Of a stretch of DNA of 64,000 bases, positions 1 to 64,000 are shown piece after piece. Made by a program: the position numbers and the translations under genes. The notes under the pieces are model-generated. The model made no database searches. It was not told the origin of the DNA and saw only the letters and a program-made list of their open reading frames with translations. The stretch comes from Bdellovibrionales bacterium. GTDB lineage: Bacteria; Bdellovibrionota; Bacteriovoracia; Bacteriovoracales; Bacteriovoracaceae. Where the stretch lies: contig JABGUH010000005.1 of assembly GCA_018646675.1 (NCBI GenBank), forward strand, positions 62,001 through 126,000, given 5' to 3'. The stretch's first letter is position 1. Every line of letters begins with the position of its first letter.

Positions 1-2458
1 CTTGATCAATCGAAACAAATGGATCAACTGGTAACAGACGATCTCCAACATATTGGGGTAGAAATTTTCCAGCATCATCTCTCGACAGTCCAAAAGTAGT
101 CTGAGTTAGGTCATTGGTACCAAATGAGAAGAAGTCAGCGTGTGGGGCGATCTGATCAGCAGTGATTGCGGCCCGCGGTAGCTCAATCATGGTTCCAATT
201 TTATAAGCAACTTTTTGTTTTTGTTGCGTAAGCACCTCTTCAACTGCGTTAAATACCTCTTTGCGAATAATCTCAAGTTCTCGATCAATGCCTACCAGTG
301 GGATCATAATCTCCGGGTAGACTTTAATCCCATTTTTGGTACTAATCGCTGCTGCTTCAGCTATTGCTTGCGCTTGCAAACGATAGATCTCAGGATAGGT
401 AACACCGAGTCGGCACCCTCGGTGACCAAGCATTGGGTTAAACTCAAACAGGGTTGCGGCCCGATCTTCAACAACTTTTAGATCAAGTTTCAGGCTTTTT
501 GCCAATGCTTGTTTATCTTCGGTGCTATGAGGTAGAAATTCATGTAGCGGTGGATCAAGTAGACGAATATTTACCGGTAGGCCATCCATCTCTTTGAAGA
601 TGCCGACAAAATCCTCTATTTGGAAGGGGCGAATGATCTCTAGTGCTTTTTGTCGCTCTTCAACCGAGGTGGCAAAGATCATCTGGCGAACTGCCATGAT
701 CCTTTCGGGGGCAAAGAACATATGCTCCGTTCGGCAAAGGCCAATTCCCTGGGCCCCAAATTCAATCGCTACCTGGCTATCTTTGGGGTTATCAGCATTA
801 GCACGAATCTTTAAGCGGCGAGTGCTATCTGCCCACTCCATATATGTTTTGAAGTTTTCGGTGATTTTTGCTGGAATCGAGGGGATAGATCCTTTGAGTA
901 CCTCTCCGGTGGCACCATCTAAGCTGATTAAGTCGCCCTCGCCAAAGGTTGTCCCATCAACGATCATTGTTTTGTTCTTCTCGCTAATGGAGAGGGCCGT
1001 ACAGCCTGCAACACATGACTTTCCCATTCCGCGAGCAACGACGGCAGCATGCGAGGTCATTCCACCTCGGGCCGTCAGTATCCCTTTTGCTGCATCCATA
1101 CCAGCGATATCATCTGGGCTAGTCTCTTGACGAACCAAAATTACCGCATGGCCCTTCTCGGTCAACTCTACTGCTTGATCAGAGGTAAAGACAATCTCAC
1201 CAGAAACGGCTCCGGGAGAAGCGGGTAGACCGGAGGTGATAACCTCCTTTGGGGCTTTAGGGTCAAAGCGTGGATGAAGTAGTTGGTTTAGATCTTCTGG
1301 ATTAATTCTTAACAGTGCTTCATCTCTGGTAAGAAGTTTCTCTTCCACCATGTCGACAGCCATTTTAAGGGCCGCGGCCGTAGTGCGCTTGCCGGATCTA
1401 GTTTGTAGAATGTAGAGTGTATCTTGTTCAATAGTAAACTCAATATCCTGCATGTCTCGGTAGTGCTGCTCTAATTTTTTATAGATATCCTCCAACTCAC
1501 CAAATAGTTTCGGCATCACCTCTTCTAGGGTTTGTAGGTTTTTATTGGACTCATTTTTCGAGTCATTATTAATTGGCTGTGGTGTTCTAATTCCAGCGAC
1601 AACATCTTCTCCTTGTGCATTGATTAGATACTCTCCAAAGAAGCGTCGATCACCTGTTGAAGGATCACGTGTAAAGCAGACACCGGTGGCACAGTCATCG
1701 CCCATATTACCAAAAACCATGCTTTGGACATTAACTGCCGTGCCCCAGTCGTGATCAAAGCCATTCAGCTCTCGATACTTTTGAGCGCGGGGATTTTTCC
1801 ATGATTGAAATACTGCCCCTATGGATTGCCATAGTTGCTCCTGGGGATCGGTTGGAAAAGAGGTTCCGCTATCTTCCAAAATGATTTTTTTATAGATAGT
1901 GACTAGCTCTTGCAAGTCTGAAGCAGTAAGCTCGGTATCCTCTTTTACCCCTTTACTCTCTTTCATTGTGTCCAGTGCGCCTTCGAGTTTTTCAATCTCT
2001 AAACCCATCACTACGTTGGCAAACATCTGGATAAAACGGCGATAGGAGTCCCATGCAAAACGGGGATTATCAGTCTTTCCGGCGATGCCAGTGACACTTT
2101 CATCATTCATGCCCAAATTTAAAACTGTGTCCATCATGCCGGGCATTGAAACTCGTGCTCCGGAGCGGACTGAGAAGAGTAGGGGATTGTTATTATCACC
2201 AAATTTTTTACCGCTATCTTTTTCAATGTTAGTAATGGCTTGCAGCACTTGCTCCCTAACCTCACTGTTAAGTTTGCCATCCTGCTTGCCATAGTCAATA
2301 CAGGCTTCAGTGGTGATGGTAAAACCTGGAGGCACGGGCAGATTCAGTGCAGACATTTCAGCCAGATTGGCCCCTTTACCGCCTAACATATTTTTTTGAT
2401 CTTTGTTGCCCTCGGTATTACCGGCACCAAAACCATATACCCATTTGTGTTTGCTCAT
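1..2458 (-). CDS. ppdK: Pyruvate, phosphate dikinase, 3' end cut by the window edge
   Basis: Interconverts pyruvate, ATP and phosphate with PEP, AMP and pyrophosphate in the cytoplasm. Translating the minus strand from 2458 gives about 819 residues with no stop before base 1. The order is an N-terminal ATP-grasp region (GGKGANLAEM near residue 27), the phosphohistidine swivel motif GGMTSHAAVVARG in the middle, and the start of the PEP-binding barrel (FFSFGTNDLTQTTFGLSRDD) near the edge. The last 60-80 residues, which should hold the catalytic cysteine, lie outside the window. ATG 2458 is preceded by a perfect AAGGAGG. The gene lies 27 bp downstream of glyS on the same strand, so the two are probably co-transcribed. 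With fba, tpiA and pgk elsewhere in the window it fits a reversible, pyrophosphate-linked glycolysis. Identification is firm. Confidence 0.96.
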   Translation of the reverse strand, partial: MSKHKWVYGFGAGNTEGNKDQKNMLGGKGANLAEMSALNLPVPPGFTITTEACIDYGKQDGKLNSEVREQVLQAITNIEKDSGKKFGDNNNPLLFSVRSGARVSMPGMMDTVLNLGMNDESVTGIAGKTDNPRFAWDSYRRFIQMFANVVMGLEIEKLEGALDTMKESKGVKEDTELTASDLQELVTIYKKIILEDSGTSFPTDPQEQLWQSIGAVFQSWKNPRAQKYRELNGFDHDWGTAVNVQSMVFGNMGDDCATGVCFTRDPSTGDRRFFGEYLINAQGEDVVAGIRTPQPINNDSKNESNKNLQTLEEVMPKLFGELEDIYKKLEQHYRDMQDIEFTIEQDTLYILQTRSGKRTTAAALKMAVDMVEEKLLTRDEALLRINPEDLNQLLHPRFDPKAPKEVITSGLPASPGAVSGEIVFTSDQAVELTEKGHAVILVRQETSPDDIAGMDAAKGILTARGGMTSHAAVVARGMGKSCVAGCTALSISEKNKTMIVDGTTFGEGDLISLDGATGEVLKGSIPSIPAKITENFKTYMEWADSTRRLKIRANADNPKDSQVAIEFGAQGIGLCRTEHMFFAPERIMAVRQMIFATSVEERQKALEIIRPFQIEDFVGIFKEMDGLPVNIRLLDPPLHEFLPHSTEDKQALAKSLKLDLKVVEDRAATLFEFNPMLGHRGCRLGVTYPEIYRLQAQAIAEAAAISTKNGIKVYPEIMIPLVGIDRELEIIRKEVFNAVEEVLTQQKQKVAYKIGTMIELPRAAITADQIAPHADFFSFGTNDLTQTTFGLSRDDAGKFLPQYVGDRLLPVDPFVSIDQ

Positions 2459-2485
2459 TTAAAACCTCCTTGATTTTTTTGGTTT

Positions 2486-3805
2486 TTACATCTGTTGGTT
2501 GATATATTCTTCTAGCTTATTGATTGCAACTCTTGTCTGCTGCATGCTATCCCGGTGGCGAACTGTGACTGCTTGGTCCTCCAAGGTGTCATAGTCTACA
2601 GTAACGCAAAATGGAGTCCCAATCTCGTCTTGACGGCGGTAGCGTTTTCCGATCGATCCGGCAACATCGTAGTCAGTCTTAAATTTCTTTCTTAGGTTGG
2701 AAACTATACGATCAGATCGCTCCATTAACTCTCCCTTTTTCATTAAGGGGAGAACTGCAACTTTGTTGGGAGCTAACTCTGGGTGGATCTTAAGTACAAC
2801 TCGCTCTCGCTCCTTGTCACCGGCAAATTCGACTCGGTAGGCGTCGGCCAGAACCGCTAGTAACGTTCGGTCACAGCCGACTGAAGTTTCAATTACGTAG
2901 GGGATATAGCGTTTGTTATTATCAGCTTGATCAACATAGCTTAAATTTTTACCCGAAAACTCTTGATGTTGTTTCAAGTCGAAATCAGTGCGCGAGTGAA
3001 TCCCTTCCATCTCTCCCCAGCCCATGGGAAATTTATACTCAATATCAGTGGCAGCATCAGCGTAGTGGGCCAACTTATCTGCTGGATGTGGTGCCCACTG
3101 TAAGCGATCAGGTCGCAAACCGTTGTCTAAGTGCCATTGATAACGAATCTCTTTCCAGCGCTCCATCTCTTCGCCTTGCATTCCTGGCTTGATGAAGTAT
3201 TGCATCTCCATCTGCTCGAATTCACGGGTTCGAAAGATAAAGTTGCCTGGGGTAATTTCATTACGAAAAGCCTTTCCAATCTGGGCAATGCCAAAGGGAA
3301 GTTTTTTACGCATAGTAGATTGAACATTTAAAAAATTAACAAAAATGCCCTGTGCCGTTTCAGGACGTAGGAAAACAGTAGATGATTCACTCTCAACTGC
3401 TCCCATCTGAGTTTTAAACATCAGATTGAACTCCCTTGGCTCAGTAAATGTTCCCTTGTTACCACAGTTGGGACACGCTTTAGCGGTATCGATTAAATCC
3501 TCTCGGAAACGTGCTTTACACTCCCGGCAGTCAACTAATGGATCAGAGAAACCATCTATGTGGCCAGATGCTTTCCAGACCGTTGGGTGCATAAGGATCG
3601 CAGCATCCACTCCTTCAATATCATCTCGGTAGGTCATCGATTGCCACCAACGCTCTTTGATATTACGTTTCAGTTCAACGCCTAGAGGGCCATAGTCCCA
3701 GCAGGAACCCAAACCCCCATAAACCTCAGAACTTTGGAAAATAAATCCTCGCCGTTTACATAGGGCGGCCAGCTCCCCAATTGATTTTAGATCAGTTTCA
3801 GACAC
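2486..3805 (-). CDS. glyS: Glycyl-tRNA synthetase, alpha2 (single-chain) type
   Basis: Charges tRNA-Gly. It is a class II synthetase of 439 residues, close to the size of the homodimeric bacterial form and unlike the alpha2-beta2 GlyQ/GlyS form of E. coli. Visible marks are DYGPLG near residue 38, a zinc-ribbon-like insert with CREC and CPNC (about residues 93-117), motif 2 around FRNEITP and [11 protein letters not shown], motif 3 around [18 protein letters not shown], and a C-terminal anticodon-binding domain ending in [14 protein letters not shown]. The start is GTG 3805 with GGAG nine bases upstream. The leader holds a 7-bp hairpin but no T-box sequence. It leads an operon with ppdK. Confidence 0.96.
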
Positions 3806-3869
3806 GTCGGTTACTCCAGATCAAGATGAGTTATATAAGTTGAGTGATATCTGCCTATTTTTCGGTTCT

Positions 3870-3891
3870 CAGTCTACCTCAAATTAGACTG
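3870..3891. repeat. 7-bp inverted repeat in the glyS leader region
   Basis: CAGTCTA (3870-3876) and TAGACTG (3885-3891) form perfect arms around an 8-base loop, about 65 bp upstream of the glyS start. It could be an operator or an mRNA hairpin for glyS. There is no T-run after either arm, so it is not a classical terminator. Function is unknown. Confidence 0.4.
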
Positions 3892-3990
3892 TAACTCTAC
3901 TGCTTTCCCCTTTGGAGCGGGGGGTTAACATTTTGCCCGCCTTAATATTGAACTAGTTTTAAGGTAGAATATTGGGGGAGGAGTGTAAAA

Positions 3991-4608
3991 TTGTTGAGTA
4001 AAATAGTAGTGTTTACCCTATTGATTGTGCCACTTGGCAATCTCTCTGCCTTGGTGGAGTTCGGAGGTAGTTACTCCTATCAGAAACAGCGCTTTGGAGA
4101 GAGTCGCCAAAATAGCATCATAGGCAAAACCTATCAAGGAAGTTTGGCCATCTACCTCTTTAACCTAACTGCCATCGAATTAAACTACTCAGAGAGTGAG
4201 GATACTGCTCAGCAAAATGATACGATTCCGATTACCAGTACTACCATCTCTGTTACTCAGAGCTCCAATATTGTTAAAACAACTGTCTATGGTATCGGTA
4301 TTCGCCAAGCACTTGCTTCACGAAAAGCTTTTTTGGTACCCACCATTAGTTTTGGTTATGCTAAAATGTTTGTTACCGATGGAACTGATTATACCTTTGT
4401 CGATTCAACCGATGGTAGTACATTCTTCTACCGTGCAGATCGGCAACGTAGAAGGGATGAGTCCGTTTTTGCAGAATTTGCCCTCCAGCTTCGTTTGACC
4501 AGGCGTTTCTCTTTAAAGGGATCGGTCAAGACTGTCTATCCTGCCTTTAAAGGGGGAATGGCTCGAGATAACATGAAGTATTTGGCCGGGTTTACCTGGT
4601 ATTTGTAG
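3991..4608 (+). CDS. Predicted outer-membrane beta-barrel protein
   Basis: Not assignable to a named family. The 205-residue product starts with a signal peptide (MLSKIVVFTLLIVPLGNLSA), followed by alternating polar/hydrophobic strands (for example GGSYSYQKQ, GSLAIYLFNLTAIELNYSE, FAEFALQLRLTRRFSLKGSV) and ends AGFTWYL, typical of a small beta-barrel whose last strand carries aromatic residues. The start is TTG 3991 (or TTG 3994), preceded by GGGGGAGGAG. The lipoprotein-peptidase gene begins 6 bp after its stop, so the two are likely one transcript. Barrel topology is inferred from sequence pattern only. Confidence 0.7.
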   Translation: MLSKIVVFTLLIVPLGNLSALVEFGGSYSYQKQRFGESRQNSIIGKTYQGSLAIYLFNLTAIELNYSESEDTAQQNDTIPITSTTISVTQSSNIVKTTVYGIGIRQALASRKAFLVPTISFGYAKMFVTDGTDYTFVDSTDGSTFFYRADRQRRRDESVFAEFALQLRLTRRFSLKGSVKTVYPAFKGGMARDNMKYLAGFTWYL

Positions 4609-4614
4609 CTATAG

Positions 4615-5682
4615 ATGTTCTTCCTACGTCGCATTATATATCTAACTTTTATACTGTCTCTAATCTACTCCTGTGCCAAAATCTCTTATATCGTGGAACA
4701 GGGCCAAGGGCAGTGGGCACTCATTTATCAGGCACGGGACAACCAAGAAGTGTTGCAAGATCAGAGTGTCTCTCAAGAGATAAAAGAGCAGATAAAAAAG
4801 GTGGAGAGTTTTAAACGTTTTTTCTATCGCTATATGGATCGTCCGACAACAGAGATCTACTCCAAGACCACGTTTTTAAAAGGTGAGGCGGTCACTCATC
4901 TCGTAATTGCTTCACCTATTAACCAAGTCAAAGCCTATCAGGAGTGTTTTCCTCTTGGGGGATGCTTCCCCTATCTTGGCTTTTTTGAGCATGAGTCGGC
5001 CAAACGCCATGCCCTTAGACTGGAAAAAGAGCACGATCTAGTAACTGTTATTCACCCGATCTATGCTTACTCCACCACCGGTCATCTCAACGATCCTATC
5101 CTCTCATCCTTCTTCCGTTATAAGCGCAAAGAGCTGGCCGAACTAATTTTTCACGAACTGTTTCATACCATTTTATTTATCAAGGATGAGGTGGAGCTTA
5201 ATGAGAATCTCGCCACATATGTTAGTCAATTGTTGGTAACACGTTATTTTAAACTAACTTCAAAGGAGCAGCGAGAGTTAGAAAGAAAAAATGGGGCATC
5301 AAGGGCCCTCTCGCGGCGAATCGTTTATCTGGTTAAACTTTTAAATCAGCGTTATCGTCAACAAGGAGTGGGAGTATCCTCACCTGCTATTGCCGCCCAG
5401 GTTTTAGAGCATTTTTTAAAGGAGGACTTCTATCCGCAGATCAAGGATGAGTGTCGCAAATGGCAGATTGATCCCAAAAAATGCCGGCCACTACATCGCC
5501 AATGGAATAATGCCTCTTTTGCGGCGATGATGACCTATCAGAGCAAGGGGGAGAGGATTGTAAAACTTCATCAAAAGTTAGCTTGTTCACTGCCCGAGCT
5601 AGTCGCGTACATTGAAAAACAACATCAACAATATCAAGAGCTGGATAGCAAAGATGGATTTGCAGACTATCTATTTAAGTAA
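4615..5682 (+). CDS. Putative lipoprotein aminopeptidase (predicted aminopeptidase family PF10023-like)
   Basis: The 355-residue protein begins with a lipoprotein signal (SLIYSC, with the cysteine near residue 20), so it is probably membrane-anchored in the envelope. Near residue 180 is HELFHT, a zinc-protease HExxH-type helix, followed by NENLATYV, where the glutamate would be the third ligand. This arrangement, with the following long helical region, matches the predicted aminopeptidase family found next to outer-membrane proteins in many proteobacteria. Activity has rarely been tested in that family, so the substrate is unknown. It follows the beta-barrel gene by 6 bp with no strong ribosome site of its own, suggesting translational coupling. 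It ends 18 bp from the convergent rpmG. Confidence 0.8.
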   Translation: MFFLRRIIYLTFILSLIYSCAKISYIVEQGQGQWALIYQARDNQEVLQDQSVSQEIKEQIKKVESFKRFFYRYMDRPTTEIYSKTTFLKGEAVTHLVIASPINQVKAYQECFPLGGCFPYLGFFEHESAKRHALRLEKEHDLVTVIHPIYAYSTTGHLNDPILSSFFRYKRKELAELIFHELFHTILFIKDEVELNENLATYVSQLLVTRYFKLTSKEQRELERKNGASRALSRRIVYLVKLLNQRYRQQGVGVSSPAIAAQVLEHFLKEDFYPQIKDECRKWQIDPKKCRPLHRQWNNASFAAMMTYQSKGERIVKLHQKLACSLPELVAYIEKQHQQYQELDSKDGFADYLFK

Positions 5683-5700
5683 TCAAATAGACTAAACTAT

Positions 5701-5904
5701 TTACTTTATCTCTTTGTGGGGAGTGTGCTTACGCTCAAAGCGGCAGTACTTACTCAATGACAGACGATCTGGCATCGTCTTTTTATTTTTTGTTTTCGAA
5801 TAGCGGCTAACACCTGGCTGATCGCTTTTTCTACAAGTTTGACACTCGAGGTGAATAATCACTCGTGGTCCTTTCCCTTTTTTCCCTTTCGGTTTATTTG
5901 CCAC
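5701..5904 (-). CDS. rpmG: Ribosomal protein L33
   Basis: Component of the 50S subunit. The 67-residue product is a little longer than the usual 50-55, through a basic N-terminal extension (MANKPKGKKGKGPR). The core has ECQTCR, then SKTKNKKTMPDRL and KYCRFERKHTPHKE. The first CxxC pair is complete. In the second pair only one cysteine remains (KYCRFE), so full four-cysteine zinc binding is not expected. The start is GTG 5904 with AGGAG seven bases upstream. It is divergent from rpmE across a 240-bp regulatory-looking gap and is not in the secE-nusG or rpmB context common elsewhere. Confidence 0.93.
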   Translation of the reverse strand: MANKPKGKKGKGPRVIIHLECQTCRKSDQPGVSRYSKTKNKKTMPDRLSLSKYCRFERKHTPHKEIK

Positions 5905-5980
5905 TTTACGCTCCTAGAGCTAATCTTACAATTCTAACTGCCTGATAAGAAGTGTGGGATGCTACTACTGTTTCTCTGCC

Positions 5981-6127
5981 TTGACAATACAAAAAATACC
6001 TAATCTTCTTGACATAGAATGATAAGTTAGGCAGATTACTTGCGCGCTTTAGAAATTCCGCTGCGCGGCGCAGTGAAGTGTGTCTGATACTGTTAAGATT
6101 GGATAATATATTTAGGACTAGTCCTAA
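5981..6127. promoter_or_regulatory. Palindrome-rich control region between divergent rpmG and rpmE
   Basis: The gap contains two TTGACA hexamers (5981-5986 and 6009-6014, same strand, 28 bp apart), a CTGCGC-G-GCGCAG inverted repeat (6061-6073) and a perfect 16-bp palindrome TTAGGACTAGTCCTAA (6112-6127) whose last base is the A of an upstream in-frame ATG of rpmE. A -10-like GATAAT lies at 6102-6107, so transcription would begin inside the palindrome, the usual place for a repressor site. The regulator is unknown. The hexamer and operator roles are inference. Confidence 0.5.
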
Positions 6128-6144
6128 TGCTCATGAGGTTGGCA

Positions 6145-6366
6145 ATGAAGAAAGATATTCACCCCAAATATCAAGAAGTAACGATTAATTGTGTCTGCGG
6201 CAATGAGATTAAAACACGTAGTACAGCAGAAGTTGCGAAAATTGATATCTGCTCTAACTGCCATCCATTTTACACTGGAAAGCAGAAGGTATTGGATACT
6301 GAGGGGCGAATTGAGAAATTTAGAAAGAAGTTTGGTACAAATTATACAAACTTAAAGAAAAAGTAG
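6145..6366 (+). CDS. rpmE: Ribosomal protein L31
   Basis: 50S subunit protein of 73 residues. It starts [12 protein letters not shown] and keeps the zinc-type signature: CVCG near residue 16 and [12 protein letters not shown] near residue 36, so this is the cysteine-containing (zinc-binding) form. The reading frame is open from ATG 6127, but ATG 6145 gives the normal L31 N-terminus and has GAGG at a good distance, so I place the start there. It is divergent from rpmG, which is unusual in pairing two zinc-ribbon ribosomal protein genes around one control region. Confidence 0.95.
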
Positions 6367-6447
6367 AGACTGACCACTGGCCTTAATCATGGGCGAGGAT
6401 TACGCAGACTAGCTATTCAAATACCTAAAATGGGTACTCATCTTTAA

Positions 6448-7206
6448 TCAATCTTCTACGCTTTGCATTCCGGTAAAAACGGTCTCGATCACCGCTTTTG
6501 AGAGTGGAGTGATCTGATCAGACTTTAGCATTATTACTACTGGGCTACGGTCAATAGAGGCACAGATAACCATCTCTCCTCGCTCACGATTGTACTCAGT
6601 GATAAAAAAGTGCTGCTCAAAAGATTTGGAGTAGTTCTCCATCAGTAGGGTGCCCCACTGGTCAGTTTGACTAATGGTTGGTCTCATCTCTCCTGTGGCC
6701 GAGATAAGTTGTAACTTATCCCGCTTTTTCTCCTCTTTGGGCACGAGGTCGTGGTAGATAATGGTTAGAGCAGTTGTGGCCATATTTTTATGAATAATAT
6801 CCCATAAATTTTCAACACACTTATTTCGATGGTCCTGCCATAGTTTTTGTAGGCTGTCTGTAGTGTCGAAGATCGTGCGAATTTGCTCAATATTGTTGGA
6901 TACAACCCAGCCTCCCTGTAGTCCACTGAGCAGCTCCCTGGCCTGGGTATATTCCATATTTGCAAGTTTATCAATTGGTCCAGTAAAGATTGAGCCACTA
7001 TCAATTGGCACTCTACTTCGATTTTCCTCGATCCAGGTAGAGATGGCAGGGAGTTGATCGTCCTGTTGGGAGATGATCACTGCGTGAAAAGATTTATCAC
7101 TCAACTGATCAAGGGCACACTCTTGCTGAGTTGCGGGAGCATTTGGAGAGTAGGAGGTGATATTGACCAACTCTTTGTCGGTGAGGTGAGCAATAGAAAA
7201 ATTCAT
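6448..7206 (-). CDS. Hypothetical cytoplasmic protein
   Basis: I do not recognise a family. The product has 252 residues, no signal peptide and no membrane segment, and is mixed alpha/beta in character. The N-terminal third (NFSIAHLTDKELVNITSYSPNA... ALDQLSDKSFHAVIISQ) reads like a response-regulator-type alpha/beta fold, but no phospho-acceptor pattern is clear. The C-terminal part (GEMVICASIDRSPVVIMLKS) ends in a beta-rich segment. ATG 7206 has AAGGAG seven bases upstream. It stands alone between rpmE and an exported protein gene. Confidence 0.7.
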   Translation of the reverse strand: MNFSIAHLTDKELVNITSYSPNAPATQQECALDQLSDKSFHAVIISQQDDQLPAISTWIEENRSRVPIDSGSIFTGPIDKLANMEYTQARELLSGLQGGWVVSNNIEQIRTIFDTTDSLQKLWQDHRNKCVENLWDIIHKNMATTALTIIYHDLVPKEEKKRDKLQLISATGEMRPTISQTDQWGTLLMENYSKSFEQHFFITEYNRERGEMVICASIDRSPVVIMLKSDQITPLSKAVIETVFTGMQSVED

Positions 7207-7315
7207 CAAATTTCTCCTTCAGTATCGCAAGCTTTAAACTTAGTAATTATAGTTAGCAGAGATTCATTTGGCCACCCAGCTAAAGCTCCGCTTTCGTTGG
7301 TATAAAATCAACTGT

Positions 7316-7345
7316 TTGACTAAGAGCAATAATCGTCTCTACAAT
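7316..7345 (+). promoter_or_regulatory. Possible sigma70 promoter for the 7356 gene
   Basis: TTGACT (7316-7321), an 18-base spacer and TACAAT (7340-7345) match a housekeeping promoter. If used, transcription would begin only about 3-5 bases before ATG 7356, giving an almost leaderless mRNA, although a Shine-Dalgarno sequence lies there. Either this promoter is not the active one, or the first methionine is decoded from a very short leader. Confidence 0.4.
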
Positions 7346-7355
7346 AGAGAGGAGA

Positions 7356-7997
7356 ATGAAAAATAACATTTGTTACTTAATCACCCTTTTGCTTGTGGTC
7401 ACAACTAGTGCGAACGCACAGGATGAACGCTATTTTCGTCAACTGCTATTTGAATACAAGCAGCGGGATACTTTTCAGCAAAAAAAGAGCGGTTACCACT
7501 TTATGTCTAAAAGCCCTCTCTACTCCTTGGATATAAATGGAGATAAGATAGAAGAGAGAATTGCGTACGAAGGGAGAGATGGTGAGATCTGGTTTTCTAT
7601 CTATAATAATAGCGGACATCAGATATTTAGTTATCGCTTAGATGCAGTTGGAAAGGGTGCCTCTCTCTATCGTATTAGAGTGCGAGATATCTCCTCTAGG
7701 ACTAAACTGCTATTGCTCTATTTCTATCAAGGTAATCATGATTACCTCTCTTTTAAAGGACGTTCTCGTCTCTATTTTGTCACTATTGATGATAAACGCT
7801 TGGATAAAATTAACGCTTTTAAGGGGCCGACTTTTTGGGAAGAGGCAAAGCATGCGCAGGGACACTATCACCAAAGAGCGTATAATATTTCCTTAAAGGA
7901 TTACAATCGTGATGGGATCATGGAGGTAATGGTCTCTCACCATTTGATTAATACTATTTATATGTATGTTGACTATGGTCGTTGGCGAGAGATCTAA
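7356..7997 (+). CDS. Hypothetical exported protein with calcium-loop-like repeats
   Basis: The 213-residue product has a clear signal peptide (cleavage likely after TTSANA) and is probably periplasmic or secreted. Two short segments, LDINGDKIEERIAYE (about residue 55) and KDYNRDGIMEVMVSHH (near the C-terminus), have the DxNxDxxxE spacing of EF-hand or FG-GAP/VCBS calcium loops. That suggests a small beta-sheet protein with metal-stabilised turns. No family name is secure. A ribosome site AGAGAGGAG overlaps the region just before ATG 7356. It is convergent with the next gene. Confidence 0.7.
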   Translation: MKNNICYLITLLLVVTTSANAQDERYFRQLLFEYKQRDTFQQKKSGYHFMSKSPLYSLDINGDKIEERIAYEGRDGEIWFSIYNNSGHQIFSYRLDAVGKGASLYRIRVRDISSRTKLLLLYFYQGNHDYLSFKGRSRLYFVTIDDKRLDKINAFKGPTFWEEAKHAQGHYHQRAYNISLKDYNRDGIMEVMVSHHLINTIYMYVDYGRWREI

Positions 7998-8010
7998 TCG
8001 TCGGTTTAGT

Positions 8011-8493
8011 CTAAGATGCTTGGGGAATATCCCAGTTATCGTCATCCCCATCTTTACTCTTTCTAGCACTTTTAATATCGATCATATCAGAGGTATAGTG
8101 GGAATGATCGCTTTCTACGCGCCTTAAAACGGCACTCCAAACCATATAGGGAATGCTGAGGAAAAGTAGCAGTAGTGCAATCTCTCCTGGGGTACTACCA
8201 CTATCAGAGGCGGGAGTTCTCTCTTCAAATTGCCACTGGTGATTTTCGGCTTGGAGGAGAGAGTGAGGAGGTGTATAGGTTGAACCATTCTCCAAGGTGC
8301 GCTCCAACCTTTTTGGCTTGCCGCTGGTAAAGCTGTGGCCGGGTGAGTTTTGAGCATTACTATAGGGTTCCTGCTGTCCATCAATGGCAATACTGCTGAT
8401 TGGTTCTATCGCCGGACGGCGAGCAAAGACAAAACCAGAGATCACCATTAAGACCGTTAATACTATTAGTAAATTTGGAGTTTTCTTTCTCAT
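8011..8493 (-). CDS. Hypothetical membrane protein
   Basis: A 160-residue product with an N-terminal hydrophobic segment (LLIVLTVLMVISGFVFA), a polar linker of about 75 residues rich in Ser, Pro, Gly and Thr, a second hydrophobic segment (GEIALLLLFLSIPYMVWSAVL), and an acidic tail ending DGDDDNWDIPQAS. It is likely a bitopic or two-span inner-membrane protein with the linker outside. I do not recognise a family. The longer frame to 8544 is open, but ATG 8493 has AGAGG upstream and begins directly before the hydrophobic segment. Confidence 0.6.
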   Translation of the reverse strand: MRKKTPNLLIVLTVLMVISGFVFARRPAIEPISSIAIDGQQEPYSNAQNSPGHSFTSGKPKRLERTLENGSTYTPPHSLLQAENHQWQFEERTPASDSGSTPGEIALLLLFLSIPYMVWSAVLRRVESDHSHYTSDMIDIKSARKSKDGDDDNWDIPQAS

Positions 8494-8648
8494 CGTAGCC
8501 TCTAAGTAAAAGATATTGTGTAATCTTTTCCTGATTGCGACCATTGGTCACCCTTATATGATACATTGCATGTTTGGTAATTGGTAGTGTGGGAAAAAGA
8601 GGACTGCTCCCACTTGGTGGCCCCATAGCGATATGGTCGGGTATTTTT

Positions 8649-9809
8649 ATGGATTTTAAAATAGAACGAGCATCTTCAATTGATGTTAATCAACTACTTA
8701 GTCTCTATATCTCCATCTATGGTAGGGACTATCCTCTTGAGCTTGGCAGTAACCGACAGAAAATGTTGGAGTGTATAAATGATCAAGAGCATATACTTAT
8801 GCCAGTAATTAGAGATCAAAAAAGTGGGACGATCTTTGCTGCGGCAATAGCAGAGCTAGACTTTAAATATAATATTGCCAAAATATCAGGTGTTGTGGTT
8901 CATCGCTCACATCGTGGAAAAGGGGCGGCTTCTCAGTTGATCTCCTATCTAAAGGAGCAGATTTTTTCTTTAAACCAGATCAACTCGATCTACACTACTA
9001 CTCGAACTGTTACAGTTGCTTCTCAACAGATGTTTTTAAAAAATAGTTTTGTTCCTTTGGGTATTTTTCCTAATGCTCGTAAGATCAAAAATTATGAGAG
9101 TCTTACTTTGATGGGTGTCTTTAGGGAGAATGTATTCGAATCCCGTCGGGTAGTCGAGAGCATTCCAGATTTCCTTTTTCCTCTGTTAGATACAGTTAAT
9201 CAGGTAACGGATCAACAGATAAATGTTGAGAAGATTGACTACAAAGAGGCAGGTAGACCCAAAGGGCAGGAAGATATTGATGGCGATAGTAGCGCTCACT
9301 TTGAGTTTATCTATGCTCCACGTTTTGTAAAACGACGTTTTGCCCAGATATTTGAAGCCGACCAAGATAAGAGTTTTTACCCATTTCATCACCCTAACCT
9401 GCTGATAACCTCTGAGTATCGGGAGATGGAGATCTACGCCAGTTTTAACAAGAAAGATCACTACTGTGTTCTGATTGCGGCCAATCACCCTATTTCCCAT
9501 TTAGATGATCAGCTAAAAGAGTTACTTTTTAGTATGAAGGATCTAGGGATCTACTATATCGAGACCTTAGTCAGAATGGATAATGTGGAAACTCTTTGTT
9601 ACTTATATGATAATCTATTTATTCCGGCTGCCATCTATCCTGTCATGCGAGAGATAAAAGGGGAGATGGTCGACTACGTCTTAATGACTAAAACCATGGT
9701 ACCTTTAGATTTCTCTGAATTGTCAATTACCACGCCCTTTAAGCCATTTGTAGATCAGTATGTTCATCAATGGCTAAGAAGAAATATCGACTCTCTAACG
9801 GTCCAGTAA
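8649..9809 (+). CDS. Tandem GNAT-type acyltransferase at the head of the LuxC/LuxE-like operon
   Basis: The 386-residue protein has an N-terminal GNAT domain with the acyl-CoA-binding motif VVVHRSHRGKGAASQLI (near residues 85-101) and the late signature ASQQMFLKNSFVPLGIFPNA. The C-terminal half repeats the late GNAT signature (NVETLCYLYDNLFIPAAIYP, about 320-340) but has no RGxGxA loop. It therefore looks like two GNAT domains, the second degenerate. Such enzymes move acyl groups from CoA or carrier proteins to amines. ATG 8649 gives a normal GNAT N-terminus; the frame is open from a TTG at 8574 that is less likely. Its TAA overlaps the ATG of the LuxE-like gene (TAATG), which indicates translational coupling and a shared pathway. 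Confidence 0.8.
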   Translation: MDFKIERASSIDVNQLLSLYISIYGRDYPLELGSNRQKMLECINDQEHILMPVIRDQKSGTIFAAAIAELDFKYNIAKISGVVVHRSHRGKGAASQLISYLKEQIFSLNQINSIYTTTRTVTVASQQMFLKNSFVPLGIFPNARKIKNYESLTLMGVFRENVFESRRVVESIPDFLFPLLDTVNQVTDQQINVEKIDYKEAGRPKGQEDIDGDSSAHFEFIYAPRFVKRRFAQIFEADQDKSFYPFHHPNLLITSEYREMEIYASFNKKDHYCVLIAANHPISHLDDQLKELLFSMKDLGIYYIETLVRMDNVETLCYLYDNLFIPAAIYPVMREIKGEMVDYVLMTKTMVPLDFSELSITTPFKPFVDQYVHQWLRRNIDSLTVQ

Positions 9810-10993
9810 TGAGTCCGCCTCTGCCGATGATTCCCAATGCCTCTGAACTGCCCTCACTATCGGAGTGGGCATCTCAGCAGCACCCATACCAGGTACAACC
9901 TGGAGGGGAGGCGTTATTCCTTTCAGCTTTTAAGGAGATTGTGCAATGGCACTATAGGCGTAGTCCTCTATTTGCCTCGATGATTAATGCGAGTGATATT
10001 GATCTTGATACCATTGATAGAGAGGAGCAGTTGTGGCAGATTCCACCACTACTAGCTTCATTTGTTAAACGATATGAGTTATTAAGTGTTGATCGTAAAG
10101 AGATATCACTTCACTTAACATCTTCTGGAACCTCCGGCGAGCACTCACAGGTATATTTTGATCAGTGGTCGATTGGCGTTGCTCAGACAATGGTGGATAA
10201 AATATTCTCCTACAATAAATGGGTTGAGACAGATACAAAATGCAACTATCTACTATATAGTTATCAACCAGAGGAGAGTAGTAAGTTAGGGACTGCCTAT
10301 ACTGATAACTTCCTTTGTAAATATGCTCCAATCAACTCGGTTCACTATGCCTTGCGCCTAAAGGGAGGCGGTGGACATCATTTTGATCTGTTTGGGGTAA
10401 TCGATCGGTTGCAACAGTTTTCGCAGCAGGGGCTGCCGGTAAGAATTTTTGGTTTTCCATCCTTTCTCTTTTTCACTCTTCAGCAGATGGAGCAGCAAGG
10501 AATCCCTCCCTTAAAGTTACATCCAGACTCCTTAGTTTTTCTTGGAGGGGGATGGAAGGGATATGCAGAGCAGCAGGTTAGTAAGGGAGAGCTGTACTCA
10601 TTGGCCCATCGGATGTTAGGCATACCGGCGGAGCGTCTGCGTGACGGTTTTGGCTCGGTAGAGCACTGTATTCCATATATTGAGTGTCGCCACCACAATT
10701 TTCATCAACCCGTTTGGTCCCGAGTAGTGATTCGCGATGTAAAAAGTTGGAAACCTTTAGGATTTGGAAAAGTGGGGCAGCTTAACTTTATCTCGCCCTA
10801 TATCACCTCAATGCCTCTCATCAGTGTGTTGATGGGTGATTTAGCAGTACTATATCCTGGAAGTAGTTGCCCATGTGAGATAGATTCACCCTACTTTATT
10901 ATTAAGGGAAGGGCGTCAGTTAAAAGTGGGCGTAGTTGTGCAGTTGCTGCTGCTGAGTTACTAACAAGTTTTGCTGCCAAAAGTGGAGTGTAG
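9809..10993 (+). CDS. LuxE-like acyl-protein synthetase
   Basis: Member of the LuxE family (PF04443), which adenylates a fatty or other carboxylic acid and passes it to an enzyme cysteine for reduction by LuxC. In this 394-residue product the adenylation loop is LTSSGTSGEHSQ (about 112-123), followed by GGGWKG and FGSVEHCIPY, a CPC pair near residue 353, and GRSCAVAAAE with a cysteine 18 residues from the C-terminus, where LuxE carries its acylated cysteine. The frame is open from ATG 9770, but ATG 9809 overlaps the preceding stop and is the likely start. Only 2 bp separate its stop from the LuxC fusion. Substrate is unknown. Confidence 0.88.
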   Translation: MSPPLPMIPNASELPSLSEWASQQHPYQVQPGGEALFLSAFKEIVQWHYRRSPLFASMINASDIDLDTIDREEQLWQIPPLLASFVKRYELLSVDRKEISLHLTSSGTSGEHSQVYFDQWSIGVAQTMVDKIFSYNKWVETDTKCNYLLYSYQPEESSKLGTAYTDNFLCKYAPINSVHYALRLKGGGGHHFDLFGVIDRLQQFSQQGLPVRIFGFPSFLFFTLQQMEQQGIPPLKLHPDSLVFLGGGWKGYAEQQVSKGELYSLAHRMLGIPAERLRDGFGSVEHCIPYIECRHHNFHQPVWSRVVIRDVKSWKPLGFGKVGQLNFISPYITSMPLISVLMGDLAVLYPGSSCPCEIDSPYFIIKGRASVKSGRSCAVAAAELLTSFAAKSGV

Positions 10994-10995
10994 TT

Positions 10996-13467
10996 TTGAG
11001 TAAACATCTTTGGGCCGGAAAATTTATTGATGATAGTCAGCTTGAGTCGAAACTCTCATCGTTAGGTGAGGAGATCTCCCCTGGTCTGAATAGTCAGTTT
11101 AACCACGATCATCTCTATTCGGCTTGTTGCAAGCTGGAGATGAAATTAGATGGCTCTGACTCTAAAAATTTAGAGGTGATGCCCTATCTACAGGCTTCCA
11201 ACTTAAAACTAAAACTTAAGCGTGAGCTTGGCACAATCACTCCCTTTGATTTACTTCGTCCTGATTTGCAAGAGGCAATTTTTGAAGCCTATCGTCCGCT
11301 AGGGACTCTAGTGCACATCCTTCCCGGCAACGCAGATGCACTGATTTTTTTAAGTGCGATTGAGGGCCTGTTATCTGGCAATATTAACATTTTAAAAGTG
11401 AGCTCAAAAAGTAAAGATGCCAATTACTACGTTGAGCTTTTGCAACAGTTGACTCAGCAAGATGAAAGCGGACAACTGGAAAAAATGCTCTATGTGGTGA
11501 ATTTAGAATCTTCCCAGCAAGAGCTGGTATCTGCTCTGCTCAGTTGTGCTGATGGGGTAACAGTGTGGGGAGGCGATCAAGCGGTGGCGGCAATCACCCA
11601 GCAGGTGAAGCCTGGAACCAGAGTAATCCCATGGGGACATAAGATGTCCTGCATCTACCTAGAACAAGGGTGCTTAGAGGATGACCGTTATCTGACAGAC
11701 TTGGCATCAAAAGTGGTAGCGTTAGAGCAACAGGCATGCTCTTCGCCGCAGATAATCTATGTGGAAAGCCAACGTTTTTCCGATTTGGAGCAACTGGCAA
11801 ATCGCCTGGCCCCAATATTGGACCAGGTTTCAAAATCAGTTGATCCATTAGAGGAGTTAACTTTAGGCGAACAGGCAGAGATTAAAAATGTCTCCGAAAT
11901 GGTGCGTTTAGAGTCCTTAATAGGTAAGGAGCGCCGATTAATTGAGGATAAAAATAGCGGTCAATGGCGTATTCTGGTTAGTGACGACTCCACCTTTTCT
12001 CCCTCCCCTCTATTTCGAACCATCTGGATAAAACCTCTTTTGATGAAGGAGATAATCTCAACTCTACTGCCGGTAAGGCGCTACTTGCAGACTGTTGGGT
12101 TAATTTCAAAGGTGGAGCGAATGGCTTCCATCATTGAATGTTTTATTCAGGCAGGTGTCACCAGAGTAACTTCAGTCGAAGGTATGCTGGACAGCTACTT
12201 AGGATCTCCCCACGATGGAGAGTATGCTCTAAATCGTTATTTAAAGCGGATAAGTGTAAAATTGGATCAAGAGCTACCCACTAGCCTGGCCCGGATTAGC
12301 GATCTATCCAGAGTTGATAAACATGCCAAGGGCCAGATGGATGTTAATTTAATGGATAAGCCTGCACTCCAGAGTTTAGTCGCTGGGCAAGTAGAGTCGA
12401 TTAATCACCTCTACTTTAAAAGTGGGGGGAGTAGTGGGGCCCCGGTCCTCTCTCCATTTAGTTACCAAGACTACCACTCTCAGATGCGCTTTGCCGCCGA
12501 GGGAATCTTGGCCGCAGGATTAGCACCGAAAGTGGATCGGGTAATGAATCTCTTCTTTGGAGGTGCCCTTTACGGAGGATTTTTAAGCTTTTTCTCCATC
12601 TTGGAACAACTAAAATGTTGTCAATTTCCTATGGCCGCCATCAATGATTATCAGATGGTGATTGATACGATTATTGATCAAAAAGTGGATACTCTGTTAG
12701 GAATGCCCTCTTATATTATTCCGCTCTTTCAAAAGGGGCATCAACAGTTGGCTGCCTATCAGGGAGTGAAAAAAATATTCTTTGGCGGTGAGCATATGGG
12801 CCATCAACAGATGAGTTGGTTGAAAGAGGAGTTTGGAGTCACTCTGATTCGGGCTGCAGCTTACGGTAGTGTTGATGCTGGACCTCTGGGATATCAGTGT
12901 GCAGATGCACCTACCGGGACCTATCATCTCCATCAGGATCTTCACCAATTAGAGCTTATTCAATTAGAGCAGGACCTTCCGGTTGATGATGATCAACAAG
13001 TGGGACGCTTGGTATTTTCGACTCCAAGTCGAGAGGCGGTACCACTTAAGCGTTATTTGATAGGAGATTTAGGCTGCTGGGTTAGCTCTCCCTGTCCCTG
13101 CCAAAGGCTGGGCAGGCGCTTTAAACTACTAGGAAGAGAGGGCGATATCTTTAAAGCTGGAGGGACTTTTTTAAATTATGGCCGTTTTTATTCCATTTTA
13201 GAAGAGGGCATCCCCTCTTTGGTGGAGATGCAACTGATCATTGATCAAGTTGATTTTGTGGACCGTCTCACCTTGAGTTATGTCGGTAGTGTCGCAATAG
13301 ATGAGGTGGAGAGATTAGTTAGTAGTAATTACCACGATCTTTATCAAGCTTGGAAGGAGGAGCAAGGGATGTTGTTTGATGTGAGGTCGGTAGCGCCGGA
13401 AGATCTTTTACGGACAGCGGTTGGCAAGCTGATCAAAATTGTTGATCATCGAGGTAGTAATGAGTAG
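10996..13467 (+). CDS. LuxC-type acyl reductase fused to a PaaK-like adenylate-forming domain
   Basis: One 823-residue chain. Residues about 70-420 match the LuxC acyl-CoA/acyl-protein reductase family (PF05893): an NAD(P)-binding segment around VHILPGNADALIFLS (105-120) and the catalytic-cysteine motif QQACSSPQ (Cys248). Residues about 450-820 are a phenylacetate-CoA ligase (PaaK)-like ANL domain: A3 loop YFKSGGSSGAP (473-483), AYGSVDAGPLGY (622-633), CPC (700-702), LGREGD (712-717). The chain could therefore activate an acid and reduce it to an aldehyde. I see no carrier-protein domain between the halves. Start is TTG 10996 with GGAG seven bases upstream. The stop overlaps the next gene by 8 bp. 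Standard LuxC is about 480 residues, so the fusion is real and unusual. Confidence 0.88.
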   Translation: MSKHLWAGKFIDDSQLESKLSSLGEEISPGLNSQFNHDHLYSACCKLEMKLDGSDSKNLEVMPYLQASNLKLKLKRELGTITPFDLLRPDLQEAIFEAYRPLGTLVHILPGNADALIFLSAIEGLLSGNINILKVSSKSKDANYYVELLQQLTQQDESGQLEKMLYVVNLESSQQELVSALLSCADGVTVWGGDQAVAAITQQVKPGTRVIPWGHKMSCIYLEQGCLEDDRYLTDLASKVVALEQQACSSPQIIYVESQRFSDLEQLANRLAPILDQVSKSVDPLEELTLGEQAEIKNVSEMVRLESLIGKERRLIEDKNSGQWRILVSDDSTFSPSPLFRTIWIKPLLMKEIISTLLPVRRYLQTVGLISKVERMASIIECFIQAGVTRVTSVEGMLDSYLGSPHDGEYALNRYLKRISVKLDQELPTSLARISDLSRVDKHAKGQMDVNLMDKPALQSLVAGQVESINHLYFKSGGSSGAPVLSPFSYQDYHSQMRFAAEGILAAGLAPKVDRVMNLFFGGALYGGFLSFFSILEQLKCCQFPMAAINDYQMVIDTIIDQKVDTLLGMPSYIIPLFQKGHQQLAAYQGVKKIFFGGEHMGHQQMSWLKEEFGVTLIRAAAYGSVDAGPLGYQCADAPTGTYHLHQDLHQLELIQLEQDLPVDDDQQVGRLVFSTPSREAVPLKRYLIGDLGCWVSSPCPCQRLGRRFKLLGREGDIFKAGGTFLNYGRFYSILEEGIPSLVEMQLIIDQVDFVDRLTLSYVGSVAIDEVERLVSSNYHDLYQAWKEEQGMLFDVRSVAPEDLLRTAVGKLIKIVDHRGSNE

Positions 13468-14746
13468 GCGATTTGCTCCGCGGAAGCTATTGCAGTTTGC
13501 CAATCAAAAATCTCCATATTATCGAGAGTTATATCAGAAGTGTGATCTGGCCAAAATATCTTGGGAGGACCTCCCCATTGTTGACCTACCATCTTTTTGG
13601 CATGCCAACAGTTATTATAATAATCACCTGCTAACAGAGCAGATTGCCCAGGGAGTAGTGTTTAAAAGTGGTGGAACCACCGGTGCTCCTAAATTCTCTA
13701 TTTATACAAATAGAGAGTGGGAGGAGTTTACTGCTATTTTTGGTCACCACCTTGCAAAGAACTCACTACAGAGGGGAGACCGAGTGGCAAATCTTTTTTA
13801 TGCTGGCCATCTCTACGCTTCATTTCTCTTTATTCAAAAGTCTTTTGAGAAGTGCCCAACCCCGATTGTGAATTTTCCAATCAGTGGTAATCTTCCTCCT
13901 GAAGAGATCGTCTCTCTATTGGTGCAGTATCAGATAAACACTTTGGCAGTAGTGCCCTCGACCTTAGTCAATATGGTGGAACAGCTACGTAAGCATCAGC
14001 GGGAGTTACATTTAAATAAAATTCTTTTTGGTGGAGAGGAACTCTATGATGATCAACGTCAGTTGATACAATCTCTCTTTCCCAAAATAGAGATTTGCTC
14101 GATTGGCTATGCCTCGGTAGATGGAGGCCATTTAGGATACGTGGATGTAGATTGTTCATCTCGTGAACATCGGGTATTTACCGATAGTACTATTATGGAG
14201 ATAGTTGACCCAGAGAGTGGTCAGCAGATTACTGAGGAGGGAAAGGTTGGAAGGCTGATTTATACCAATCTTACTCGTTCGCTAATGCCGATTATTCGTT
14301 ATCCAGTGGGTGATATGGCCAAATGGGTAGAGAGCCGTGTGGTGGATGGTAAATTTTTTGGTGAAAAATTTCGACTTGAGGGGCGCTCAGAGGATGGGGC
14401 CAGAGTTGGGCCAGTTACAATTAATCGCGAGGATGTCGCAGCTATTATAAAAGAGCTTGCCTATTCAGCGATGATTGTTGACTTTCAGATGACGATTACC
14501 CGTCAAACCACCCGGGATCAGTTAAGGCTGGTTTTGGCGATTGAGGGGATTAATCTTGATAATGCCAAACAGATTGGAGCAGATATTATCCAGCACTTTT
14601 ATCAGCAGCGCGAGATGTTTAAAATTGCCGTGGAGGACGGCACTATTATGCCTTTGAAGGTCAAAATAGTGATTCCTTGCGATTTGGAGCGCAATCCACG
14701 CACTGGCAAGTTACTCCGAGTAATTGACCACCGCCTCGAGCAGTAA
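13460..14746 (+). CDS. PaaK-like adenylate-forming enzyme
   Basis: A 428-residue ANL-superfamily enzyme related to phenylacetate-CoA ligase. The adenylation loop is FKSGGTTGAPKF (about 68-79); further motifs are NLFYAGHLYASF, KILFGGEEL, YASVDGGHLGY and FRLEGRSEDG. These line up with NLFFGGALYGGF, KIFFGGEHM, YGSVDAGPLGY and FKLLGREGD in the C-terminal half of the preceding fusion protein, so the two are paralogues, probably by local duplication. It lacks the CPC pair found in the other two ANL proteins of the operon. ATG 13460 has GAGGT upstream and overlaps the preceding stop by 8 bp. It probably activates a second acid or completes the same acyl transfer. Substrate is unknown. Confidence 0.85.
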   Translation: MSRRFAPRKLLQFANQKSPYYRELYQKCDLAKISWEDLPIVDLPSFWHANSYYNNHLLTEQIAQGVVFKSGGTTGAPKFSIYTNREWEEFTAIFGHHLAKNSLQRGDRVANLFYAGHLYASFLFIQKSFEKCPTPIVNFPISGNLPPEEIVSLLVQYQINTLAVVPSTLVNMVEQLRKHQRELHLNKILFGGEELYDDQRQLIQSLFPKIEICSIGYASVDGGHLGYVDVDCSSREHRVFTDSTIMEIVDPESGQQITEEGKVGRLIYTNLTRSLMPIIRYPVGDMAKWVESRVVDGKFFGEKFRLEGRSEDGARVGPVTINREDVAAIIKELAYSAMIVDFQMTITRQTTRDQLRLVLAIEGINLDNAKQIGADIIQHFYQQREMFKIAVEDGTIMPLKVKIVIPCDLERNPRTGKLLRVIDHRLEQ

Positions 14747-14839
14747 ATTACATCACATATCCTTTGATTAAATATTTACTATTTGTCATGGCCGTATCAA
14801 AATTAGAGTACTTTTATACATCTGCTAGGAGCTTTTAAA

Positions 14840-15076
14840 GTGATTACTTCAGCCGTTATCATCGTAATGAATGTCTATATGTTAGTTATTATCGCAGATA
14901 CAGTTATTAGTTATCTGCCCCAGTATAAGAATAAGGAGTGGGCCCTTAGATTATCTGGACTTGCCAACTACTCTCTAAATCCGATTCGTCGTATTTTGCC
15001 CCCTAATGGTATGGAGATCGACTTCTCACCATTGGTTGTGTTGGTGGCCCTCTCTTTGATCAAAATCCTCTGGTAG
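14840..15076 (+). CDS. yggT: YggT family membrane protein
   Basis: A 78-residue single-domain YggT protein. It has two hydrophobic segments (AVIIVMNVYMLVIIADTVISYL and SPLVVLVALSLIKIL) flanking the family core NPIRRILPPNGMEIDFSPLVV. The family is linked to osmotic balance, cell division or chloroplast-type membrane organisation, without a defined activity. Many YggT proteins carry two copies of the unit; this one has a single copy. Start is GTG 14840 with TAGGAG upstream. Confidence 0.88.
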   Translation: MITSAVIIVMNVYMLVIIADTVISYLPQYKNKEWALRLSGLANYSLNPIRRILPPNGMEIDFSPLVVLVALSLIKILW

Positions 15077-15114
15077 CTCTTTTATTTACTATCTTTAATT
15101 TTTTGTAACTCGAT

Positions 15115-15143
15115 TTGTCAAACTCGGATATTCTGCTTAGAAT
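15115..15143 (+). promoter_or_regulatory. Sigma70-type promoter upstream of the 15175 gene
   Basis: TTGTCA (15115-15120), a 17-base spacer and TAGAAT (15138-15143) are each one mismatch from consensus. The expected start of transcription is about 25 bases before ATG 15175, which is a sensible leader length. Confidence 0.6.
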
Positions 15144-15174
15144 ACTAACTAGGTAGACTCTAACGAGATGGAAA

Positions 15175-15981
15175 ATGGATTTTTCACAAGTTGATATTGC
15201 TCAGCTAGTACAGGAGACCTTTCAGGTTAATCGTGTCAAGCTAGCTGATTGTCACTCTGAAGTGCAGGATGGCTTGACGGGGCCGGGGCTGATCTACTCC
15301 CTGCAGGGCGGTGCCAATACTTTCTCTATTCGCGGCTTGGCCACTGGTTCAATCAAACAGACCTTGAAAAATATCCACGATGATTCCAGCTTACAGCGGA
15401 TCTTAAAGATCTCAGAGTATTATCCGGTGGAGGATCTGCTCTACTATCCCACCCCTGAGAAGCTGGAGGCAGATGTTATTATTGATCATCTTGGTAATCG
15501 ACGTTTTCCCTACCAAGAGGATTCGTTGTGTAACCTCAGTGATCCAGGATTTAGCTGGTGGATGCAGCATGATAACAATAGTATCTCCATCTATTTCAAA
15601 TCCTTTGGGATTGAACGTGTTTCGAATCTTGTGCAGTTGGGACCAATCGCAGATACTGCTTTGGCCATCTCCCACCTTCAGGAGATCAGCAAATATCTTG
15701 AGAATCTCTTTCCAGTAGCAGAAGTTTTCTGCTCACCCAAGCAGTTTACTGTTGCGACCAAAGATTATAGTGCTGAGTGCTTTAACTGCTTAAAAAAACT
15801 ATTTTTAGATGGAGAGTGGGGTAGTAGTGCCCCCTACTTACGTTTTAACTCCCTACCCAAAACCCCCCTGCTATTTTTATCTGAGGTAGCGGCAATACGT
15901 AGATTTTGGATTCATCTGGAGCAGCAGATAAGGCGGAAGTCAAATTTGTCCTCCTGCCCAACCAATAATATTCAACGGTGA
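15175..15981 (+). CDS. Hypothetical cytoplasmic protein
   Basis: I do not recognise a family. The product has 268 residues, no signal peptide and no convincing membrane segment. A repeated theme is short amphipathic beta/alpha segments (GLIYSLQGGANTFSIRGLATGS, ISIYFKSFGIERVSNLVQLGP, ISHLQEISKYLENLFPVAEVFCSP). A small cysteine cluster (CFNCLKKLF near residue 200) is present but no full zinc motif. It has its own promoter and is followed by a separate promoter for the next gene, so it is probably transcribed alone. Confidence 0.65.
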   Translation: MDFSQVDIAQLVQETFQVNRVKLADCHSEVQDGLTGPGLIYSLQGGANTFSIRGLATGSIKQTLKNIHDDSSLQRILKISEYYPVEDLLYYPTPEKLEADVIIDHLGNRRFPYQEDSLCNLSDPGFSWWMQHDNNSISIYFKSFGIERVSNLVQLGPIADTALAISHLQEISKYLENLFPVAEVFCSPKQFTVATKDYSAECFNCLKKLFLDGEWGSSAPYLRFNSLPKTPLLFLSEVAAIRRFWIHLEQQIRRKSNLSSCPTNNIQR

Positions 15982-16026
15982 GATCTGTCACAACGCGTCG
16001 CCCAATCGAAAAGTACTAACATCTGC

Positions 16027-16055
16027 TTGAGAAAAAATTAATACACTGTTACAAT
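16027..16055 (+). promoter_or_regulatory. Sigma70-type promoter for the FtsB/DivIC-like gene
   Basis: TTGAGA (16027-16032), a 17-base spacer and TACAAT (16050-16055) form a good promoter. An 11-base direct repeat ACAGGATGTTG (16066-16076 and 16086-16096) lies in the leader, and each copy supplies an AGGA ribosome-site sequence. Confidence 0.6.
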
Positions 16056-16099
16056 TAAAGTAATTACAGGATGTTGTACACTTGAACAGGATGTTGATA

Positions 16100-16915
16100 G
16101 TGGAGTTTAATTTTTCATCTAGTCGCCGTAACAAAGCTCAACCTAGAGCGGTATCATCTGGTGATGATGACCGCTTGCAGCGGGCGATCGAGCGGAATAA
16201 GGCAAAACAGCGAAAAAGAGGGATGCAGAGTCAAGGCGCAGATCTTCCTGGGGCCAGGGTTGGTACACTCGGTGACCGTACTCGTAATATTTCTGCTTCT
16301 GCCTCAAGACAAGAGGGGCAGGATGAGTTTCTAGAGCAGTTGCGGCAACGTAAACAGCACCGCCACCACCAAGAGATGGCATCAGGACGAGATAGTAATT
16401 TATCAGAGCGTCGTACAGTAGGACGAGCCGATAATGTTGAGTTTACCTCCAGCTTAAAAAAGCGGGGTGTGAAGAAGGAGGAGGGAGTACTCTCAAAGTT
16501 CCTTCCAGACCGACCTGTCGGAGGACAAAAGTCCAAGATCATATCGGCACGTCAAGAGCGTCTAGTTCGTTCTAGACCTGCTGCCACAACTAGATTGGCA
16601 AGATCAGGCAGATCCTATGGCAAATTGGTGACCTATTTAACTAGGGCCGGATGGTTGGTCTGCGTGGCGATGATGGTCAACCTTACGATCTCAGAGGGGG
16701 GGGTGTTAGATTTCTACGCCAAAAAAAGGTTGTTAACCTCCTATCAATGGGAGCACCAGACCGTTTTGGATGAAAATGATGCCATTGAGCTGGAGATCAA
16801 AAGGATTCGTAGCGATCACCGCTATCAGAAGAGATTGGTTCGTGATCACCTAGGTTTTATTCTAAAGAGCGAGTTTTTAATTCTTTTCCCCCGGAAGGTG
16901 GGAGAATCCACTTAA
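16100..16915 (+). CDS. FtsB/DivIC-like septum protein with long basic N-terminal region
   Basis: Residues about 180-270 have the FtsB/DivIC layout: one transmembrane helix (GWLVCVAMMVNLTISEGGVL), a short charged coiled coil (LLTSYQWEHQTVLDENDAIELEIKRIRSD), then LVRDHLGFILKSEFLILFP. These proteins sit in the division site with FtsL and FtsQ. Known members are about 100 residues; here about 180 extra cytoplasmic residues precede the helix, rich in Arg, Gln, Lys and Ser with clusters such as QRKRG and RQRKQHRHH, likely disordered and nucleic-acid or phosphate binding in charge. GTG 16100 has AGGA eight bases upstream; TTG 16082 and ATG 16091 are alternatives. The last 59 bases overlap the convergent DUF192 gene. 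Confidence 0.72.
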   Translation: MEFNFSSSRRNKAQPRAVSSGDDDRLQRAIERNKAKQRKRGMQSQGADLPGARVGTLGDRTRNISASASRQEGQDEFLEQLRQRKQHRHHQEMASGRDSNLSERRTVGRADNVEFTSSLKKRGVKKEEGVLSKFLPDRPVGGQKSKIISARQERLVRSRPAATTRLARSGRSYGKLVTYLTRAGWLVCVAMMVNLTISEGGVLDFYAKKRLLTSYQWEHQTVLDENDAIELEIKRIRSDHRYQKRLVRDHLGFILKSEFLILFPRKVGEST

Positions 16916-17405
16916 GTTGATCTCCCACCACCAGTTTTTTTCCAATGGTAGAATCAGCTCTAAGCTCTAGAGCGTAGCGAGAGGTTATCTTTCCGGTTGT
17001 CGGTATCTCACCTTTTCGGCCTGGATGATGCTTTAATCCTAGTACTAGCTCAACAATTTTCAGGTTTTTATCTAAAAATAGGATATCTAGATCAAAGTAG
17101 GTATCGGGCATCCAGAAGCGTCTAATGGCGACGCTTTGATAATTAAAGAAGAGTGCTTGATGGGAGGCAAATTGACTACTTTTTACGCCGCTTAGTCCCT
17201 TGGTTAGCTGGGAAGGAGTGGAAGCTACATAGGTGTCGAGCTTCTTACCACTAGGTAGCTGAATTACACCTTGAGGTAGCTTTTGTAGCTGCGTGATGGC
17301 AAGTCCGGGGGGCTGACCATATGTGGGGGAGATTGGAAATAGAAAGAGTGCGAGCACCAAATATTTAATGAGCTTTAAGGTAAGTTGCGCTATAACTGAT
17401 CCCAT
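16857..17405 (-). CDS. Exported DUF192 family protein
   Basis: A 182-residue protein with a signal peptide (cleavage after SPTYG), followed by the DUF192 (PF02643) fold: TYVASTPSQLTKGLSGV, HQALFFNY, RRFWMPDTYFDLDILFLDKN, then a tail ending VGDQLKWILPP. The MPDT segment and 'FxMxxTxxxLDIxFxD' pattern are the family signature. Members are small envelope proteins of unknown activity. Its 3' end overlaps 59 bases of the convergent division gene, which is a long overlap. Confidence 0.85.
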   Translation of the reverse strand: MGSVIAQLTLKLIKYLVLALFLFPISPTYGQPPGLAITQLQKLPQGVIQLPSGKKLDTYVASTPSQLTKGLSGVKSSQFASHQALFFNYQSVAIRRFWMPDTYFDLDILFLDKNLKIVELVLGLKHHPGRKGEIPTTGKITSRYALELRADSTIGKKLVVGDQLKWILPPSGGKELKTRSLE

Positions 17406-17444
17406 CTGGACTCTAATTATGGCCGATGTGCTTAGGAGATGACA

Positions 17445-19241
17445 ATGACGATCTTAATAGATGGGATGATGCGGACTCATCACTGTGCTCAGTTAAGTGC
17501 TGAGAATATTGGACAGGAAGTAGTACTGTGTGGGTGGGTTAACAAGTATCGGAATCTTGGAGGGCTACATTTTATTGACCTACGAGATAAATATGGAATT
17601 ACTCAGTTAGGTTTTGAGCAGTATCAGGGGGATATTTCGGAGTTAAAAGGGGTCTCTTTAGAGTCGGTAGTACTGGCCCAGGGGGTAGTAACGGCCCGCC
17701 CTGCAGAAGCTTTGAATAAGAAGATGGCCACCGGAGAGATTGAGGTGGCAGTCAAAGAGTTTAAGCTGCTCTCTTATTGTGATCAAGATACACTCCCTTT
17801 TCTTCCCTTTGGTGCTACCAAGGCAACAGAGGACCTTCGCTTGAAATACCGCTATTTAGATCTTCGTACTAAAGAGTTACAACAGATGCTCACCTTGCGT
17901 AGTGGTGCAACTCAGGCAATCCGCCACAGTCTAATTGAACAGGGATTTGTAGAGGTGGAGACCCCCATTCTATATAAATCTACTCCTGAAGGGGCCCGAG
18001 ACTATCTAGTGCCCAGCAGGGTTCATCCCGGTAAGGTATATGCCCTTCCCCAGTCACCACAAACACTAAAGCAGCTGTTAATGATTGGCGGGACGGATAA
18101 ATATTTTCAGATCACTCGCTGTTTTCGTGATGAGGATTTAAGGGCCGATCGGCAGCCAGAGTTTACGCAGGTAGATCTAGAGGCTTCATTTGTTACTGCT
18201 GACTATATTAAGGGGTTGGTGGAGCAGGTAATTAAGCCACTATTTAAGATGGGAGATGATTTTAAACTACCAGTAATGAGCTATCAAACAGTGATGGATC
18301 TTTATGGGAGTGATAAGCCAGACCTGCGTTTTGGCCTCCAACATTTAAATGTAACGTCTTCCTTTAGTCAAAGCGGGTTCTCAACTTTTGCCTCAATTGC
18401 TGATGGCGGCAGTGGGATGATTAAAGCGATGTTTGTTCCTAGTTCGGTTAAAAGTTTTTCTCGCAAAGAGATCGACTCTTTTGTCTCCGTGGTAAAACCT
18501 TATGGTGGCAAAGGTGTTGCATGGTTTAAAGTCGATGGCAGCGGTGTTCGCAGCGGTGGAATCTCAAAGTTTATTACTGATCAGCTATATCAACAGTTAA
18601 GCCAAATGGAGTCACCGGAAAGCTTGGCACAAGAGGGGTGTTGGCTCTTTATTGCCGACGGTCAGAGTAGTATCGTTGATAGCGCCTCGGATGCTCTACG
18701 CCGTCATTTGGGATCACTTTGTAATCTAATTGGAGAGGGATATTCATTTTTATGGGTTAATAATTTTCCATTATTGGAGCGGGGTGAGGATGAAAATCGT
18801 ATGGTGGCACTTCACCACCCATTCACTATGCCTAAGGAAGAGGATTTAGATCTTTTTATGAATGGAAGCCCCGATGAGGTTTTAAGTTGTCGAGCGGAAG
18901 CTTATGACCTTGTCTGTAATGGGCATGAGATTGGCGGAGGATCAATTAGGATTCATCAGCAAAAAGTTCAAGCGCGGATGTTCGAGATGCTGGGAATGAG
19001 CATTGAAGAGGCGCAGGAGCAGTTTGGCTTCTTCTTGGAAGCCTTAAACTATGGAACTCCTCCCCATGGTGGCTTAGCCTTTGGTTTGGATCGGATCATT
19101 ATGCTCTTGGCGGGGATTGATAATATTCGAGATGTAATCGCTTTTCCCAAGACGACAAGTGCAACTGATCTGATGGCCGGAGCACCTTCTACTCCCCAAC
19201 AACATACTATTGATGAGTTAGCTATAAAGTTTACCAAGTAG
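17445..19241 (+). CDS. aspS: Aspartyl-tRNA synthetase, bacterial type
   Basis: Charges tRNA-Asp (and possibly tRNA-Asn if the organism uses the GatCAB route, which cannot be judged here). The 598-residue class II enzyme has an N-terminal OB fold (VVLCGWVNKYRNLGGLHFIDLRD), motif 2 (FRDEDLRADRQPEFTQVDLEAS), the bacterial GAD insertion (about residues 290-410) and motif 3 (GGLAFGLDRIIMLLAG). Two ATGs lie close together; AGGAG (17434-17438) touches ATG 17439 and sits at normal distance from ATG 17445, so 17445 is preferred. It is divergent from the DUF192 gene. Confidence 0.96.
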   Translation: MTILIDGMMRTHHCAQLSAENIGQEVVLCGWVNKYRNLGGLHFIDLRDKYGITQLGFEQYQGDISELKGVSLESVVLAQGVVTARPAEALNKKMATGEIEVAVKEFKLLSYCDQDTLPFLPFGATKATEDLRLKYRYLDLRTKELQQMLTLRSGATQAIRHSLIEQGFVEVETPILYKSTPEGARDYLVPSRVHPGKVYALPQSPQTLKQLLMIGGTDKYFQITRCFRDEDLRADRQPEFTQVDLEASFVTADYIKGLVEQVIKPLFKMGDDFKLPVMSYQTVMDLYGSDKPDLRFGLQHLNVTSSFSQSGFSTFASIADGGSGMIKAMFVPSSVKSFSRKEIDSFVSVVKPYGGKGVAWFKVDGSGVRSGGISKFITDQLYQQLSQMESPESLAQEGCWLFIADGQSSIVDSASDALRRHLGSLCNLIGEGYSFLWVNNFPLLERGEDENRMVALHHPFTMPKEEDLDLFMNGSPDEVLSCRAEAYDLVCNGHEIGGGSIRIHQQKVQARMFEMLGMSIEEAQEQFGFFLEALNYGTPPHGGLAFGLDRIIMLLAGIDNIRDVIAFPKTTSATDLMAGAPSTPQQHTIDELAIKFTK

Positions 19242-19307
19242 TTTGGTTCAGGCTATTTTAAAAGTAGTGCGGACAATATTAATCGAAGTATTGCGATGGC
19301 AAGCTAA

Positions 19308-19982
19308 TTAAAAAAGCAGTGGAATTACCCACTTAATAATAGTTATTGCAGTGTCTACCTGTTTTGCTTGTTGGTATGCTTCAACATATAGAGGTTGCTC
19401 GATCTCTTGTGGTGTTACTAATGCTGGACCATCAAGTTCAAGTTGTGACTTACTATCAGTTGAGAAAAACTGCTCACTATCATATGTGAGGTATTGAATG
19501 TGGTAGTAGTCCCCATGATGTTGGGTGAATGTTGCAATCGTCAGCGGATTAACTGCGTTGATCACAGTACAACTGATAGTCTTTATTGCTGGTGAGTTTA
19601 CACTCAAGTGGGTTACCACTTCTGGACCATCCCCTTGATGGGAGTTACTGGCAGAGTAGTCCTCAACGGCAGTTATCTTAGTAATAGTGAAGACACTTCC
19701 CTTGGGAATGACTCGTACCTCGGTCTCACTTTCAGTAAGCTTTAATTGACAAAACGAGTGTCCGCTTGACTCAACACTTTTTAACGTATCACGATAGCCA
19801 TTTTGAAAGTATATAGTGTGTTGATTTGGCCAAATGAGAATGTCTGAGCGCACCTCAATATATCCCTGTTTAATATCTTCAAGTAGGTAATCACTTTTCG
19901 CGCCAGAGGCGACAGCGTTGCTCAATAGTGTAAAAGACACTATGTAACACATTAAAATTACGGCAAAAATAGTTTTTAACAT
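19308..19982 (-). CDS. Hypothetical exported protein
   Basis: A 224-residue product with a signal peptide (cleavage after LSNAVASG) and mostly beta-rich sequence with a hydrophobic C-terminus (TAITIIKWVIPLLF) that could be a membrane anchor. No family is recognised. There is no good Shine-Dalgarno sequence before ATG 19982, so expression may be weak or the start may differ. It belongs to a run of poorly conserved envelope genes (19.3-23.2 kb). Confidence 0.6.
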   Translation of the reverse strand: MLKTIFAVILMCYIVSFTLLSNAVASGAKSDYLLEDIKQGYIEVRSDILIWPNQHTIYFQNGYRDTLKSVESSGHSFCQLKLTESETEVRVIPKGSVFTITKITAVEDYSASNSHQGDGPEVVTHLSVNSPAIKTISCTVINAVNPLTIATFTQHHGDYYHIQYLTYDSEQFFSTDSKSQLELDGPALVTPQEIEQPLYVEAYQQAKQVDTAITIIKWVIPLLF

Positions 19983-20138
19983 GGAAAGATAGTACCAAAA
20001 ATCCGCAAATTACGCAATGCGTCATGTAGTTATTACTCTTTCTTTATAACTATATTGACCACTTGCTGGGTAGATAAAATAGTGGGTTACAGTTTGAGCA
20101 CTGAAATCAGTCAAGGAGATGGTCAAACCAACTCCTAG

Positions 20139-20768
20139 CTACTGCCTTCTCCCTTTGCTGCCCTTTCGCTCACTTTTGAACTCAATTTTAACATCACCAT
20201 CTTGATAAGAGCGCTCAATATCTTTGCCTGGAGTACGGGAGAGATCATGAATATTTCGGTCTATCAAAAAAACAATATCCTGTAACCGTTTTGAATAGGA
20301 AGAGCCTGTCCCCATATCAGCGCAAGCTCGCTGTATATTGGTTAACACAAAGAACTCTCGAATCTCCTTAGTGTGACGGAAAGGACGAGAGCCATCACCT
20401 AGATCAGTTGAGGTCAAGTAGAGTAGCACTCCACTTGCCATCCCCGCCAAGGAGTAGAAAACACTTTTAATTGCCGGTACTACTCGACCAAACCCTTTGG
20501 CCCGTTTGTACTTAGCATAGTTGACTGTCCCCTTAATCGCTCCAGTAGCAGTTCCTGCTCCCATGATAATCTGTAACTCTTCATAGTGATTGTCTAGTAC
20601 GATATCAAAGTCACCCTGTCCCAACTCGATAATCTTCTTTTTAACCCTCTTGTAGGCTTGACAGGCTTGATCGTTTTGTTCCCCCACTGAGGCGGAAAAA
20701 AGTGATAGTGGTGTGCTCACCATTATCAGATAAACCGACAAAAGGACTATTTTGTTTAACCATTTCAT
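20139..20768 (-). CDS. Hypothetical exported/membrane protein
   Basis: A 209-residue product with an N-terminal signal or anchor (IVLLSVYLIMVSTPLSLFSASVG), a central hydrophobic stretch (VFYSLAGMASGVLLYLTS, about residues 105-122) and a strongly basic C-terminus (EFKSERKGSKGRRQ). Glycine-rich sequence (ELGQGDFDIVLDNHYEELQIIMGAGTATGAIKG) precedes the membrane stretch. Not assignable to a family. As with its neighbour, no clear ribosome site precedes the ATG. Confidence 0.6.
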   Translation of the reverse strand: MKWLNKIVLLSVYLIMVSTPLSLFSASVGEQNDQACQAYKRVKKKIIELGQGDFDIVLDNHYEELQIIMGAGTATGAIKGTVNYAKYKRAKGFGRVVPAIKSVFYSLAGMASGVLLYLTSTDLGDGSRPFRHTKEIREFFVLTNIQRACADMGTGSSYSKRLQDIVFLIDRNIHDLSRTPGKDIERSYQDGDVKIEFKSERKGSKGRRQ

Positions 20769-21351
20769 AGTTAAGATAATACCTGAATATTAGGGAAGAC
20801 TAAAGGTGGAAGAAGTTCTTTCCCCCCAGCTAGAATAACTATCCCCTTCAACATATTAAAAATCCTTAAAAATGACAGGTAGGGTGTGTTTAAAGAGTAT
20901 CAAAAACTTCAATTATATTAGAGATAACTCAATCAAAAAGACTCTGGGGTTACTAGCACCAGAACTCCAAATAAAAAAATCAACTATTACTATTAACTAC
21001 AAAACAGCCAATGTCATCTGATGAGGGTAACATGTGTAATATACTGCTTTTTATCCCTCTTACTATCTTTTCTCTTAATTCCTATGCCTTGAGTGCCAAC
21101 CCATTTTTGAATATCGAAACATAGCACTAGCTGGTGTTGTGTTTTTTACCCTAGAGTCTACTCGCTACCAGCAGGTAAAGAAGATCGAGTCCTACAGCAG
21201 TAGGGCACAGTGTTTACAGTATGTTGTTGTTAGTTGAATAAGTGATTAATTCGTCCTATCCTTCCATTTAGCATTATATATATTGTATCCAAGGATTAGG
21301 ATTATGGATAATAGATATATATGTTACTTGTAGTTGGGGAGGGGGATAGCA
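20769..21351. other. 583-bp intergenic region holding only a broken small gene
   Basis: The first 260 bases are AT-rich without an open frame of note, tRNA or strong hairpin. The middle contains the frameshifted small gene at 21032-21237. The rest is the leader of the acyltransferase gene, with AT-rich runs (TATATATTG, ATAGATATATATG) and a GGAGGGGG ribosome site. Confidence 0.6.
21032..21237 (+). pseudogene. Small exported or membrane protein gene broken at a T5 run
   Basis: ATG 21032 follows GAGGG at normal spacing and encodes a signal-peptide-like start (CNILLFIPLTIFSLNSYALSA), but the frame stops at 21124. In the frame one base over, the sequence continues as FEYRNIALAGVVFFTLESTR then YQQVKKIESYSSRAQCLQYVVVS and stops at 21237. 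The two frames meet at a run of five Ts (21104-21108); one extra T would give a continuous 68-residue protein with a signal peptide, a membrane helix and a short charged tail. This may be a decayed gene, a slippage switch, or a base-calling error. Confidence 0.5.
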
Positions 21352-21939
21352 GTGAGAATAACAATTTTTAATACCCCGGTGGTAACGGTAATAATGCGTT
21401 GGGTTTTAATCTTTATTGTGCGCGCTTTTGGGTGGCATCAACCACCACCTCTACCCAATTTGAAAAAGTGTGTCTTGGTGGTTGCCCCTCATACCAGCAA
21501 TTGGGACTTTCCGATTGGTATCACCTACGCCCTTTGGTACGGTATACGGGTAAATTGGATGGGAAAAGATAGTCTCTTTGTCCCTTTATTATCACCAATT
21601 TTTAGATGGATGGGAGGAATTCCGGTCGATCGATCTAAAAGCACAAATATGGTTAGTGATGTGGCAAGACTTTTTGAGCAAGAGGAGTCTCTATGGTTGG
21701 CGATCGCCCCCGAAGGAACTCGTCGCAAGGTAGAGCGTTGGAAAACAGGTTTTTACCATATTGCAATCAAAGCAAATGTTCCGATCGTTCTAGCTTATAT
21801 TGATTATTCTCGTAAAGTTACGGCGATTGATCGGGTAATCTATCCAACTGGGGATGTTGAAAAGGAGCTATCTGCCATTCAAGCTTTTTATGCTGATATC
21901 ACGGGAAAAAATCCTGATCAGTGGGGGCAAGGTAGTTAG
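21352..21939 (+). CDS. Lysophospholipid acyltransferase, PlsC-like
   Basis: Transfers an acyl chain to a lysophospholipid or related acceptor at the inner membrane. The 195-residue product carries the acyltransferase motif I HTSNWD (HX4D), the glycine-lined GGIPVDRS region, and PEGTR (motif III), preceded by a membrane-associating N-terminus (VVTVIMRWVLIFIVRAFGW). It is shorter than E. coli PlsC (about 245) and resembles the short stand-alone PlsC-like proteins. Start is GTG 21352, with GGAGGGGGAT 6-15 bases upstream; a TTG at 21334 lies inside that ribosome site and is rejected. Confidence 0.85.
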   Translation: MRITIFNTPVVTVIMRWVLIFIVRAFGWHQPPPLPNLKKCVLVVAPHTSNWDFPIGITYALWYGIRVNWMGKDSLFVPLLSPIFRWMGGIPVDRSKSTNMVSDVARLFEQEESLWLAIAPEGTRRKVERWKTGFYHIAIKANVPIVLAYIDYSRKVTAIDRVIYPTGDVEKELSAIQAFYADITGKNPDQWGQGS

Positions 21940-22089
21940 CTCTTTTCTTTGTGGGATGAATTTTGTCCGTTAAATTTATGGCACTAACTTCCATATGTAT
22001 TCACTGTGTTAGTTGTTCTTAAGAAATAATTTATGTTGTCGATAGTATGAAAATATAGAGATAACACTTTTGAATTGCTGAGGGTAAGC

Positions 22090-22749
22090 ATGAAAAAATC
22101 TATTTTAATATTGCTGCTGCTGATGATTACAACTCTATCTGTTCGAGCAGATCAGTTTAACTTGGAGCCTTCGCTTGGCTTGGTCGCTGGAGATTTTGAG
22201 CAGCAGTTTACTAATATGAGTGGAACGAGAAATGGAACGACATATAGTGGCAATACTTTAGTGCTAGGCGACGTCACTGGAATTGATTTTGGATTGAAGG
22301 GATATTTAAATGAACTTGATATCGACTATATGAAGTTTGTATTTATAGGATTTGACTTCGCTGTTAGCTCGTTATCTTTTGTTCCTCTTGATTTTTTTGG
22401 CCCCAGTAGCGAATATGATGCTGGTAGGGCGTCAATAGGGGGATTGATAGGTTTAGATTGGGGATCGAAATGGATTCCGCGGGTTTGGGTTGTGTATATT
22501 CCTATGGACTCGCTGGTAATTACTGATAGTGGTGGCAATGAAAATAATTATCTTGGAAGTGGATATAAAATAGGAATTAGTTTTGGAAGCAAATTGAAGG
22601 TCAACTTTGAATATACTTCACGCAGCTATTCAGAACGTGATAAATCCTCACTACCAAAAACTTATACTACGGATGGAGTGACACTAACGGAAGAGAAGTT
22701 AGAGTCCAGTGGGTTGATTTTATCCCTTAGTTACCCTTTAAATATATAA
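22090..22749 (+). CDS. Hypothetical exported beta-rich protein
   Basis: A 219-residue product with a signal peptide (SILILLLLMITTLSVRA) followed by alternating strands with glycine turns (SLGLVAGDFEQQFTNMSG, GIDFGLKGYLN, IGGLIGLDWGSKWIPRVWVVYIP, YKIGISFGSKLKVNFEYTS, LILSLSYPLNI). The pattern suggests an outer-membrane barrel of about eight to ten strands. ATG 22090 has GAGGGTAA upstream; a TTG at 22075 is less likely. It sits 12 bp before a lipoprotein gene and is probably co-expressed with it. Confidence 0.65.
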   Translation: MKKSILILLLLMITTLSVRADQFNLEPSLGLVAGDFEQQFTNMSGTRNGTTYSGNTLVLGDVTGIDFGLKGYLNELDIDYMKFVFIGFDFAVSSLSFVPLDFFGPSSEYDAGRASIGGLIGLDWGSKWIPRVWVVYIPMDSLVITDSGGNENNYLGSGYKIGISFGSKLKVNFEYTSRSYSERDKSSLPKTYTTDGVTLTEEKLESSGLILSLSYPLNI

Positions 22750-22761
22750 TCGGAGATAGAG

Positions 22762-23229
22762 ATGAAAAATATATTTTCAATTACAATTATTGCAATTTTA
22801 TTTTCAAGTTGTGCATCCATGCCTTCGCAACAGGAGATGTCAAAAGAGATTGCGGGATATCAGTTACCCAAGACTCCTGATGATAATCAGGCGATGGTTT
22901 ATGTTGTTCGACCATCAGGAATTGGAAGCTTGGTTAGGTTTAATGTTTTTCTTGATGATCGTAAAGATGATTCCGAGATGGGTTGGACTCGTGGAGGGCA
23001 GCATATTTACTTCTATGTTCAACCAGGAACACATACTATAAGTTCGAAGGCAGAAAATTGGGATGAAATCAAAGTTACAGCTAAAAGTGGGTCAGTTGTC
23101 TATATTAGGCAAGATCCCTCAATGGGGTTTATTATGGCAAGGAATAGCTTAGTCAAGATCGATGAGATTGAAGGGAAGTACCATGTTATGAAAACATCTC
23201 AAGGAGAAGTAATTAAAACAGAGAAATAG
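22762..23229 (+). CDS. Lipoprotein of the DUF2846 type
   Basis: A 155-residue lipoprotein: signal peptide with lipobox ILFSSC (cysteine near residue 17). The body has AMVYVVRPSGIGSLVRFNVFLDD, a GGQHIYFYVQPGTHTISSKAEN segment and VVYIRQDPSMGFIMARNSLVKIDE, which is the DUF2846-like beta-sandwich often found in Gram-negative lipoproteins. Function is unknown. GGAGATAG precedes ATG 22762. Likely paired with the barrel-like gene upstream. Confidence 0.75.
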   Translation: MKNIFSITIIAILFSSCASMPSQQEMSKEIAGYQLPKTPDDNQAMVYVVRPSGIGSLVRFNVFLDDRKDDSEMGWTRGGQHIYFYVQPGTHTISSKAENWDEIKVTAKSGSVVYIRQDPSMGFIMARNSLVKIDEIEGKYHVMKTSQGEVIKTEK

Positions 23230-23295
23230 TAGAACAATGCAATCCAAATTGCTGGAATCAAATAGTATAAATATATTTAAGTAGGAAAATTATTT

Positions 23296-24531
23296 TTAAT
23301 CTGAACTACTCTCATAATGGGCCACTACTGCGGCCCCAATGGAGTCAGACCACACATTCGTTGCAGTTCGCGCCATATCGACCACACGGTCGACGGCCCA
23401 GATCATTCCGGTAGCTTCCAGCGGCAACCCGACTGCCTCTAAAATGATAACCATCATCACCAATCCGGCATGAGGAATACCAGCAGCACCGATTGAGACC
23501 AAAAGAGCGGTAAGTAATACTGTCGCTTGTTGCAGTAGACCCAAATCTACTCCTAGGGCCTGGGCGATAAAGAGAACTGCTACTCCTTCATACAGTGCAG
23601 TGCCATCCATATTGACAGTTGCGCCCAATGGTAGCACCAGATGGGTTATTCGTGAGGGAATAGCTCCTCTCTTTTCAGCACATTCCATGGTGAGAGGAAG
23701 GGTGGCGGCACTTGAAGCGGATGAAAAAGCGGTTAATAGGGCCGGTGCCATTGCCGTTAGATAATTGAGGGGATTTTTTCCGGCAAAAAATTTAGCAATT
23801 AGTGGCAGGATGATGAAAAAGTGAACCGCTAGCGCCAGTGTGACTGTTACTAGATACTTAAAAAGTGGTACGAAAACGGCAAAACCGGTAGTTGCAATTA
23901 GGTTGGCGATCAGACAGAAAACTCCATAGGGGGCCAGTGCAATGATTGAGTGGACGATCTTCATCATCACCTTATAGAACGAATTAAAAAAGCGAACAAC
24001 AGGTTCACGCTCTGATTTTTGTAGAGTTGTTGTGAACACCGCAAAGAGGATTGAGAAAAATATGATCCCAATCATATCAAACTGTGCAAGAGCAGCTACG
24101 GGATTAGTTGGGATCATTCGTAGCAAAATATCCCACAGACTGCCAGGGGTCTGAATATCTGTTAACGCTGGAACGGTTAAACCCAGCTTGGCCCCTTTTC
24201 CTGGCTGAATCAGATTAACCATCAGTAGGCCAATGCCAATCGCCAAAGTACTTGTAGTGATATAATAGAAGGCAGTTCGTAGACCTATCTTCCCTAGGTC
24301 GCGGTTCGATGCGACACTTGTAACTCCAACAAATAGTGAAGATGCCACTAGTGGAACAACAACCATTTTAAGCAGACGTAGGAAGATGCTTGCACCAAAT
24401 TTGAGGATCGCCGCGATCTGTTGAGACCAATCGGCCATCACTTCCAGTTGCAGTATAGCACCGATGATCACTCCAAGCACAAGAGCAAGTACAATCTTCC
24501 AATGTAGCGCAATTTTATCTTTATTTACCAT
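23296..24531 (-). CDS. Dicarboxylate/amino acid:cation symporter
   Basis: Inner-membrane carrier of the DAACS family (GltP/DctA-like), 411 residues, importing glutamate, aspartate or C4-dicarboxylates with Na+ or H+. The family marks are visible: a serine-rich re-entrant loop (TAFSSASSAATLPLTMEC), the cation-binding segment GATVNMDGTALYEG and the C-terminal DRVVDMARTATNVWSD. About eight hydrophobic segments are seen. Which substrate it takes cannot be read from sequence. It stands alone on the minus strand, downstream of the SDR gene. Confidence 0.92.
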   Translation of the reverse strand: MVNKDKIALHWKIVLALVLGVIIGAILQLEVMADWSQQIAAILKFGASIFLRLLKMVVVPLVASSLFVGVTSVASNRDLGKIGLRTAFYYITTSTLAIGIGLLMVNLIQPGKGAKLGLTVPALTDIQTPGSLWDILLRMIPTNPVAALAQFDMIGIIFFSILFAVFTTTLQKSEREPVVRFFNSFYKVMMKIVHSIIALAPYGVFCLIANLIATTGFAVFVPLFKYLVTVTLALAVHFFIILPLIAKFFAGKNPLNYLTAMAPALLTAFSSASSAATLPLTMECAEKRGAIPSRITHLVLPLGATVNMDGTALYEGVAVLFIAQALGVDLGLLQQATVLLTALLVSIGAAGIPHAGLVMMVIILEAVGLPLEATGMIWAVDRVVDMARTATNVWSDSIGAAVVAHYESSSD

Positions 24532-24631
24532 TTTTTTTTACCTATACATTTAAGTTTAAAACTAGGTTTTCATAGTTGGATGGAACTGGCAAATAGTTAA
24601 TCAAAATGTTATGAACGGCTGTGAGTAGGCT

Positions 24632-25432
24632 CTATTTTGTTCTTCCCTTGAAATCGTCCATGGAAGAGTTGATGCCAAAAAATGTTAGTATTAGATCAAA
24701 AATTTTTGGTGGCAAAATTTTAATTATCAGGGATGCGTAGATAAACCATGGCAAGATCACTCTATTTTCTTTGTTGGCAATTGCTTGATCAAGACGACTG
24801 ATCACCCTCTTGGGATCTAATATTGGAAGTAGTGAGGGAAAACGTGTTTTTACACCATCAAACATGCCGGTGTTTATATAGTATGGACAAAAGGCGGTAG
24901 TAACTACCTTCGAATTAAGTTTTGATAGTTCTAATCTTAACGACTCATCGAAACTTGAAATAGCAGCCTTACTGGCAGCGTAATCACTGAGCTTCGCAAC
25001 ACCAACAAAACTTGCTGCGGAACAGATGTTCACAATGTGGCCCTGATCTCTTTTAATCATACCGGTGATGACCGCTTTAGTCAGAATCATTGGGACGATT
25101 GAATTGACCATATATGTATTGATAATATTCTCATTTGAAAGCTCAGTGAATGGTCGTCCCGAAACAATTCCTGCATTATTGATCAGAATGTCAATCTCCA
25201 GCTCTTTGATCTGCTGAGTGAAATTCTCAACGGAAGAGAGATTTGTAAAGTCACAAGTGAACAGTGAGATCTTGGCATGAGGTAACTCATCTTTTAATTT
25301 TGCTAATCCCGCTTCATCTCGATCAACTAGGAAGAGATGACAATTATGCTGGGTTAATTGCTGGCTGAACAGACGTCCTAAGCCACTTGCCGCACCGGTT
25401 AATAATATACTCTTTTTATCATAATAGCTCAT
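24632..25432 (-). CDS. Short-chain dehydrogenase/reductase
   Basis: Classical SDR of 266 residues: NAD(P)-binding TGAASGLGR (residues 12-20), NNAG near residue 85, the catalytic Ser in NICSAAS and YAASK with active-site Tyr and Lys (about 152-156). A hydrophobic C-terminal segment (VILPWFIYASLIIKILPPKIFDLILTFFG) suggests membrane association, as in SDRs acting on fatty alcohols, aldehydes, ketones or sterol-like lipids. Divergent from the aldehyde dehydrogenase gene, 121 bp apart. Substrate is unknown. Confidence 0.85.
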   Translation of the reverse strand: MSYYDKKSILLTGAASGLGRLFSQQLTQHNCHLFLVDRDEAGLAKLKDELPHAKISLFTCDFTNLSSVENFTQQIKELEIDILINNAGIVSGRPFTELSNENIINTYMVNSIVPMILTKAVITGMIKRDQGHIVNICSAASFVGVAKLSDYAASKAAISSFDESLRLELSKLNSKVVTTAFCPYYINTGMFDGVKTRFPSLLPILDPKRVISRLDQAIANKENRVILPWFIYASLIIKILPPKIFDLILTFFGINSSMDDFKGRTK

Positions 25433-25553
25433 ACTGAAAGACCTTGAGAAATGTTGATAAATAACGATATGATATAGTAGAGATTATTTTAGCAGATTAT
25501 TTCAGACCGTAAAATGGTAATTACTATTTTTTGCATGCTAAGGAGAGAGCTTG

Positions 25554-26921
25554 ATGATTGCGGAACTGATAAACAGACAAGATAGGGCCTTAAAAGGAAG
25601 ACCATTAGCTAGCATTAATAAAAGAAAAGAGCTGCTATCATCCCTATACCGATCGATTGAAAATTGTAGTCAGGAGATATATCAGGCACTGCAGCTTGAT
25701 CTGGGAAAGTCTAAATTCGAAGCTTATGTTTCTGAAATAGACTTTGTGCTGCATGAAATTAAAAGAGCGATAAAGATGGTTGATTCCTGGGCAAAACCAA
25801 AAAGAGTTGGTAGCCCGTGGGTATTTTTTCCGGCCCAAAGCTATATCTACCCTGAACCCTATGGAAAAGTGTTAATTATTGGGCCATGGAACTATCCATT
25901 CATGTTAGTGCTCTCTCCCTTAATTGGAGCATTGGCCGCAGGTAATCAGGCAATAATAAAGCCCTCTGAGATTTCGGTGGAAACTAGTAAGATTATCACT
26001 AAGGTGATTAATCAAGTGGGTGAGCCAGATCTTATTTCGGTTGTAGAGGGCGGGATCGAAGAGACAAGTGCTCTTCTTGATTGTCAATTTGACTATATCT
26101 TTTATACCGGCAATGGACAGGTAGGGCGGATAATATTAGAGAGGGCCGCTAAAAATCTTACCCCAACAACTTTGGAGTTGGGAGGAAAAAGTCCCTGTCT
26201 AGTATATACAGATCGCATTGACTTGGCGGCCAAAAGAGTTGTTTGGGGAAAATTTTTCAATGCTGGGCAGTCCTGTGTCGCCCCTGACTACGTATTGTTG
26301 AAACCGTCCAATAAGGCTAAATTTGTAGATGCTTGCAAAAAATGGCTAACCCATTTTTATGGTCAAGAGATTGATAGATCAGCTGACTATGGGAGAGTGA
26401 TAAATTCACGGCACTTCAATCGAATTTGCAACTATTTTACCGACGCGGAAGTTTTATGGGGAAATGTAAGAGATGCGAAGAGTAACTACCTATCTCCAAC
26501 CCTGCTTGACGCCAAGTTGGACTCAAAAATAATGGAGGAGGAGATCTTTGGCCCAGTTCTTCCTATCATTGAAGTGGATGATGTCTCTGCTGCAATTGAC
26601 TATATCGCTAGCAGAGATAAGCCCCTTGCTGCCTATGGGTTTTTTGATGCAGAAAGTGATAAACAGTTATATATTGCACGTATTACAGCGGGTGGAATGG
26701 TGATTAACGATACACTTATTCATCTCTCAAATGCGAATCTTCCATTTGGTGGTGTTGGAGAGAGTGGGATTGGAGCCTACCATGGCCATCACTCTTTTGA
26801 GACCTTCAGCCATAAAAAATCTGTGATGAGACGCTCTTTCTATTTTGAAAACTCACTAAGATATCCCCCCTATGCAGGCAAGCTCTCCTTGATCCGCAAA
26901 ATATTGGCGCTATTTGGCTAG
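25554..26921 (+). CDS. Class 3-type aldehyde dehydrogenase
   Basis: NAD(P)-dependent oxidation of aldehydes to acids. The 455-residue enzyme has GPWNYPFML (substrate entry, near residue 108), ELGGKSPCLV with the general-base Glu (about 209), and NAGQSCVAPDY with catalytic Cys (about 243). Length and sequence match the class 3/fatty aldehyde dehydrogenase group, which lacks the long N-terminus of class 1/2 enzymes. The C-terminus is hydrophobic/basic (YAGKLSLIRKILALFG), possibly membrane-binding. ATG 25554 has AGGAG nine bases upstream. Its stop overlaps the convergent YhhN gene by 12 bp. Confidence 0.9.
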   Translation: MIAELINRQDRALKGRPLASINKRKELLSSLYRSIENCSQEIYQALQLDLGKSKFEAYVSEIDFVLHEIKRAIKMVDSWAKPKRVGSPWVFFPAQSYIYPEPYGKVLIIGPWNYPFMLVLSPLIGALAAGNQAIIKPSEISVETSKIITKVINQVGEPDLISVVEGGIEETSALLDCQFDYIFYTGNGQVGRIILERAAKNLTPTTLELGGKSPCLVYTDRIDLAAKRVVWGKFFNAGQSCVAPDYVLLKPSNKAKFVDACKKWLTHFYGQEIDRSADYGRVINSRHFNRICNYFTDAEVLWGNVRDAKSNYLSPTLLDAKLDSKIMEEEIFGPVLPIIEVDDVSAAIDYIASRDKPLAAYGFFDAESDKQLYIARITAGGMVINDTLIHLSNANLPFGGVGESGIGAYHGHHSFETFSHKKSVMRRSFYFENSLRYPPYAGKLSLIRKILALFG

Positions 26922-27566
26922 GACAACGGTCTGTCCTAATGAGAGAGCAATTAGTAACTGTGCTGTATAGTAGGTGGAGAGCACAAAAAACTGAGCAAGG
27001 GGAATTTTTCTTCTAAAACGGTTCCAGGCTAAAGTTGTATCTGAAATCATAAAAAAGAGAGCACCGGTTGCGGCGAGCATGGTCGCAAATTGCTCTAGTT
27101 GGAAATATCTCTCCCATGCCTGTTGACCCATAATTGAGATTACCGCAATGTAGATAGCTACAGGTATTTTCATCTTGGCCAGAAAGGGGTTTAATAATCC
27201 AAAAATTACTGTTGCAAACAGTAGTAGTGCACCCGCCGTTATTGGACTGGTAAGAGGTATTATCTTTGAATTAAATGCGACGATATAGAATAGATGACCA
27301 ATTAGAAAGCTGATCAGACCGATTATAAATTTATCGGTCGGCCACATCAGGGCAACGTCCCCCCCAATACAGAAGAGTAGACCAACCAGTATCATCCAGT
27401 GATAGAGACCCATCACTTCTGGTAAAGAGACTAATCCAGTCAGGGTGATTAACACCATAGTCAAAGGTTTAAATATGTAGATTCTTTTTCTATTTTGATG
27501 TAGTTCGGAATAGATGTGGATAGAGGCACTAATAGCGACCGCTATCCACAATATGATTATTAACAT
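26910..27566 (-). CDS. yhhN: YhhN family protein, predicted lysoplasmalogenase
   Basis: A 218-residue integral membrane protein of about eight hydrophobic segments. It matches the YhhN/TMEM86 family: KPLTMVLI, the polar motif CIGGDVALMW, LGFLIGHxFY-like SFLIGHLFYIVAF and SDTTLAWNRF. Characterised members hydrolyse the vinyl-ether bond of lysoplasmalogens, releasing a fatty aldehyde. The gene is convergent with the aldehyde dehydrogenase, which could consume that aldehyde; this functional link is inference. The PhnD-like gene ends one base before its start region on the same strand, so the two may be co-transcribed. Confidence 0.85.
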   Translation of the reverse strand: MLIIILWIAVAISASIHIYSELHQNRKRIYIFKPLTMVLITLTGLVSLPEVMGLYHWMILVGLLFCIGGDVALMWPTDKFIIGLISFLIGHLFYIVAFNSKIIPLTSPITAGALLLFATVIFGLLNPFLAKMKIPVAIYIAVISIMGQQAWERYFQLEQFATMLAATGALFFMISDTTLAWNRFRRKIPLAQFFVLSTYYTAQLLIALSLGQTVVLAK

Positions 27567-27567
27567 G

Positions 27568-28407
27568 TTAAAATTTAAATTCGGGTGTGACTCCCGCTTT
27601 GGCCAGTAGTTTCAGGGTGTGTTCGAAATCTTTCTTATTAGTGACGATATAGCGCCTTATCTTTAATTTTGTTTTTACCGCCACTGCTTCAGTAGAGCTA
27701 TCGGCTTCAATGTTTAGTAATATCTCTTTTATCCTTTTCGCCATTTTGGGATCGATCTTTTTTGAGACAATCATTGTGCCATTGGGATTCTCCCCGCTAT
27801 CTTTTCCTACCTGCTCTAGATTTGGATACTTACCCTTAAGTGTCTCCCATACCCAGTTCTTAACAATAGCAATGTCGGCTGCACCTTTGGCCAAAGCATT
27901 GACTGCCATGCCATGGGAGCCGGCGATTTTTAGGCGATGGGTTTGGCCTAAAATGGAGCGGGCAAAAAATTCGCCACTTGATGCTAAGGCACTACAGATA
28001 ATTTTTTTATCTGCAAGATATTTTTTATTCAATATGACTTTGTGGCCAATCCCTTGGGGGGCAATGACTACTGCCCAGTAGGTACTCCAGCCATCTTGAT
28101 GCACTGGTCGTACTAGAGGGGTAGCTAGACCTTTAATCATCATTGTTCCAGCAACACCAGAGCCCGCAAACATGGCATCCACATCACCGTTTGCAAATTT
28201 AACCGCAGCGTCACGGTAGTTGCGATACCCTTTGAGTTTTAGCTCAATCCCCATTACCTTAAGGTATTTTTTTAGGACTGCATACTTGGCAGCAACACCT
28301 GGCCGATCCTGCATGATTCCTAGTTTTAGCTCTGAAGCCATTAGACCGCTACTCATTATGCATAAGATCAAGGAACCAAACATTAACAATGACGTAATTT
28401 GTCTCAT
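27568..28407 (-). CDS. PhnD-like phosphate/phosphonate-type periplasmic binding protein, without transporter
   Basis: A 279-residue secreted binding protein of the PhnD/PF12974 type. Signal peptide (LLMFGSLILCIMSSGLMAS), then KLGIMQDRPGVAAKYAVLKKYL, DAAVKFANGDVDAMFAGSGV, NALAKGAADIAIVKNWVW and TMIVSKKIDP, the usual two-lobe layout. The ATP-binding and permease genes that usually accompany phosphonate import are absent on both sides. Instead the upstream gene, 67 bp away on the same strand, is a chemoreceptor, so this protein may feed a sensory rather than a transport pathway. Start ATG 28407 has GGAG upstream. Confidence 0.8.
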   Translation of the reverse strand: MRQITSLLMFGSLILCIMSSGLMASELKLGIMQDRPGVAAKYAVLKKYLKVMGIELKLKGYRNYRDAAVKFANGDVDAMFAGSGVAGTMMIKGLATPLVRPVHQDGWSTYWAVVIAPQGIGHKVILNKKYLADKKIICSALASSGEFFARSILGQTHRLKIAGSHGMAVNALAKGAADIAIVKNWVWETLKGKYPNLEQVGKDSGENPNGTMIVSKKIDPKMAKRIKEILLNIEADSSTEAVAVKTKLKIRRYIVTNKKDFEHTLKLLAKAGVTPEFKF

Positions 28408-28473
28408 CGCAATCTCCATTTATAGTTAAAATTTAGTGGTATATAGCATATTAAATTTCTACTCATTGGCCAA

Positions 28474-29790
28474 TTATCTTTTTTTACGGCCGACAACTAC
28501 CAGGATTAGTCGGGCAACCAGATCATCCAGGCGTTTCGCTTGATTCGATACCTCGGAAGCAGATGAAGATGTCTCTTCGGCCAGTGCTGCCGTGTTTTGC
28601 GTATTGCGGTCAATCTGGTTCAGTGCCTGGCCAATCTGGGTAAAGCCAGAGGATTGCTCTTTGGTGGCGGCAGCGACGCTATTATTGAGTTGAGCTACTT
28701 CTTGAGAGGAGGCGACGATCTCCTTTAACACGATGGCACTATTATCCGCCATGTCGGCCCCAGTGATAACGTCATTGGAGCTGGTTTTAATTAGGGTGGT
28801 TATCTCTTTTGCTGCAGTCGTACTCTTTTGGGCAAGATTACGAACTGCTTCAGCTACGACTGCAAAACCTCGCCCTTCATCTCCAGCGCGGGCAGCTTCA
28901 ACCGCCGCATTCAGTGCCAACAAATTTGTTTGAAAGGCGATATTTTCAATTACGGAGATAATCTCCACTACTTGAGTTGAGCTTTTAGAGATCCCCTGCA
29001 TGGCTTGAATGAGGTTATCTATCTCATCCTGCCCTCGCAGTGCTGCTTGCTGGCTGACTTCTGAGTGCTGACTTACCTTGTTGGCGCTCTCTTCCGCCAG
29101 AGTGACCATTGATGAGAGCTCCTCGATAGAGCTAACCGTCTCTTCGAGCGAAGCTGCGCTGTTGTTGACTCCATCAGAGAGTGAGTTACTGGCCGAGGAG
29201 AGTTGCAGACTTGCCTGTGTTAGATCAGATCCCATCTGTCCCAACGGGAGAATAATTTGGTTTAGCTGTTCTGAAATTTTACGAGTAATGAGAGCAATAG
29301 TGATCCCTAGAAATAATAGAGCGAGTATGGTTGTTAAGGTAACAGTAACCAGTGATTTTTTTTCGCTCGCCTTTAAGATGTCCTTACGATAGGCAATTTT
29401 AACTGTCCCCAAGAGGGTTCCTTCTTGTTTAATCTGTTTTTGAAATAACAGCAAATTTGAAAAGTCCTTAATTTTGGGGCTTGCGGAGGTCAGTAGTTTA
29501 TCTTTATCATCGAAGAAAGCAGCATAAGCAACCTCTTCATCCTTAATTATATTTAGAACAAGTCGTTCAAGAGAGTCAAAGTCAAATGAGAGGTAGTTGT
29601 TGGTGCTGGATTCTGATAAAAATGAGATAGTAGAGTTACCACGTGACTCCATCATCTCAGAAAATGTGGAGCTGTACTGACGACTTAAGATTAGGCTGAG
29701 GATAACTAGTGATGCCACCATAAACATCATAGTGGGCAAGAGAAATCTTTTACCGAGGGCGGTTAGACGAAAGAAGCGTGAAAAGCTCAT
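28474..29790 (-). CDS. Methyl-accepting chemotaxis protein
   Basis: A 438-residue chemoreceptor. N-terminal membrane helix ([20 protein letters not shown]), a small periplasmic sensor domain (about 130 residues), a second helix ([23 protein letters not shown]), then a HAMP-poor linker and the signalling coiled coil with the hairpin tip [44 protein letters not shown]. No C-terminal CheR-binding pentapeptide is visible. ATG 29790 has AGGGAT upstream; two earlier ATGs lack one. The signalling domain is very similar in arrangement to the receptor at 41191, including an SLEETVSS start. It lies 67 bp upstream of the orphan PhnD-like protein gene. Confidence 0.93.
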
Positions 29791-30054
29791 AGATAAATCC
29801 CTATCTGATTTATATTTCATTACAATTAGTAGAAATAGTATCTCAAATAGAAGCTTCAAGTCATGGAAATTTTAGTAGTTTATAAATTGGTTGATTCAGA
29901 CAGTAAAGCTGCTCTTCTAACGAGGCGATACGATCTCGATTGATAACGACACGGCTTAACGTGTTGAAATTATGGCGGAAAATAGTTGCATTAGCAGTTT
30001 ACATTATTGACCCGCGGTGTTACATGAGGTTATCCATAAAAGGGAGACTGTGAT

Positions 30055-31020
30055 ATGAAGATGTTAATTAAGTATAGTAGAGTTTTGGTAATTTTTTATA
30101 CTCTGATATTTAGTCTAAATGCTACTGCCGAGCGAGTAGATATCTGGGCATCAATCCCTTTTCTTAGAGGTGCAGATCTCTGTGCTTATCAAAATGCTTT
30201 TGGTCAGACTCGACAAGAGTACATGTCCTCCATGGTGGATTATGCTTCTCAACTGATGTGGTATGGTACAGGAGGTCTTGAGGCGGCCAACATCTTAAAA
30301 GATTTTGACTCTCTCTATGATCGGCATAAAAAGTTAGCGACTATGGGGAACTATCTAGACGTAACCTTAGAGTTGACACTTAAGTCTTATCTCTCCGACT
30401 ACTACCGAAATATACGGACAAGAGAGCAGAAGGTTAGCTTCCGCCACTTAACTTCTTTAAAGAGCGTCATAGAGGCGTTAAAAAGAGGTGAAAGACCGAT
30501 GGATTTTGATGACTCGATGATGGAGGAGTTGGACTATATTGCTTATGGCAGTTACTCCTATGCTCCAAGCTGTCAAGGGAGAGTCAACGTAACGTTGCAT
30601 CTAATTGGTCGCGATGGAAGAGTTCTCAGCTACCATGGCTTGGGTAAGCCACATTTAGTTATGTCTCAAATCGCATCTGATATTTTTGAAGATTTTCAAA
30701 GAACGACATTCCCCACCACTATTGAAATTGGCAGTCGGAGATTGACCATTCTAGGCGATCTGAATGGAGAGATTGGCACGGTCAATAATCCAACTAGGGC
30801 CGAGCATGCGTGCCAAGTGATAGGTGCCAGGTTGCCCAATCGAGAGGAGCTTGAATTCATCGACTTGATGGGTGATTTTAATGGAGGCGTTTCCATTGGA
30901 AACTCTGTCTGGGCAATGCCCAATGGTTATATTTACCACCCTCAACTAATGAATCCGACGCCAGTCAGAAGGGTGAGTGAAGTTAATACAAGGACATTCC
31001 TATACTACTGTATTAAGTAG
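30055..31020 (+). CDS. Hypothetical exported protein with DUF1566/lectin-like C-terminus
   Basis: A 321-residue product with signal peptide (VLVIFYTLIFSLNATAE). The middle is helical and charged. The last 90 residues contain HACQVIGARLPNREELEFID, followed by GNSVWAMPNGYIYHP, resembling the 'cxxxGxRLPTxxEL' motif of DUF1566/Lcl-type secreted domains. Two cysteines, in ACQV and YYCIK, could pair. It is not assignable further. GGGAG precedes ATG 30055. Upstream 264 bp (29791-30054) have no open frame; they hold a short ACACG-GCTTAA-CGTGT inverted repeat. Confidence 0.62.
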   Translation: MKMLIKYSRVLVIFYTLIFSLNATAERVDIWASIPFLRGADLCAYQNAFGQTRQEYMSSMVDYASQLMWYGTGGLEAANILKDFDSLYDRHKKLATMGNYLDVTLELTLKSYLSDYYRNIRTREQKVSFRHLTSLKSVIEALKRGERPMDFDDSMMEELDYIAYGSYSYAPSCQGRVNVTLHLIGRDGRVLSYHGLGKPHLVMSQIASDIFEDFQRTTFPTTIEIGSRRLTILGDLNGEIGTVNNPTRAEHACQVIGARLPNREELEFIDLMGDFNGGVSIGNSVWAMPNGYIYHPQLMNPTPVRRVSEVNTRTFLYYCIK

Positions 31021-31228
31021 TGGTGGCGGTGCCTACAATTTCGCTTTTCATAGTATCATACTGCTTTAAAAGAGAGTCTCAGGACTAGTTGAAATCCCCA
31101 GTATTTGTGTAATCTATCGCTATAAGTGCTAGAAGTATTATCACTGTGATTTTACTAGGAAAAGGGGTTTGTTTTGTTCTATTGTAACTGTTGAAAGTTA
31201 TTTTCATAATGATCTGCCCGGAGAGAAA

Positions 31229-32461
31229 ATGGAGCTAAAGAATGGACGTTTTGAGATTCAAGGAGTGGATCTGGAAAAGTTATGCCAAAAATATGATTCC
31301 CCACTATATATCTATGACGCCCAAATAATGAAGAAACAGGTAGACACTCTCTTGCGGGGATTATCGGGAGTAAACTGTAAGATAAAATATGCGATGAAGG
31401 CCCTAAGCAATATCTCGGTTTTGAAATATCTTAAGACTCTTGGAGTTGGACTGGATTGTGTCTCAATTCAAGAAGTAAGGACCGGGAAGATGGTAGGATA
31501 CCACCCTTCTGATATTCTATTTACTCCCAATAGTATCTCTTTTGAAGAGATTAAAGAGGCGGTTGCGGAAAGAGTAGTAATTAATATTGATAACATCTCC
31601 ATCCTTGAACAGTTTGGCCATGAGTATGGAGATCAAGTTGAGTGCTGTATTAGATTAAACCCTCACATTATGGCCGGAGGTAGTGTAAAAATCAGCACCG
31701 GACATATTGATAGTAAATTTGGAATTTCTATCTATCAAATGCGTCATCTGTTAAGGATTATCGATAACTATAAGATAAAGGTAATCGGAATTCATGTACA
31801 CACCGGTTCAGATATTCTAGATATCGGCGCTTTTTTACAGGGAGCGGAGATTATTTTTGATGCTGCTCACAGTTTTAAGGATCTTAAGTTTTTAGATTTT
31901 GGAAGTGGTTTTAAAGTTCCATATCAAGAGGGAGATATTAGCACTGATGTTTCAGAGTTAGGTGATCAGTTGGCGATACGCTATAAAGATTTTTGTATAG
32001 AGTATGGCAAGGAACTTGAAATTTGGTTTGAGCCAGGAAAGTTTATTGTTAGTGAGTCAGGTATTTTGGTGGTACGAGTAAATAGCTTAAAGACCACCCC
32101 CGCTTCCGTCTTTGCAGCGGTCAATTCAGGTTTAAATCACTTGATTAGGCCGATGATGTACGATGCGCACCATGAAGTAGTTAATCTAACTAATACCGAG
32201 GGACATAAAAGAATTTACACCGTAGTGGGATATATCTGTGAAACTGATACTTTTGGCAGTGACCGAAAACTCCATGATGTACGAGAGGGGGATCTGTTGG
32301 CGATTAAAAATGCCGGAGCCTATGGCATGAGTATGGCATCAAACTATAATTCACGCTTGAAGCCAGCTGAAGTTATGATTCTTGACGGAGAGGACCATCT
32401 GATTCGTCGCCGAGAGGAGTTGGAAGACCTCTTCCCCACCCAGTTAGAGATTGAGTGCTGA
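31229..32461 (+). CDS. lysA: Diaminopimelate decarboxylase
   Basis: PLP-dependent last step of lysine synthesis, in the cytoplasm. 410 residues; marks are KYAMKALSN with the PLP lysine (about residue 58), HVHTGSD, DFGSGFKVPY and EPGKFIV for phosphate and substrate contacts, and the second-subunit-type NAGAYGMSMASNYNSR near the C-terminus. The frame is open from TTG 31169, but ATG 31229 with GGAGAG gives the usual MELKNGRFE start. It stands alone; no other lysine genes are nearby, so the enzyme may be the scavenging/last-step gene placed apart. Confidence 0.93.
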   Translation: MELKNGRFEIQGVDLEKLCQKYDSPLYIYDAQIMKKQVDTLLRGLSGVNCKIKYAMKALSNISVLKYLKTLGVGLDCVSIQEVRTGKMVGYHPSDILFTPNSISFEEIKEAVAERVVINIDNISILEQFGHEYGDQVECCIRLNPHIMAGGSVKISTGHIDSKFGISIYQMRHLLRIIDNYKIKVIGIHVHTGSDILDIGAFLQGAEIIFDAAHSFKDLKFLDFGSGFKVPYQEGDISTDVSELGDQLAIRYKDFCIEYGKELEIWFEPGKFIVSESGILVVRVNSLKTTPASVFAAVNSGLNHLIRPMMYDAHHEVVNLTNTEGHKRIYTVVGYICETDTFGSDRKLHDVREGDLLAIKNAGAYGMSMASNYNSRLKPAEVMILDGEDHLIRRREELEDLFPTQLEIEC

Positions 32462-32480
32462 GCTAATATTTAGCATTTTT
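32462..32480 (+). terminator. Weak Rho-independent terminator after lysA
   Basis: GCTAA-TAT-TTAGC (32462-32474) followed by ATTTTTG starts directly after the lysA stop codon. The stem is short (5 bp), so the signal is modest. Confidence 0.45.
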
Positions 32481-32577
32481 GATCGGCAGCCAAAATGGTC
32501 AACGTGAACCAGTTAGCAAAGGGATAATATTATAGCAATCTACGCTCACTTAAGGTGAGATCAGATAATATTCTACT

Positions 32578-33648
32578 ATGTTAACAAAACTTATCCTTCT
32601 ACTTTTTGTGGTGATGCCGATGATATCACAAGACATTTTTGCCAATCAGCTAAAAAAGGCGACTTTTGCGGGTGGTTGTTTTTGGTGTATGGAGCCTCCA
32701 TTTGAAAAGTTGGCAGGTGTGAAATCTGTCGTCTCTGGTTTTAGCGGTGGCAAGGAGATCGATCCATCCTATCAGGATGTTTCTCAAGGGAAGACGGGAC
32801 ATGTTGAGGCAATTCAAATTGTCTATGACTCAGAGCGGGTAGGATACAATGAGCTACTCGAAATATTTTGGACTAATATTGACCCCACTGATGCTAATGG
32901 TCAGTTTGTAGATCGTGGTCGACAATATGCCAGTGCTATTTTTTATCATGATGACCAGCAAAAACGGCTGGCAGAGCAGTCACTGGCCCTCTTAACCAGC
33001 AAAAAAATTTTTAAACAGCAGATTAAAACTGCTATTCGGCCCTACCACTCATTCTATCTAGCAGATGATTACCATCAAGATTATTATAAGAAAAATATTG
33101 TGACTAGGTCCAAGTACAGATACTACCGAGCGCTTTCAGGGCGAGATCAGTATCTGGAGAGCGTTTGGAAGGGGAGGGAGCTGGATCTAGATTCTCATCC
33201 AACATCTAGCAATCACAAACTCAGTAGTGCTCAATTAAAGAGTGTGCTGACTACTTTACAGTATCATGTAACACAGGAGGATGGTACAGAGCCGCCATTT
33301 AAAAACGAATATTGGGATAACCATCAAGAAGGAATCTACGTCGATATTGTTACTAAAGAGCCACTATTTGGCTCTCGTGACAAGTTCGATTCTGGTAGTG
33401 GCTGGCCTTCATTTAGTGACGTATTGGAGCAAGATAGCATTGTCCGTCGTGAGGATAACTCGCTTTTTAATCAAAGAGTAGAGATAAGATCTAAGGTTGG
33501 AGATTCCCACTTAGGGCATCTGTTCACAGATGGGCCGAAGCCCTCAGGTCTTCGTTACTGTATTAACTCCGCATCATTAAAATTTATTAAACGAGAGGAT
33601 ATGCAGCGACTTGGTTATGGAAAGTATCTAAAATATTTTTCAAAATAG
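32578..33648 (+). CDS. msrAB: Exported peptide methionine sulfoxide reductase, MsrA-MsrB fusion
   Basis: Repairs oxidised methionine (S- and R-sulfoxides). 356 residues with a signal peptide ([18 protein letters not shown]), so it acts in the periplasm, as for the N-terminally exported MsrAB enzymes. MsrA domain: [11 protein letters not shown] (about 32-42) and [11 protein letters not shown]. MsrB domain: [11 protein letters not shown] and catalytic RYCINSAS. The CxxC zinc pairs that many MsrB proteins carry are replaced here ([12 protein letters not shown]), a known zinc-free variant. No Shine-Dalgarno sequence is obvious before ATG 32578. A rubrerythrin follows, suggesting an oxidant-defence pair. 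Confidence 0.95.
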
Positions 33649-33682
33649 CTGGTTAAGTTATTGTCGTGCTTTTCCAGTTGAC

Positions 33683-33747
33683 TTGCCAAATTGCCTTTGT
33701 GCATTGATTAGAAAGTTAGATGTTGCAAATTATTTACTATTTGGCAA
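33683..33747. repeat. 9-bp inverted repeat upstream of rubrerythrin
   Basis: TTGCCAAAT (33683-33691) and ATTTGGCAA (33739-33747) are perfect inverted copies 47 bp apart, about 85-140 bp before the rubrerythrin start. They could be paired binding sites for a dimeric regulator or the outer arms of a long leader hairpin. No regulator family is recognised. Confidence 0.35.
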
Positions 33748-33829
33748 TTTTGGATTGTAAGTAGAGAAAAAGAGTTGCTTGATACCATTTTTATCTTATA
33801 TATAAATATTAAAAAAGGAGGAGATCAGT

Positions 33830-34327
33830 ATGGCGACAACAATGGAAAATCTTGCAGAGGCATTTGCTGGTGAGTCACAGGCAAATCGAAAATACTTAGC
33901 ATTTGCCCAGCAAGCGGATAAAGATGGATTTAAGCAGGTGGCAAAGTTATTTCGAGCGGCGGCTGAAGCAGAGACTATTCATGCCCACGGCCACTTAAAA
34001 GCGATGGATGGTGTTAAAAGTACCGAGGAAAACTTAGAAGCGGCAATAGCCGGTGAGACTTTTGAGTACAAAAATATGTATCCAGCCATGCTTGAGCAGG
34101 CGGAAAAAGATAATCATCCTGCTAAAAGGATGTTTAAGTGGGCAATGGAGACCGAAGAGATACATGCTAACTTTTATCAAATGGCCCTGGCTGCAGTTAA
34201 AGCAGGAAGAGATTTAGCTGATGAGGTCTATCTCTGCCCACTATGTGGCCACTTGGAGTTTAAAAATCCACCGGCCAACTGCCCTGTTTGTGGGGTGCCA
34301 GCAGACAAATATGTGCTGATTGGCTGA
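33830..34327 (+). CDS. rbr: Rubrerythrin
   Basis: Non-haem diiron peroxidase that reduces hydrogen peroxide; cytoplasmic. 165 residues: a four-helix ferritin-like domain with ligands in AGESQANRKY, EAETIHAH, AGETFEYKNMY and METEEIHANF, then a C-terminal rubredoxin domain with CPLCGHLEF and CPVCG. A very strong ribosome site (AAGGAGGAG) indicates high expression. It overlaps or abuts the next gene (34344), a small membrane protein. Confidence 0.96.
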   Translation: MATTMENLAEAFAGESQANRKYLAFAQQADKDGFKQVAKLFRAAAEAETIHAHGHLKAMDGVKSTEENLEAAIAGETFEYKNMYPAMLEQAEKDNHPAKRMFKWAMETEEIHANFYQMALAAVKAGRDLADEVYLCPLCGHLEFKNPPANCPVCGVPADKYVLIG

Positions 34328-34343
34328 AAGAGGAGAGGTCAAA

Positions 34344-34781
34344 GTGTTGAAGGTTAGTCAAACTATTTTAATTCTAACTTCTGGTATAATCTGGACATGC
34401 ATCGGGATTTTGTTAATTTCAATCGCATCCAGATGGTTTCATTTACTAACTAACCTTCAACTCATCACCTCGCTCTCACTGGGTGTTATTATTGGAACAC
34501 TCTTTGCGACCTTTGGACTTAGTCGGTTGGCGAAGAAAAATATAACTCGGATTAGCAATTTTCCAGAAAAAGCGAGTATTTTTGCTTTTCAGCGTGGGAA
34601 AACATACTTTCTAATTTTACTTATGATCAGTCTTGGGATGTTCATGCGTAACACCTCATATGTTCCTAAATTCGTTCTAACACCAATCTACTTAAGTATG
34701 GGGTTGGGCCTGTTGATTGCCAGCTTCTACTACTATAAGCAGATTATTAGCAGTCGGCATCTGGCCGCATCAATTAAATAA
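34344..34781 (+). CDS. Hypothetical four-helix membrane protein
   Basis: A 145-residue product with four hydrophobic segments (TILILTSGIIWTCIGILLI, ITSLSLGVIIGTLFATFGL, YFLILLMISLGMFM, YLSMGLGLLIASFYYY) and basic loops. The start is GTG 34344 (with AGGAGAGG just upstream); the frame is open from TTG 34320 inside the rubrerythrin stop region. It follows rubrerythrin by 16 bp and may be co-transcribed. Family unknown. Confidence 0.65.
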   Translation: MLKVSQTILILTSGIIWTCIGILLISIASRWFHLLTNLQLITSLSLGVIIGTLFATFGLSRLAKKNITRISNFPEKASIFAFQRGKTYFLILLMISLGMFMRNTSYVPKFVLTPIYLSMGLGLLIASFYYYKQIISSRHLAASIK

Positions 34782-34921
34782 TTTTCCAACGATATGAATG
34801 GATGGATTTCATCTCTATAGCTAGTGGGTCTCTTAAATTTTATGGAGCTAGAAAAGGCCCGTTTCAATGACGCCCTTTACACTATTTTGTCAGAGACTCA
34901 AAGGTGCTTACTCAAACAAAT

Positions 34922-34941
34922 AGTTGCAACCTCTTGCAACT
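34922..34941. terminator. 8-bp hairpin between convergent genes
   Basis: AGTTGCAA-CCTC-TTGCAACT (34922-34941) is a perfect 8-bp stem with a 4-base loop, between the membrane protein gene and the convergent LysM/barrel gene. No T-run follows on the plus strand; on the minus strand a weakly T-rich tail (CTATTTGTTT) does. It may serve as a terminator for the minus-strand gene. Confidence 0.4.
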
Positions 34942-34974
34942 TGGCAAGTCCACAAAGTTTGCAGGTATTAATTG

Positions 34975-35982
34975 CTAGAGCAGAGAGTAGTTGACCGCGA
35001 TCCCGATCCGGTTAAATTTAGCTTCAGTTGCACCGGAGAAACTATGCTGTTTATAAAATATACTATAGGTAAATTTGCTGGCGGTTAGGTAGGAGAGGTG
35101 GAGGATATACTTGTTTCCGCTATAGCCCGCAACAGGCTGACCATCCTGGGTGCCATAGCTGTAGGCACTATAGGAGAAGCTTGAGATCAGCATGAAACGT
35201 AGGGTAGCGATTGAAAACAGCTGGTTAAATCCAGCTGTAAGGTAGAAGTTATGGTGTTTTCTATTGCTGGCATCTGCACCACTGTTGACGATGTCATCTA
35301 GGTTATAGGCGGAGATTCGTTCAATATCGGTCCCTAAATAGGGAGTAAAATTCCAATTCTGAAGTTTGAATTTGTAGTAGAGGGTAAAACCGAGCTCTGG
35401 AGGGAAGTCCAATCTACGTATATTAGCACTCCCCGTGTTTACATTAATTATTGAGAGATATGAGCTGTACGCAATCAGATCACGATTGTCTAACTTCCTA
35501 GAGCCAAAAACGCCAATTGTAAAAGGGGAGTTCTGAGTTGATGCTAGCTGGACGGTGCTGCTTGCCATGCTCTCTTCTACCTCACTGCGAGAGGTGGCAA
35601 CAAATACCCCAAATTTGTAGCGCTGTAGTTTTGGCTTAAACTTGCCAAGAGTTAACGGATCTGCGTAGTGAAAACTAACATAGGAGTCCGGATAGTTCAG
35701 GTAGAGCTCTGTCCCTGCGGGTATCTGGTCAGCTCTACCTAAGTGTGGGTTCCACTTTCTAAGTCCCATCAAGTAGGTTCGATAGCTATCGAAGGCGAGT
35801 ATATGATTTGAGTCAAAACAGTAGCGTGCTAAATCTACTAATGAGATATTGTCTTTTAACAAAATGAACTCTCGGGCATAACAGTCAATTTTTTTTATCT
35901 CAGCTGAAGCTGCAGTGAGTCCTCGGATCGGAATAATCAATATGAGAAAAAATAAAAATAGTATAGCTCGAATATTTTGCAT
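34975..35982 (-). CDS. LysM-like domain plus outer-membrane beta-barrel protein
   Basis: A 335-residue envelope protein. Signal peptide (AILFLFFLILIIPIRGLTAA); residues about 38-95 look LysM-like (FILLKDNISLVDLARYCFDSN ... MGLRKWNPHLGRADQIPAGTELYL), the fold that binds peptidoglycan. The C-terminal 220 residues are alternating strands (YKFGVFVATSRS, FTIGVFGSRKL, ELGFTLYYKFKL, NFYLTAGFNQLFS, FTYSIFYKQHSF) ending GIAVNYSLL, as in an outer-membrane barrel. It would tie the cell wall to the outer membrane, like OmpA-type proteins but with a LysM module at the front. Not a named family that I recognise. Confidence 0.65.
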   Translation of the reverse strand: MQNIRAILFLFFLILIIPIRGLTAASAEIKKIDCYAREFILLKDNISLVDLARYCFDSNHILAFDSYRTYLMGLRKWNPHLGRADQIPAGTELYLNYPDSYVSFHYADPLTLGKFKPKLQRYKFGVFVATSRSEVEESMASSTVQLASTQNSPFTIGVFGSRKLDNRDLIAYSSYLSIINVNTGSANIRRLDFPPELGFTLYYKFKLQNWNFTPYLGTDIERISAYNLDDIVNSGADASNRKHHNFYLTAGFNQLFSIATLRFMLISSFSYSAYSYGTQDGQPVAGYSGNKYILHLSYLTASKFTYSIFYKQHSFSGATEAKFNRIGIAVNYSLL

Positions 35983-36012
35983 TGCTAAAAGTATATCACT
36001 GCCATCACTAGG

Positions 36013-36031
36013 TTCCCCCCCCCGGGGGGAA
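36013..36031. repeat. TTC9G6AA palindromic homopolymer tract
   Basis: Nine Cs followed by six Gs, flanked by TT and AA, in the 200-bp gap between divergent genes. The arms TTCCCCCC and GGGGGGAA are self-complementary around CCC. Such tracts are prone to slippage and could alter spacing of a promoter for either neighbour; sequencing error is also possible. Confidence 0.45.
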
Positions 36032-36182
36032 ATTGCCCATCGCTGTAATCTATTGAAATCAGGTGAGTTATCACTAGCAGTTGGCCCTCAATTGGAATTT
36101 TGAGCAAATCGTTATTCATTTACAACAGTGGGGGCAAACTTTACTATGGAGTGAAAGAAATATTTTTAAGGAGTAGTAAACT

Positions 36183-36977
36183 ATGTATAGAAAACCATGG
36201 CCGATTATCATTCTGGCAACTATCTACTTTTTGGCCCCGTTTGCTAATATTTTCGGAGGTGCTCTGTGGAGTGATGCTCCTTTTTTAAACTATTTGGAAG
36301 CATTGGTGCTTTATCCTGAAAATCGTTTCAAATTAATCAATTTAACTATTCCCGCCTTGGTTGCTGGATACGCTATTTTGAAGGTTAAAAAGTGGAGTTA
36401 TCCGGTCTTTTTATTAATGGTGATGTGGGTCACCGTCTGTTCGATATATAGTTTTACCCAACTGCCCAATGCTAGTGAATTGATTTTGATGTTATTCTTA
36501 CCCGTTGTGTTCAATGTAATTTTAACCTCTTTTATCCTGCTCCCTTCGGTTCGCGCATCCTACTATGATCCACGCTTGCGCTGGTGGGAGACTAAGCCTC
36601 GTTACCAGATTGAGACAGAGGTGGTGACAGATCAGATTGATTCCTCCTTGCAGCCGACAATAAAAAATGTCGCTCTAGGTGGGCTCTTTATCGAAGCAGA
36701 GGAGGGGTTTGAGCTGGATGAAACTCCCATGAAGCTTAGATTTATAATTCTCGATATAGAGGTTACTATACAGGGTCGAGTAGTTTATCAGCGGCCGATC
36801 AAAGATAGAGTAGTTGGAATGGGAATCCAGTTTGTAGCGATGAGTAAGGAGCAGACTCGGATGATCAATCAGTTGGTAACCACATTAAAGAGAGCAGACT
36901 GCCCAGTTACTAATCCCGTTCCTATTTGGACTGAAGATCTGCAGCAGTGGTTGGTCTCTCTTTGGAAGAAAGAGTAG
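36183..36977 (+). CDS. Membrane protein with C-terminal PilZ-like domain
   Basis: 264 residues. N-terminal half has about four membrane helices (WPIIILATIYFLAPFANIF, LTIPALVAGYAIL, YPVFLLMVMWVTVCSIY, VFNVILTSFILLPS). C-terminal half resembles PilZ: KPRYQIETEVV, then NVALGGLFIEAEE and MGIQFVAMS. The c-di-GMP-binding signature (RxxxR ... DxSxxG) is altered, with NVALGG in place of DxSxxG and only one clear Arg in the N-terminal motif, so binding is uncertain. AAGGAG precedes ATG 36183. Together with the HD-GYP genes it suggests c-di-GMP-linked signalling in the organism. Confidence 0.72.
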   Translation: MYRKPWPIIILATIYFLAPFANIFGGALWSDAPFLNYLEALVLYPENRFKLINLTIPALVAGYAILKVKKWSYPVFLLMVMWVTVCSIYSFTQLPNASELILMLFLPVVFNVILTSFILLPSVRASYYDPRLRWWETKPRYQIETEVVTDQIDSSLQPTIKNVALGGLFIEAEEGFELDETPMKLRFIILDIEVTIQGRVVYQRPIKDRVVGMGIQFVAMSKEQTRMINQLVTTLKRADCPVTNPVPIWTEDLQQWLVSLWKKE

Positions 36978-36983
36978 CTTGCA

Positions 36984-37235
36984 CTATAAAGTCCAATAAA
37001 TGGATATTATAAAGGTTAACAGGAGAGCTCCCATTAGATATCTCCAAGCAAAATGTGTCTTTTTCATCTCCATAAAATAGAGAAAGATCAGAGAAAATTT
37101 GATCATCCCGCTGGTCAAGGCGAATGTGATAGTTAGATTCGGTGAAAGGTTGTTAAGGGAAGGTAGCTTCGCTAACAGAAAACTTGTAGTTGTTAGTAAA
37201 ATTAGTATTGCCCAGATATAGGTTGCCTGTTTCAT
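36984..37235 (-). CDS. Haem-copper oxidase subunit IV-like (NorF-like) membrane protein
   Basis: An 83-residue protein with three predicted helices (YIWAILILLTTTSFLLAKL, LTITFALTSGMIKFSLIFLYFMEM, GALLLTFIISIYWTL), the layout of the prokaryotic cytochrome c oxidase subunit IV/NorF family, with the conserved KFSLIFLYFMEMKKTH segment. ATG 37235 has a purine-rich site upstream; the 88-residue frame from 37250 is less likely. It is 20 bp downstream of the subunit III-like gene. No catalytic subunit I or II gene is near. Confidence 0.8.
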   Translation of the reverse strand: MKQATYIWAILILLTTTSFLLAKLPSLNNLSPNLTITFALTSGMIKFSLIFLYFMEMKKTHFAWRYLMGALLLTFIISIYWTL

Positions 37236-37255
37236 CGTTACGCCTTCCAACTAGT

Positions 37256-37843
37256 TTATATCAGGTAGATGATCGGGAAGAGAAAGACCCAGATAAGATC
37301 ACACATATGCCAAAAGGAGCTCACAGTTTCAACTCCAAAGTCATCATCTAGAAAGTGGCCCCCTCTTTTAAGTTTGAAAATGATAAAAAGTAAAAGGATT
37401 ATTCCGGCCACCACATGGGCCAGATGAAAGACGGTAAGAGTCCAGTAGAAATCGTAAAATGCATTGATACCGGTAGTTAATCCCTGGGATATCTTTTGTG
37501 AATACTCAACAATTTTGATTACCACAAAACCGATACCGAGAGCAGTCGCCCCCTGAAATAATCTGATACTTCGGAGTAGATTTTTTGCTAGATACTGGTG
37601 GTTGGCCAAGACCACAAGGTAGCCGCTGGTGATCAAGATTAGGGTGTTAATCAGTGCCAGATTATGGCCAAGTTCCGCTTGAGAACGGTTAAACAACTGA
37701 TAGTTTTCACTTTGAACGGCAAAATAGAGTACAAAGGCGATAAAGAAGACCAGTAGTTCCATCAAAATAAATATCCAGATCATCAACCCTCCGGGTGGGA
37801 AGAAAATTTGGGGATACTCGGTTGATTTTGTCGAAACTGTCAT
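37256..37843 (-). CDS. Haem-copper oxidase subunit III-like (NorE-like) membrane protein
   Basis: A 195-residue, five-helix protein of the cytochrome oxidase subunit III family: PPGGLMIWIFILMELLVFF at the start, the conserved glutamate in KIVEYSQKI, TVFHLAHVVAGI and SSFWHMCDLIWVFLFPIIYL at the end. Its five-helix length and pairing with a NorF-like gene fit the NorE type, an accessory of nitric oxide reductase, better than a full seven-helix CoxC. Whether it assists nitric oxide reductase or an oxidase encoded elsewhere cannot be decided here. Confidence 0.82.
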   Translation of the reverse strand: MTVSTKSTEYPQIFFPPGGLMIWIFILMELLVFFIAFVLYFAVQSENYQLFNRSQAELGHNLALINTLILITSGYLVVLANHQYLAKNLLRSIRLFQGATALGIGFVVIKIVEYSQKISQGLTTGINAFYDFYWTLTVFHLAHVVAGIILLLFIIFKLKRGGHFLDDDFGVETVSSFWHMCDLIWVFLFPIIYLI

Positions 37844-37941
37844 TGGTCGAATCCTGTAGTTAAATGATTATAATGATTTAGTTTAATAGGGTAAATCAAA
37901 ATTTATCTTTACTTTATCTCGCTTTAACCGTAAAAGCCTCC

Positions 37942-37971
37942 TTGACTACCATTTGGTAGTTTGTCTTTAAT
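37942..37971 (+). promoter_or_regulatory. Cold-shock gene promoter with an overlapping palindrome
   Basis: TTGACT (37942-37947), an 18-base spacer and TTTAAT (37966-37971) precede the cold-shock gene. The inverted repeat ACTACCA-TT-TGGTAGT (37945-37960) overlaps the -35 box and spacer, a natural repressor or attenuator position. Confidence 0.5.
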
Positions 37972-37990
37972 AAATACAATGAGGAAAATT

Positions 37991-38185
37991 ATGGGTACTG
38001 GTGTAGTAAAGTTTTTTAATGATACTAAAGGTTTTGGCTTTATCGTTCCTGACGATGGTGGAAAGGATCTATTTGTTCACTCTTCAGCTATTGAGCATGG
38101 TACGCTTAGTGAAAATGATAAGGTTGAATATCAGGTCGGCGAAGGGCAGAAAGGTCCTTGTGCAGTTCAAGTAAAGAAACAGTAA
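37991..38185 (+). CDS. Cold-shock domain protein, CspA family
   Basis: A 64-residue single-stranded nucleic acid-binding protein; RNP1-type [11 protein letters not shown] and RNP2-type DLFVHSSAI are intact. It acts as an RNA chaperone. Upstream in-frame codons at 37961 and 37979 are open, but ATG 37991 with GAGGAAAA gives the canonical [11 protein letters not shown] start. A Rho-independent terminator follows, so it is monocistronic. Confidence 0.95.
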
Positions 38186-38206
38186 TCTAAAGATATTTTG
38201 TTTGCG

Positions 38207-38239
38207 GGTGGGGGCCCTATTCGCTCCCATCTAATTTTT
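38207..38239 (+). terminator. Rho-independent terminator of the cold-shock gene
   Basis: GGTGGGGG (38207-38214) pairs with CTCCCATC (38224-38231), including two G-U pairs, around a 9-base loop, followed by TAATTTTT. It lies 22 bases after the stop codon. Confidence 0.65.
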
Positions 38240-38246
38240 GCCACTA

Positions 38247-39911
38247 TCATCTGCCGATATTTCTAATGCGGCGATCTCTCAGGTTAATGATTTGTTGGGT
38301 GCTTAGTTGCGAGTAGCAGGCCAGCTGGTTGAGGATATACTGTTTAACCGTGTTAGCAGCTATTTCCACATTAGCGTGGGCCCCACCTGAAGGCTCAGGT
38401 ATAACATGGTCGGCAATCCCTTGTTGGTAGAGATCATGTGAGAGCATCTTTAGGTTCTTAATCGCTAACTCTATTTTGCTTTTATCTTCCCACAGAATGG
38501 CAGCACAGCCTTCTGGGGAGATAACACTAAATACAGCATGCTCTAAAAGTGCCAGTGAGTTGGCCGCTGCGATTGCCAGCGCTCCCCCAGAGCCTCCTTC
38601 ACCAATAACGATGGTAATAATGGGAACTCTGATATGGGAGAACTCAAACAGATTATAGGCGATCGCCTCGCTCTGTCCGCGCTCCTCTGCCCCTACACCA
38701 GGAAAGGCTCCCGGAGTATCAACCAGTGTGATGATCGGGATATCAAATTTCTCTGCAATTTTAGCTATTCTGAGTGCTTTTCTAAAACCTTCGGGTTTAA
38801 CCATCCCAAAATGTCTTCTCTCTTTTTGTTCAAAGGTTCGTCCCTTCTCCTCCCCGATGATCAAAACCTTTTGTCCATCAATTGTTCCAAAAAAAGTGAC
38901 AATTGCATCGTCATTAGAGAAGTGGCGATCACCTCTCAACTCAAAAGATGATCCGTCATCTAAGATTGCTCCAATGTAGTCTAGGGAGTAGGGCCGATCT
39001 GGATGTCGGGCAATCTTTAAAGTCTCTGCGGGAGTGTATTTTGCGGGTAGGGCAGGATAGGTTTGGGGTGACTGCTTGCCCAGACTGTTTTGCTGCTTAG
39101 CTCCAGTAAACATCGAGAGCACTTTAAAGAGATACTCCTTCATTTTCGATCGAGCAACGATGGTATCCAGTAATCCTCGGTGCATTAGAAATTCTGCAGT
39201 CTGAAAATTTACCGGAAGTTTGGTTTTAATTGTCTGCTCTATTACTCTTCTGCCGGTAAAACCAATCATCGCTTTGGGTTCTGCGATAATTATATTACCT
39301 AAAAAGGCGAATGAAGCGGACACGCCACCTGTGGTTGGGTTGGTTAGAATTGAAATATAGGGCAGTCGCTCTTCACTTAGTCTTTTAATTGCGGCGGAGG
39401 TTTTTGCCATTTGAAATAGGCTATAACTGCTCTCTTGCATCCGGGCACCACCACTGGCACAGACAATCACCATCCCGGTGCGACTTTTAATCGCCTGCTC
39501 TATCGCCAGGGTAATCTTCTCACCTTCAACGCTGCCAAGACTCCCTCCCATAAATTTAAAATTCATAATCGCCAGTTGAATTGGAATGCCATTGATCGTT
39601 CCGCATCCGGTCATTACTGCTGAATTATGCCCTGTACGTTTGATGTTTTCTTCAATCCGGTCGCAGTATTTTTTGCTATCTGCAAAGCCTAGTCGATCCA
39701 CCGGGGTTAATTCGTAATTGTATTCAGACCATGATCCTTGATCGAGCAGCAGGTCGATTCGCTCCTCCATTGGAAGGTAGTTGTGAAAGCCACAAAAAAC
39801 ACATACTCCGAAATTTGTTTTTCGTTCGTGATAGGTATTGATACGGTAGCACTGCTTGCAACTAATTGTTGCTAGCTCTTGTTTTGAAAGTGGAATGAGA
39901 TATTCATCCAT
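38247..39911 (-). CDS. accDA: Acetyl-CoA carboxylase carboxyltransferase, fused AccD-AccA
   Basis: Transfers the carboxyl group from biotin to acetyl-CoA to make malonyl-CoA for fatty acid synthesis. A single 554-residue chain: residues 1-285 are AccD-like with the zinc ribbon CKQC ... CVFC (about 17-42) and FMGGSLGSVEGEKI; residues 295-554 are AccA-like with LRGDRHFSNDDAIV, ETLVDTPGAFPGVGAEERGQ and IGEGGSGGALAIAAANS. In most bacteria these are separate genes. The join is continuous, with no frameshift or stop, in the ORF. ATG 39911 is used; the TTG at 39923 has no ribosome site. It is transcribed against the cold-shock gene and stands alone. Confidence 0.93.
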   Translation of the reverse strand: MDEYLIPLSKQELATISCKQCYRINTYHERKTNFGVCVFCGFHNYLPMEERIDLLLDQGSWSEYNYELTPVDRLGFADSKKYCDRIEENIKRTGHNSAVMTGCGTINGIPIQLAIMNFKFMGGSLGSVEGEKITLAIEQAIKSRTGMVIVCASGGARMQESSYSLFQMAKTSAAIKRLSEERLPYISILTNPTTGGVSASFAFLGNIIIAEPKAMIGFTGRRVIEQTIKTKLPVNFQTAEFLMHRGLLDTIVARSKMKEYLFKVLSMFTGAKQQNSLGKQSPQTYPALPAKYTPAETLKIARHPDRPYSLDYIGAILDDGSSFELRGDRHFSNDDAIVTFFGTIDGQKVLIIGEEKGRTFEQKERRHFGMVKPEGFRKALRIAKIAEKFDIPIITLVDTPGAFPGVGAEERGQSEAIAYNLFEFSHIRVPIITIVIGEGGSGGALAIAAANSLALLEHAVFSVISPEGCAAILWEDKSKIELAIKNLKMLSHDLYQQGIADHVIPEPSGGAHANVEIAANTVKQYILNQLACYSQLSTQQIINLRDRRIRNIGR

Positions 39912-40026
39912 GAGATGTTCCAAAATAGTTTGGGTAATAGCTCGAACTTCTTAGCTCCATTTTGAATAACTCTTTATTCATCGTCAATAGATTGAAGATA
40001 TTGTTGGCGGTAGAGGTTCTGGAAAG

Positions 40027-40203
40027 ATGCTTTTAAATGTAAAAGATGATTTACAAGTTGGGTCTGAACAAAAGGGAGTTTATACTCTGAATATCTTGTC
40101 TTTAGGGTTTACGGTCGGATTGTCACTCTTGTCAATTATTTTTACACTCTCGCCAGCTAACATACTAAAAGATTATGGCATTACTCCATGCCCAATCTTG
40201 TAG
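40027..40203 (+). CDS. Small single-pass membrane protein, 58 residues
   Basis: An open frame missed by length limits: MLLNVKDDLQVGSEQKGVYT, one strong membrane helix (LNILSLGFTVGLSLLSIIFTL) and a short tail (SPANILKDYGITPCPIL). ATG 40027 has GGAAAG adjacent and GAGG further upstream. The layout is that of a bacterial small membrane protein, but conservation is unknown. It sits in the 411-bp gap between accDA and the Lys/Ala/Pro-rich gene; the remaining parts of that gap show no other frame or RNA. Confidence 0.4.
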   Translation: MLLNVKDDLQVGSEQKGVYTLNILSLGFTVGLSLLSIIFTLSPANILKDYGITPCPIL

Positions 40204-40323
40204 ACTAATTGGTTGTAAAACATATTATTAACTTAGATTAAATTTATATCTACCCTTTTATTCCAACCCATTATATAATCAATCACTAATATATATATTC
40301 AACCAATCAATGGAGTTACAAAA

Positions 40324-40677
40324 ATGAGAGATCCAATCCAGTTCCTAGCACAGTGGTCAGGAAGGTTAATTAGGGCGATAGCAGATATGTGGAGTGGAAG
40401 TCGATTTGGACAACAGTCCAGTGGACCAAAATCGAAAGGGAAGCCAGGCAAGGAGCAACTTGAAGTGGTTGATGCCAAAACCATTGAAAAGGAGATTGTG
40501 GGAAAGTCTGCTGAACCCAAGAAGAGTTCTGATAATAAAGCAGATAGCTCGGATAAGAAAAAGGTCGGCCCTAGTAATGCTCCGATAGCTCCTAAGGGCA
40601 GTAAAGCGGCTCCGGCACCAGCTAAGGCTCCGGCTCCAGCTAAGAAAAGTACTTCGCCTAGTAAAGGTAAGAAGTAG
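40324..40677 (+). CDS. Hypothetical Lys/Ala/Pro-rich protein
   Basis: A 117-residue product: an amphipathic N-terminal helix (IQFLAQWSGRLIRAIADMW) then a low-complexity, strongly basic tail with KAPAPAKKS-type repeats, like histone H1 or linker tails. It could bind DNA or act as a flexible tether. GGAGTTA precedes ATG 40324. An opposite-strand open frame covering this gene exists only because of its low complexity. It is followed 46 bp later by the hemerythrin gene. Confidence 0.55.
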   Translation: MRDPIQFLAQWSGRLIRAIADMWSGSRFGQQSSGPKSKGKPGKEQLEVVDAKTIEKEIVGKSAEPKKSSDNKADSSDKKKVGPSNAPIAPKGSKAAPAPAKAPAPAKKSTSPSKGKK

Positions 40678-40723
40678 CAGTTAGGAATTATTACTTTTTG
40701 TTCTAGTCTTAGGAGTTTATGAG

Positions 40724-41134
40724 ATGGATGTTTCAAAATATAGAAAAGATCACCAGGATCTACTAGCACAGGTTGAGTTGTTACAGGGATCTATTCAGGA
40801 TGTAGAGGGCAATATCGGGGAGATTCCTCAGCTATTGGCCCAGATGAGTGCCAAGCTTAAGATTCACCTGACAACAGAGGATAAAGTGCTCTACGTCAAT
40901 TTAGCAAGTTGTGGTAATCAGGAAGCGGTTGCGTTAGCTAAAACTATGCAGACTGAGATGGGGGGGATTAAATCCGCTTGGGATCTTTATATTGAGAAAT
41001 GGCGTATCTCCAGCAATATCATTAATGATAAAGATACATTTATTAGTGAAACGAATGATATCTTTGCTGCTCTTGCCAAACGAATTGATAGCGAAGAGAG
41101 TACTTTATACGATCTAGCAGCAAAGTACGCCTGA
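40724..41134 (+). CDS. Hemerythrin-like (HHE) protein
   Basis: A 136-residue four-helix protein with hemerythrin-type metal ligands: H in KDHQDLL (residue 10), HLTTEDKVLY (about 48-52), and ESTLYDLA near the C-terminus. Members bind a diiron centre and oxygen, nitric oxide or peroxide. AGGAG precedes ATG 40724. It is convergent with the chemoreceptor at 41191. Oxidant sensing or storage is likely but not provable here. Confidence 0.75.
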   Translation: MDVSKYRKDHQDLLAQVELLQGSIQDVEGNIGEIPQLLAQMSAKLKIHLTTEDKVLYVNLASCGNQEAVALAKTMQTEMGGIKSAWDLYIEKWRISSNIINDKDTFISETNDIFAALAKRIDSEESTLYDLAAKYA

Positions 41135-41156
41135 CCCACAAAGTTTAGACTGCTAT

Positions 41157-41184
41157 TAAGTAACGATCTATCTTTTGTTACTTA
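41157..41184. terminator. Inverted repeat between convergent hemerythrin and chemoreceptor genes
   Basis: TAAGTAAC (41157-41164) and GTTACTTA (41177-41184), 8-bp arms and a 12-base loop, lie between the two convergent stops. It may act as a terminator for both directions although neither side has a strong T-run. Confidence 0.4.
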
Positions 41185-41190
41185 TCGTCT

Positions 41191-43326
41191 CTAATTATGT
41201 CCTTCAAGTAGGCCCGTAAGTTGCTTGGTCAACTTGGTTAAAATGCGAGTGTGTTCATGGAGCTCTTCAGAGCTGGCAGCTACTTCCTCTGAGGTGGATG
41301 CACTCTCTTGAGTGGTTTGATCCATCTGGTTAAGAGCTGTTGTGATTTGGGTGATACCAGAGTACTGCTCTTTGCTTGCTTTGGATACTTGGTTACTTAG
41401 CTTCTCTAGCTTTTCGACAGAGCCAACCATCTCCCAGAGAATTTGTTCTCCGCTAACTGAAGCAGTAGCACCTATTTCCACATGGGCCACTGTCTCGTGA
41501 ATTAGGGCAGAGATCTCTTTAGCGGCATTGGCACTCCGGGCTGAAAGGTTGCGAACAGCCTCTGCTACGACTGCAAATCCTCGACCCTGCTCTCCGGCCC
41601 GTGCGGCTTCAACTGCAGCATTGAGGGCCAAAAGGTTGGTTTGAAAGGAGATATCATCGATTACCTTGATAATCTCCTCAATCTTTTTAGAACTACCGGT
41701 AATCTCCTGCATCGCTGAATTAAGATCAGATATCTCTTCAGCACCCATTTTAGAGGTGACTCGGCACTCGGAGGCGAGTTGGACTGAATCCCTTGCATCT
41801 TTGTCATTGGAGGCCACCATACTGTTAATCTCTTCCATGGATGAGACCGTCTCCTCCAATGAAGCCGCACTTGACGTTACACCGCTTGAAAGAGAGTTAC
41901 TGCTGGCCCTAATCACTGTACTTAAAGCAACTAGTTGAGTTGTACTATTTTGTAGTTCGCTAATGCCACCTTTAATCGGTTGGGCTATTTGTCGTGCCAA
42001 CACCCAGGCGGTAATAAAAATAACTATAATGGAGACAAGGAGCAGGGCCCAAACAGTATGTTTGACTGCTGTAATTGGGGCCAATGCTTCTTGTAATTCA
42101 ATGACGGAGTTTATTGCCCAAGTAAATCCACCAATTTTTAATGGAGCAAAAGCCGAGATGATAGAGACTCCTCGGTAGTCCTCATAGACAGTGGTACCAG
42201 TTTCTCCTTGTAATGCTCGGTTAACTCCAATATCACTATTTTTTTGTCGCAGAGTGGTTCCATCTTGGCGCTTTAACTGGGCGAGACTCTTTTCCGAGAT
42301 ATTAATTTTTCTCTGCTGCTTAAAATACTCTTCTTGATTCTCACTAAATAGGCGTGCCAGAGAGCGCATTAAGTGATCCTGACCCACAAGGTATGTTTCA
42401 CCGGTAGTTCCCATGCCATTGGCTAGCCACTGTTTTTCGTTAGTCATGATAGCATCAATCTTATTCACTGGGATTTGGAAAAGCAGTACTCCTATTTTTT
42501 TTGTACCGTCAAAGATTGGTGATGCGATAAAACCAGCAGGAGCTTCATAAGAGGGAAAGTAGTGGGCCAGGTCACTAACAGAGACAAAATTCTGACTATT
42601 TGCGTTGGCTGCACGTAGATATGTTTCGGCAAAATTTGTCTTGGAAAATGAGCCGCTATTTAGCGAGGTCGTATAGTCCAGCTCTTTAAATACCGAGTAG
42701 ATGATATTGCCAGTTTGATGGTCAACTAGAAATATATCATAGTAACCAAACTGCTTAAGAAATTTGCGAAAAGATGGGTGGAATTTTTGGTGGACCGTAT
42801 CGTAGCTACTACCGGTAGAGGCAAAGTCCAATATCTCTTTTGATCCTAAGGGGTTATCATTCGCTACAATATAGTTATATTGTAGTGCTAGGCTGGTATC
42901 ATCTAAATTACCAAGGTTGTTATCGATTGCATGGATTGGTAATGTACCATTCATTACTTGATACTTACTACCAAACTCATTTTTGTAATACTCTTTTAAT
43001 GAGCTATGATACTCATCACTACTTTTAAATTTCCCGGCACTTTTTAACTCTTCGGGGTAACTCTTATAGGCAGCCTTAAATTGTTTGATAGCAGAGATCA
43101 CCATCTGGTTATCAGAGAGGGTGATTATCTGTTTTTTCATTGTGGTGTATAGATTTTGAATCTGTATTGATTTTTGCTGTCGTAACGCGATCAGATGAGT
43201 TTTAGATGCCTCTTCTAGAGAGTTATTGCTTCTTGCTAATAATAGAAAGGTAACTCCTAATAATGGAACAATCGATAGTGTTCCGATGGTCACCAGTAGA
43301 CGCCTATAGAGAGATAGTTTTTTCAT
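41191..43326 (-). CDS. Methyl-accepting chemotaxis protein with large periplasmic sensor
   Basis: A 711-residue receptor: first helix ([21 protein letters not shown]), about 400 periplasmic residues of dCache type (with [67 protein letters not shown]), a second helix ([20 protein letters not shown]), then a signalling coiled coil with [44 protein letters not shown]. The sensor resembles the twin-Cache receptors for amino acids and similar small molecules; ligand unknown. Its cytoplasmic domain closely parallels the receptor at 28474. Confidence 0.93.
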
Positions 43327-43497
43327 ATATGACCCAAGTTTGCCCTTTCTGAGGAGTTAATTACTAATATGAAAGCCAATATTAACACATGTTTAATGTA
43401 TAATGTACTGTAACGATTATACCGGTTGAATTCGATTGAATAAATAATGTGATAGATTGACTATTGCTATTTCAGATTTAAATGATCAGGTTTATGA

Positions 43498-44214
43498 TTA
43501 GGCTGCGTGTTTAGTCTCTGCATTCGATCGATTGTCGACATCTGCTAGTTGCTGATCGGAAAATAGGGATAGCTGAATCTCACTATCGGTTTCATTGACT
43601 ACTGATTGAAGAGTTGGGGTAGCTATCTGAAAGTCTGCCTGTTCTGTGAACGTTCCTGAAAACCAATCGGGAAGACCTCGACCATCGCGACGCAATATGG
43701 GAATTGCAAAGAGAATCATCCCCATGATATAGCAGAGAAAGTATCCGCAAGTACGCCCTACGCCCTCACGGATTGAAAGATGGAGTGAGGAGCTATCACT
43801 TTTAGAGTAGACTCGCAGATTAAATATTAACTTACCAGGAGTTTGTCCCTCGGCCAGAAAGTAGGAGAGAAAGAAGTATCCCCAAAAAGTCAGCAGAAGA
43901 ATCGAGAAATTGACTGCCAACAATCCATCAATTAGACGGTTTTGAGTATGGCTTGAAAGGTGGATAAAAGTAGTTTTCAAGAAATTACTGTAGGCCACCA
44001 TAATCATCTTGTTGATTATAGTGATTAAAAATAGATCGGTAGTGAAGGCATAACATCTTTTTTTGATTAAAGATGATGGTTTACTGCGCACAGAAGTGAC
44101 TGCTGGCCGTGGATCGGTCGGGTGTAGCGCTATTACATTTTCTGGTAACTCCTTCATCAAATAACTATCGTCGTTAGAGATATCTGACTTGAATACTCCG
44201 GTGATATCTTCCAT
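43498..44214 (-). CDS. RDD family membrane protein
   Basis: 238 residues. The RDD signature is visible: KRCYAFTTDLFLITIINKM, then AEGQTPGKLIFNLRVYSK, and REGVGRTCGYFLCYIMGMILFAIPILRRDGRGLPDWFSGT. Three to four helices. The N-terminal 60 residues are polar and cytoplasmic. The family's role is unclear; some members are Na+/H+ antiporters. Start uncertain: ATG 44214 lacks a good ribosome site, and the open frame extends to TTG 44331 over the start of the divergent FliM-like gene. Confidence 0.78.
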   Translation of the reverse strand: MEDITGVFKSDISNDDSYLMKELPENVIALHPTDPRPAVTSVRSKPSSLIKKRCYAFTTDLFLITIINKMIMVAYSNFLKTTFIHLSSHTQNRLIDGLLAVNFSILLLTFWGYFFLSYFLAEGQTPGKLIFNLRVYSKSDSSSLHLSIREGVGRTCGYFLCYIMGMILFAIPILRRDGRGLPDWFSGTFTEQADFQIATPTLQSVVNETDSEIQLSLFSDQQLADVDNRSNAETKHAA

Positions 44215-44306
44215 CCACTTGCACAATTTTCCGGTAACCCGATGGGATACTATAGCACTTTGGATTTTGTAATTAACTATTTGTAGTAGATGACGAAAAC
44301 TAAAGT

Positions 44307-44966
44307 ATGAGTAAAAACAGTCAAAAGCCAACTATTGTAAAGTATGATTTTGCCAATCCCGTGATACCTATTAGCAAGAAAAAAATACCGGCACTGGATT
44401 TTATTCATCAACTTTTTATTACTCATTTAAAGAGTGAACTGCCGGAGCAGATAGCTACCCAAGTCACTTTTTTAAAGGGGGAGCAGCAGCGAGTTACTCG
44501 CTTTCGTTCTTGGATTAATGATATCTCACAACCGGTTGTAATATCGGTGATTGATAGTAATGTCGGTGGGAGAATGGCGATGATCTCTGATAGTGTATTT
44601 AATTTTGAGATGATGGGCAGCATGTTAGGCTCAAGTGATAAAAAAATAAACGAGATCAGCTCTGATAAATTTCAAGCACCGACTAAGCTGGAGCATACGC
44701 TGTTTTTAAAAATTCATCAAAATTTGATCAAGCCGTTGACCAGCTCCTGGCGTAGGGCATATCCTCTGCAGCTTAAGGTGCTTAAGATTGAGACCAACCC
44801 CAAGCTATTAACTCTGCTGGAACCAAGCTCGGTGATAATTATCTCTACGTTGAAATTCAAGATGCATAATGGAAAAGATGGCCACTTCTCACTACTCTAT
44901 CCCTATCAGCTACTAGAGCGGCCAGAAGTTTTGGCCGGACTGAAACAGTTAAGTGAGTCACTGTAG
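44307..44966 (+). CDS. FliM-like protein lacking the SpoA domain
   Basis: 219 residues resembling the middle domain of the flagellar switch protein FliM (CheC/CheX-like fold): IVKYDFANP, then the FliM-type block LDFIHQLFITHLKSELPEQIA, SDSVFNFEMMGSMLGSSDKK, KLEHTLFLKIHQNLIKPLTSSWRRAYPLQL, and EPSSVIIISTLKFKM ... LYPYQLLERPEVLAGL. It ends there: FliM's C-terminal SpoA (FliN-like) domain is absent, and so is the N-terminal CheY-binding peptide. No flagellar gene is nearby. Frame and start are clean, so this is not a simple frameshift. Possible role is an alternative motor-switch or phosphatase-like adaptor. Confidence 0.72.
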   Translation: MSKNSQKPTIVKYDFANPVIPISKKKIPALDFIHQLFITHLKSELPEQIATQVTFLKGEQQRVTRFRSWINDISQPVVISVIDSNVGGRMAMISDSVFNFEMMGSMLGSSDKKINEISSDKFQAPTKLEHTLFLKIHQNLIKPLTSSWRRAYPLQLKVLKIETNPKLLTLLEPSSVIIISTLKFKMHNGKDGHFSLLYPYQLLERPEVLAGLKQLSESL

Positions 44967-44985
44967 ATAAGCAGTAGGTACAAGT

Positions 44986-46170
44986 TTACAGTCCTAACTC
45001 CTCTTTCGCTTCGGAAAACATCTTAATGGCAAAATCGAGATCCTCTCGAGTGTGGGCAGCTGAGATCTGGGTACGAATTCTAGCTTTCCCTTTAGGAACA
45101 ACCGGATAGGAGAAGCCGATTACGTAGATCCCTTTTTGCAGTAGCAGGTCTGCCATAGAAGACGCTAAAGTGGCATCACCCAACATAACGGGAACGATTG
45201 GGTGGGTGCCATCCAATACAGTTAGTCCCAGTTTGGTGATCTCCTGTCGGAAGTAGGCAGTGTTCTCTTTTAGTTTTGCCAGAATCTCGGGTGAATTTAT
45301 GATCAAGTTCAGTGCTTTTATTGAGGCGGTGGCAATTGCCGGGGCCAAGGTGTTGGAGAAGAGATAGGGACGGGATCGCTGGCGCAGCAGTTCAACAATC
45401 TCTTTTTTGGCACTGGTATAGCCTCCACTGGCACCACCGAGTGCCTTACCTAAAGTTCCGGTGATAATATCCACTCTTCCCATTACATCACAGTGCTGAT
45501 GGGTGCCTCGCCCGGTTGACCCCATAAATCCAACCGCGTGGGAGTCATCTACCATCACCATTGCATTATATTCGTCAGCTAGATCACACACCCCTTTCAG
45601 GTCGGCAATGTGGCCATCCATCGAGAATACTCCATCAGTAACAATTAGTTTATATCTACAATTAGCAGCACTGATCAACTGCTCTTTTAGATCTTCCATA
45701 TTGCTATTTTTATAACGAAAGCGTTTTGCTTTGGAGAGGCGAACACCATCAATGATACTGGCATGGTTTAGCTCATCACTAATGATGGCATCTTCTGCTC
45801 CCAAGAGGGTTTCAAATAGTCCACCATTGGCATCAAAACAGGAGGAGTAGAGGATCGTATCCTCCATTCCCAAAAAGTCAGATATTTTTTGTTCTAATCG
45901 GCGGTGAACATCTTGAGTACCACAGATAAAGCGTACAGAAGATAGACCGAATCCCCACTGATCCAAACTCTCTTTGGCAGCAGCAACAATTTCTGGATGA
46001 GAGGAGAGGCCAAGGTAGTTATTGGCACACATGTTAATTACTTTCTCACCCCCCTTAACAAATATCTTGCTTCCTTGGGGGCCAGTCAGGATTCGTTCAC
46101 TCTTATAGAGACCATCTTCTCTAATTGAGTTGAGTTCACCGGTTAGATACTCTTTCATTGAGTAGGACAT
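44986..46170 (-). CDS. kbl: Glycine C-acetyltransferase (2-amino-3-ketobutyrate CoA ligase)
   Basis: PLP enzyme that splits 2-amino-3-ketobutyrate with CoA into glycine and acetyl-CoA. 394 residues of the alpha-oxoamine synthase family: [34 protein letters not shown] and the PLP-lysine segment [14 protein letters not shown] (near residue 240). AAGGAGAG precedes ATG 46170. It is the last gene of the pgk-tpiA-secG-tdh-kbl run, 33 bp after tdh, so the two make a threonine-degradation pair producing glycine for GcvP. Confidence 0.95.
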
Positions 46171-46202
46171 CTTGTACTCTCCTTTCAGGTCTGACGAGAG
46201 GA

Positions 46203-47228
46203 CTAATCCCAGTTAAGGATAACCTTGCCGCAAAGTCCTTCGCGCATTAGATCAAATGCTTTTTTAAATTCGGTATAATGAAATTGATGAGTAAGGCTAG
46301 GGCCAATGTCAAGGCCGGATAGCACCATGGAACTCATCTTGTACCAAGTCTCATACATCTCTCGGCCATAGATTCCTTTAATGGTTAAGCCATTAAATAC
46401 CACCTTGTCCCAGTCAATCTTGGTATCTTCGCCCTGAATTCCTAATAGAGCGATCTTTCCACCGTGGATCATGCTACCGACCATCTGGTTAAAGGCTTGC
46501 TCACTACCTGACATCTCCAAGCCAACATCGAATCCCTCAGCCATTCCTAATTTTTCCATCACATCTGTGAGTTGAATATCTTGAGGATTGATCGCACGAG
46601 TAGCTCCCATCTTGCGGGCCAGAGTTAAGCGATAGGGGTTAAGGTCACTGACCACAATGTGGCGGGCCCCAGCATGACGACAAATGGCGGTGGCCATTAA
46701 CCCAATCGGCCCTGCTCCAGTGATCAGAACATCTTCGCCGAGAAGATCAAACGAGAGAGCAGTATGGGTGGCATTTCCCAACGGATCAAAGCTGGCCAGA
46801 ACATTCTTATCAATCGCCGGATCTGCTAACCACAGGTTGCTACCGGGAATGGATAGATACTCAGCAAAAGCACCATCGCGCTCTATTCCCACGCCATAGG
46901 TATCTCGGCATAGGTGACGACGACCGGCCATGCAGTTACGACAACGACCACAGACGACATGGCCCTCACCGCTGACTGTAATACCTCGTTTAAGTTGTTT
47001 CCAATTTTCGCCGCACTCTATCAGGGTGCCACAGAACTCATGACCAATTACTCTTGGTGGTTGGATGTGATTTTGTGCCCACTCGTCCCAGTTATAGATG
47101 TGTAGATCTGTACCGCAGATCGCACTCTTCTCAATTTTGACTAGTACATCATCAGATCCAACCACTGGTTGGTCGACATCACAAAGCCAGAGTCCCTCTT
47201 GTGGTTTGCTCTTGACTAGCGCTTTCAA
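46203..47228 (-). CDS. tdh: L-threonine 3-dehydrogenase
   Basis: NAD-dependent medium-chain dehydrogenase (341 residues) oxidising threonine to 2-amino-3-ketobutyrate. Catalytic zinc region [14 protein letters not shown] (about 38-51), GHEFCG, the structural zinc [14 protein letters not shown], and the NAD motif GAGPIGLMA. Start is TTG 47228, which gives the usual MKALVKSK N-terminus; there is no stronger alternative. It begins 9 bases after the secG stop and is co-transcribed with kbl. Confidence 0.95.
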
Positions 47229-47237
47229 GGTGCTTTC

Positions 47238-47594
47238 TTATTTAGTGGTTGTTGTAGTGCTAGGCTCTTTGCTCTTTTGGGCAGCAGCAGCTTCTTGTGC
47301 TTCAACTGCCTTATCCGCATTAAGTGGACGGGCCACCGGAGCCTCAGAGTCTAACAAGGATTTACTGCCACGTTGACTTTGAATTCTGGCCAATAAGATG
47401 GAGTTACCAAGAAATAGGATCGCTAGCACCACGGTAATTTTACTAAAGATATTACCCTGCTGAGCAGAGGTCATTACCGAGTCAGAGCTTCCCCCCATCA
47501 GTCCCGCTTCTGCTCCCTTACCAAACTGCAAGAGCACTAGAAGAATGAGTAGCACAGAGACGATTGCTTGGAATACCATAAGTGAAGACAACAT
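47238..47594 (-). CDS. secG: Preprotein translocase subunit SecG
   Basis: A 118-residue inner-membrane SecYEG accessory subunit: two helices (VFQAIVSVLLILLVLLQF and ITVVLAILFLGNSILLA) around GKGAEAGLMGGSSDSVM, the SecG core. The C-terminus carries a polar, Ala/Lys/Thr-rich tail (about 45 residues) longer than usual. ATG 47594 has AAAGGG upstream; the ATG at 47621 has no ribosome site. In many bacteria secG lies beside tpiA, as here. Confidence 0.92.
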   Translation of the reverse strand: MLSSLMVFQAIVSVLLILLVLLQFGKGAEAGLMGGSSDSVMTSAQQGNIFSKITVVLAILFLGNSILLARIQSQRGSKSLLDSEAPVARPLNADKAVEAQEAAAAQKSKEPSTTTTTK

Positions 47595-47691
47595 AATATA
47601 TTTACCCTTTGCTGGTCCCATCTAGGACGAATCAATTTTAACTATATGTGACTATCCAAGATTGCCCATTTTGGCAAGCAAGAGCTGTAAA

Positions 47692-48453
47692 TTATAGGGA
47701 TCCAGCTACACAGAGGTCAAGAAAACTCTTTGGGTTAAGGCTTGCGCCACCAACTAATGCCCCATCAATGTCTGGTTGGGATAAAAGCTCTGTAATATTA
47801 GAAGGTTTAACGCTTCCACCGTAGAGAATAATTAGGTCATCTCCCTTTAATGGGGTGGCACGGTCTAGGTGGGGGCGAATTAGGGCGTGAACCTCTTCAG
47901 CTTGTCTTGGCGTAGCCGTTTGGCCGGTACCAATCGCCCAGACGGGCTCATAGGCAATAATTAGGTCACTAATTTTATCTGCTGGTAGATCTTTTAAGCC
48001 ATTATCAAGTTGACCTAGCACTATCTCTTCCATTTTTCCTGCTTCTCGCTCCTCCAGGGTCTCACCAACACAGAAGATAACTTTTAAGCCATTTTCTAAT
48101 GCCAGCAACATCTTTTGGTTTAAGATCTGATCACTCTCTTCAAAGAATGCACGACGCTCGGAGTGACCAATGATCACAAAGTGGGCACCAAGGTCCTTGA
48201 TGGAAGCAGGAGAGACATCACCGGTGAAGGCTCCAGAGTTTTTATGAGATGAGGTTTGGGGGCCGCACTTGATCTTGCCACCCATGGTATTTGAAAGTCC
48301 TAGACACTTTGCAAGGTGAATAAATTGGGGAGAGATCCACGCTTCGCACTTAATCATATCAAGATTTGTTTCTAAGGATCCAAAGAACTCCTTCACCTGT
48401 CCTAAATCTTGGTTCATCTTCCAATTGCCAACAATGTGATTTACTCTGCTCAT
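47692..48453 (-). CDS. tpiA: Triosephosphate isomerase
   Basis: Interconverts dihydroxyacetone phosphate and glyceraldehyde 3-phosphate. 253-residue TIM barrel: GNWKMNQ with the active-site lysine, GHSERRAFF with His, YEPVWAIGTGQ with the catalytic Glu, and GGSVKPSN for phosphate. ATG 48453 has AAGGAG nine bases upstream; the frame open to 48474 (TTG) includes that ribosome site and is rejected. It is 30 bp downstream of pgk and upstream of secG. Confidence 0.97.
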   Translation of the reverse strand: MSRVNHIVGNWKMNQDLGQVKEFFGSLETNLDMIKCEAWISPQFIHLAKCLGLSNTMGGKIKCGPQTSSHKNSGAFTGDVSPASIKDLGAHFVIIGHSERRAFFEESDQILNQKMLLALENGLKVIFCVGETLEEREAGKMEEIVLGQLDNGLKDLPADKISDLIIAYEPVWAIGTGQTATPRQAEEVHALIRPHLDRATPLKGDDLIILYGGSVKPSNITELLSQPDIDGALVGGASLNPKSFLDLCVAGSL

Positions 48454-48483
48454 AGCGTTAACTCCTTCAATCAATAAATTAAC

Positions 48484-49677
48484 TTACTCATTTATCCCAA
48501 ATTTTAGTGCCTGGATTCCAGGTAGCTCACCGTCTTCGATATACTCTAGGGAGGCTCCGCCGCCGGTGGAGATATGAGAGATTAGATCTCCTTTTCCAGA
48601 GCGTTTAACCGCACTGACTGAGTCACCACCTCCAACCAAGGTAAAAGCATCGCTAGCATGGGCCATTGCTTTCGCAATCTCCATACTTCCGTGGGCAAAG
48701 CAGGGCTTCTCAAATAGCCCCATCGGGCCATTCCATAGGACTGTTTTTGCTTTTGAAATTAAATTTACGTAGTTGGCAACTGTCACCTCCCCAATATCGA
48801 GGCCCATCATATCATCAGGAATATTTTTTTCTGTGATGGAGACAGCATCTCCATGGATTGAGGTTGCAACTAAGTGATCTGTCGGTAGAGAGATCTTGCG
48901 GGCCGTAGTGTCCATCAAAATCCCCTTGGCCAGTTTGACATCACCGTCATCACAAAGTGATTTGCCAACAGTGTATCCCTGTGCCTTGAGAAAGGGGTAG
49001 GCCATGGCACCCCCAATTAGTAGTTGGCTCACAATTGGCAGCAGCTTCTCAATGATCTTAATTTTATCTTGAACTTTTGCTCCACCTAAGATGGCAACTA
49101 GTGGCATTTGGGGACGTTCTACGACTTTTGCCAGAGCGGTGACCTCTCTGGCCAGTAACATTCCTCCATAAGCATCTTGGGGAAAGTATGTGTTGATACC
49201 GTAGGTGGATGCGTGTTTGCGATGGCAGGTACCAAAGGCATCGTTGACATAGATATCGGCATAGGAGGCCAGAGTTCTAGCAAACTCCGGATCATTTGCC
49301 TTTTCCTGGGGATGAAAACGCAGATTCTCTAATAGAATAATGCGGTTGGTACTTAGCCCTAGCATTGTTTTGATGGCACTATCAGTTGCACTTTCAGTTA
49401 AAAGAATCTCCTCATGAAGCCGTTCTGCCAGGTAGCTGGCAACCGGCTCTAAAGAGAAGCGCTTATCCTTTCCTGCTTTAGGGCGTCCGAGGTGGCTCAT
49501 CATAACGAGTTTCTTGGCCCCACCAGTTAGGATTTTACGAATTGTCGGAATCGCTAAATCAATGCGGGTCGTATCGTCAATTGTCAGGGGAGCGCCACTC
49601 AATGGAACATTAAAGTCAAAGCGGGCGATAACTTTTTTGTCCTTAAAATCTGCTTGATCAATGTATTTGATTGCCAT
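48484..49677 (-). CDS. pgk: Phosphoglycerate kinase
   Basis: Transfers phosphate between 1,3-bisphosphoglycerate and ADP. 397 residues: RFDFNVPLS, DLRFHP-type ENLRFHPQE, NDAFGTCHRKHAS, GGAKVQDKIKI and the C-terminal nucleotide site GGGDSVSAVKR ... STGGGASLEYIE. ATG 49677 (MAIKYIDQ) has GAGAGAG upstream; the open frame to 49713 is rejected. First gene of the operon pgk-tpiA-secG-tdh-kbl. Glyceraldehyde-3-phosphate dehydrogenase, its usual partner, is outside the window. Confidence 0.97.
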   Translation of the reverse strand: MAIKYIDQADFKDKKVIARFDFNVPLSGAPLTIDDTTRIDLAIPTIRKILTGGAKKLVMMSHLGRPKAGKDKRFSLEPVASYLAERLHEEILLTESATDSAIKTMLGLSTNRIILLENLRFHPQEKANDPEFARTLASYADIYVNDAFGTCHRKHASTYGINTYFPQDAYGGMLLAREVTALAKVVERPQMPLVAILGGAKVQDKIKIIEKLLPIVSQLLIGGAMAYPFLKAQGYTVGKSLCDDGDVKLAKGILMDTTARKISLPTDHLVATSIHGDAVSITEKNIPDDMMGLDIGEVTVANYVNLISKAKTVLWNGPMGLFEKPCFAHGSMEIAKAMAHASDAFTLVGGGDSVSAVKRSGKGDLISHISTGGGASLEYIEDGELPGIQALKFGINE

Positions 49678-49835
49678 TACTCTCTCTAACCTCGCGCTGA
49701 AGTGGTTTTCCAATTAGTTACTTAAAGTATTGATAAGTGCGCGTATTGTATTATTTCACACTTCATATGACCACGAATATGTTGAATCATAAGATTTTTC
49801 TGTGTAGGGTGGTGGAGTTTTTTTGTCAGGAGCTA

Positions 49836-50912
49836 ATGAAGATGGAGAAGCGACAGTTTGTCAGTGATCTACACAATAAGGATGAGGTTGAATCTTTTTT
49901 TCTGGTCAAGTATATTGCAGTTATGGCCGGAAGGGATGGACGCTCTTATCTAAATCTTGTGTTAGCCGATAGCAGTGGAGACCTAGAAGCTCGGCGCTGG
50001 AGCCATGCAGAAGAGAGTTTCAAGCGTGTGCAGAAGGGAAGCTATGTCAAAGTGAAGGGCAAGATCAATTTATATCAAAGCCGTTTTCAGTTAATTGTCA
50101 AAGACCTCGTTCCTATTCCGGCTGATAGCGTTAAGCCAGAAGACTATCTGCGACAATCTCAGAGCGATCCAGAGCGAATGTTCGAAGAGCTTTTAACTAT
50201 TGCTGATCAGATGGGAGATTGCTATTTGCGTGATCTACTACAAATGGTCCTAATGGATGCTGAGATAAAAAGGCGGCTGACACTTTGGCCGGCCGGAAAG
50301 AGTATTCATCATGCTTTCACCGGAGGCCTACTGGAGCATATCCTCTCCTGTGCCCGTTTAGCGATGTTGATCACTCCTAATTACCAGGAGGTTAACCGGG
50401 ATTATGTGGTGGCCGGAGCAGTTTTACACGACATCTGCAAAATCTACGAACTATCCGATGGGCCGGTGGTTGAGTACACTGATGAGGGGCGGCTGGTTGG
50501 TCATCTGGTAAATGGGGTCCAACTATTGGATCGTTTTATCTCCAAGATGCCTCACTTTCCTTCCCAGTCCAAGATGCACCTAGAGCACATTCTAGTCTCT
50601 CACCATGGAAGCTTAGAGCATGGCTCGACCAAACCTCCCCAGACCAGAGAGGCACAACTGGTTCACTTTATCGACCTGATTGATTCTCAAATGAATAGCT
50701 TTCAAACTGCGATTGAAAATGATCGCGGCAATAGTGATTGGACCGGCTATATCAAGCATCTTGATCGTATGCTCTATAAGGGTAAGCTGCGCTCTATTTC
50801 TCAACCACTAGAGCTTGAAGGTGGAGATGATGAAGGAGGAACTCCCAAGGTTAAAGCCGAGGGTAGTCCAACTCATAGCATGGCCGATCAACTAAAAAAT
50901 TTTAAGGTCTAA
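49836..50912 (+). CDS. OB-fold plus HD-domain nuclease, YhaM-like
   Basis: 358 residues. The N-terminal 120 have an OB/tRNA-anticodon-binding fold (FFLVKYIAVMAGRDGRSYLNLVLADSSGD, GSYVKVKGKINLYQSRFQLIV); the rest is an HD domain with HHAFTGGLLEHILSC, VLHDICKIYEL (HD pair), and SHHGSLEHGS. This matches the 3'-5' exoribonuclease family typified by YhaM of Bacillus. C-terminal extension is disordered. ATG 49836 has AGGAG; the open frame to 49737 is rejected. It is divergent from pgk. Confidence 0.85.
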   Translation: MKMEKRQFVSDLHNKDEVESFFLVKYIAVMAGRDGRSYLNLVLADSSGDLEARRWSHAEESFKRVQKGSYVKVKGKINLYQSRFQLIVKDLVPIPADSVKPEDYLRQSQSDPERMFEELLTIADQMGDCYLRDLLQMVLMDAEIKRRLTLWPAGKSIHHAFTGGLLEHILSCARLAMLITPNYQEVNRDYVVAGAVLHDICKIYELSDGPVVEYTDEGRLVGHLVNGVQLLDRFISKMPHFPSQSKMHLEHILVSHHGSLEHGSTKPPQTREAQLVHFIDLIDSQMNSFQTAIENDRGNSDWTGYIKHLDRMLYKGKLRSISQPLELEGGDDEGGTPKVKAEGSPTHSMADQLKNFKV

Positions 50913-50918
50913 AAAAAC

Positions 50919-52154
50919 TTAAATTGTAAACTGTCCACTCTCGATAATCTGTTTTGGTTTACCATCGAGAGAGTATCCTGTGACTGAGATCTCTTCGGAA
51001 CCAATCATAAAGTCAATGTGTTGAAGCGACTGATTAAATCCTGCTGCCTTTTTTTCGTCCTCAGTTTTAAGCTCCTGGTGGTTGTCAATCGCCAGATCGA
51101 TCGCCCTTCCCAGTGCGATGTGGCAGGCGGCATTTTCATCTAGCAGAATTGAGTGAAAGATTAGTCCCGATTGAAAAATAGGGCTGGAGGCATCAACTAG
51201 TGCAACCTCTCCAAGAAATCTTGCCTTTTCGTCAATTTCAAAAAAACGATCGAGTAGCTCTTTTCCCTCATCTGCACCATGATCGATTACCTTCCCCTGC
51301 TTAAATTCAAACCATGCCCCAACCACTTGATCACCAAGAACGGTAACCGGTCTGGTAACTTTAACCTTTCCCTCAGTTTTTCTAAAATCGGGTGATGTAA
51401 AGACCTCCTCGGTGGGAACATTTGGGATAAAAGAGCGTCCCATCGCTGTCTCAATTTGACCTCCGGTCCATCGTGAGCGGGGAGCAAGATGAACTTTTAA
51501 GTCAGTTTGAGGGCCAACGAAGTGCAGATAGCTCAGAGAGAGGTTGTTTAAAGATTGGCAGCGAGCTTTTAGAGTTTTTGCATGAGCTTGCCAGGCTTGG
51601 GCCGGATCATCTCGATCTAGTCGTAAAATCGGGGTGAGAATTTTCCAAAGTGCCTTTAAATTCTCTTCGTCTGCCCTACCTCCTAGAATCATTTGGGCCC
51701 ATTTGGGGGTAGGTAGAGCTCCGATAGTCCAAGTGCACCGACCATCCATCCGGGCGGCAACCATCGGCTTTACCGTTTTCATCATTGCTTGCTGTGTTTT
51801 AACCATTGCTTCTTGATTAATCTGTTTTCCCAATTCGGGATCTGCCTTTCCATCAAAGTACAAAAATGACCATTCATCTTCAATTAGTGATTCAATCATC
51901 GGTTTGAGAAAAGATGGAACAGATCCTCGATATTCAGCTTTTTGATAGCGACTCATATTAACGGTACTCATCGGGTGATCAATTTTACAGTAGACGTACT
52001 TTGCACCTAATTCATAAGCTTTTTTCTCTAAGATATGTACAAACGGCCAGTGATAGGGTTCAGCTTGAATTTGGATACACTGTCCTTCTCTAATTTTGAT
52101 ACCTGACTTTAGAATTAACTCTGCATAGCTCTCTTTGATAATTTCCCAATTCAT
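50919..52154 (-). CDS. M29-family aminopeptidase
   Basis: A 411-residue metallo-aminopeptidase of the AmpS/PepS/AmpT family (M29, thermophilic aminopeptidase type). Conserved stretches: the N-terminal EGQCIQIQAEPYHWPFVHILEKKAYELGAKYVY, then RSRWTGGQIETAMGRSFIPNVPTEEVFTSPD with metal-ligand Glu, and the tail DFMIGSEEISVTGYSLDG. ATG 52154 has AAGGTT upstream. Broad-specificity cytoplasmic peptide breakdown is expected. Convergent with the YhaM-like gene, only 6 bp apart. Confidence 0.9.
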   Translation of the reverse strand: MNWEIIKESYAELILKSGIKIREGQCIQIQAEPYHWPFVHILEKKAYELGAKYVYCKIDHPMSTVNMSRYQKAEYRGSVPSFLKPMIESLIEDEWSFLYFDGKADPELGKQINQEAMVKTQQAMMKTVKPMVAARMDGRCTWTIGALPTPKWAQMILGGRADEENLKALWKILTPILRLDRDDPAQAWQAHAKTLKARCQSLNNLSLSYLHFVGPQTDLKVHLAPRSRWTGGQIETAMGRSFIPNVPTEEVFTSPDFRKTEGKVKVTRPVTVLGDQVVGAWFEFKQGKVIDHGADEGKELLDRFFEIDEKARFLGEVALVDASSPIFQSGLIFHSILLDENAACHIALGRAIDLAIDNHQELKTEDEKKAAGFNQSLQHIDFMIGSEEISVTGYSLDGKPKQIIESGQFTI

Positions 52155-52263
52155 TGTCTAACCTTTTGTTTATTTAATAGTGGTCGAAGAGTAATAAATC
52201 TATACCTGTTTAGCATAGAATTTTGAAAAACAAACAGGAACAGGGACCTTTTTGTGATGAAAT

Positions 52264-53394
52264 TTACGAGCGAATGGTAAGATAACTAATTTCACTGGGG
52301 GCCAGAACCCGGATTGGTGGCCCCCAATGTCCTGTACCTCGGCTGACAAATATCTGTTGCCCAGGACGATGTTGGTGGAGACCCGCGATGTAGGGCTGAT
52401 CCAGTTTTACCAGCAAGCCAAAGGGATAGATCTGCCCGCCATGAGTATGTCCACTTAACATTAGGTCACAGCGAAGATTCTTAAAATATTTAATTGCCTT
52501 AGGTTGGTGTGCCAGCACTATCGTTGGAAGTGCTGGATCAACTCCCTGATAGGCAGCTTTAAGATCTGGGGCATACTCTTTAAAACGCTCTCCGATTAGA
52601 TCGTTAATACCGACTAAATTAAATGCTCCCTTTTTAGTCTTGATCACTTGATGCTGATTGGTGAGCGTTGTGATTCCCAGTTGCCTAACCAATATCAATG
52701 CTGCTTCCACTCCGCGAAAATACTCATGATTTCCAGTCACAAAGTAGGTCGGTGCTACAATATTGGATAGTGGTTGTAGGTCATCGGCTACTTCAGCTGC
52801 AGATCTGTCCAGTAGATCGCCAGTAATCACGACCATATCTGGCCTTAGTCGATTTACTCTCTCAACAACTGACTCAACAAGAGGGCGTCTAATCGTGTGT
52901 CCAACATGGAGATCAGATAGTTGAACGATGGTAAAATTATCATCCGGAAAATCCTTAACTCTAACGACTCGCTTGTTGATTGCGGGAGACCTTCCGCCTT
53001 CAATAAAACCACGTATCAAATAGTTAAGAGTGGCGGCCACCATCGTAAGATCAAAGATCATTCGAATGGTTTGGCGTCGATTGTGATCGAAGGGTATCTT
53101 TCGAGATGAAACGATGCCCAGGTTATAGATGATGGTAACTACCAAAAGCATAAAGGTGATTCCTACGGCACTGCTAGATAGAGCGTAGGTAAAGGAGGAT
53201 TTAGGTAGTAGGTTGATTGCGCGACTTAAGACTAGATAGATCTCCCCTCCCATTAAAGAGATGACAATTGTCAAACTGAGCCATTTGATATTGTAAGAGA
53301 GTTGGCAGAAGAGGCGTCGATAGATATAGAGATTGGCCGATGCCATGATCGTCAAGAAAATGGTTGCGAAGATAATCATCGATTCGACTTTCAT
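52264..53394 (-). CDS. Membrane-anchored metallophosphoesterase
   Basis: 376 residues. The first 140 hold about four membrane helices, then a calcineurin-like phosphoesterase domain: SDLHVG, ITGDLLDR, GNHEYFRG, LAHQP and GHTHGGQIYP give the full dimetal motif set. It resembles the YaeI/YkuE type proteins that act on phospholipid or phosphoester substrates at the membrane. Start ATG 53394 has a modest AGGAA site. Upstream is the candidate structured RNA. Confidence 0.88.
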   Translation of the reverse strand: MKVESMIIFATIFLTIMASANLYIYRRLFCQLSYNIKWLSLTIVISLMGGEIYLVLSRAINLLPKSSFTYALSSSAVGITFMLLVVTIIYNLGIVSSRKIPFDHNRRQTIRMIFDLTMVAATLNYLIRGFIEGGRSPAINKRVVRVKDFPDDNFTIVQLSDLHVGHTIRRPLVESVVERVNRLRPDMVVITGDLLDRSAAEVADDLQPLSNIVAPTYFVTGNHEYFRGVEAALILVRQLGITTLTNQHQVIKTKKGAFNLVGINDLIGERFKEYAPDLKAAYQGVDPALPTIVLAHQPKAIKYFKNLRCDLMLSGHTHGGQIYPFGLLVKLDQPYIAGLHQHRPGQQIFVSRGTGHWGPPIRVLAPSEISYLTIRS

Positions 53395-53454
53395 AGTAGA
53401 GGGTTCCTACTTCCTAATAGTGAATTAGGTTTAGATGTTGGGTATACTCCTTTC

Positions 53455-53570
53455 ATTTATTCGGTATTTTGGGGTGGAAACTGTAGGGAGGACCGAGCAG
53501 GATGCGATCAGATGGATCGTACTTCATCATCTATTTCACGCTAAACCGGCCCTTTAAGGGCCGCTCTTTT
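53455..53570 (+). ncRNA. Candidate structured RNA with strong terminator
   Basis: Between two minus-strand genes the plus strand shows a run of paired arms: TCGGT (53461-53465) with ACCGA (53492-53496); GATG-CGATC (53501-53509) with GATCG (53515-53519) and CATC (53525-53528) as a nested hairpin; then CGGCCC-TTTAA-GGGCCG (53547-53563) followed by CTCTTTT, a classic terminator in the plus direction. No protein-coding gene on this strand precedes it. A -10-like TATACT lies at 53443-53448 with a poor -35. It may be a small regulatory RNA. No known RNA family is recognised. GACGA/TCGTC arms (53577-53612) further on probably end the gcvP transcript. Confidence 0.35.
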
Positions 53571-53655
53571 GACAGTGACGATAGATTGAGGCACCGATCG
53601 CTCCTTGTCGTCTGAGGGAGGGGTAAACTATAGGAATTTAAATATTTGTAATCTG

Positions 53656-56600
53656 TTACATTGCACCTTTGGCTTGGGCATGGTGGGCCAGGATCAGTTG
53701 GCCGATCTTTTTAGGTGTGATTTTCGCAAGCTCTGCTGGAGAGATCCTATTTTCAGGTAGATTGGGTAGTTGATCTCCAATTTTCTCACTTAAAACCAGC
53801 TCTTTGTTCGCCGCTACTTCATCCACCTTGGCGACTGGAGTAAAGTGGGGGGTAGTCGTTAACACCTCGGGGTGGTTATTGAGTAGTTGATCAATCTCCA
53901 ACATAATCGCAGTGAAGCGATCTAACTCTTTTTTATCAAAACTCTCTGTCGGTTCAATCATCATTCCTAGCGCTTCCGGAAAAGAGACAGTTGGCGCGTG
54001 AAGGCCAAAGTCTAAAAATAGTTTTCCCACCTTGGCAATCGCTATGTTTTTAGGAGTTCCACTTTCCTCAATCTTTTTAAACTCCTGATCTGACAGTGTA
54101 ATAATAAATTCATGCATCCGTTCAATCTGCTCTGCACCTCTGGGCAGCGTCGGGTAGCTATCAATTAGTTGTTGATAGAGATAACGGGCAGAGAGGACCG
54201 AGATAGCAGACATCTGGCGCACACCCTCACCTCCTAGTGCCATTAGGTAGCCGTAACCTCGCACCTTGTGGGCAAAATTGCCAAAATGACGATGGAAGCT
54301 ACCAATACTTTTTTCCGGTTTGACTGGGCGGTAGAGCTGCAGATCTCGATCAAACTCAATTTGCATACCTGGCAAGTAGGGAGTAAGTCGGGCACTGACC
54401 GCAACAATCGCATCTCCTGGGCCGCCTCCTCCATGGGAGATGGACCAAGTCTTATGAAGATTGTTATGGACGGCATCAACTCCTAGTTTGGACAGATCAA
54501 CCCAACCGGCGATGGCATTCATATTTGCCCCATCCATGTAGACCAGACCACCTGCTTGGGAGATTAGACTGCTCATCTCACGAAAATCGCGCTCAAAAAT
54601 GCCAGAAGTGTTCGGATTGGTAACCATGATACCAGCAATGTTTGCTCCATGTTGAGCAACTACTTGTCGTAGTTGGGGCATATCAATCTGCCCATGCTGG
54701 TCTGCATTGATAGTGATAATACCGCCCACCTGCTTGCCACCTTCGCGATAACTTTCAAAGCCTGCCATAGTGGCAGTCGCCGGATTGGTCCCATGAGCGG
54801 AACGAGGTATTAAAATCAGATTACGCTGACCATCCTCTCCACGATCACGATGGTAGGCTTGAAAAAGTTTTAAGCCGACTAACTCACCTTGGGCACCGGC
54901 CACTGGTTGAGTGGTAACTGCTGCTAAGCCAGTAATTGATTTGAATAGCTCTTGTGTCTGATAGAGGATTTCCAAGGCCCCTTGAGAATCTTTAACTGGT
55001 GCGTTGGGGTGTAGATCGGTAAAGCCTGATAGTGATGCTAAATAGTCATTAACCATTGGGTTGTACTTCATGGTGCAAGAGCCTAATGGATAGATAAAAT
55101 CATCTGGAGAGACATTTAACTCCCCAAGCTTGATATAGTACTCTGATAGAGTTTGCAGTGGGAAGGAGGGAAGTTTAACTGCATGTTTACGCAGAAGATT
55201 TTCTGTCGGTTGGGGGAGGGGAGTATCGTAATCATTCAGACTGACCTTGTCAGCACCCTCAAGTTGTTGGCAGTGCTGACTAATCATCTTAAGTAGATTA
55301 CTACTATCTTGAGGAGAGTTGCGGTCAGTAAAGCAGACCATCAGATCACCACTGTTACCTGTACGCTCTTTAACCTCTACTCCAGCATAGGGCCCTTGGA
55401 CCGCCGCTTGTTCAATAAAAGTAGTTAAATTACCAGGGAGCCGAATTACCAGTTCATTGTAAAATGGTGTATCGGGAAATGCTAGGTTCGCTCCTGGAAT
55501 CTTAATTAATTTCGAGGCAAAATCCAAGGCGAGATGGTACCCGTCGGTCGCCGCTTTTGCCATTCCCTCCTCTCCACGGGCCAAGATCGCCGCACCTGCT
55601 AAGGTGGCGATAAAGGCCTGGTTAGAGCAGATGTTAGAGGATGCTCTTTCACGGCGAATATGTTGTTCACGAGTTGAGAGCACCATACAGAGCGCCTGTC
55701 GGCCTTGGACATCAACTCCTTTACCGACATAGCGTCCAGAGGTAGAGCGGATAGAGTTGCGATCATTTTGGTTATAACGAATACCAAAAATTCCTAAGCC
55801 TGGACCACCATAGTTGGGGCCGAGCGCCAGATGTTGTCCCTCAGCTACAAACATGTTGCAGCCCTCTTCTTGTGTACCATACTCACTCGGAGGTATTAAC
55901 CCGCCACTACCTAATAAAATCGGGTCAATTACGGCAATACTTTTGATCTTAAACTCCAAGGCCAGATCGGTCAGAGTGTGAACATCTTCAAGGTTACCGA
56001 GGGAGTTTACCTGAGGAAAGGCGATTGCTGCTAGTTCACTCTGGTGCTCCTCAACCAGCTCTCGGGCCTGCTGGTAAGAGACTACCCCTCGCTCCTTATC
56101 CATTGGAATGGTAATAATTTTTATCTTTCGATCAAAGGCTAGAGTGTGTAGCACCTCTAGATCATTTGGATAGAGGGTCTCACAGACTAAAACACTCTCT
56201 CTTCCTCGCATCATCTTAGTCGCACTGGCCAGTGCTTCAAATAGTGCGGTCGAGCGGTCATAAAGTGAGGCATTGACCGCTTCAAAACCGGTTAGAGTTG
56301 AGATTAGTGATGAGTAGAGCCAGAGGCTCATCAAAGTACCCTGACTGCGTTCTGGCTGATAGGGGGTATAGGCGGTAGAGAGTCCTCGATTGTTAGCGAC
56401 TTCTCCTACCAATTCGGGAATTTTATAGTGAGGCAGACCATTTCCCAACAGTGATCGTTTAATATGATTCTTGCTTGATAGTTGGGTGATATGATCAATC
56501 AGCGGCCCATACTCTAAGGCCAAAGGTAGTTGATCGAAATCTGAAAACTTAAGATCTGCAGGAATGTGTTCAAATAGCTCTTCAACTCGACCAAGAGAGA

Positions 56601-56733
56601 TGGTTGAGAGCATCTCTTTTATCTCATCATCGGTTAAGGAGAGGTAGTATTTATTAAGCTCACGTTTGTGTTTGGTAGGATCAAATGGTAGTTTAGCTAA
56701 AAGGTCGCTGCTTATTTTTGTCGATGTTTTCAT
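53656..56733 (-). CDS. gcvP: Glycine dehydrogenase (decarboxylating), fused GcvPA-GcvPB type
   Basis: P protein of the glycine cleavage system, releasing CO2 from glycine and passing the aminomethyl group to H protein. 1025 residues. The N-terminal half (SLTDDEIKEMLSTISLG, YTPYQPERSQGTL, ASLYDRSTALFEA) resembles GcvPA, and the second half starting near LPSFPLQTLSEYYIKLGE has YPLGSCTMKYNP and the PLP lysine motif NNLHKTWSISHGGGGPG of GcvPB. So this is a fusion of the two-subunit type. A C-terminal tail of about 60 residues extends beyond usual homology. gcvT and gcvH are not nearby. ATG 56733 is divergent from rsmJ by 15 bp. Confidence 0.92.
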   Translation of the reverse strand: MKTSTKISSDLLAKLPFDPTKHKRELNKYYLSLTDDEIKEMLSTISLGRVEELFEHIPADLKFSDFDQLPLALEYGPLIDHITQLSSKNHIKRSLLGNGLPHYKIPELVGEVANNRGLSTAYTPYQPERSQGTLMSLWLYSSLISTLTGFEAVNASLYDRSTALFEALASATKMMRGRESVLVCETLYPNDLEVLHTLAFDRKIKIITIPMDKERGVVSYQQARELVEEHQSELAAIAFPQVNSLGNLEDVHTLTDLALEFKIKSIAVIDPILLGSGGLIPPSEYGTQEEGCNMFVAEGQHLALGPNYGGPGLGIFGIRYNQNDRNSIRSTSGRYVGKGVDVQGRQALCMVLSTREQHIRRERASSNICSNQAFIATLAGAAILARGEEGMAKAATDGYHLALDFASKLIKIPGANLAFPDTPFYNELVIRLPGNLTTFIEQAAVQGPYAGVEVKERTGNSGDLMVCFTDRNSPQDSSNLLKMISQHCQQLEGADKVSLNDYDTPLPQPTENLLRKHAVKLPSFPLQTLSEYYIKLGELNVSPDDFIYPLGSCTMKYNPMVNDYLASLSGFTDLHPNAPVKDSQGALEILYQTQELFKSITGLAAVTTQPVAGAQGELVGLKLFQAYHRDRGEDGQRNLILIPRSAHGTNPATATMAGFESYREGGKQVGGIITINADQHGQIDMPQLRQVVAQHGANIAGIMVTNPNTSGIFERDFREMSSLISQAGGLVYMDGANMNAIAGWVDLSKLGVDAVHNNLHKTWSISHGGGGPGDAIVAVSARLTPYLPGMQIEFDRDLQLYRPVKPEKSIGSFHRHFGNFAHKVRGYGYLMALGGEGVRQMSAISVLSARYLYQQLIDSYPTLPRGAEQIERMHEFIITLSDQEFKKIEESGTPKNIAIAKVGKLFLDFGLHAPTVSFPEALGMMIEPTESFDKKELDRFTAIMLEIDQLLNNHPEVLTTTPHFTPVAKVDEVAANKELVLSEKIGDQLPNLPENRISPAELAKITPKKIGQLILAHHAQAKGAM

Positions 56734-56748
56734 AGCGAGAGTACTATC

Positions 56749-57591
56749 ATGAGCGGGTTAAACTCCACAAGTGTCACAGATGTTAAGTCGTCGATTTTTT
56801 TCTACCATCCAGCCGGGGAGCTCCCTCCGCTTACTATCTCTAATTTAATGCAACGATACAGCGTGCCATTTAAACACTCTATTCCTTTAGATTGGTCTAT
56901 CTACTACCAACTGATTGATGGGCAACTAAAATTGGTGGTTAATGGGACACCGTTAGGAGAGAGGGCGATTGCGCCTATCTCGATCGATCTTATCTCTATG
57001 CTTAAATACCACCTGCGTCAAAATTACTCCATTAAGCGCGAGCCATTTTTTAAGGCACTGGGCCTAAGTGGTAATGAGAGGATTTCAGTAGTTGATGCCA
57101 CCTGTGGCATGGCCCAAGACAGTATGTTGATCCTATCAGTCGGCGCAATCGTAACATCCTATGAACGGTCTAACATACTGATTCCATTGATATTGGATGG
57201 GGTTGAGCGGATGAGAAATGGACTTTCGCAGGAGGTCGGATCAGAGCGAGCAGCCTCTATTTTGGAGCGGTTTCAATTTTGTCCTGCTGATCTTTTCCAG
57301 ATGAGCAGTAACAGTCAGGTGGGTCAATTAGAACGTCCACAGGTGATCTATCTTGATCCCATGTATAGTTCCCAATCGGGTCGTCATAAAGCGCAGTCTA
57401 ATATTAGAATGCGCCTTTTACAGCAGATATTGGCACCACAGGACGATGAGAATCAACTTTTGGTATGGGCACAACGCTACGCTCTTAAGCGAGTGGTCGT
57501 AAAGCGAGCGTTGCGAGCCGATCCTTTAGGTGGGGTTACACCCCACCACACCCATTGTGGCAAGAGTACACGCTATGATGTTTACTGTTGA
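56749..57591 (+). CDS. rsmJ: 16S rRNA m2G1516 methyltransferase, RsmJ-like
   Basis: SAM-dependent methyltransferase of 280 residues, matching the RsmJ family: SAM motif VVDATCGMAQDS (near residue 115), SYERSNILIPLILDGVERM, and YLDPMYSSQSG. The C-terminus VVVKRALRADPLGG and GKSTRYDVYC is typical. It would modify a guanine in 16S rRNA helix 45 region. N-terminus is longer than in E. coli. GAGAG precedes ATG 56749, and its start is 15 bp from the divergent gcvP start, so both promoters must sit within the partner's coding sequence. Confidence 0.85.
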   Translation: MSGLNSTSVTDVKSSIFFYHPAGELPPLTISNLMQRYSVPFKHSIPLDWSIYYQLIDGQLKLVVNGTPLGERAIAPISIDLISMLKYHLRQNYSIKREPFFKALGLSGNERISVVDATCGMAQDSMLILSVGAIVTSYERSNILIPLILDGVERMRNGLSQEVGSERAASILERFQFCPADLFQMSSNSQVGQLERPQVIYLDPMYSSQSGRHKAQSNIRMRLLQQILAPQDDENQLLVWAQRYALKRVVVKRALRADPLGGVTPHHTHCGKSTRYDVYC

Positions 57592-57653
57592 TTAAAAGAT
57601 GGTTATGATCCTCATGCAATTTTTATTATTTTTCTCGGTGTAAGGAGTTGATT

Positions 57654-58664
57654 ATGGCGGTTTCATATCATGATTTAGGACTGGTTAATACTAAGAAGAT
57701 GTTTGAGCATGCAGTGGCCGGAGGCTATGCCATTCCTGCTTATAACTTTAACAATATGGAGCAACTTCAAGCGATCGTTAATGGATGTGCTGAGTCTGAC
57801 TCTCCTTTTATTCTACAAGTTTCCAGTGGTGCTCGTAAGTACGCCAATCAGACCCTCTTGACCTATATGGCCCAAGGGGCGGCAAAACTACTGACAGAAA
57901 TTAATCCTCATCTGAAGTTTGCACTTCACCTTGATCATGGTGACACTTATGAACTCTGTGTTAGCTGTATTGAGTCTGGCTTCTCATCAGTTATGATTGA
58001 TGGTTCACACCATGATTTTGATACTAATATTGAGTTGACCAAAAAAGTAGTTGAGTATGCCCATGCTCATGATGTTGTAGTTGAAGGGGAGTTGGGAGTG
58101 CTGGCCGGAATCGAAGATGATGTAGTGGCAGAAAAATCTACCTATACTCAGCCGGAAGAGGTGGAAGAGTTTGTTCAGCGTACAGGGGTTGACTCACTGG
58201 CAATATCGATTGGCACTAGCCATGGCGCAAACAAATTTTCTCCAGATCAGTGTACTAAAGATGAAAATGGGGTGTTGATTCCACCTCCACTACGTTTTGA
58301 TATTTTAGAGGAGATTGAGAAGCGAATTCCCGGCTTTCCCATTGTATTGCATGGATCATCTTCTGTCGTACCAAGGTATGTTGATATGATTAATAGCAAT
58401 GGTGGTGCAATGAAAGATGCGGTTGGGATTCCTGCCGAGCAGTTACGTCGAGCAGCCAAATCCTCTGTTTGTAAGGTTAATATTGACTCTGATGGCCGCT
58501 TGGCAGTTACGGCGGTAATTCGTAAAGTATTTAACGAAAGTCCAGAGCAGTTTGATCCTAGAAAGTATCTCGGCCCGGCCCGAGATGAGCTTACCAAGAT
58601 GATTATAGATAAGAATAAAGAAGTATTAGGGAGTGCAGGTAGAGGTATTGAAATTTTTGCGTAA
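57654..58664 (+). CDS. fba: Class II fructose-1,6-bisphosphate aldolase
   Basis: Zinc-dependent aldolase, 336 residues: LHLDHGDTYE with the zinc ligand His, MIDGSHHDFDTNI, VVEGELGVLAGIEDD, GTSHGANKF and VLHGSSSVVP. The long C-terminal region (GGAMKDAVGIPAEQLRRAA, VNIDSDGRLAVTAVIRKV, FDPRKYLGPARDEL) is of the class IIB type. ATG 57654 has AAGGAG; the TTG at 57648 overlaps that site. With pgk, tpiA and ppdK in the window, the central glycolysis genes are loosely clustered. It is followed 38 bp later by a cytochrome c gene. Confidence 0.95.
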   Translation: MAVSYHDLGLVNTKKMFEHAVAGGYAIPAYNFNNMEQLQAIVNGCAESDSPFILQVSSGARKYANQTLLTYMAQGAAKLLTEINPHLKFALHLDHGDTYELCVSCIESGFSSVMIDGSHHDFDTNIELTKKVVEYAHAHDVVVEGELGVLAGIEDDVVAEKSTYTQPEEVEEFVQRTGVDSLAISIGTSHGANKFSPDQCTKDENGVLIPPPLRFDILEEIEKRIPGFPIVLHGSSSVVPRYVDMINSNGGAMKDAVGIPAEQLRRAAKSSVCKVNIDSDGRLAVTAVIRKVFNESPEQFDPRKYLGPARDELTKMIIDKNKEVLGSAGRGIEIFA

Positions 58665-58702
58665 ACTCTTCAACCGATAAATTTGATCAGGAGCTATTAG
58701 TT

Positions 58703-59050
58703 ATGAGTAGAGGATTTGTTACTTTTGTTGTTGTAGGACTATTTATAGTTATCACCCTTCCCAAGGTATATGCTTTTAATGCAGAGACTACCTTTAATGG
58801 GGTTTGCGCTGCTTGCCACTCCATTGGACAGGGAAAAAGAGTGGGACCAGATTTAAAAGGTGTGACCAAAAGACGTCAGCAGGATTGGTTGATTAAATTT
58901 ATCAAAGATCCTATGGGGATGGTAGCAAGTGATCCCGTTGCGAAGAAGCTTTTTGATGAGTATAACAAGATACCCATGCCACCTCAGCCGACACTAAAGG
59001 ACGGTGATATTAAAGCCATTTTGGATTATATCAAGAAGAAGTCCAAGTAG
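58703..59050 (+). CDS. Class I c-type cytochrome
   Basis: A 115-residue periplasmic electron carrier. Signal peptide (FVTFVVVGLFIVITLPKVYAF), then the haem-binding CAACH near residue 36, GKRVGPDLKGV and a late methionine ligand in KIPMPPQP. C-terminal helix is Lys-rich (AILDYIKKKSK). GGAG precedes ATG 58703. It may donate electrons to a terminal oxidase; the orphan oxidase subunits at 37 kb are possible but unlinked partners. Confidence 0.93.
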   Translation: MSRGFVTFVVVGLFIVITLPKVYAFNAETTFNGVCAACHSIGQGKRVGPDLKGVTKRRQQDWLIKFIKDPMGMVASDPVAKKLFDEYNKIPMPPQPTLKDGDIKAILDYIKKKSK

Positions 59051-59077
59051 TCTATTTCATACAGGACTTCTCGGTTA

Positions 59078-59120
59078 CCTTCCCTTCTCAAGTAATTATT
59101 GATAAGGGAGGGGATTATTC
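59078..59120 (+). terminator. Probable Rho-independent terminator after the cytochrome gene
   Basis: CCTTCCCTT (59078-59086) pairs with AAGGGAGGG (59104-59112) with one wobble, and an inner TCAA/TTGA stem closes a 7-base loop. The following GATTATTCTT is moderately T-rich. Confidence 0.5.
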
Positions 59121-59220
59121 TTCCTGCTCTATTTTCGTAACTATTTTTCATGATTTAGGGTAAAATGCTAGGTAACATTTGGTTTATATAATATGTAGCA
59201 ATTCAGGAAATTAGTGGGAT

Positions 59221-60204
59221 ATGAGCGACAAGCAGCCAGACGACTCGACAGCAACACAAGAGTACATTGATATCAGTTTGATGATATTGAAGCGCTTCTC
59301 CGGCCGTTTGGTTTTCGATGTCTTTATCAGACGTAGTGCTACCCACTATACTAAAGTATTTCAAAAAGGTGATACTGTTTGCTGGAATAGAGTGGAGACC
59401 TATCGAGAGAAGGGGTTACGTCACTTCTGTCTGTTGGCGGAGGATTTTGATAAGTACACCATAATGGTGAAATATCTAGGACGTACGATTGCACAATCTT
59501 CGGGTAAATTTTCTGCAGCCGAAACTGTTGTTGTCTTAAAAGAGACAGTCAACAGTACTATTCAGGATATTGTGGATAGTGGTGAGATCAGTGAGCAGTC
59601 TGTCGAGAGCGCCGCAAATATAGTTACTGTCTGTGTTGATAACCTCTCCAGAGATACCGAGGTATTATTTCGATTAATCAAGGCAATGGGCGAGAAGGGC
59701 TATCTACAAAAACACTCTATTTCCACTAGTATCTTTTCCATTCTATTAGCAAAGGCATCTGGGATTAATAGTGCCCCCTTACTACAAAAGATTGCTCTTG
59801 GTGGTTTCTTACATGATATTGGAATCAGTCAGTTATCTTTTATGCCTTATGAAAAAGAGAATTTTACAGACAAAGAGAATGAGGAGATGGAGCGTCATCC
59901 TATCTTTGGCCGCGAGATGTTGGAAGGGGTCAAAGGAATTAGCAATGATGTTTTAGAGATCGTTTTACAGCATCATGAAAAGGCGGATGGTAGTGGATAC
60001 CCCAATGGAAATAAGCTCTCCTTTCCACCGGCCCAGATTGTAGCGCTGGCCAATGAGTTCTCGGCCCTCTCTTTGCGGCACCCGGGGCGAGATCCGATGA
60101 AGCCAAAGGATATTTTTGAAGCGTTTCGTGGGCGCAGTCAAGAGTACAATGAGACACTTCTAGATCACTTTGAAAATCTTATTCGGCCTAATCGCAACCG
60201 GTAA
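59221..60204 (+). CDS. HD-GYP domain protein
   Basis: A 327-residue predicted cyclic-di-GMP phosphodiesterase. N-terminal 120 residues form an unrecognised regulatory domain (YIDISLMILKRFSGRLVFDVFIRR, HFCLLAEDFDKYTIMVKYLG). The HD-GYP part has LKHSIS-like KHSISTSIFS, GGFLHDIGISQL (HDIG), RHPIFGREML, and HHEKADGSGYPNG (HHExxDGxGYP), so the catalytic set is complete. It starts at ATG 59221, with a GTGGGA-like site, and is 15 bp upstream of a degenerate paralogue. Confidence 0.87.
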   Translation: MSDKQPDDSTATQEYIDISLMILKRFSGRLVFDVFIRRSATHYTKVFQKGDTVCWNRVETYREKGLRHFCLLAEDFDKYTIMVKYLGRTIAQSSGKFSAAETVVVLKETVNSTIQDIVDSGEISEQSVESAANIVTVCVDNLSRDTEVLFRLIKAMGEKGYLQKHSISTSIFSILLAKASGINSAPLLQKIALGGFLHDIGISQLSFMPYEKENFTDKENEEMERHPIFGREMLEGVKGISNDVLEIVLQHHEKADGSGYPNGNKLSFPPAQIVALANEFSALSLRHPGRDPMKPKDIFEAFRGRSQEYNETLLDHFENLIRPNRNR

Positions 60205-60219
60205 TTGGGGGTAACTTTT

Positions 60220-61008
60220 TTGAGTAAGGCAAGTATGGCAAACTTTACAGTGAATGGATGTTGGCTAGAAGAGCCTGTGATAAAGTTTGCATCTTCTGGC
60301 GATGTTAAAGGAACGGTCTCCCAATTAAAGGAAGAGCTTGGCCAGATTGTTGTCGATCTAGATAGAAGTACAACATACCATTTAAAGAAGTCTCAACTGT
60401 TGAAGCCAGTTGGTATTGTACGGAAGGTGTTAGACGATATCGCTGCCCACCCATCAACTCTATTTGCGACTGTTCAATCCTTTTATACCCATCAGACCAG
60501 CATGCTAATAAGTTCATTGGAAGCGGCACTATTATCTGCTCTATTGACCGAGACAATTGGAGAGAAGTCAAAAGAGTCTTTGCAAATTGTAGCAATGGGG
60601 GGGCTATTACATGAGATTGGGATAGCACAGCTAACCTTTGATCCCTTTGCAGATGTTAAAGTGTTTAATGGTGAGCAGCGTGTTGAGTTTATGCAGCACC
60701 CTATATCGGGATATAATATTCTACGTAATCTTCCTGGTATTTCCCCAGAGGCACTTTTAATCGTTTTACAGCACCATGAGTGGACAAATGGCCACGGATT
60801 TCCCTATATGTTAAAGAATATCTACCCCTTGGCAAAGATCGTCTCTATCGTAGCAGAGTTTGTCTATCGCACTCATACTCACCTTGCCCACCCTGGGTTT
60901 AAGGCTGATGATGCTATTTCAATGGTTTGTAGCGACACAGGAAAATTTAGCCCTGAGCTATCATTAACTCTAAAAAAACTTATTCTTGGAGCAGAGAAAG
61001 GGACTTAG
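60220..61008 (+). CDS. Degenerate HD-GYP paralogue
   Basis: A 262-residue paralogue of the preceding HD-GYP protein, missing its N-terminal regulatory domain. Aligned motifs are altered: GGLLHEIGIAQL (HE instead of HD), QHPISGYNIL, and HHEWTNGHGFP (GFP instead of GYP). The altered metal-ligand Asp suggests loss of catalysis and a binding or regulatory role. Start is TTG 60220 (GGGGG upstream) or ATG 60235. Co-transcribed with the active partner. A perfect hairpin (61002-61026) overlaps its stop codon. Confidence 0.72.
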   Translation: MSKASMANFTVNGCWLEEPVIKFASSGDVKGTVSQLKEELGQIVVDLDRSTTYHLKKSQLLKPVGIVRKVLDDIAAHPSTLFATVQSFYTHQTSMLISSLEAALLSALLTETIGEKSKESLQIVAMGGLLHEIGIAQLTFDPFADVKVFNGEQRVEFMQHPISGYNILRNLPGISPEALLIVLQHHEWTNGHGFPYMLKNIYPLAKIVSIVAEFVYRTHTHLAHPGFKADDAISMVCSDTGKFSPELSLTLKKLILGAEKGT

Positions 61009-61040
61009 CTTACGGCGCGCTAAGTCATTAATCTCTCTTT
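61002..61040 (+). terminator. Terminator-like hairpin overlapping the stop codon
   Basis: GACTTAGC (61002-61009), a 9-base loop and GCTAAGTC (61019-61026) form a perfect 8-bp stem. It includes the TAG stop of the degenerate HD-GYP gene, and is followed by a pyrimidine-rich run (CTCTCTTTCTCC). Confidence 0.5.
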
Positions 61041-61141
61041 CTCCTGGCCCTCATATATGAATTGTATCATTACTGGCATGATCGCTAGTTTTATGGTCTA
61101 TTTTAATGATGAATTACCTACTGTTTGAGATAAGGATGTCT

Positions 61142-62692
61142 ATGTTGATGAGAGCTGCTGGCCATATTCTACTTTATATTACTTTTATCTCTTTATTGCC
61201 GCTAAATGCTGTCGCTGCAGTTCCCGGGAACGTTTGGCAGGATTTTTATACCGATGACGAGGCGTATCATCGATTAGTTGATGAACCTGGAGAGAGGACA
61301 GATGAAGAGCTTCCCAGCGAAGCACTTTTAAAGTCTGATATTGATTTTTTTAAGCAGCAGTTACAGCAGCTTTTTTCCATGAGAATTGAGCTGATTAATC
61401 TAACTGACCAGTTAAGAATCAAAATTGAACAACATCAGCCATTTTCTAGCCGCGAGCTTCAAGAGCTAAATCGTCAATTTACTCTGCGTTTGGCAATACG
61501 TAATGATTTTATCAGTCTGATTGATCGTTATATCCCATTTATTCGTAGTGATGATTTGGAGTCAACATTTAGACATAAGGGAATCTCTTTTGCTTTGGCC
61601 CTAAATCTTGCCTTGATCGACGATCATGATACCGTGTTACGATTTTTTGAAAAAGAAGCCCGCCTTCGCAAAATACTGAATGAGGATGATCCAAGTAACA
61701 GTCGGGAGCCTCACCAACTCTGGAAAAGCTTGAAGAAGTTTCATAAGTTGAAATATCTGTTCGCCAAAGTACAGGGAATTAAGATCTTCAATAAGTATTA
61801 CGATCAGTTTCGTAGCGAACTAGAAGGAGATTTAGATTTTAACTTTATTGCAAAGATTATTATTGGTAGTGAGACTTATAAAGAATATATATCACACCCC
61901 AACAATGGCTATTGGCAGGAACTTTTCCGGCACTTTGCCACGATTTATTGGCATCGCCGTTTAGCTTCTGAAGATCAGGCGCGACGAGCACTTGGTGCGC
62001 TCTCGTCTACAGCAAGTGAGATGTTCAGTACGGTGGTCGGACAGGTAGGTTGGCGTCGTGGTATGCTCGATGGTGATCTAGAGCTAGAACAGTCCCTGAC
62101 CGCTATATTAGAGCCCCTAGATATCATAACAGAGAAGACACCATTCAGACTTACCGATAGCTTTATTCCAGGCTTTTGGGGACACAATGCGCTCTGGCTA
62201 GGTAGCAAAGAGCAGTTAGTGGAACTGGGCCTATGGGCCCATCCAGCAGTCACCCCACACCATACGTTGATTGAACAGGGATATGGCATCATTGAAGCAA
62301 TACGAAAAGGGGTGATGCTCTCAACGATAGAGTTATTTACCAATGTGGACTCATTAGGTGTTTTGCGTAAGGGAGAGATCACTTCTGGAGAGTTACGCCG
62401 GGGAATTATTAATGCTTTTAATCATTTAGGAAAGCCATATGATTTTTCCTATGACATTGAGACCTCAGATGCCTTGATCTGTTCGGAGTTGATCTACCTG
62501 ACCTTTGAACGGATATTCTGGCCGACTCGTTACTATCTTGGGCGTTGGACTTTGCTGCCTGATGATGTGGTTTCAAGAACTTTAGATAGTGGACCACTTA
62601 GTGTTGAGCTGCTCTACCTAGATGGAGAGCAGATTGAGAGTAATCTAGTCGTAGGTGAGATGGCCCGCCTGATGGAGAGTTACCAGCGATAG
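61142..62692 (+). CDS. Exported YiiX-like (NlpC/P60-superfamily, permuted papain-fold) hydrolase
   Basis: 516 residues with signal peptide (HILLYITFISLLPLNAVAAV). The first 300 residues are helical and charged with no recognised domain. The C-terminal 190 resemble the permuted-papain YiiX/YaeF family: FIPGFWGHNALWLG (His near residue 345), DFSYDIETSDALICSELIYL (Cys). Members cleave amide or ester bonds in the envelope or in lipids. ATG 61142 has AAGGA; earlier ATGs (61106, 61136) are less well placed. The 3' end overlaps the convergent barrel gene by 13 bp. Confidence 0.72.
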   Translation: MLMRAAGHILLYITFISLLPLNAVAAVPGNVWQDFYTDDEAYHRLVDEPGERTDEELPSEALLKSDIDFFKQQLQQLFSMRIELINLTDQLRIKIEQHQPFSSRELQELNRQFTLRLAIRNDFISLIDRYIPFIRSDDLESTFRHKGISFALALNLALIDDHDTVLRFFEKEARLRKILNEDDPSNSREPHQLWKSLKKFHKLKYLFAKVQGIKIFNKYYDQFRSELEGDLDFNFIAKIIIGSETYKEYISHPNNGYWQELFRHFATIYWHRRLASEDQARRALGALSSTASEMFSTVVGQVGWRRGMLDGDLELEQSLTAILEPLDIITEKTPFRLTDSFIPGFWGHNALWLGSKEQLVELGLWAHPAVTPHHTLIEQGYGIIEAIRKGVMLSTIELFTNVDSLGVLRKGEITSGELRRGIINAFNHLGKPYDFSYDIETSDALICSELIYLTFERIFWPTRYYLGRWTLLPDDVVSRTLDSGPLSVELLYLDGEQIESNLVVGEMARLMESYQR

Positions 62693-63813
62693 GAGAGTCC
62701 AGCATGAAGACGGGGCCCACTCGTCAGTAGTCGACTGCTGCCCTGATTACTAACTGAGCTGGTTCGATAGTAGTAGTCTAGCAAGAGCCTAATACCATGA
62801 CCTTGAGATGAATAGAGCTTTAGCCCAAGGCCGATAGTAAAAGTTGAAGATATACTTTTATCCCCACTCTTAGTTATCCCCCAAGCGTAGCTGGTAGCAA
62901 AAAAAGGAATCCGTTGATTAAAGGCCAGTGGATTTCCATTAAAGTGCCAGTTTAGTCCCCCTCCCACCTCAAACGATGTAGTCGATAGATCACTACCATT
63001 CATAACTGTTAGGCGTTGTGAGTTAAGAGTGGTGGTGGCCAATAGGGAGATATCCTTCCAGGAGGAGAACTGCTGGTTAAGTAGTCGTTCATATCCTAGC
63101 TGCAGCTCAAACGATGAATTATCGCCACTGTTGACTGAATTTTGGTTATTGTCATAACTAGAGCTTAAAACTTGGAGAGCTAGTTGACCCCATAGTTCAC
63201 TGGTTGTCCCAAAGATCCCTCGACCCTGACCTTTAGAGTTATTCTGACTGTCCATATTTATAAAGTAACGCCTCTTACTTAACATTAGCTTATCCAGCTC
63301 TTCTGCACTTAATCTTTTGGGAGGCAGAATATCGTGGCCATCAGTTTGCTTAAGGTTTAGTCGTTGGGCGGTTCTCTGGGTCTCATTACTACTAGTCTGT
63401 TGGAGAGAAGAGGGGGGTAGAAGGGATGGGACAGAGGGGGGAAGTCGATCAGGGTCAATTGTTACCTTGACCGCGGAAGCGATTTTAATTGTGATAATAT
63501 TATCCACATAGAGTGGCTTAGAATCTTTGGTTTCATAGAGATACCAGACAGAACGAGTCGGGGATGCTTTTATCATTGCAGCACGCCCAAAATATTGCCC
63601 TTGGTTGGAGAGTTTGGCGTGGAGATTAATTGATAGTCCGTGGTCCAATCCTCGGTTGATTAACATACTTTTTCGGCTGCCTGAGAGATTAATTATTCGG
63701 GCAATAAATTTACTATCGACTGGTAGTTTTCCCCAAATAGTCGGACAAAGACAGATCATCAAAGTTAATAGCAGACTAACAGTGGTTATTTTTGTTGTGA
63801 TTAGGGTTTTCAC
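62680..63813 (-). CDS. Predicted outer-membrane beta-barrel protein
   Basis: A 377-residue protein: signal peptide (TVSLLLTLMICLCPTIWG), an N-terminal region of about 180 residues with a small beta domain (ARIINLSGSRKSMLINRGLDHGLSINLHAKLSNQGQYFGRA) and a Ser/Pro-rich linker, and a C-terminal barrel (LWGQLALQVLSSSYD, SSFELQLGYERLLN, TSFEVGGGLNWHF, TFTIGLGLKLYSS, IRLLLDYYYRTSS) ending AGLSYRW with a terminal aromatic residue, the usual barrel assembly signal. Start is GTG 63813 with a distant GGGAG site. The next 187 bases to the window end show no gene. Confidence 0.68.
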   Translation of the reverse strand: MKTLITTKITTVSLLLTLMICLCPTIWGKLPVDSKFIARIINLSGSRKSMLINRGLDHGLSINLHAKLSNQGQYFGRAAMIKASPTRSVWYLYETKDSKPLYVDNIITIKIASAVKVTIDPDRLPPSVPSLLPPSSLQQTSSNETQRTAQRLNLKQTDGHDILPPKRLSAEELDKLMLSKRRYFINMDSQNNSKGQGRGIFGTTSELWGQLALQVLSSSYDNNQNSVNSGDNSSFELQLGYERLLNQQFSSWKDISLLATTTLNSQRLTVMNGSDLSTTSFEVGGGLNWHFNGNPLAFNQRIPFFATSYAWGITKSGDKSISSTFTIGLGLKLYSSQGHGIRLLLDYYYRTSSVSNQGSSRLLTSGPRLHAGLSYRW

Positions 63814-64000
63814 AGTATTACGTAGATCTCCCGAATAAATCGTGCCGGTCGGTGATTAACCTATATGTTAGGGTATCTAGGATCAGCTGACAATTTTTTA
63901 GGGTAGACTTTAGTACATGCCATCTTTTACAATAAAGTAGCAATAAAATATGGAATATCTAATCTGACTAATCATGCATATTAATGTCTAGAGGATGCTA

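Follow-up and report, generated by a model that had tools for sequence, protein, structure and literature searches.

A probable leupeptin-type gene cassette in a Bdellovibrionales genome, a candidate NRPS-independent route to a peptide aldehyde

The window, 64,000 nucleotides of a Bdellovibrionales genome (contig JABGUH010000005.1, positions 62,001 to 126,000), harbours four forward-strand open reading frames at positions 8,649–14,746 that form an operon of 6.1 kb. They encode a GNAT protein, a LuxE-like protein, a LuxC::PaaK fusion and a stand-alone PaaK-like protein, an assignment that an earlier note had made from the sequence alone and that the ORFs and their Pfam and NCBIfam matches confirmed. 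Re-checking the junctions gave a TAATG overlap between GNAT and LuxE, a 2-bp gap between LuxE and the fusion and an 8-bp overlap between the fusion and PaaK. Profile matches bore out three adenylate-forming (ANL) modules, one aldehyde-forming reductase and one N-acyltransferase, as had been claimed. All catalytic residues of the three ANL modules and the LuxC domain are kept, and their activities are predicted from sequence. Pfam found neither a carrier protein (PF00550) nor a condensation domain in the four operon proteins, and free-standing ligases would fit with the lack of a carrier-protein domain. This sets the operon apart from an NRPS with a terminal reductase and from a carboxylic acid reductase, in which such a domain connects adenylation with reduction.

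The first gene (8,649–9,809, + strand; PF00583, 2.6e-9) encodes a 386-aa didomain protein, a putative N-acyltransferase in the role of the GNAT of leupeptin (leup) operons. Its N-terminal GNAT domain (residues ~1–150) retains an acetyl-CoA loop-like HRSHRGKGAA motif, and a second GNAT-like domain covers residues ~218–350. An AlphaFold (AF2) model (pLDDT 91.4) has an N-terminal GNAT fold, and its other half has a GNAT-like alpha/beta architecture, which supports the description as a 'tandem' GNAT at the level of a predicted structure. Foldseek matched this model to GNAT N-acetyltransferases, while the profile matches in the PDB are N-alpha-acetyltransferases. Enterobacterial counterparts are shorter (~300 aa) and match the window protein over its N-terminal ~135 residues only (hhalign, 97.5%). 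Beta-lysine acetylation was considered because of a match to AblB and rejected: the score lies below the cut-off, and a KamA-like protein was seen nearby in one actinomycete locus (L068) only.

For the LuxE-like acyl-protein synthetase (9,809–10,993, + strand; PF04443, 6.8e-25) the reading frame is open from 9,770, but the start at 9,809 is favoured by homologues and by the TAATG junction. Its A3 loop reads TSSGTSG, and the protein aligns with Photobacterium phosphoreum LuxE (7xc6_E) as far as the C-terminal cysteine of the latter. This acyl-acceptor cysteine (codon 10,937–10,939; C390 counted from 9,770) is conserved in 91/91 sequences. The fusion (10,996–13,467, + strand; TTG start, 823 aa) begins with a LuxC-type reductase domain (residues ~1–425, 10,996–12,270; PF05893, 4.7e-74) that matches LuxC of 7xc6_A in sequence and fold. 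Its QACSSPQ motif marks the LuxC active-site region, and the cysteine (Cys248, codon 11,737–11,739) is present in every one of the 95 sequences covering this position.

A PaaK-like adenylate-forming domain follows within the fusion (residues ~440–823, 12,313–13,467; TIGR02155, 1e-18; PDB PaaK/BT_0428 4r1l, 3e-18), with the A3 loop KSGGSSGAP, Lys811 at A10 and catalytic residues that are nearly invariant among homologues; an AF2 model has pLDDT 88. The stand-alone PaaK-like ligase (13,460–14,746, + strand) matches NCBIfam PaaK models at 3.4e-27 (NF041878) to 6e-27 and PDB 4r1l at 1.2e-21; its A3 loop is KSGGTTGAPK, and catalytic residues are kept in 73–75 of 75 sequences. Pfam AMP-binding was matched weakly in the operon proteins. 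Activation of aryl acids (flexirubin FlxY, BagE, phenylacetate) was rejected, since the family matches are weak only.

In bioluminescence, LuxC and LuxE convert a fatty acid to an aldehyde for LuxAB. A Pfam scan of the 50 window ORFs of at least 150 aa detected neither luciferase (PF00296) nor the LuxD family, so that the claimed absence of luxA, luxB and luxD holds for these ORFs. The equivalog scores of LuxC and LuxE are 57.4 versus a cut-off of 750 bits and 61.4 versus 550 bits, respectively. Among 14 cassette-bearing Enterobacteriaceae genomes, 4 encode true LuxC (NF052251 above cut-off) and, identified by it, are presumably Photorhabdus, the luminous enterobacterium. Since Photorhabdus has both a true lux operon and the cassette, the latter is not the aldehyde supply of a light system, and the fatty aldehyde/bioluminescence reading was rejected on these three grounds. 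LuxE and LuxC could instead form a true fatty-acid-reductase branch that delivers a long-chain aldehyde for lipid or wax, PaaK and GNAT using the aldehyde or a second acid. LuxE and LuxC indeed share their folds and acyl-transfer cysteines with the fatty acid reductase complex 7xc6, and one divergent locus (L036) has genes for a PlsC acyltransferase and a single GNAT after the operon. Yet the scores and the coexistence with true lux weigh against this branch too, lipid genes do not recur beside the cassette, and the constant GNAT and extra ligases suit peptide chemistry better, leaving it improbable.

Relatives of the cassette were found by an alignment-based genome scan, whereas a single-sequence scan gave none. 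The set GNAT-LuxE-LuxC::PaaK(-PaaK) is found again in Bacteriovoracaceae, other Bdellovibrionota, Actinomycetes, Pseudomonadaceae, Enterobacteriaceae, Obscuribacterales and Algicola, in most cases with the gene order unchanged. The four-gene order is therefore widespread and no chance arrangement of one genome, and the motif loss in relatives that the earlier note had named as refuting was not seen; catalytic residues are conserved. Across 95 loci, the order is GNAT-LuxE-fusion-PaaK in 42, LuxE-fusion-PaaK-GNAT in 17 and GNAT-LuxE-fusion in 15, and all 82 LuxE-fusion junctions overlap or are at most 30 bp apart. Three-gene versions without the stand-alone PaaK occur in Bacteriovoracaceae, Oligoflexales, Chloroflexi and Muiribacteriota and look like a variant with one ligase fewer. 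The LuxE, fusion and PaaK trees agree (36–40 of 56 splits in common), pointing to co-inheritance, and each recovers an actinomycete clade and an Enterobacteriaceae-Pseudomonas clade with support 100. No close copy was found in E. coli genomes, and in a class-wide gammaproteobacterial sample the query genome was the sole find. The cassette genes are currently annotated as 'acyl-protein synthase' or 'acyl-CoA reductase (bioluminescence)'.

An MFS transporter gene directly adjoins the cassette in 15 of the 95 loci according to one MFS profile, always in the same direction and either touching it or at most 11 bp away, and MFS neighbours occur in further enterobacterial and actinomycete loci. None lies beside the window operon (window ORFs, Pfam); the adjacent transporter is an accessory rather than a defining trait of leup-type cassettes. 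Otherwise the flanks vary among the neighbours examined. A siderophore function, raised by a TonB receptor upstream in one locus (L092), was dismissed because this neighbour is not conserved. The same flanks bear on a role in sugar or glycan modification as in Aeromonas flagellar glycosylation islands: LuxC-/LuxE-like genes feature in papers on such islands in non-luminous bacteria (PMC7874193, PMC4875605), but glycosyltransferase, nonulosonate or O-antigen genes do not recur among the neighbours examined and the cassette stands alone, making such a role highly improbable.

Leupeptin (Ac-Leu-Leu-argininal) is made by leupABCD-type operons of Photorhabdus, Xenorhabdus and Klebsiella oxytoca, which also yield a Lys analogue and pyrazinones (PMC11480411). 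For X. bovienii leupeptin, separate AMP-dependent ligases form the amide bonds and a reductase forms the aldehyde (PMC11212599). The four genes of K. oxytoca leupABCD adjoin a transporter (PMC8283571) and span 5,781 bp, and an antiSMASH 'Leupeptin' region of P. khanii covers 32,661–58,419, that is 25,759 bp (PMC12542766). Once the customary 2 x 10 kb are subtracted, a core of 5,759 bp is left. The Photorhabdus cassettes found here measure 5,757–5,759 bp, three of them (L188, L192 and L193) being identical in length to the P. khanii core, and their loci encode the same four protein classes as the window operon. Because the Photorhabdus cassette and the leup operon agree in length, in the number of genes, in the chemistry described and in having a transporter next to them, the system, which had been proposed as undescribed, very probably belongs to a pathway type already known as leup; the unit, modules, reductase, N-acyltransferase and missing luciferase of the earlier reading stand. 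In the literature, we found no description of a leup-type pathway in the lineage of the window. The window operon shows the leup traits of four contiguous genes and of ligases plus a reductase, here three ANL modules with one LuxC domain. Its homology to leupABCD is inferred; a homologous cassette is present in luminous Enterobacteriaceae. The published leupA primer was absent from all loci, and the peptide derived from the leupB primer was not specific.

Gene content and order, catalytic residues, recurrence, co-inheritance and the frequent MFS neighbour all argue for a leup-type cassette. With a probability of roughly 80%, the operon provides a non-ribosomal, non-NRPS route to a small peptide aldehyde with an N-acyl cap that, like leupeptin, reversibly inhibits serine/cysteine proteases. 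In such a route the GNAT would acetylate the first amino acid at its alpha-amine with acetyl-CoA as donor, and each PaaK-like module would adenylate a carboxylate for attack by the incoming amino acid, so that two modules may form two amide bonds, X-Y and then Y-Z. LuxE would adenylate the C-terminal carboxylate of the finished peptide, load it onto its own C-terminal cysteine and pass it to the active-site cysteine of LuxC for NAD(P)H-dependent reduction to the aldehyde. Three adenylating modules, for two bonds and one reduction, are the count needed for Ac-Leu-Leu-argininal. As the aldehyde would be the reactive end of the finished product, no luciferase-like consumer is expected. Alternatively, an amino-acid or dipeptide aldehyde might cyclise to a pyrazinone signal, protease inhibition being incidental. 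K. oxytoca is known to use leup-derived pyrazinones as signals (PMC11480411), but there they come from leupeptin itself. With an N-acetyltransferase as a constant member of the cassette, direct cyclisation would be blocked until a protease had removed the acyl end; we consider this alternative quite improbable.

If the leup-type reading is true, predators living by secreted proteases would also produce a small molecule that inhibits proteases, perhaps for self-protection or for control of prey digestion. The cassettes of many Actinomycetes would be concrete NRPS-free candidate genes for leupeptin-type inhibitors, which have been described from actinomycetes since 1969 and were later attributed to NRPS (PMC10548850). 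Tentatively, and as a joint proposal that we regard as possible rather than likely, the cassette is broadly mobile; peptide length follows from how many adenylating modules there are (four genes with three modules for tripeptide aldehydes, three genes with two modules for dipeptide aldehydes); predatory Bdellovibrionota make a product other than leupeptin, which controls proteases while prey is digested; and the actinomycete versions explain NRPS-free actinomycete leupeptin. A rule for annotation would also follow: LuxE, LuxC::PaaK, PaaK and GNAT in combination indicate that peptide-aldehyde synthesis is probable.

Compared with known systems, the window LuxE-like protein shares the adenylation fold and C-terminal acyl-acceptor cysteine, and its LuxC domain the aldehyde-forming reductase and active-site cysteine, with the Lux fatty acid reductase complex (LuxC-LuxE-LuxD, PDB 7xc6); in contrast to that complex, the window lacks LuxD and LuxAB, its LuxC is fused to a PaaK domain and its scores fall far below the equivalog cut-offs. 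Amide- or ester-forming ligases of the PaaK family (NatL2, AjiA1; NCBIfam BagE/FevW, FlxY) have the fold and motifs of both PaaK modules, but these enzymes use aryl substrates, and both modules score far below the BagE/FevW and FlxY cut-offs. Antipain, MAPI, flavopeptins and livipeptin belong to the same product class, N-capped peptides with a C-terminal aldehyde, yet arise from NRPS carrier domains with a terminal reductase or from a tRNA-dependent enzyme, whereas the cassette encodes neither a carrier protein nor a condensation domain. The leupABCD operons (Photorhabdus, Xenorhabdus, K. oxytoca/K. michiganensis) share with the Photorhabdus-type loci and the window operon four contiguous genes and, according to the literature, AMP-dependent ligases plus reductase; a transporter often adjoins the relatives. 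Compared with enterobacterial leup-type cassettes, where the order is LuxE-fusion-PaaK-GNAT, the window operon is GNAT-first, has a didomain GNAT and no adjoining transporter, and its fusion is ~36–44% identical to those of other taxa, so that substrates may differ.

The operon at window positions 8649-14746 comprises four + strand genes, each overlapping or touching its neighbour. The first encodes a 386 aa GNAT protein, whose AlphaFold2 model (pLDDT 91) has one GNAT domain plus another half that resembles it; by sequence profile, its closest solved structures are N-alpha-acetyltransferases. The second product is LuxE-like (PF04443), and its alignment with Photobacterium phosphoreum LuxE (7xc6_E) reaches the C-terminal Cys, the acyl group carrier in the Lux system. 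The third joins a reductase of the LuxC type (PF05893; its fold matches 7xc6_A, the LuxC chain of the same complex) to a PaaK-like ligase, and the fourth is a second PaaK-like ligase. Searches of the four proteins gave neither a carrier protein nor a condensation domain, and the other window ORFs of at least 150 aa that were scanned gave no luciferase family. Upstream, at 6448-8544, lie three genes of unknown function (253, 213 and 177 aa, the second with an FG-GAP-like repeat), an arrangement beside the cassette kept in 9-10 related genomes.

Among 58 related genomes sampled, the full-length fusion occurred in 13-14 of the window's family (Bacteriovoracaceae/Halobacteriovorax, 39-45% identity) and a divergent three-gene form, lacking the stand-alone PaaK, in 5 more; the cassette was absent from the sample's 22 genomes of the phylum's other families. 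Scanning 84,980 species with an alignment yielded 80 loci, with hosts among Bdellovibrionota, Actinomycetes (Streptantibioticus, Streptacidiphilus, Kitasatospora, Kutzneria, Amycolatopsis, Streptomyces), Pseudomonas, Algicola, Elusimicrobia, Obscuribacterales, Chloroflexi, Armatimonadetes and others. One Pseudomonas-like family had 36 cassette-bearing genomes out of 398, and Enterobacteriaceae had 14 out of 392. The cassette of L092 (recorded as Pantoea sp. Cy-639) resembles that of Pseudomonas sp. UFMG81, so the name on the record may be wrong and its source a Pseudomonas relative.

Gene order was counted in 95 fusion-bearing loci, enterobacterial ones included: GNAT-LuxE-fusion-PaaK in 42, LuxE-fusion-PaaK-GNAT in 17, the three-gene GNAT-LuxE-fusion in 15, and an inverted PaaK in 8. 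The LuxE-fusion junction overlapped or measured at most 30 bp in 82/82. Recurrence across these loci, together with the tight junctions, confirmed, beyond chance, the four-gene operon observed in the earlier note. The LuxE, fusion and PaaK trees had 36-40 of 56 splits in common, and each recovered an Actinomycete clade and an Enterobacteriaceae/Pseudomonas clade with support 100; this agreement indicates that the three genes are inherited as a set. That the order shuffles while the members stay constant argues strongly for a single pathway. The enzymes look active, judged by their residues, because the LuxE acyl-acceptor Cys (91/91), the LuxC Cys (95/95 sequences having that position) and the adenylation residues (94-96 of 96 fusions, 73-75 of 75 PaaK proteins) are kept.

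Genes flanking the cassette vary between loci, which argues that the four suffice for a product. One MFS type lies directly upstream of or beside the cassette, co-directionally, in 15 loci, and MFS genes also occur at enterobacterial and actinomycete cassettes, the pattern anticipated if the product is a small molecule that is exported. In L131 (plasmid of Streptomyces sp. NBC_00158), an MFS transporter sits between PaaK and GNAT, and three I36-family peptidase inhibitor genes lie just past the cassette. L130 lies at 106-111 kb of the conjugative IncF plasmid CP054717.1 of Salmonella enterica, in a region with Tn3 transposase and recombinase genes, and a Tn3 transposase adjoins L184; these surroundings suggest mobility. 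Near the Herbihabitans cassette, a lysine 2,3-aminomutase-like protein was recognised by eye (L068:15311-16618). In some related genomes, homologues of the operon's tandem GNAT lie at other sites, either as a further copy (G019:C59, G025:C10) or as the only one (G017:C36).

LuxE and LuxC would treat a peptide acid as their Lux counterparts treat a fatty acid in the reductase complex, with the two PaaK modules forming the amide bonds; this division of labour is one that we infer. Early work on leupeptin in Streptomyces reported a leucine acetyltransferase dependent on acetyl-CoA, a synthetase for leupeptin acid and a leupeptin-acid reductase requiring ATP and NADPH, activities that would presumably map onto the cassette genes. 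The three-gene form (L036, L037, L039, L040, L041, L108, L113-L129; fusion ~22-27% identical to the window's) is one ligase short and on this logic would yield a dipeptide aldehyde. It is followed by a class II fructose-bisphosphate-aldolase gene in L037, L039 and L040, and by a PlsC acyltransferase and a single GNAT in L036. In L105 (9995-12489; 450 + 381 aa, 4-bp overlap) and L125 (9659-12055) the LuxC-PaaK gene is split into two ORFs, which may reflect natural separation of the domains or a sequencing frameshift.

Homology to leupABCD, the leupeptin operon, was inferred via three independent bridges; a primer-based comparison with leup genes gave no usable bridge. First, true luxC also occurs in four cassette-bearing Enterobacteriaceae genomes, and as we take luxC in this family to mark Photorhabdus, these are Photorhabdus. 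Second, antiSMASH adds margins of 10 kb on each side. The 'Leupeptin' region that it calls in P. khanii measures 25,759 bp (PMC12542766), and two such margins also agree with the 20,708-bp CDPS region tabulated alongside it. Subtracting both margins leaves 5,759 bp, the exact cassette length in three luxC-bearing genomes. Third, the K. oxytoca cluster, leupABCD with an adjacent transporter (CP011636.1 315353-321183, PMC8283571), extends 5,781 bp from the leupA start to its end.

The window cassette thus very probably belongs to the known leup type, as a diverged representative from a predatory lineage. The earlier interpretation was half right: its chemistry of acid activation, aldehyde formation and N-acylation was well read, but 'undescribed' very probably does not hold. 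Apparently new are the three-gene variant and the occurrence of the cassette in several phyla, Bdellovibrionota among them; leupeptin is unmentioned in the Bdellovibrionota metabolite literature searched, but the original leup paper lies outside it and homologues may have been noted earlier. Leupeptin, a Lys analogue and derived pyrazinones are the products of leup operons in Photorhabdus, Xenorhabdus and K. oxytoca (PMC11480411), and PMC11212599, citing Li et al. 2020, attributes leupeptin of Xenorhabdus bovienii to separate AMP-dependent ligases and a reductase. What Ac-Leu-Leu-argininal needs, namely one N-acyltransferase, three acid-activating modules and one aldehyde-forming reductase, equals the parts of the window operon.
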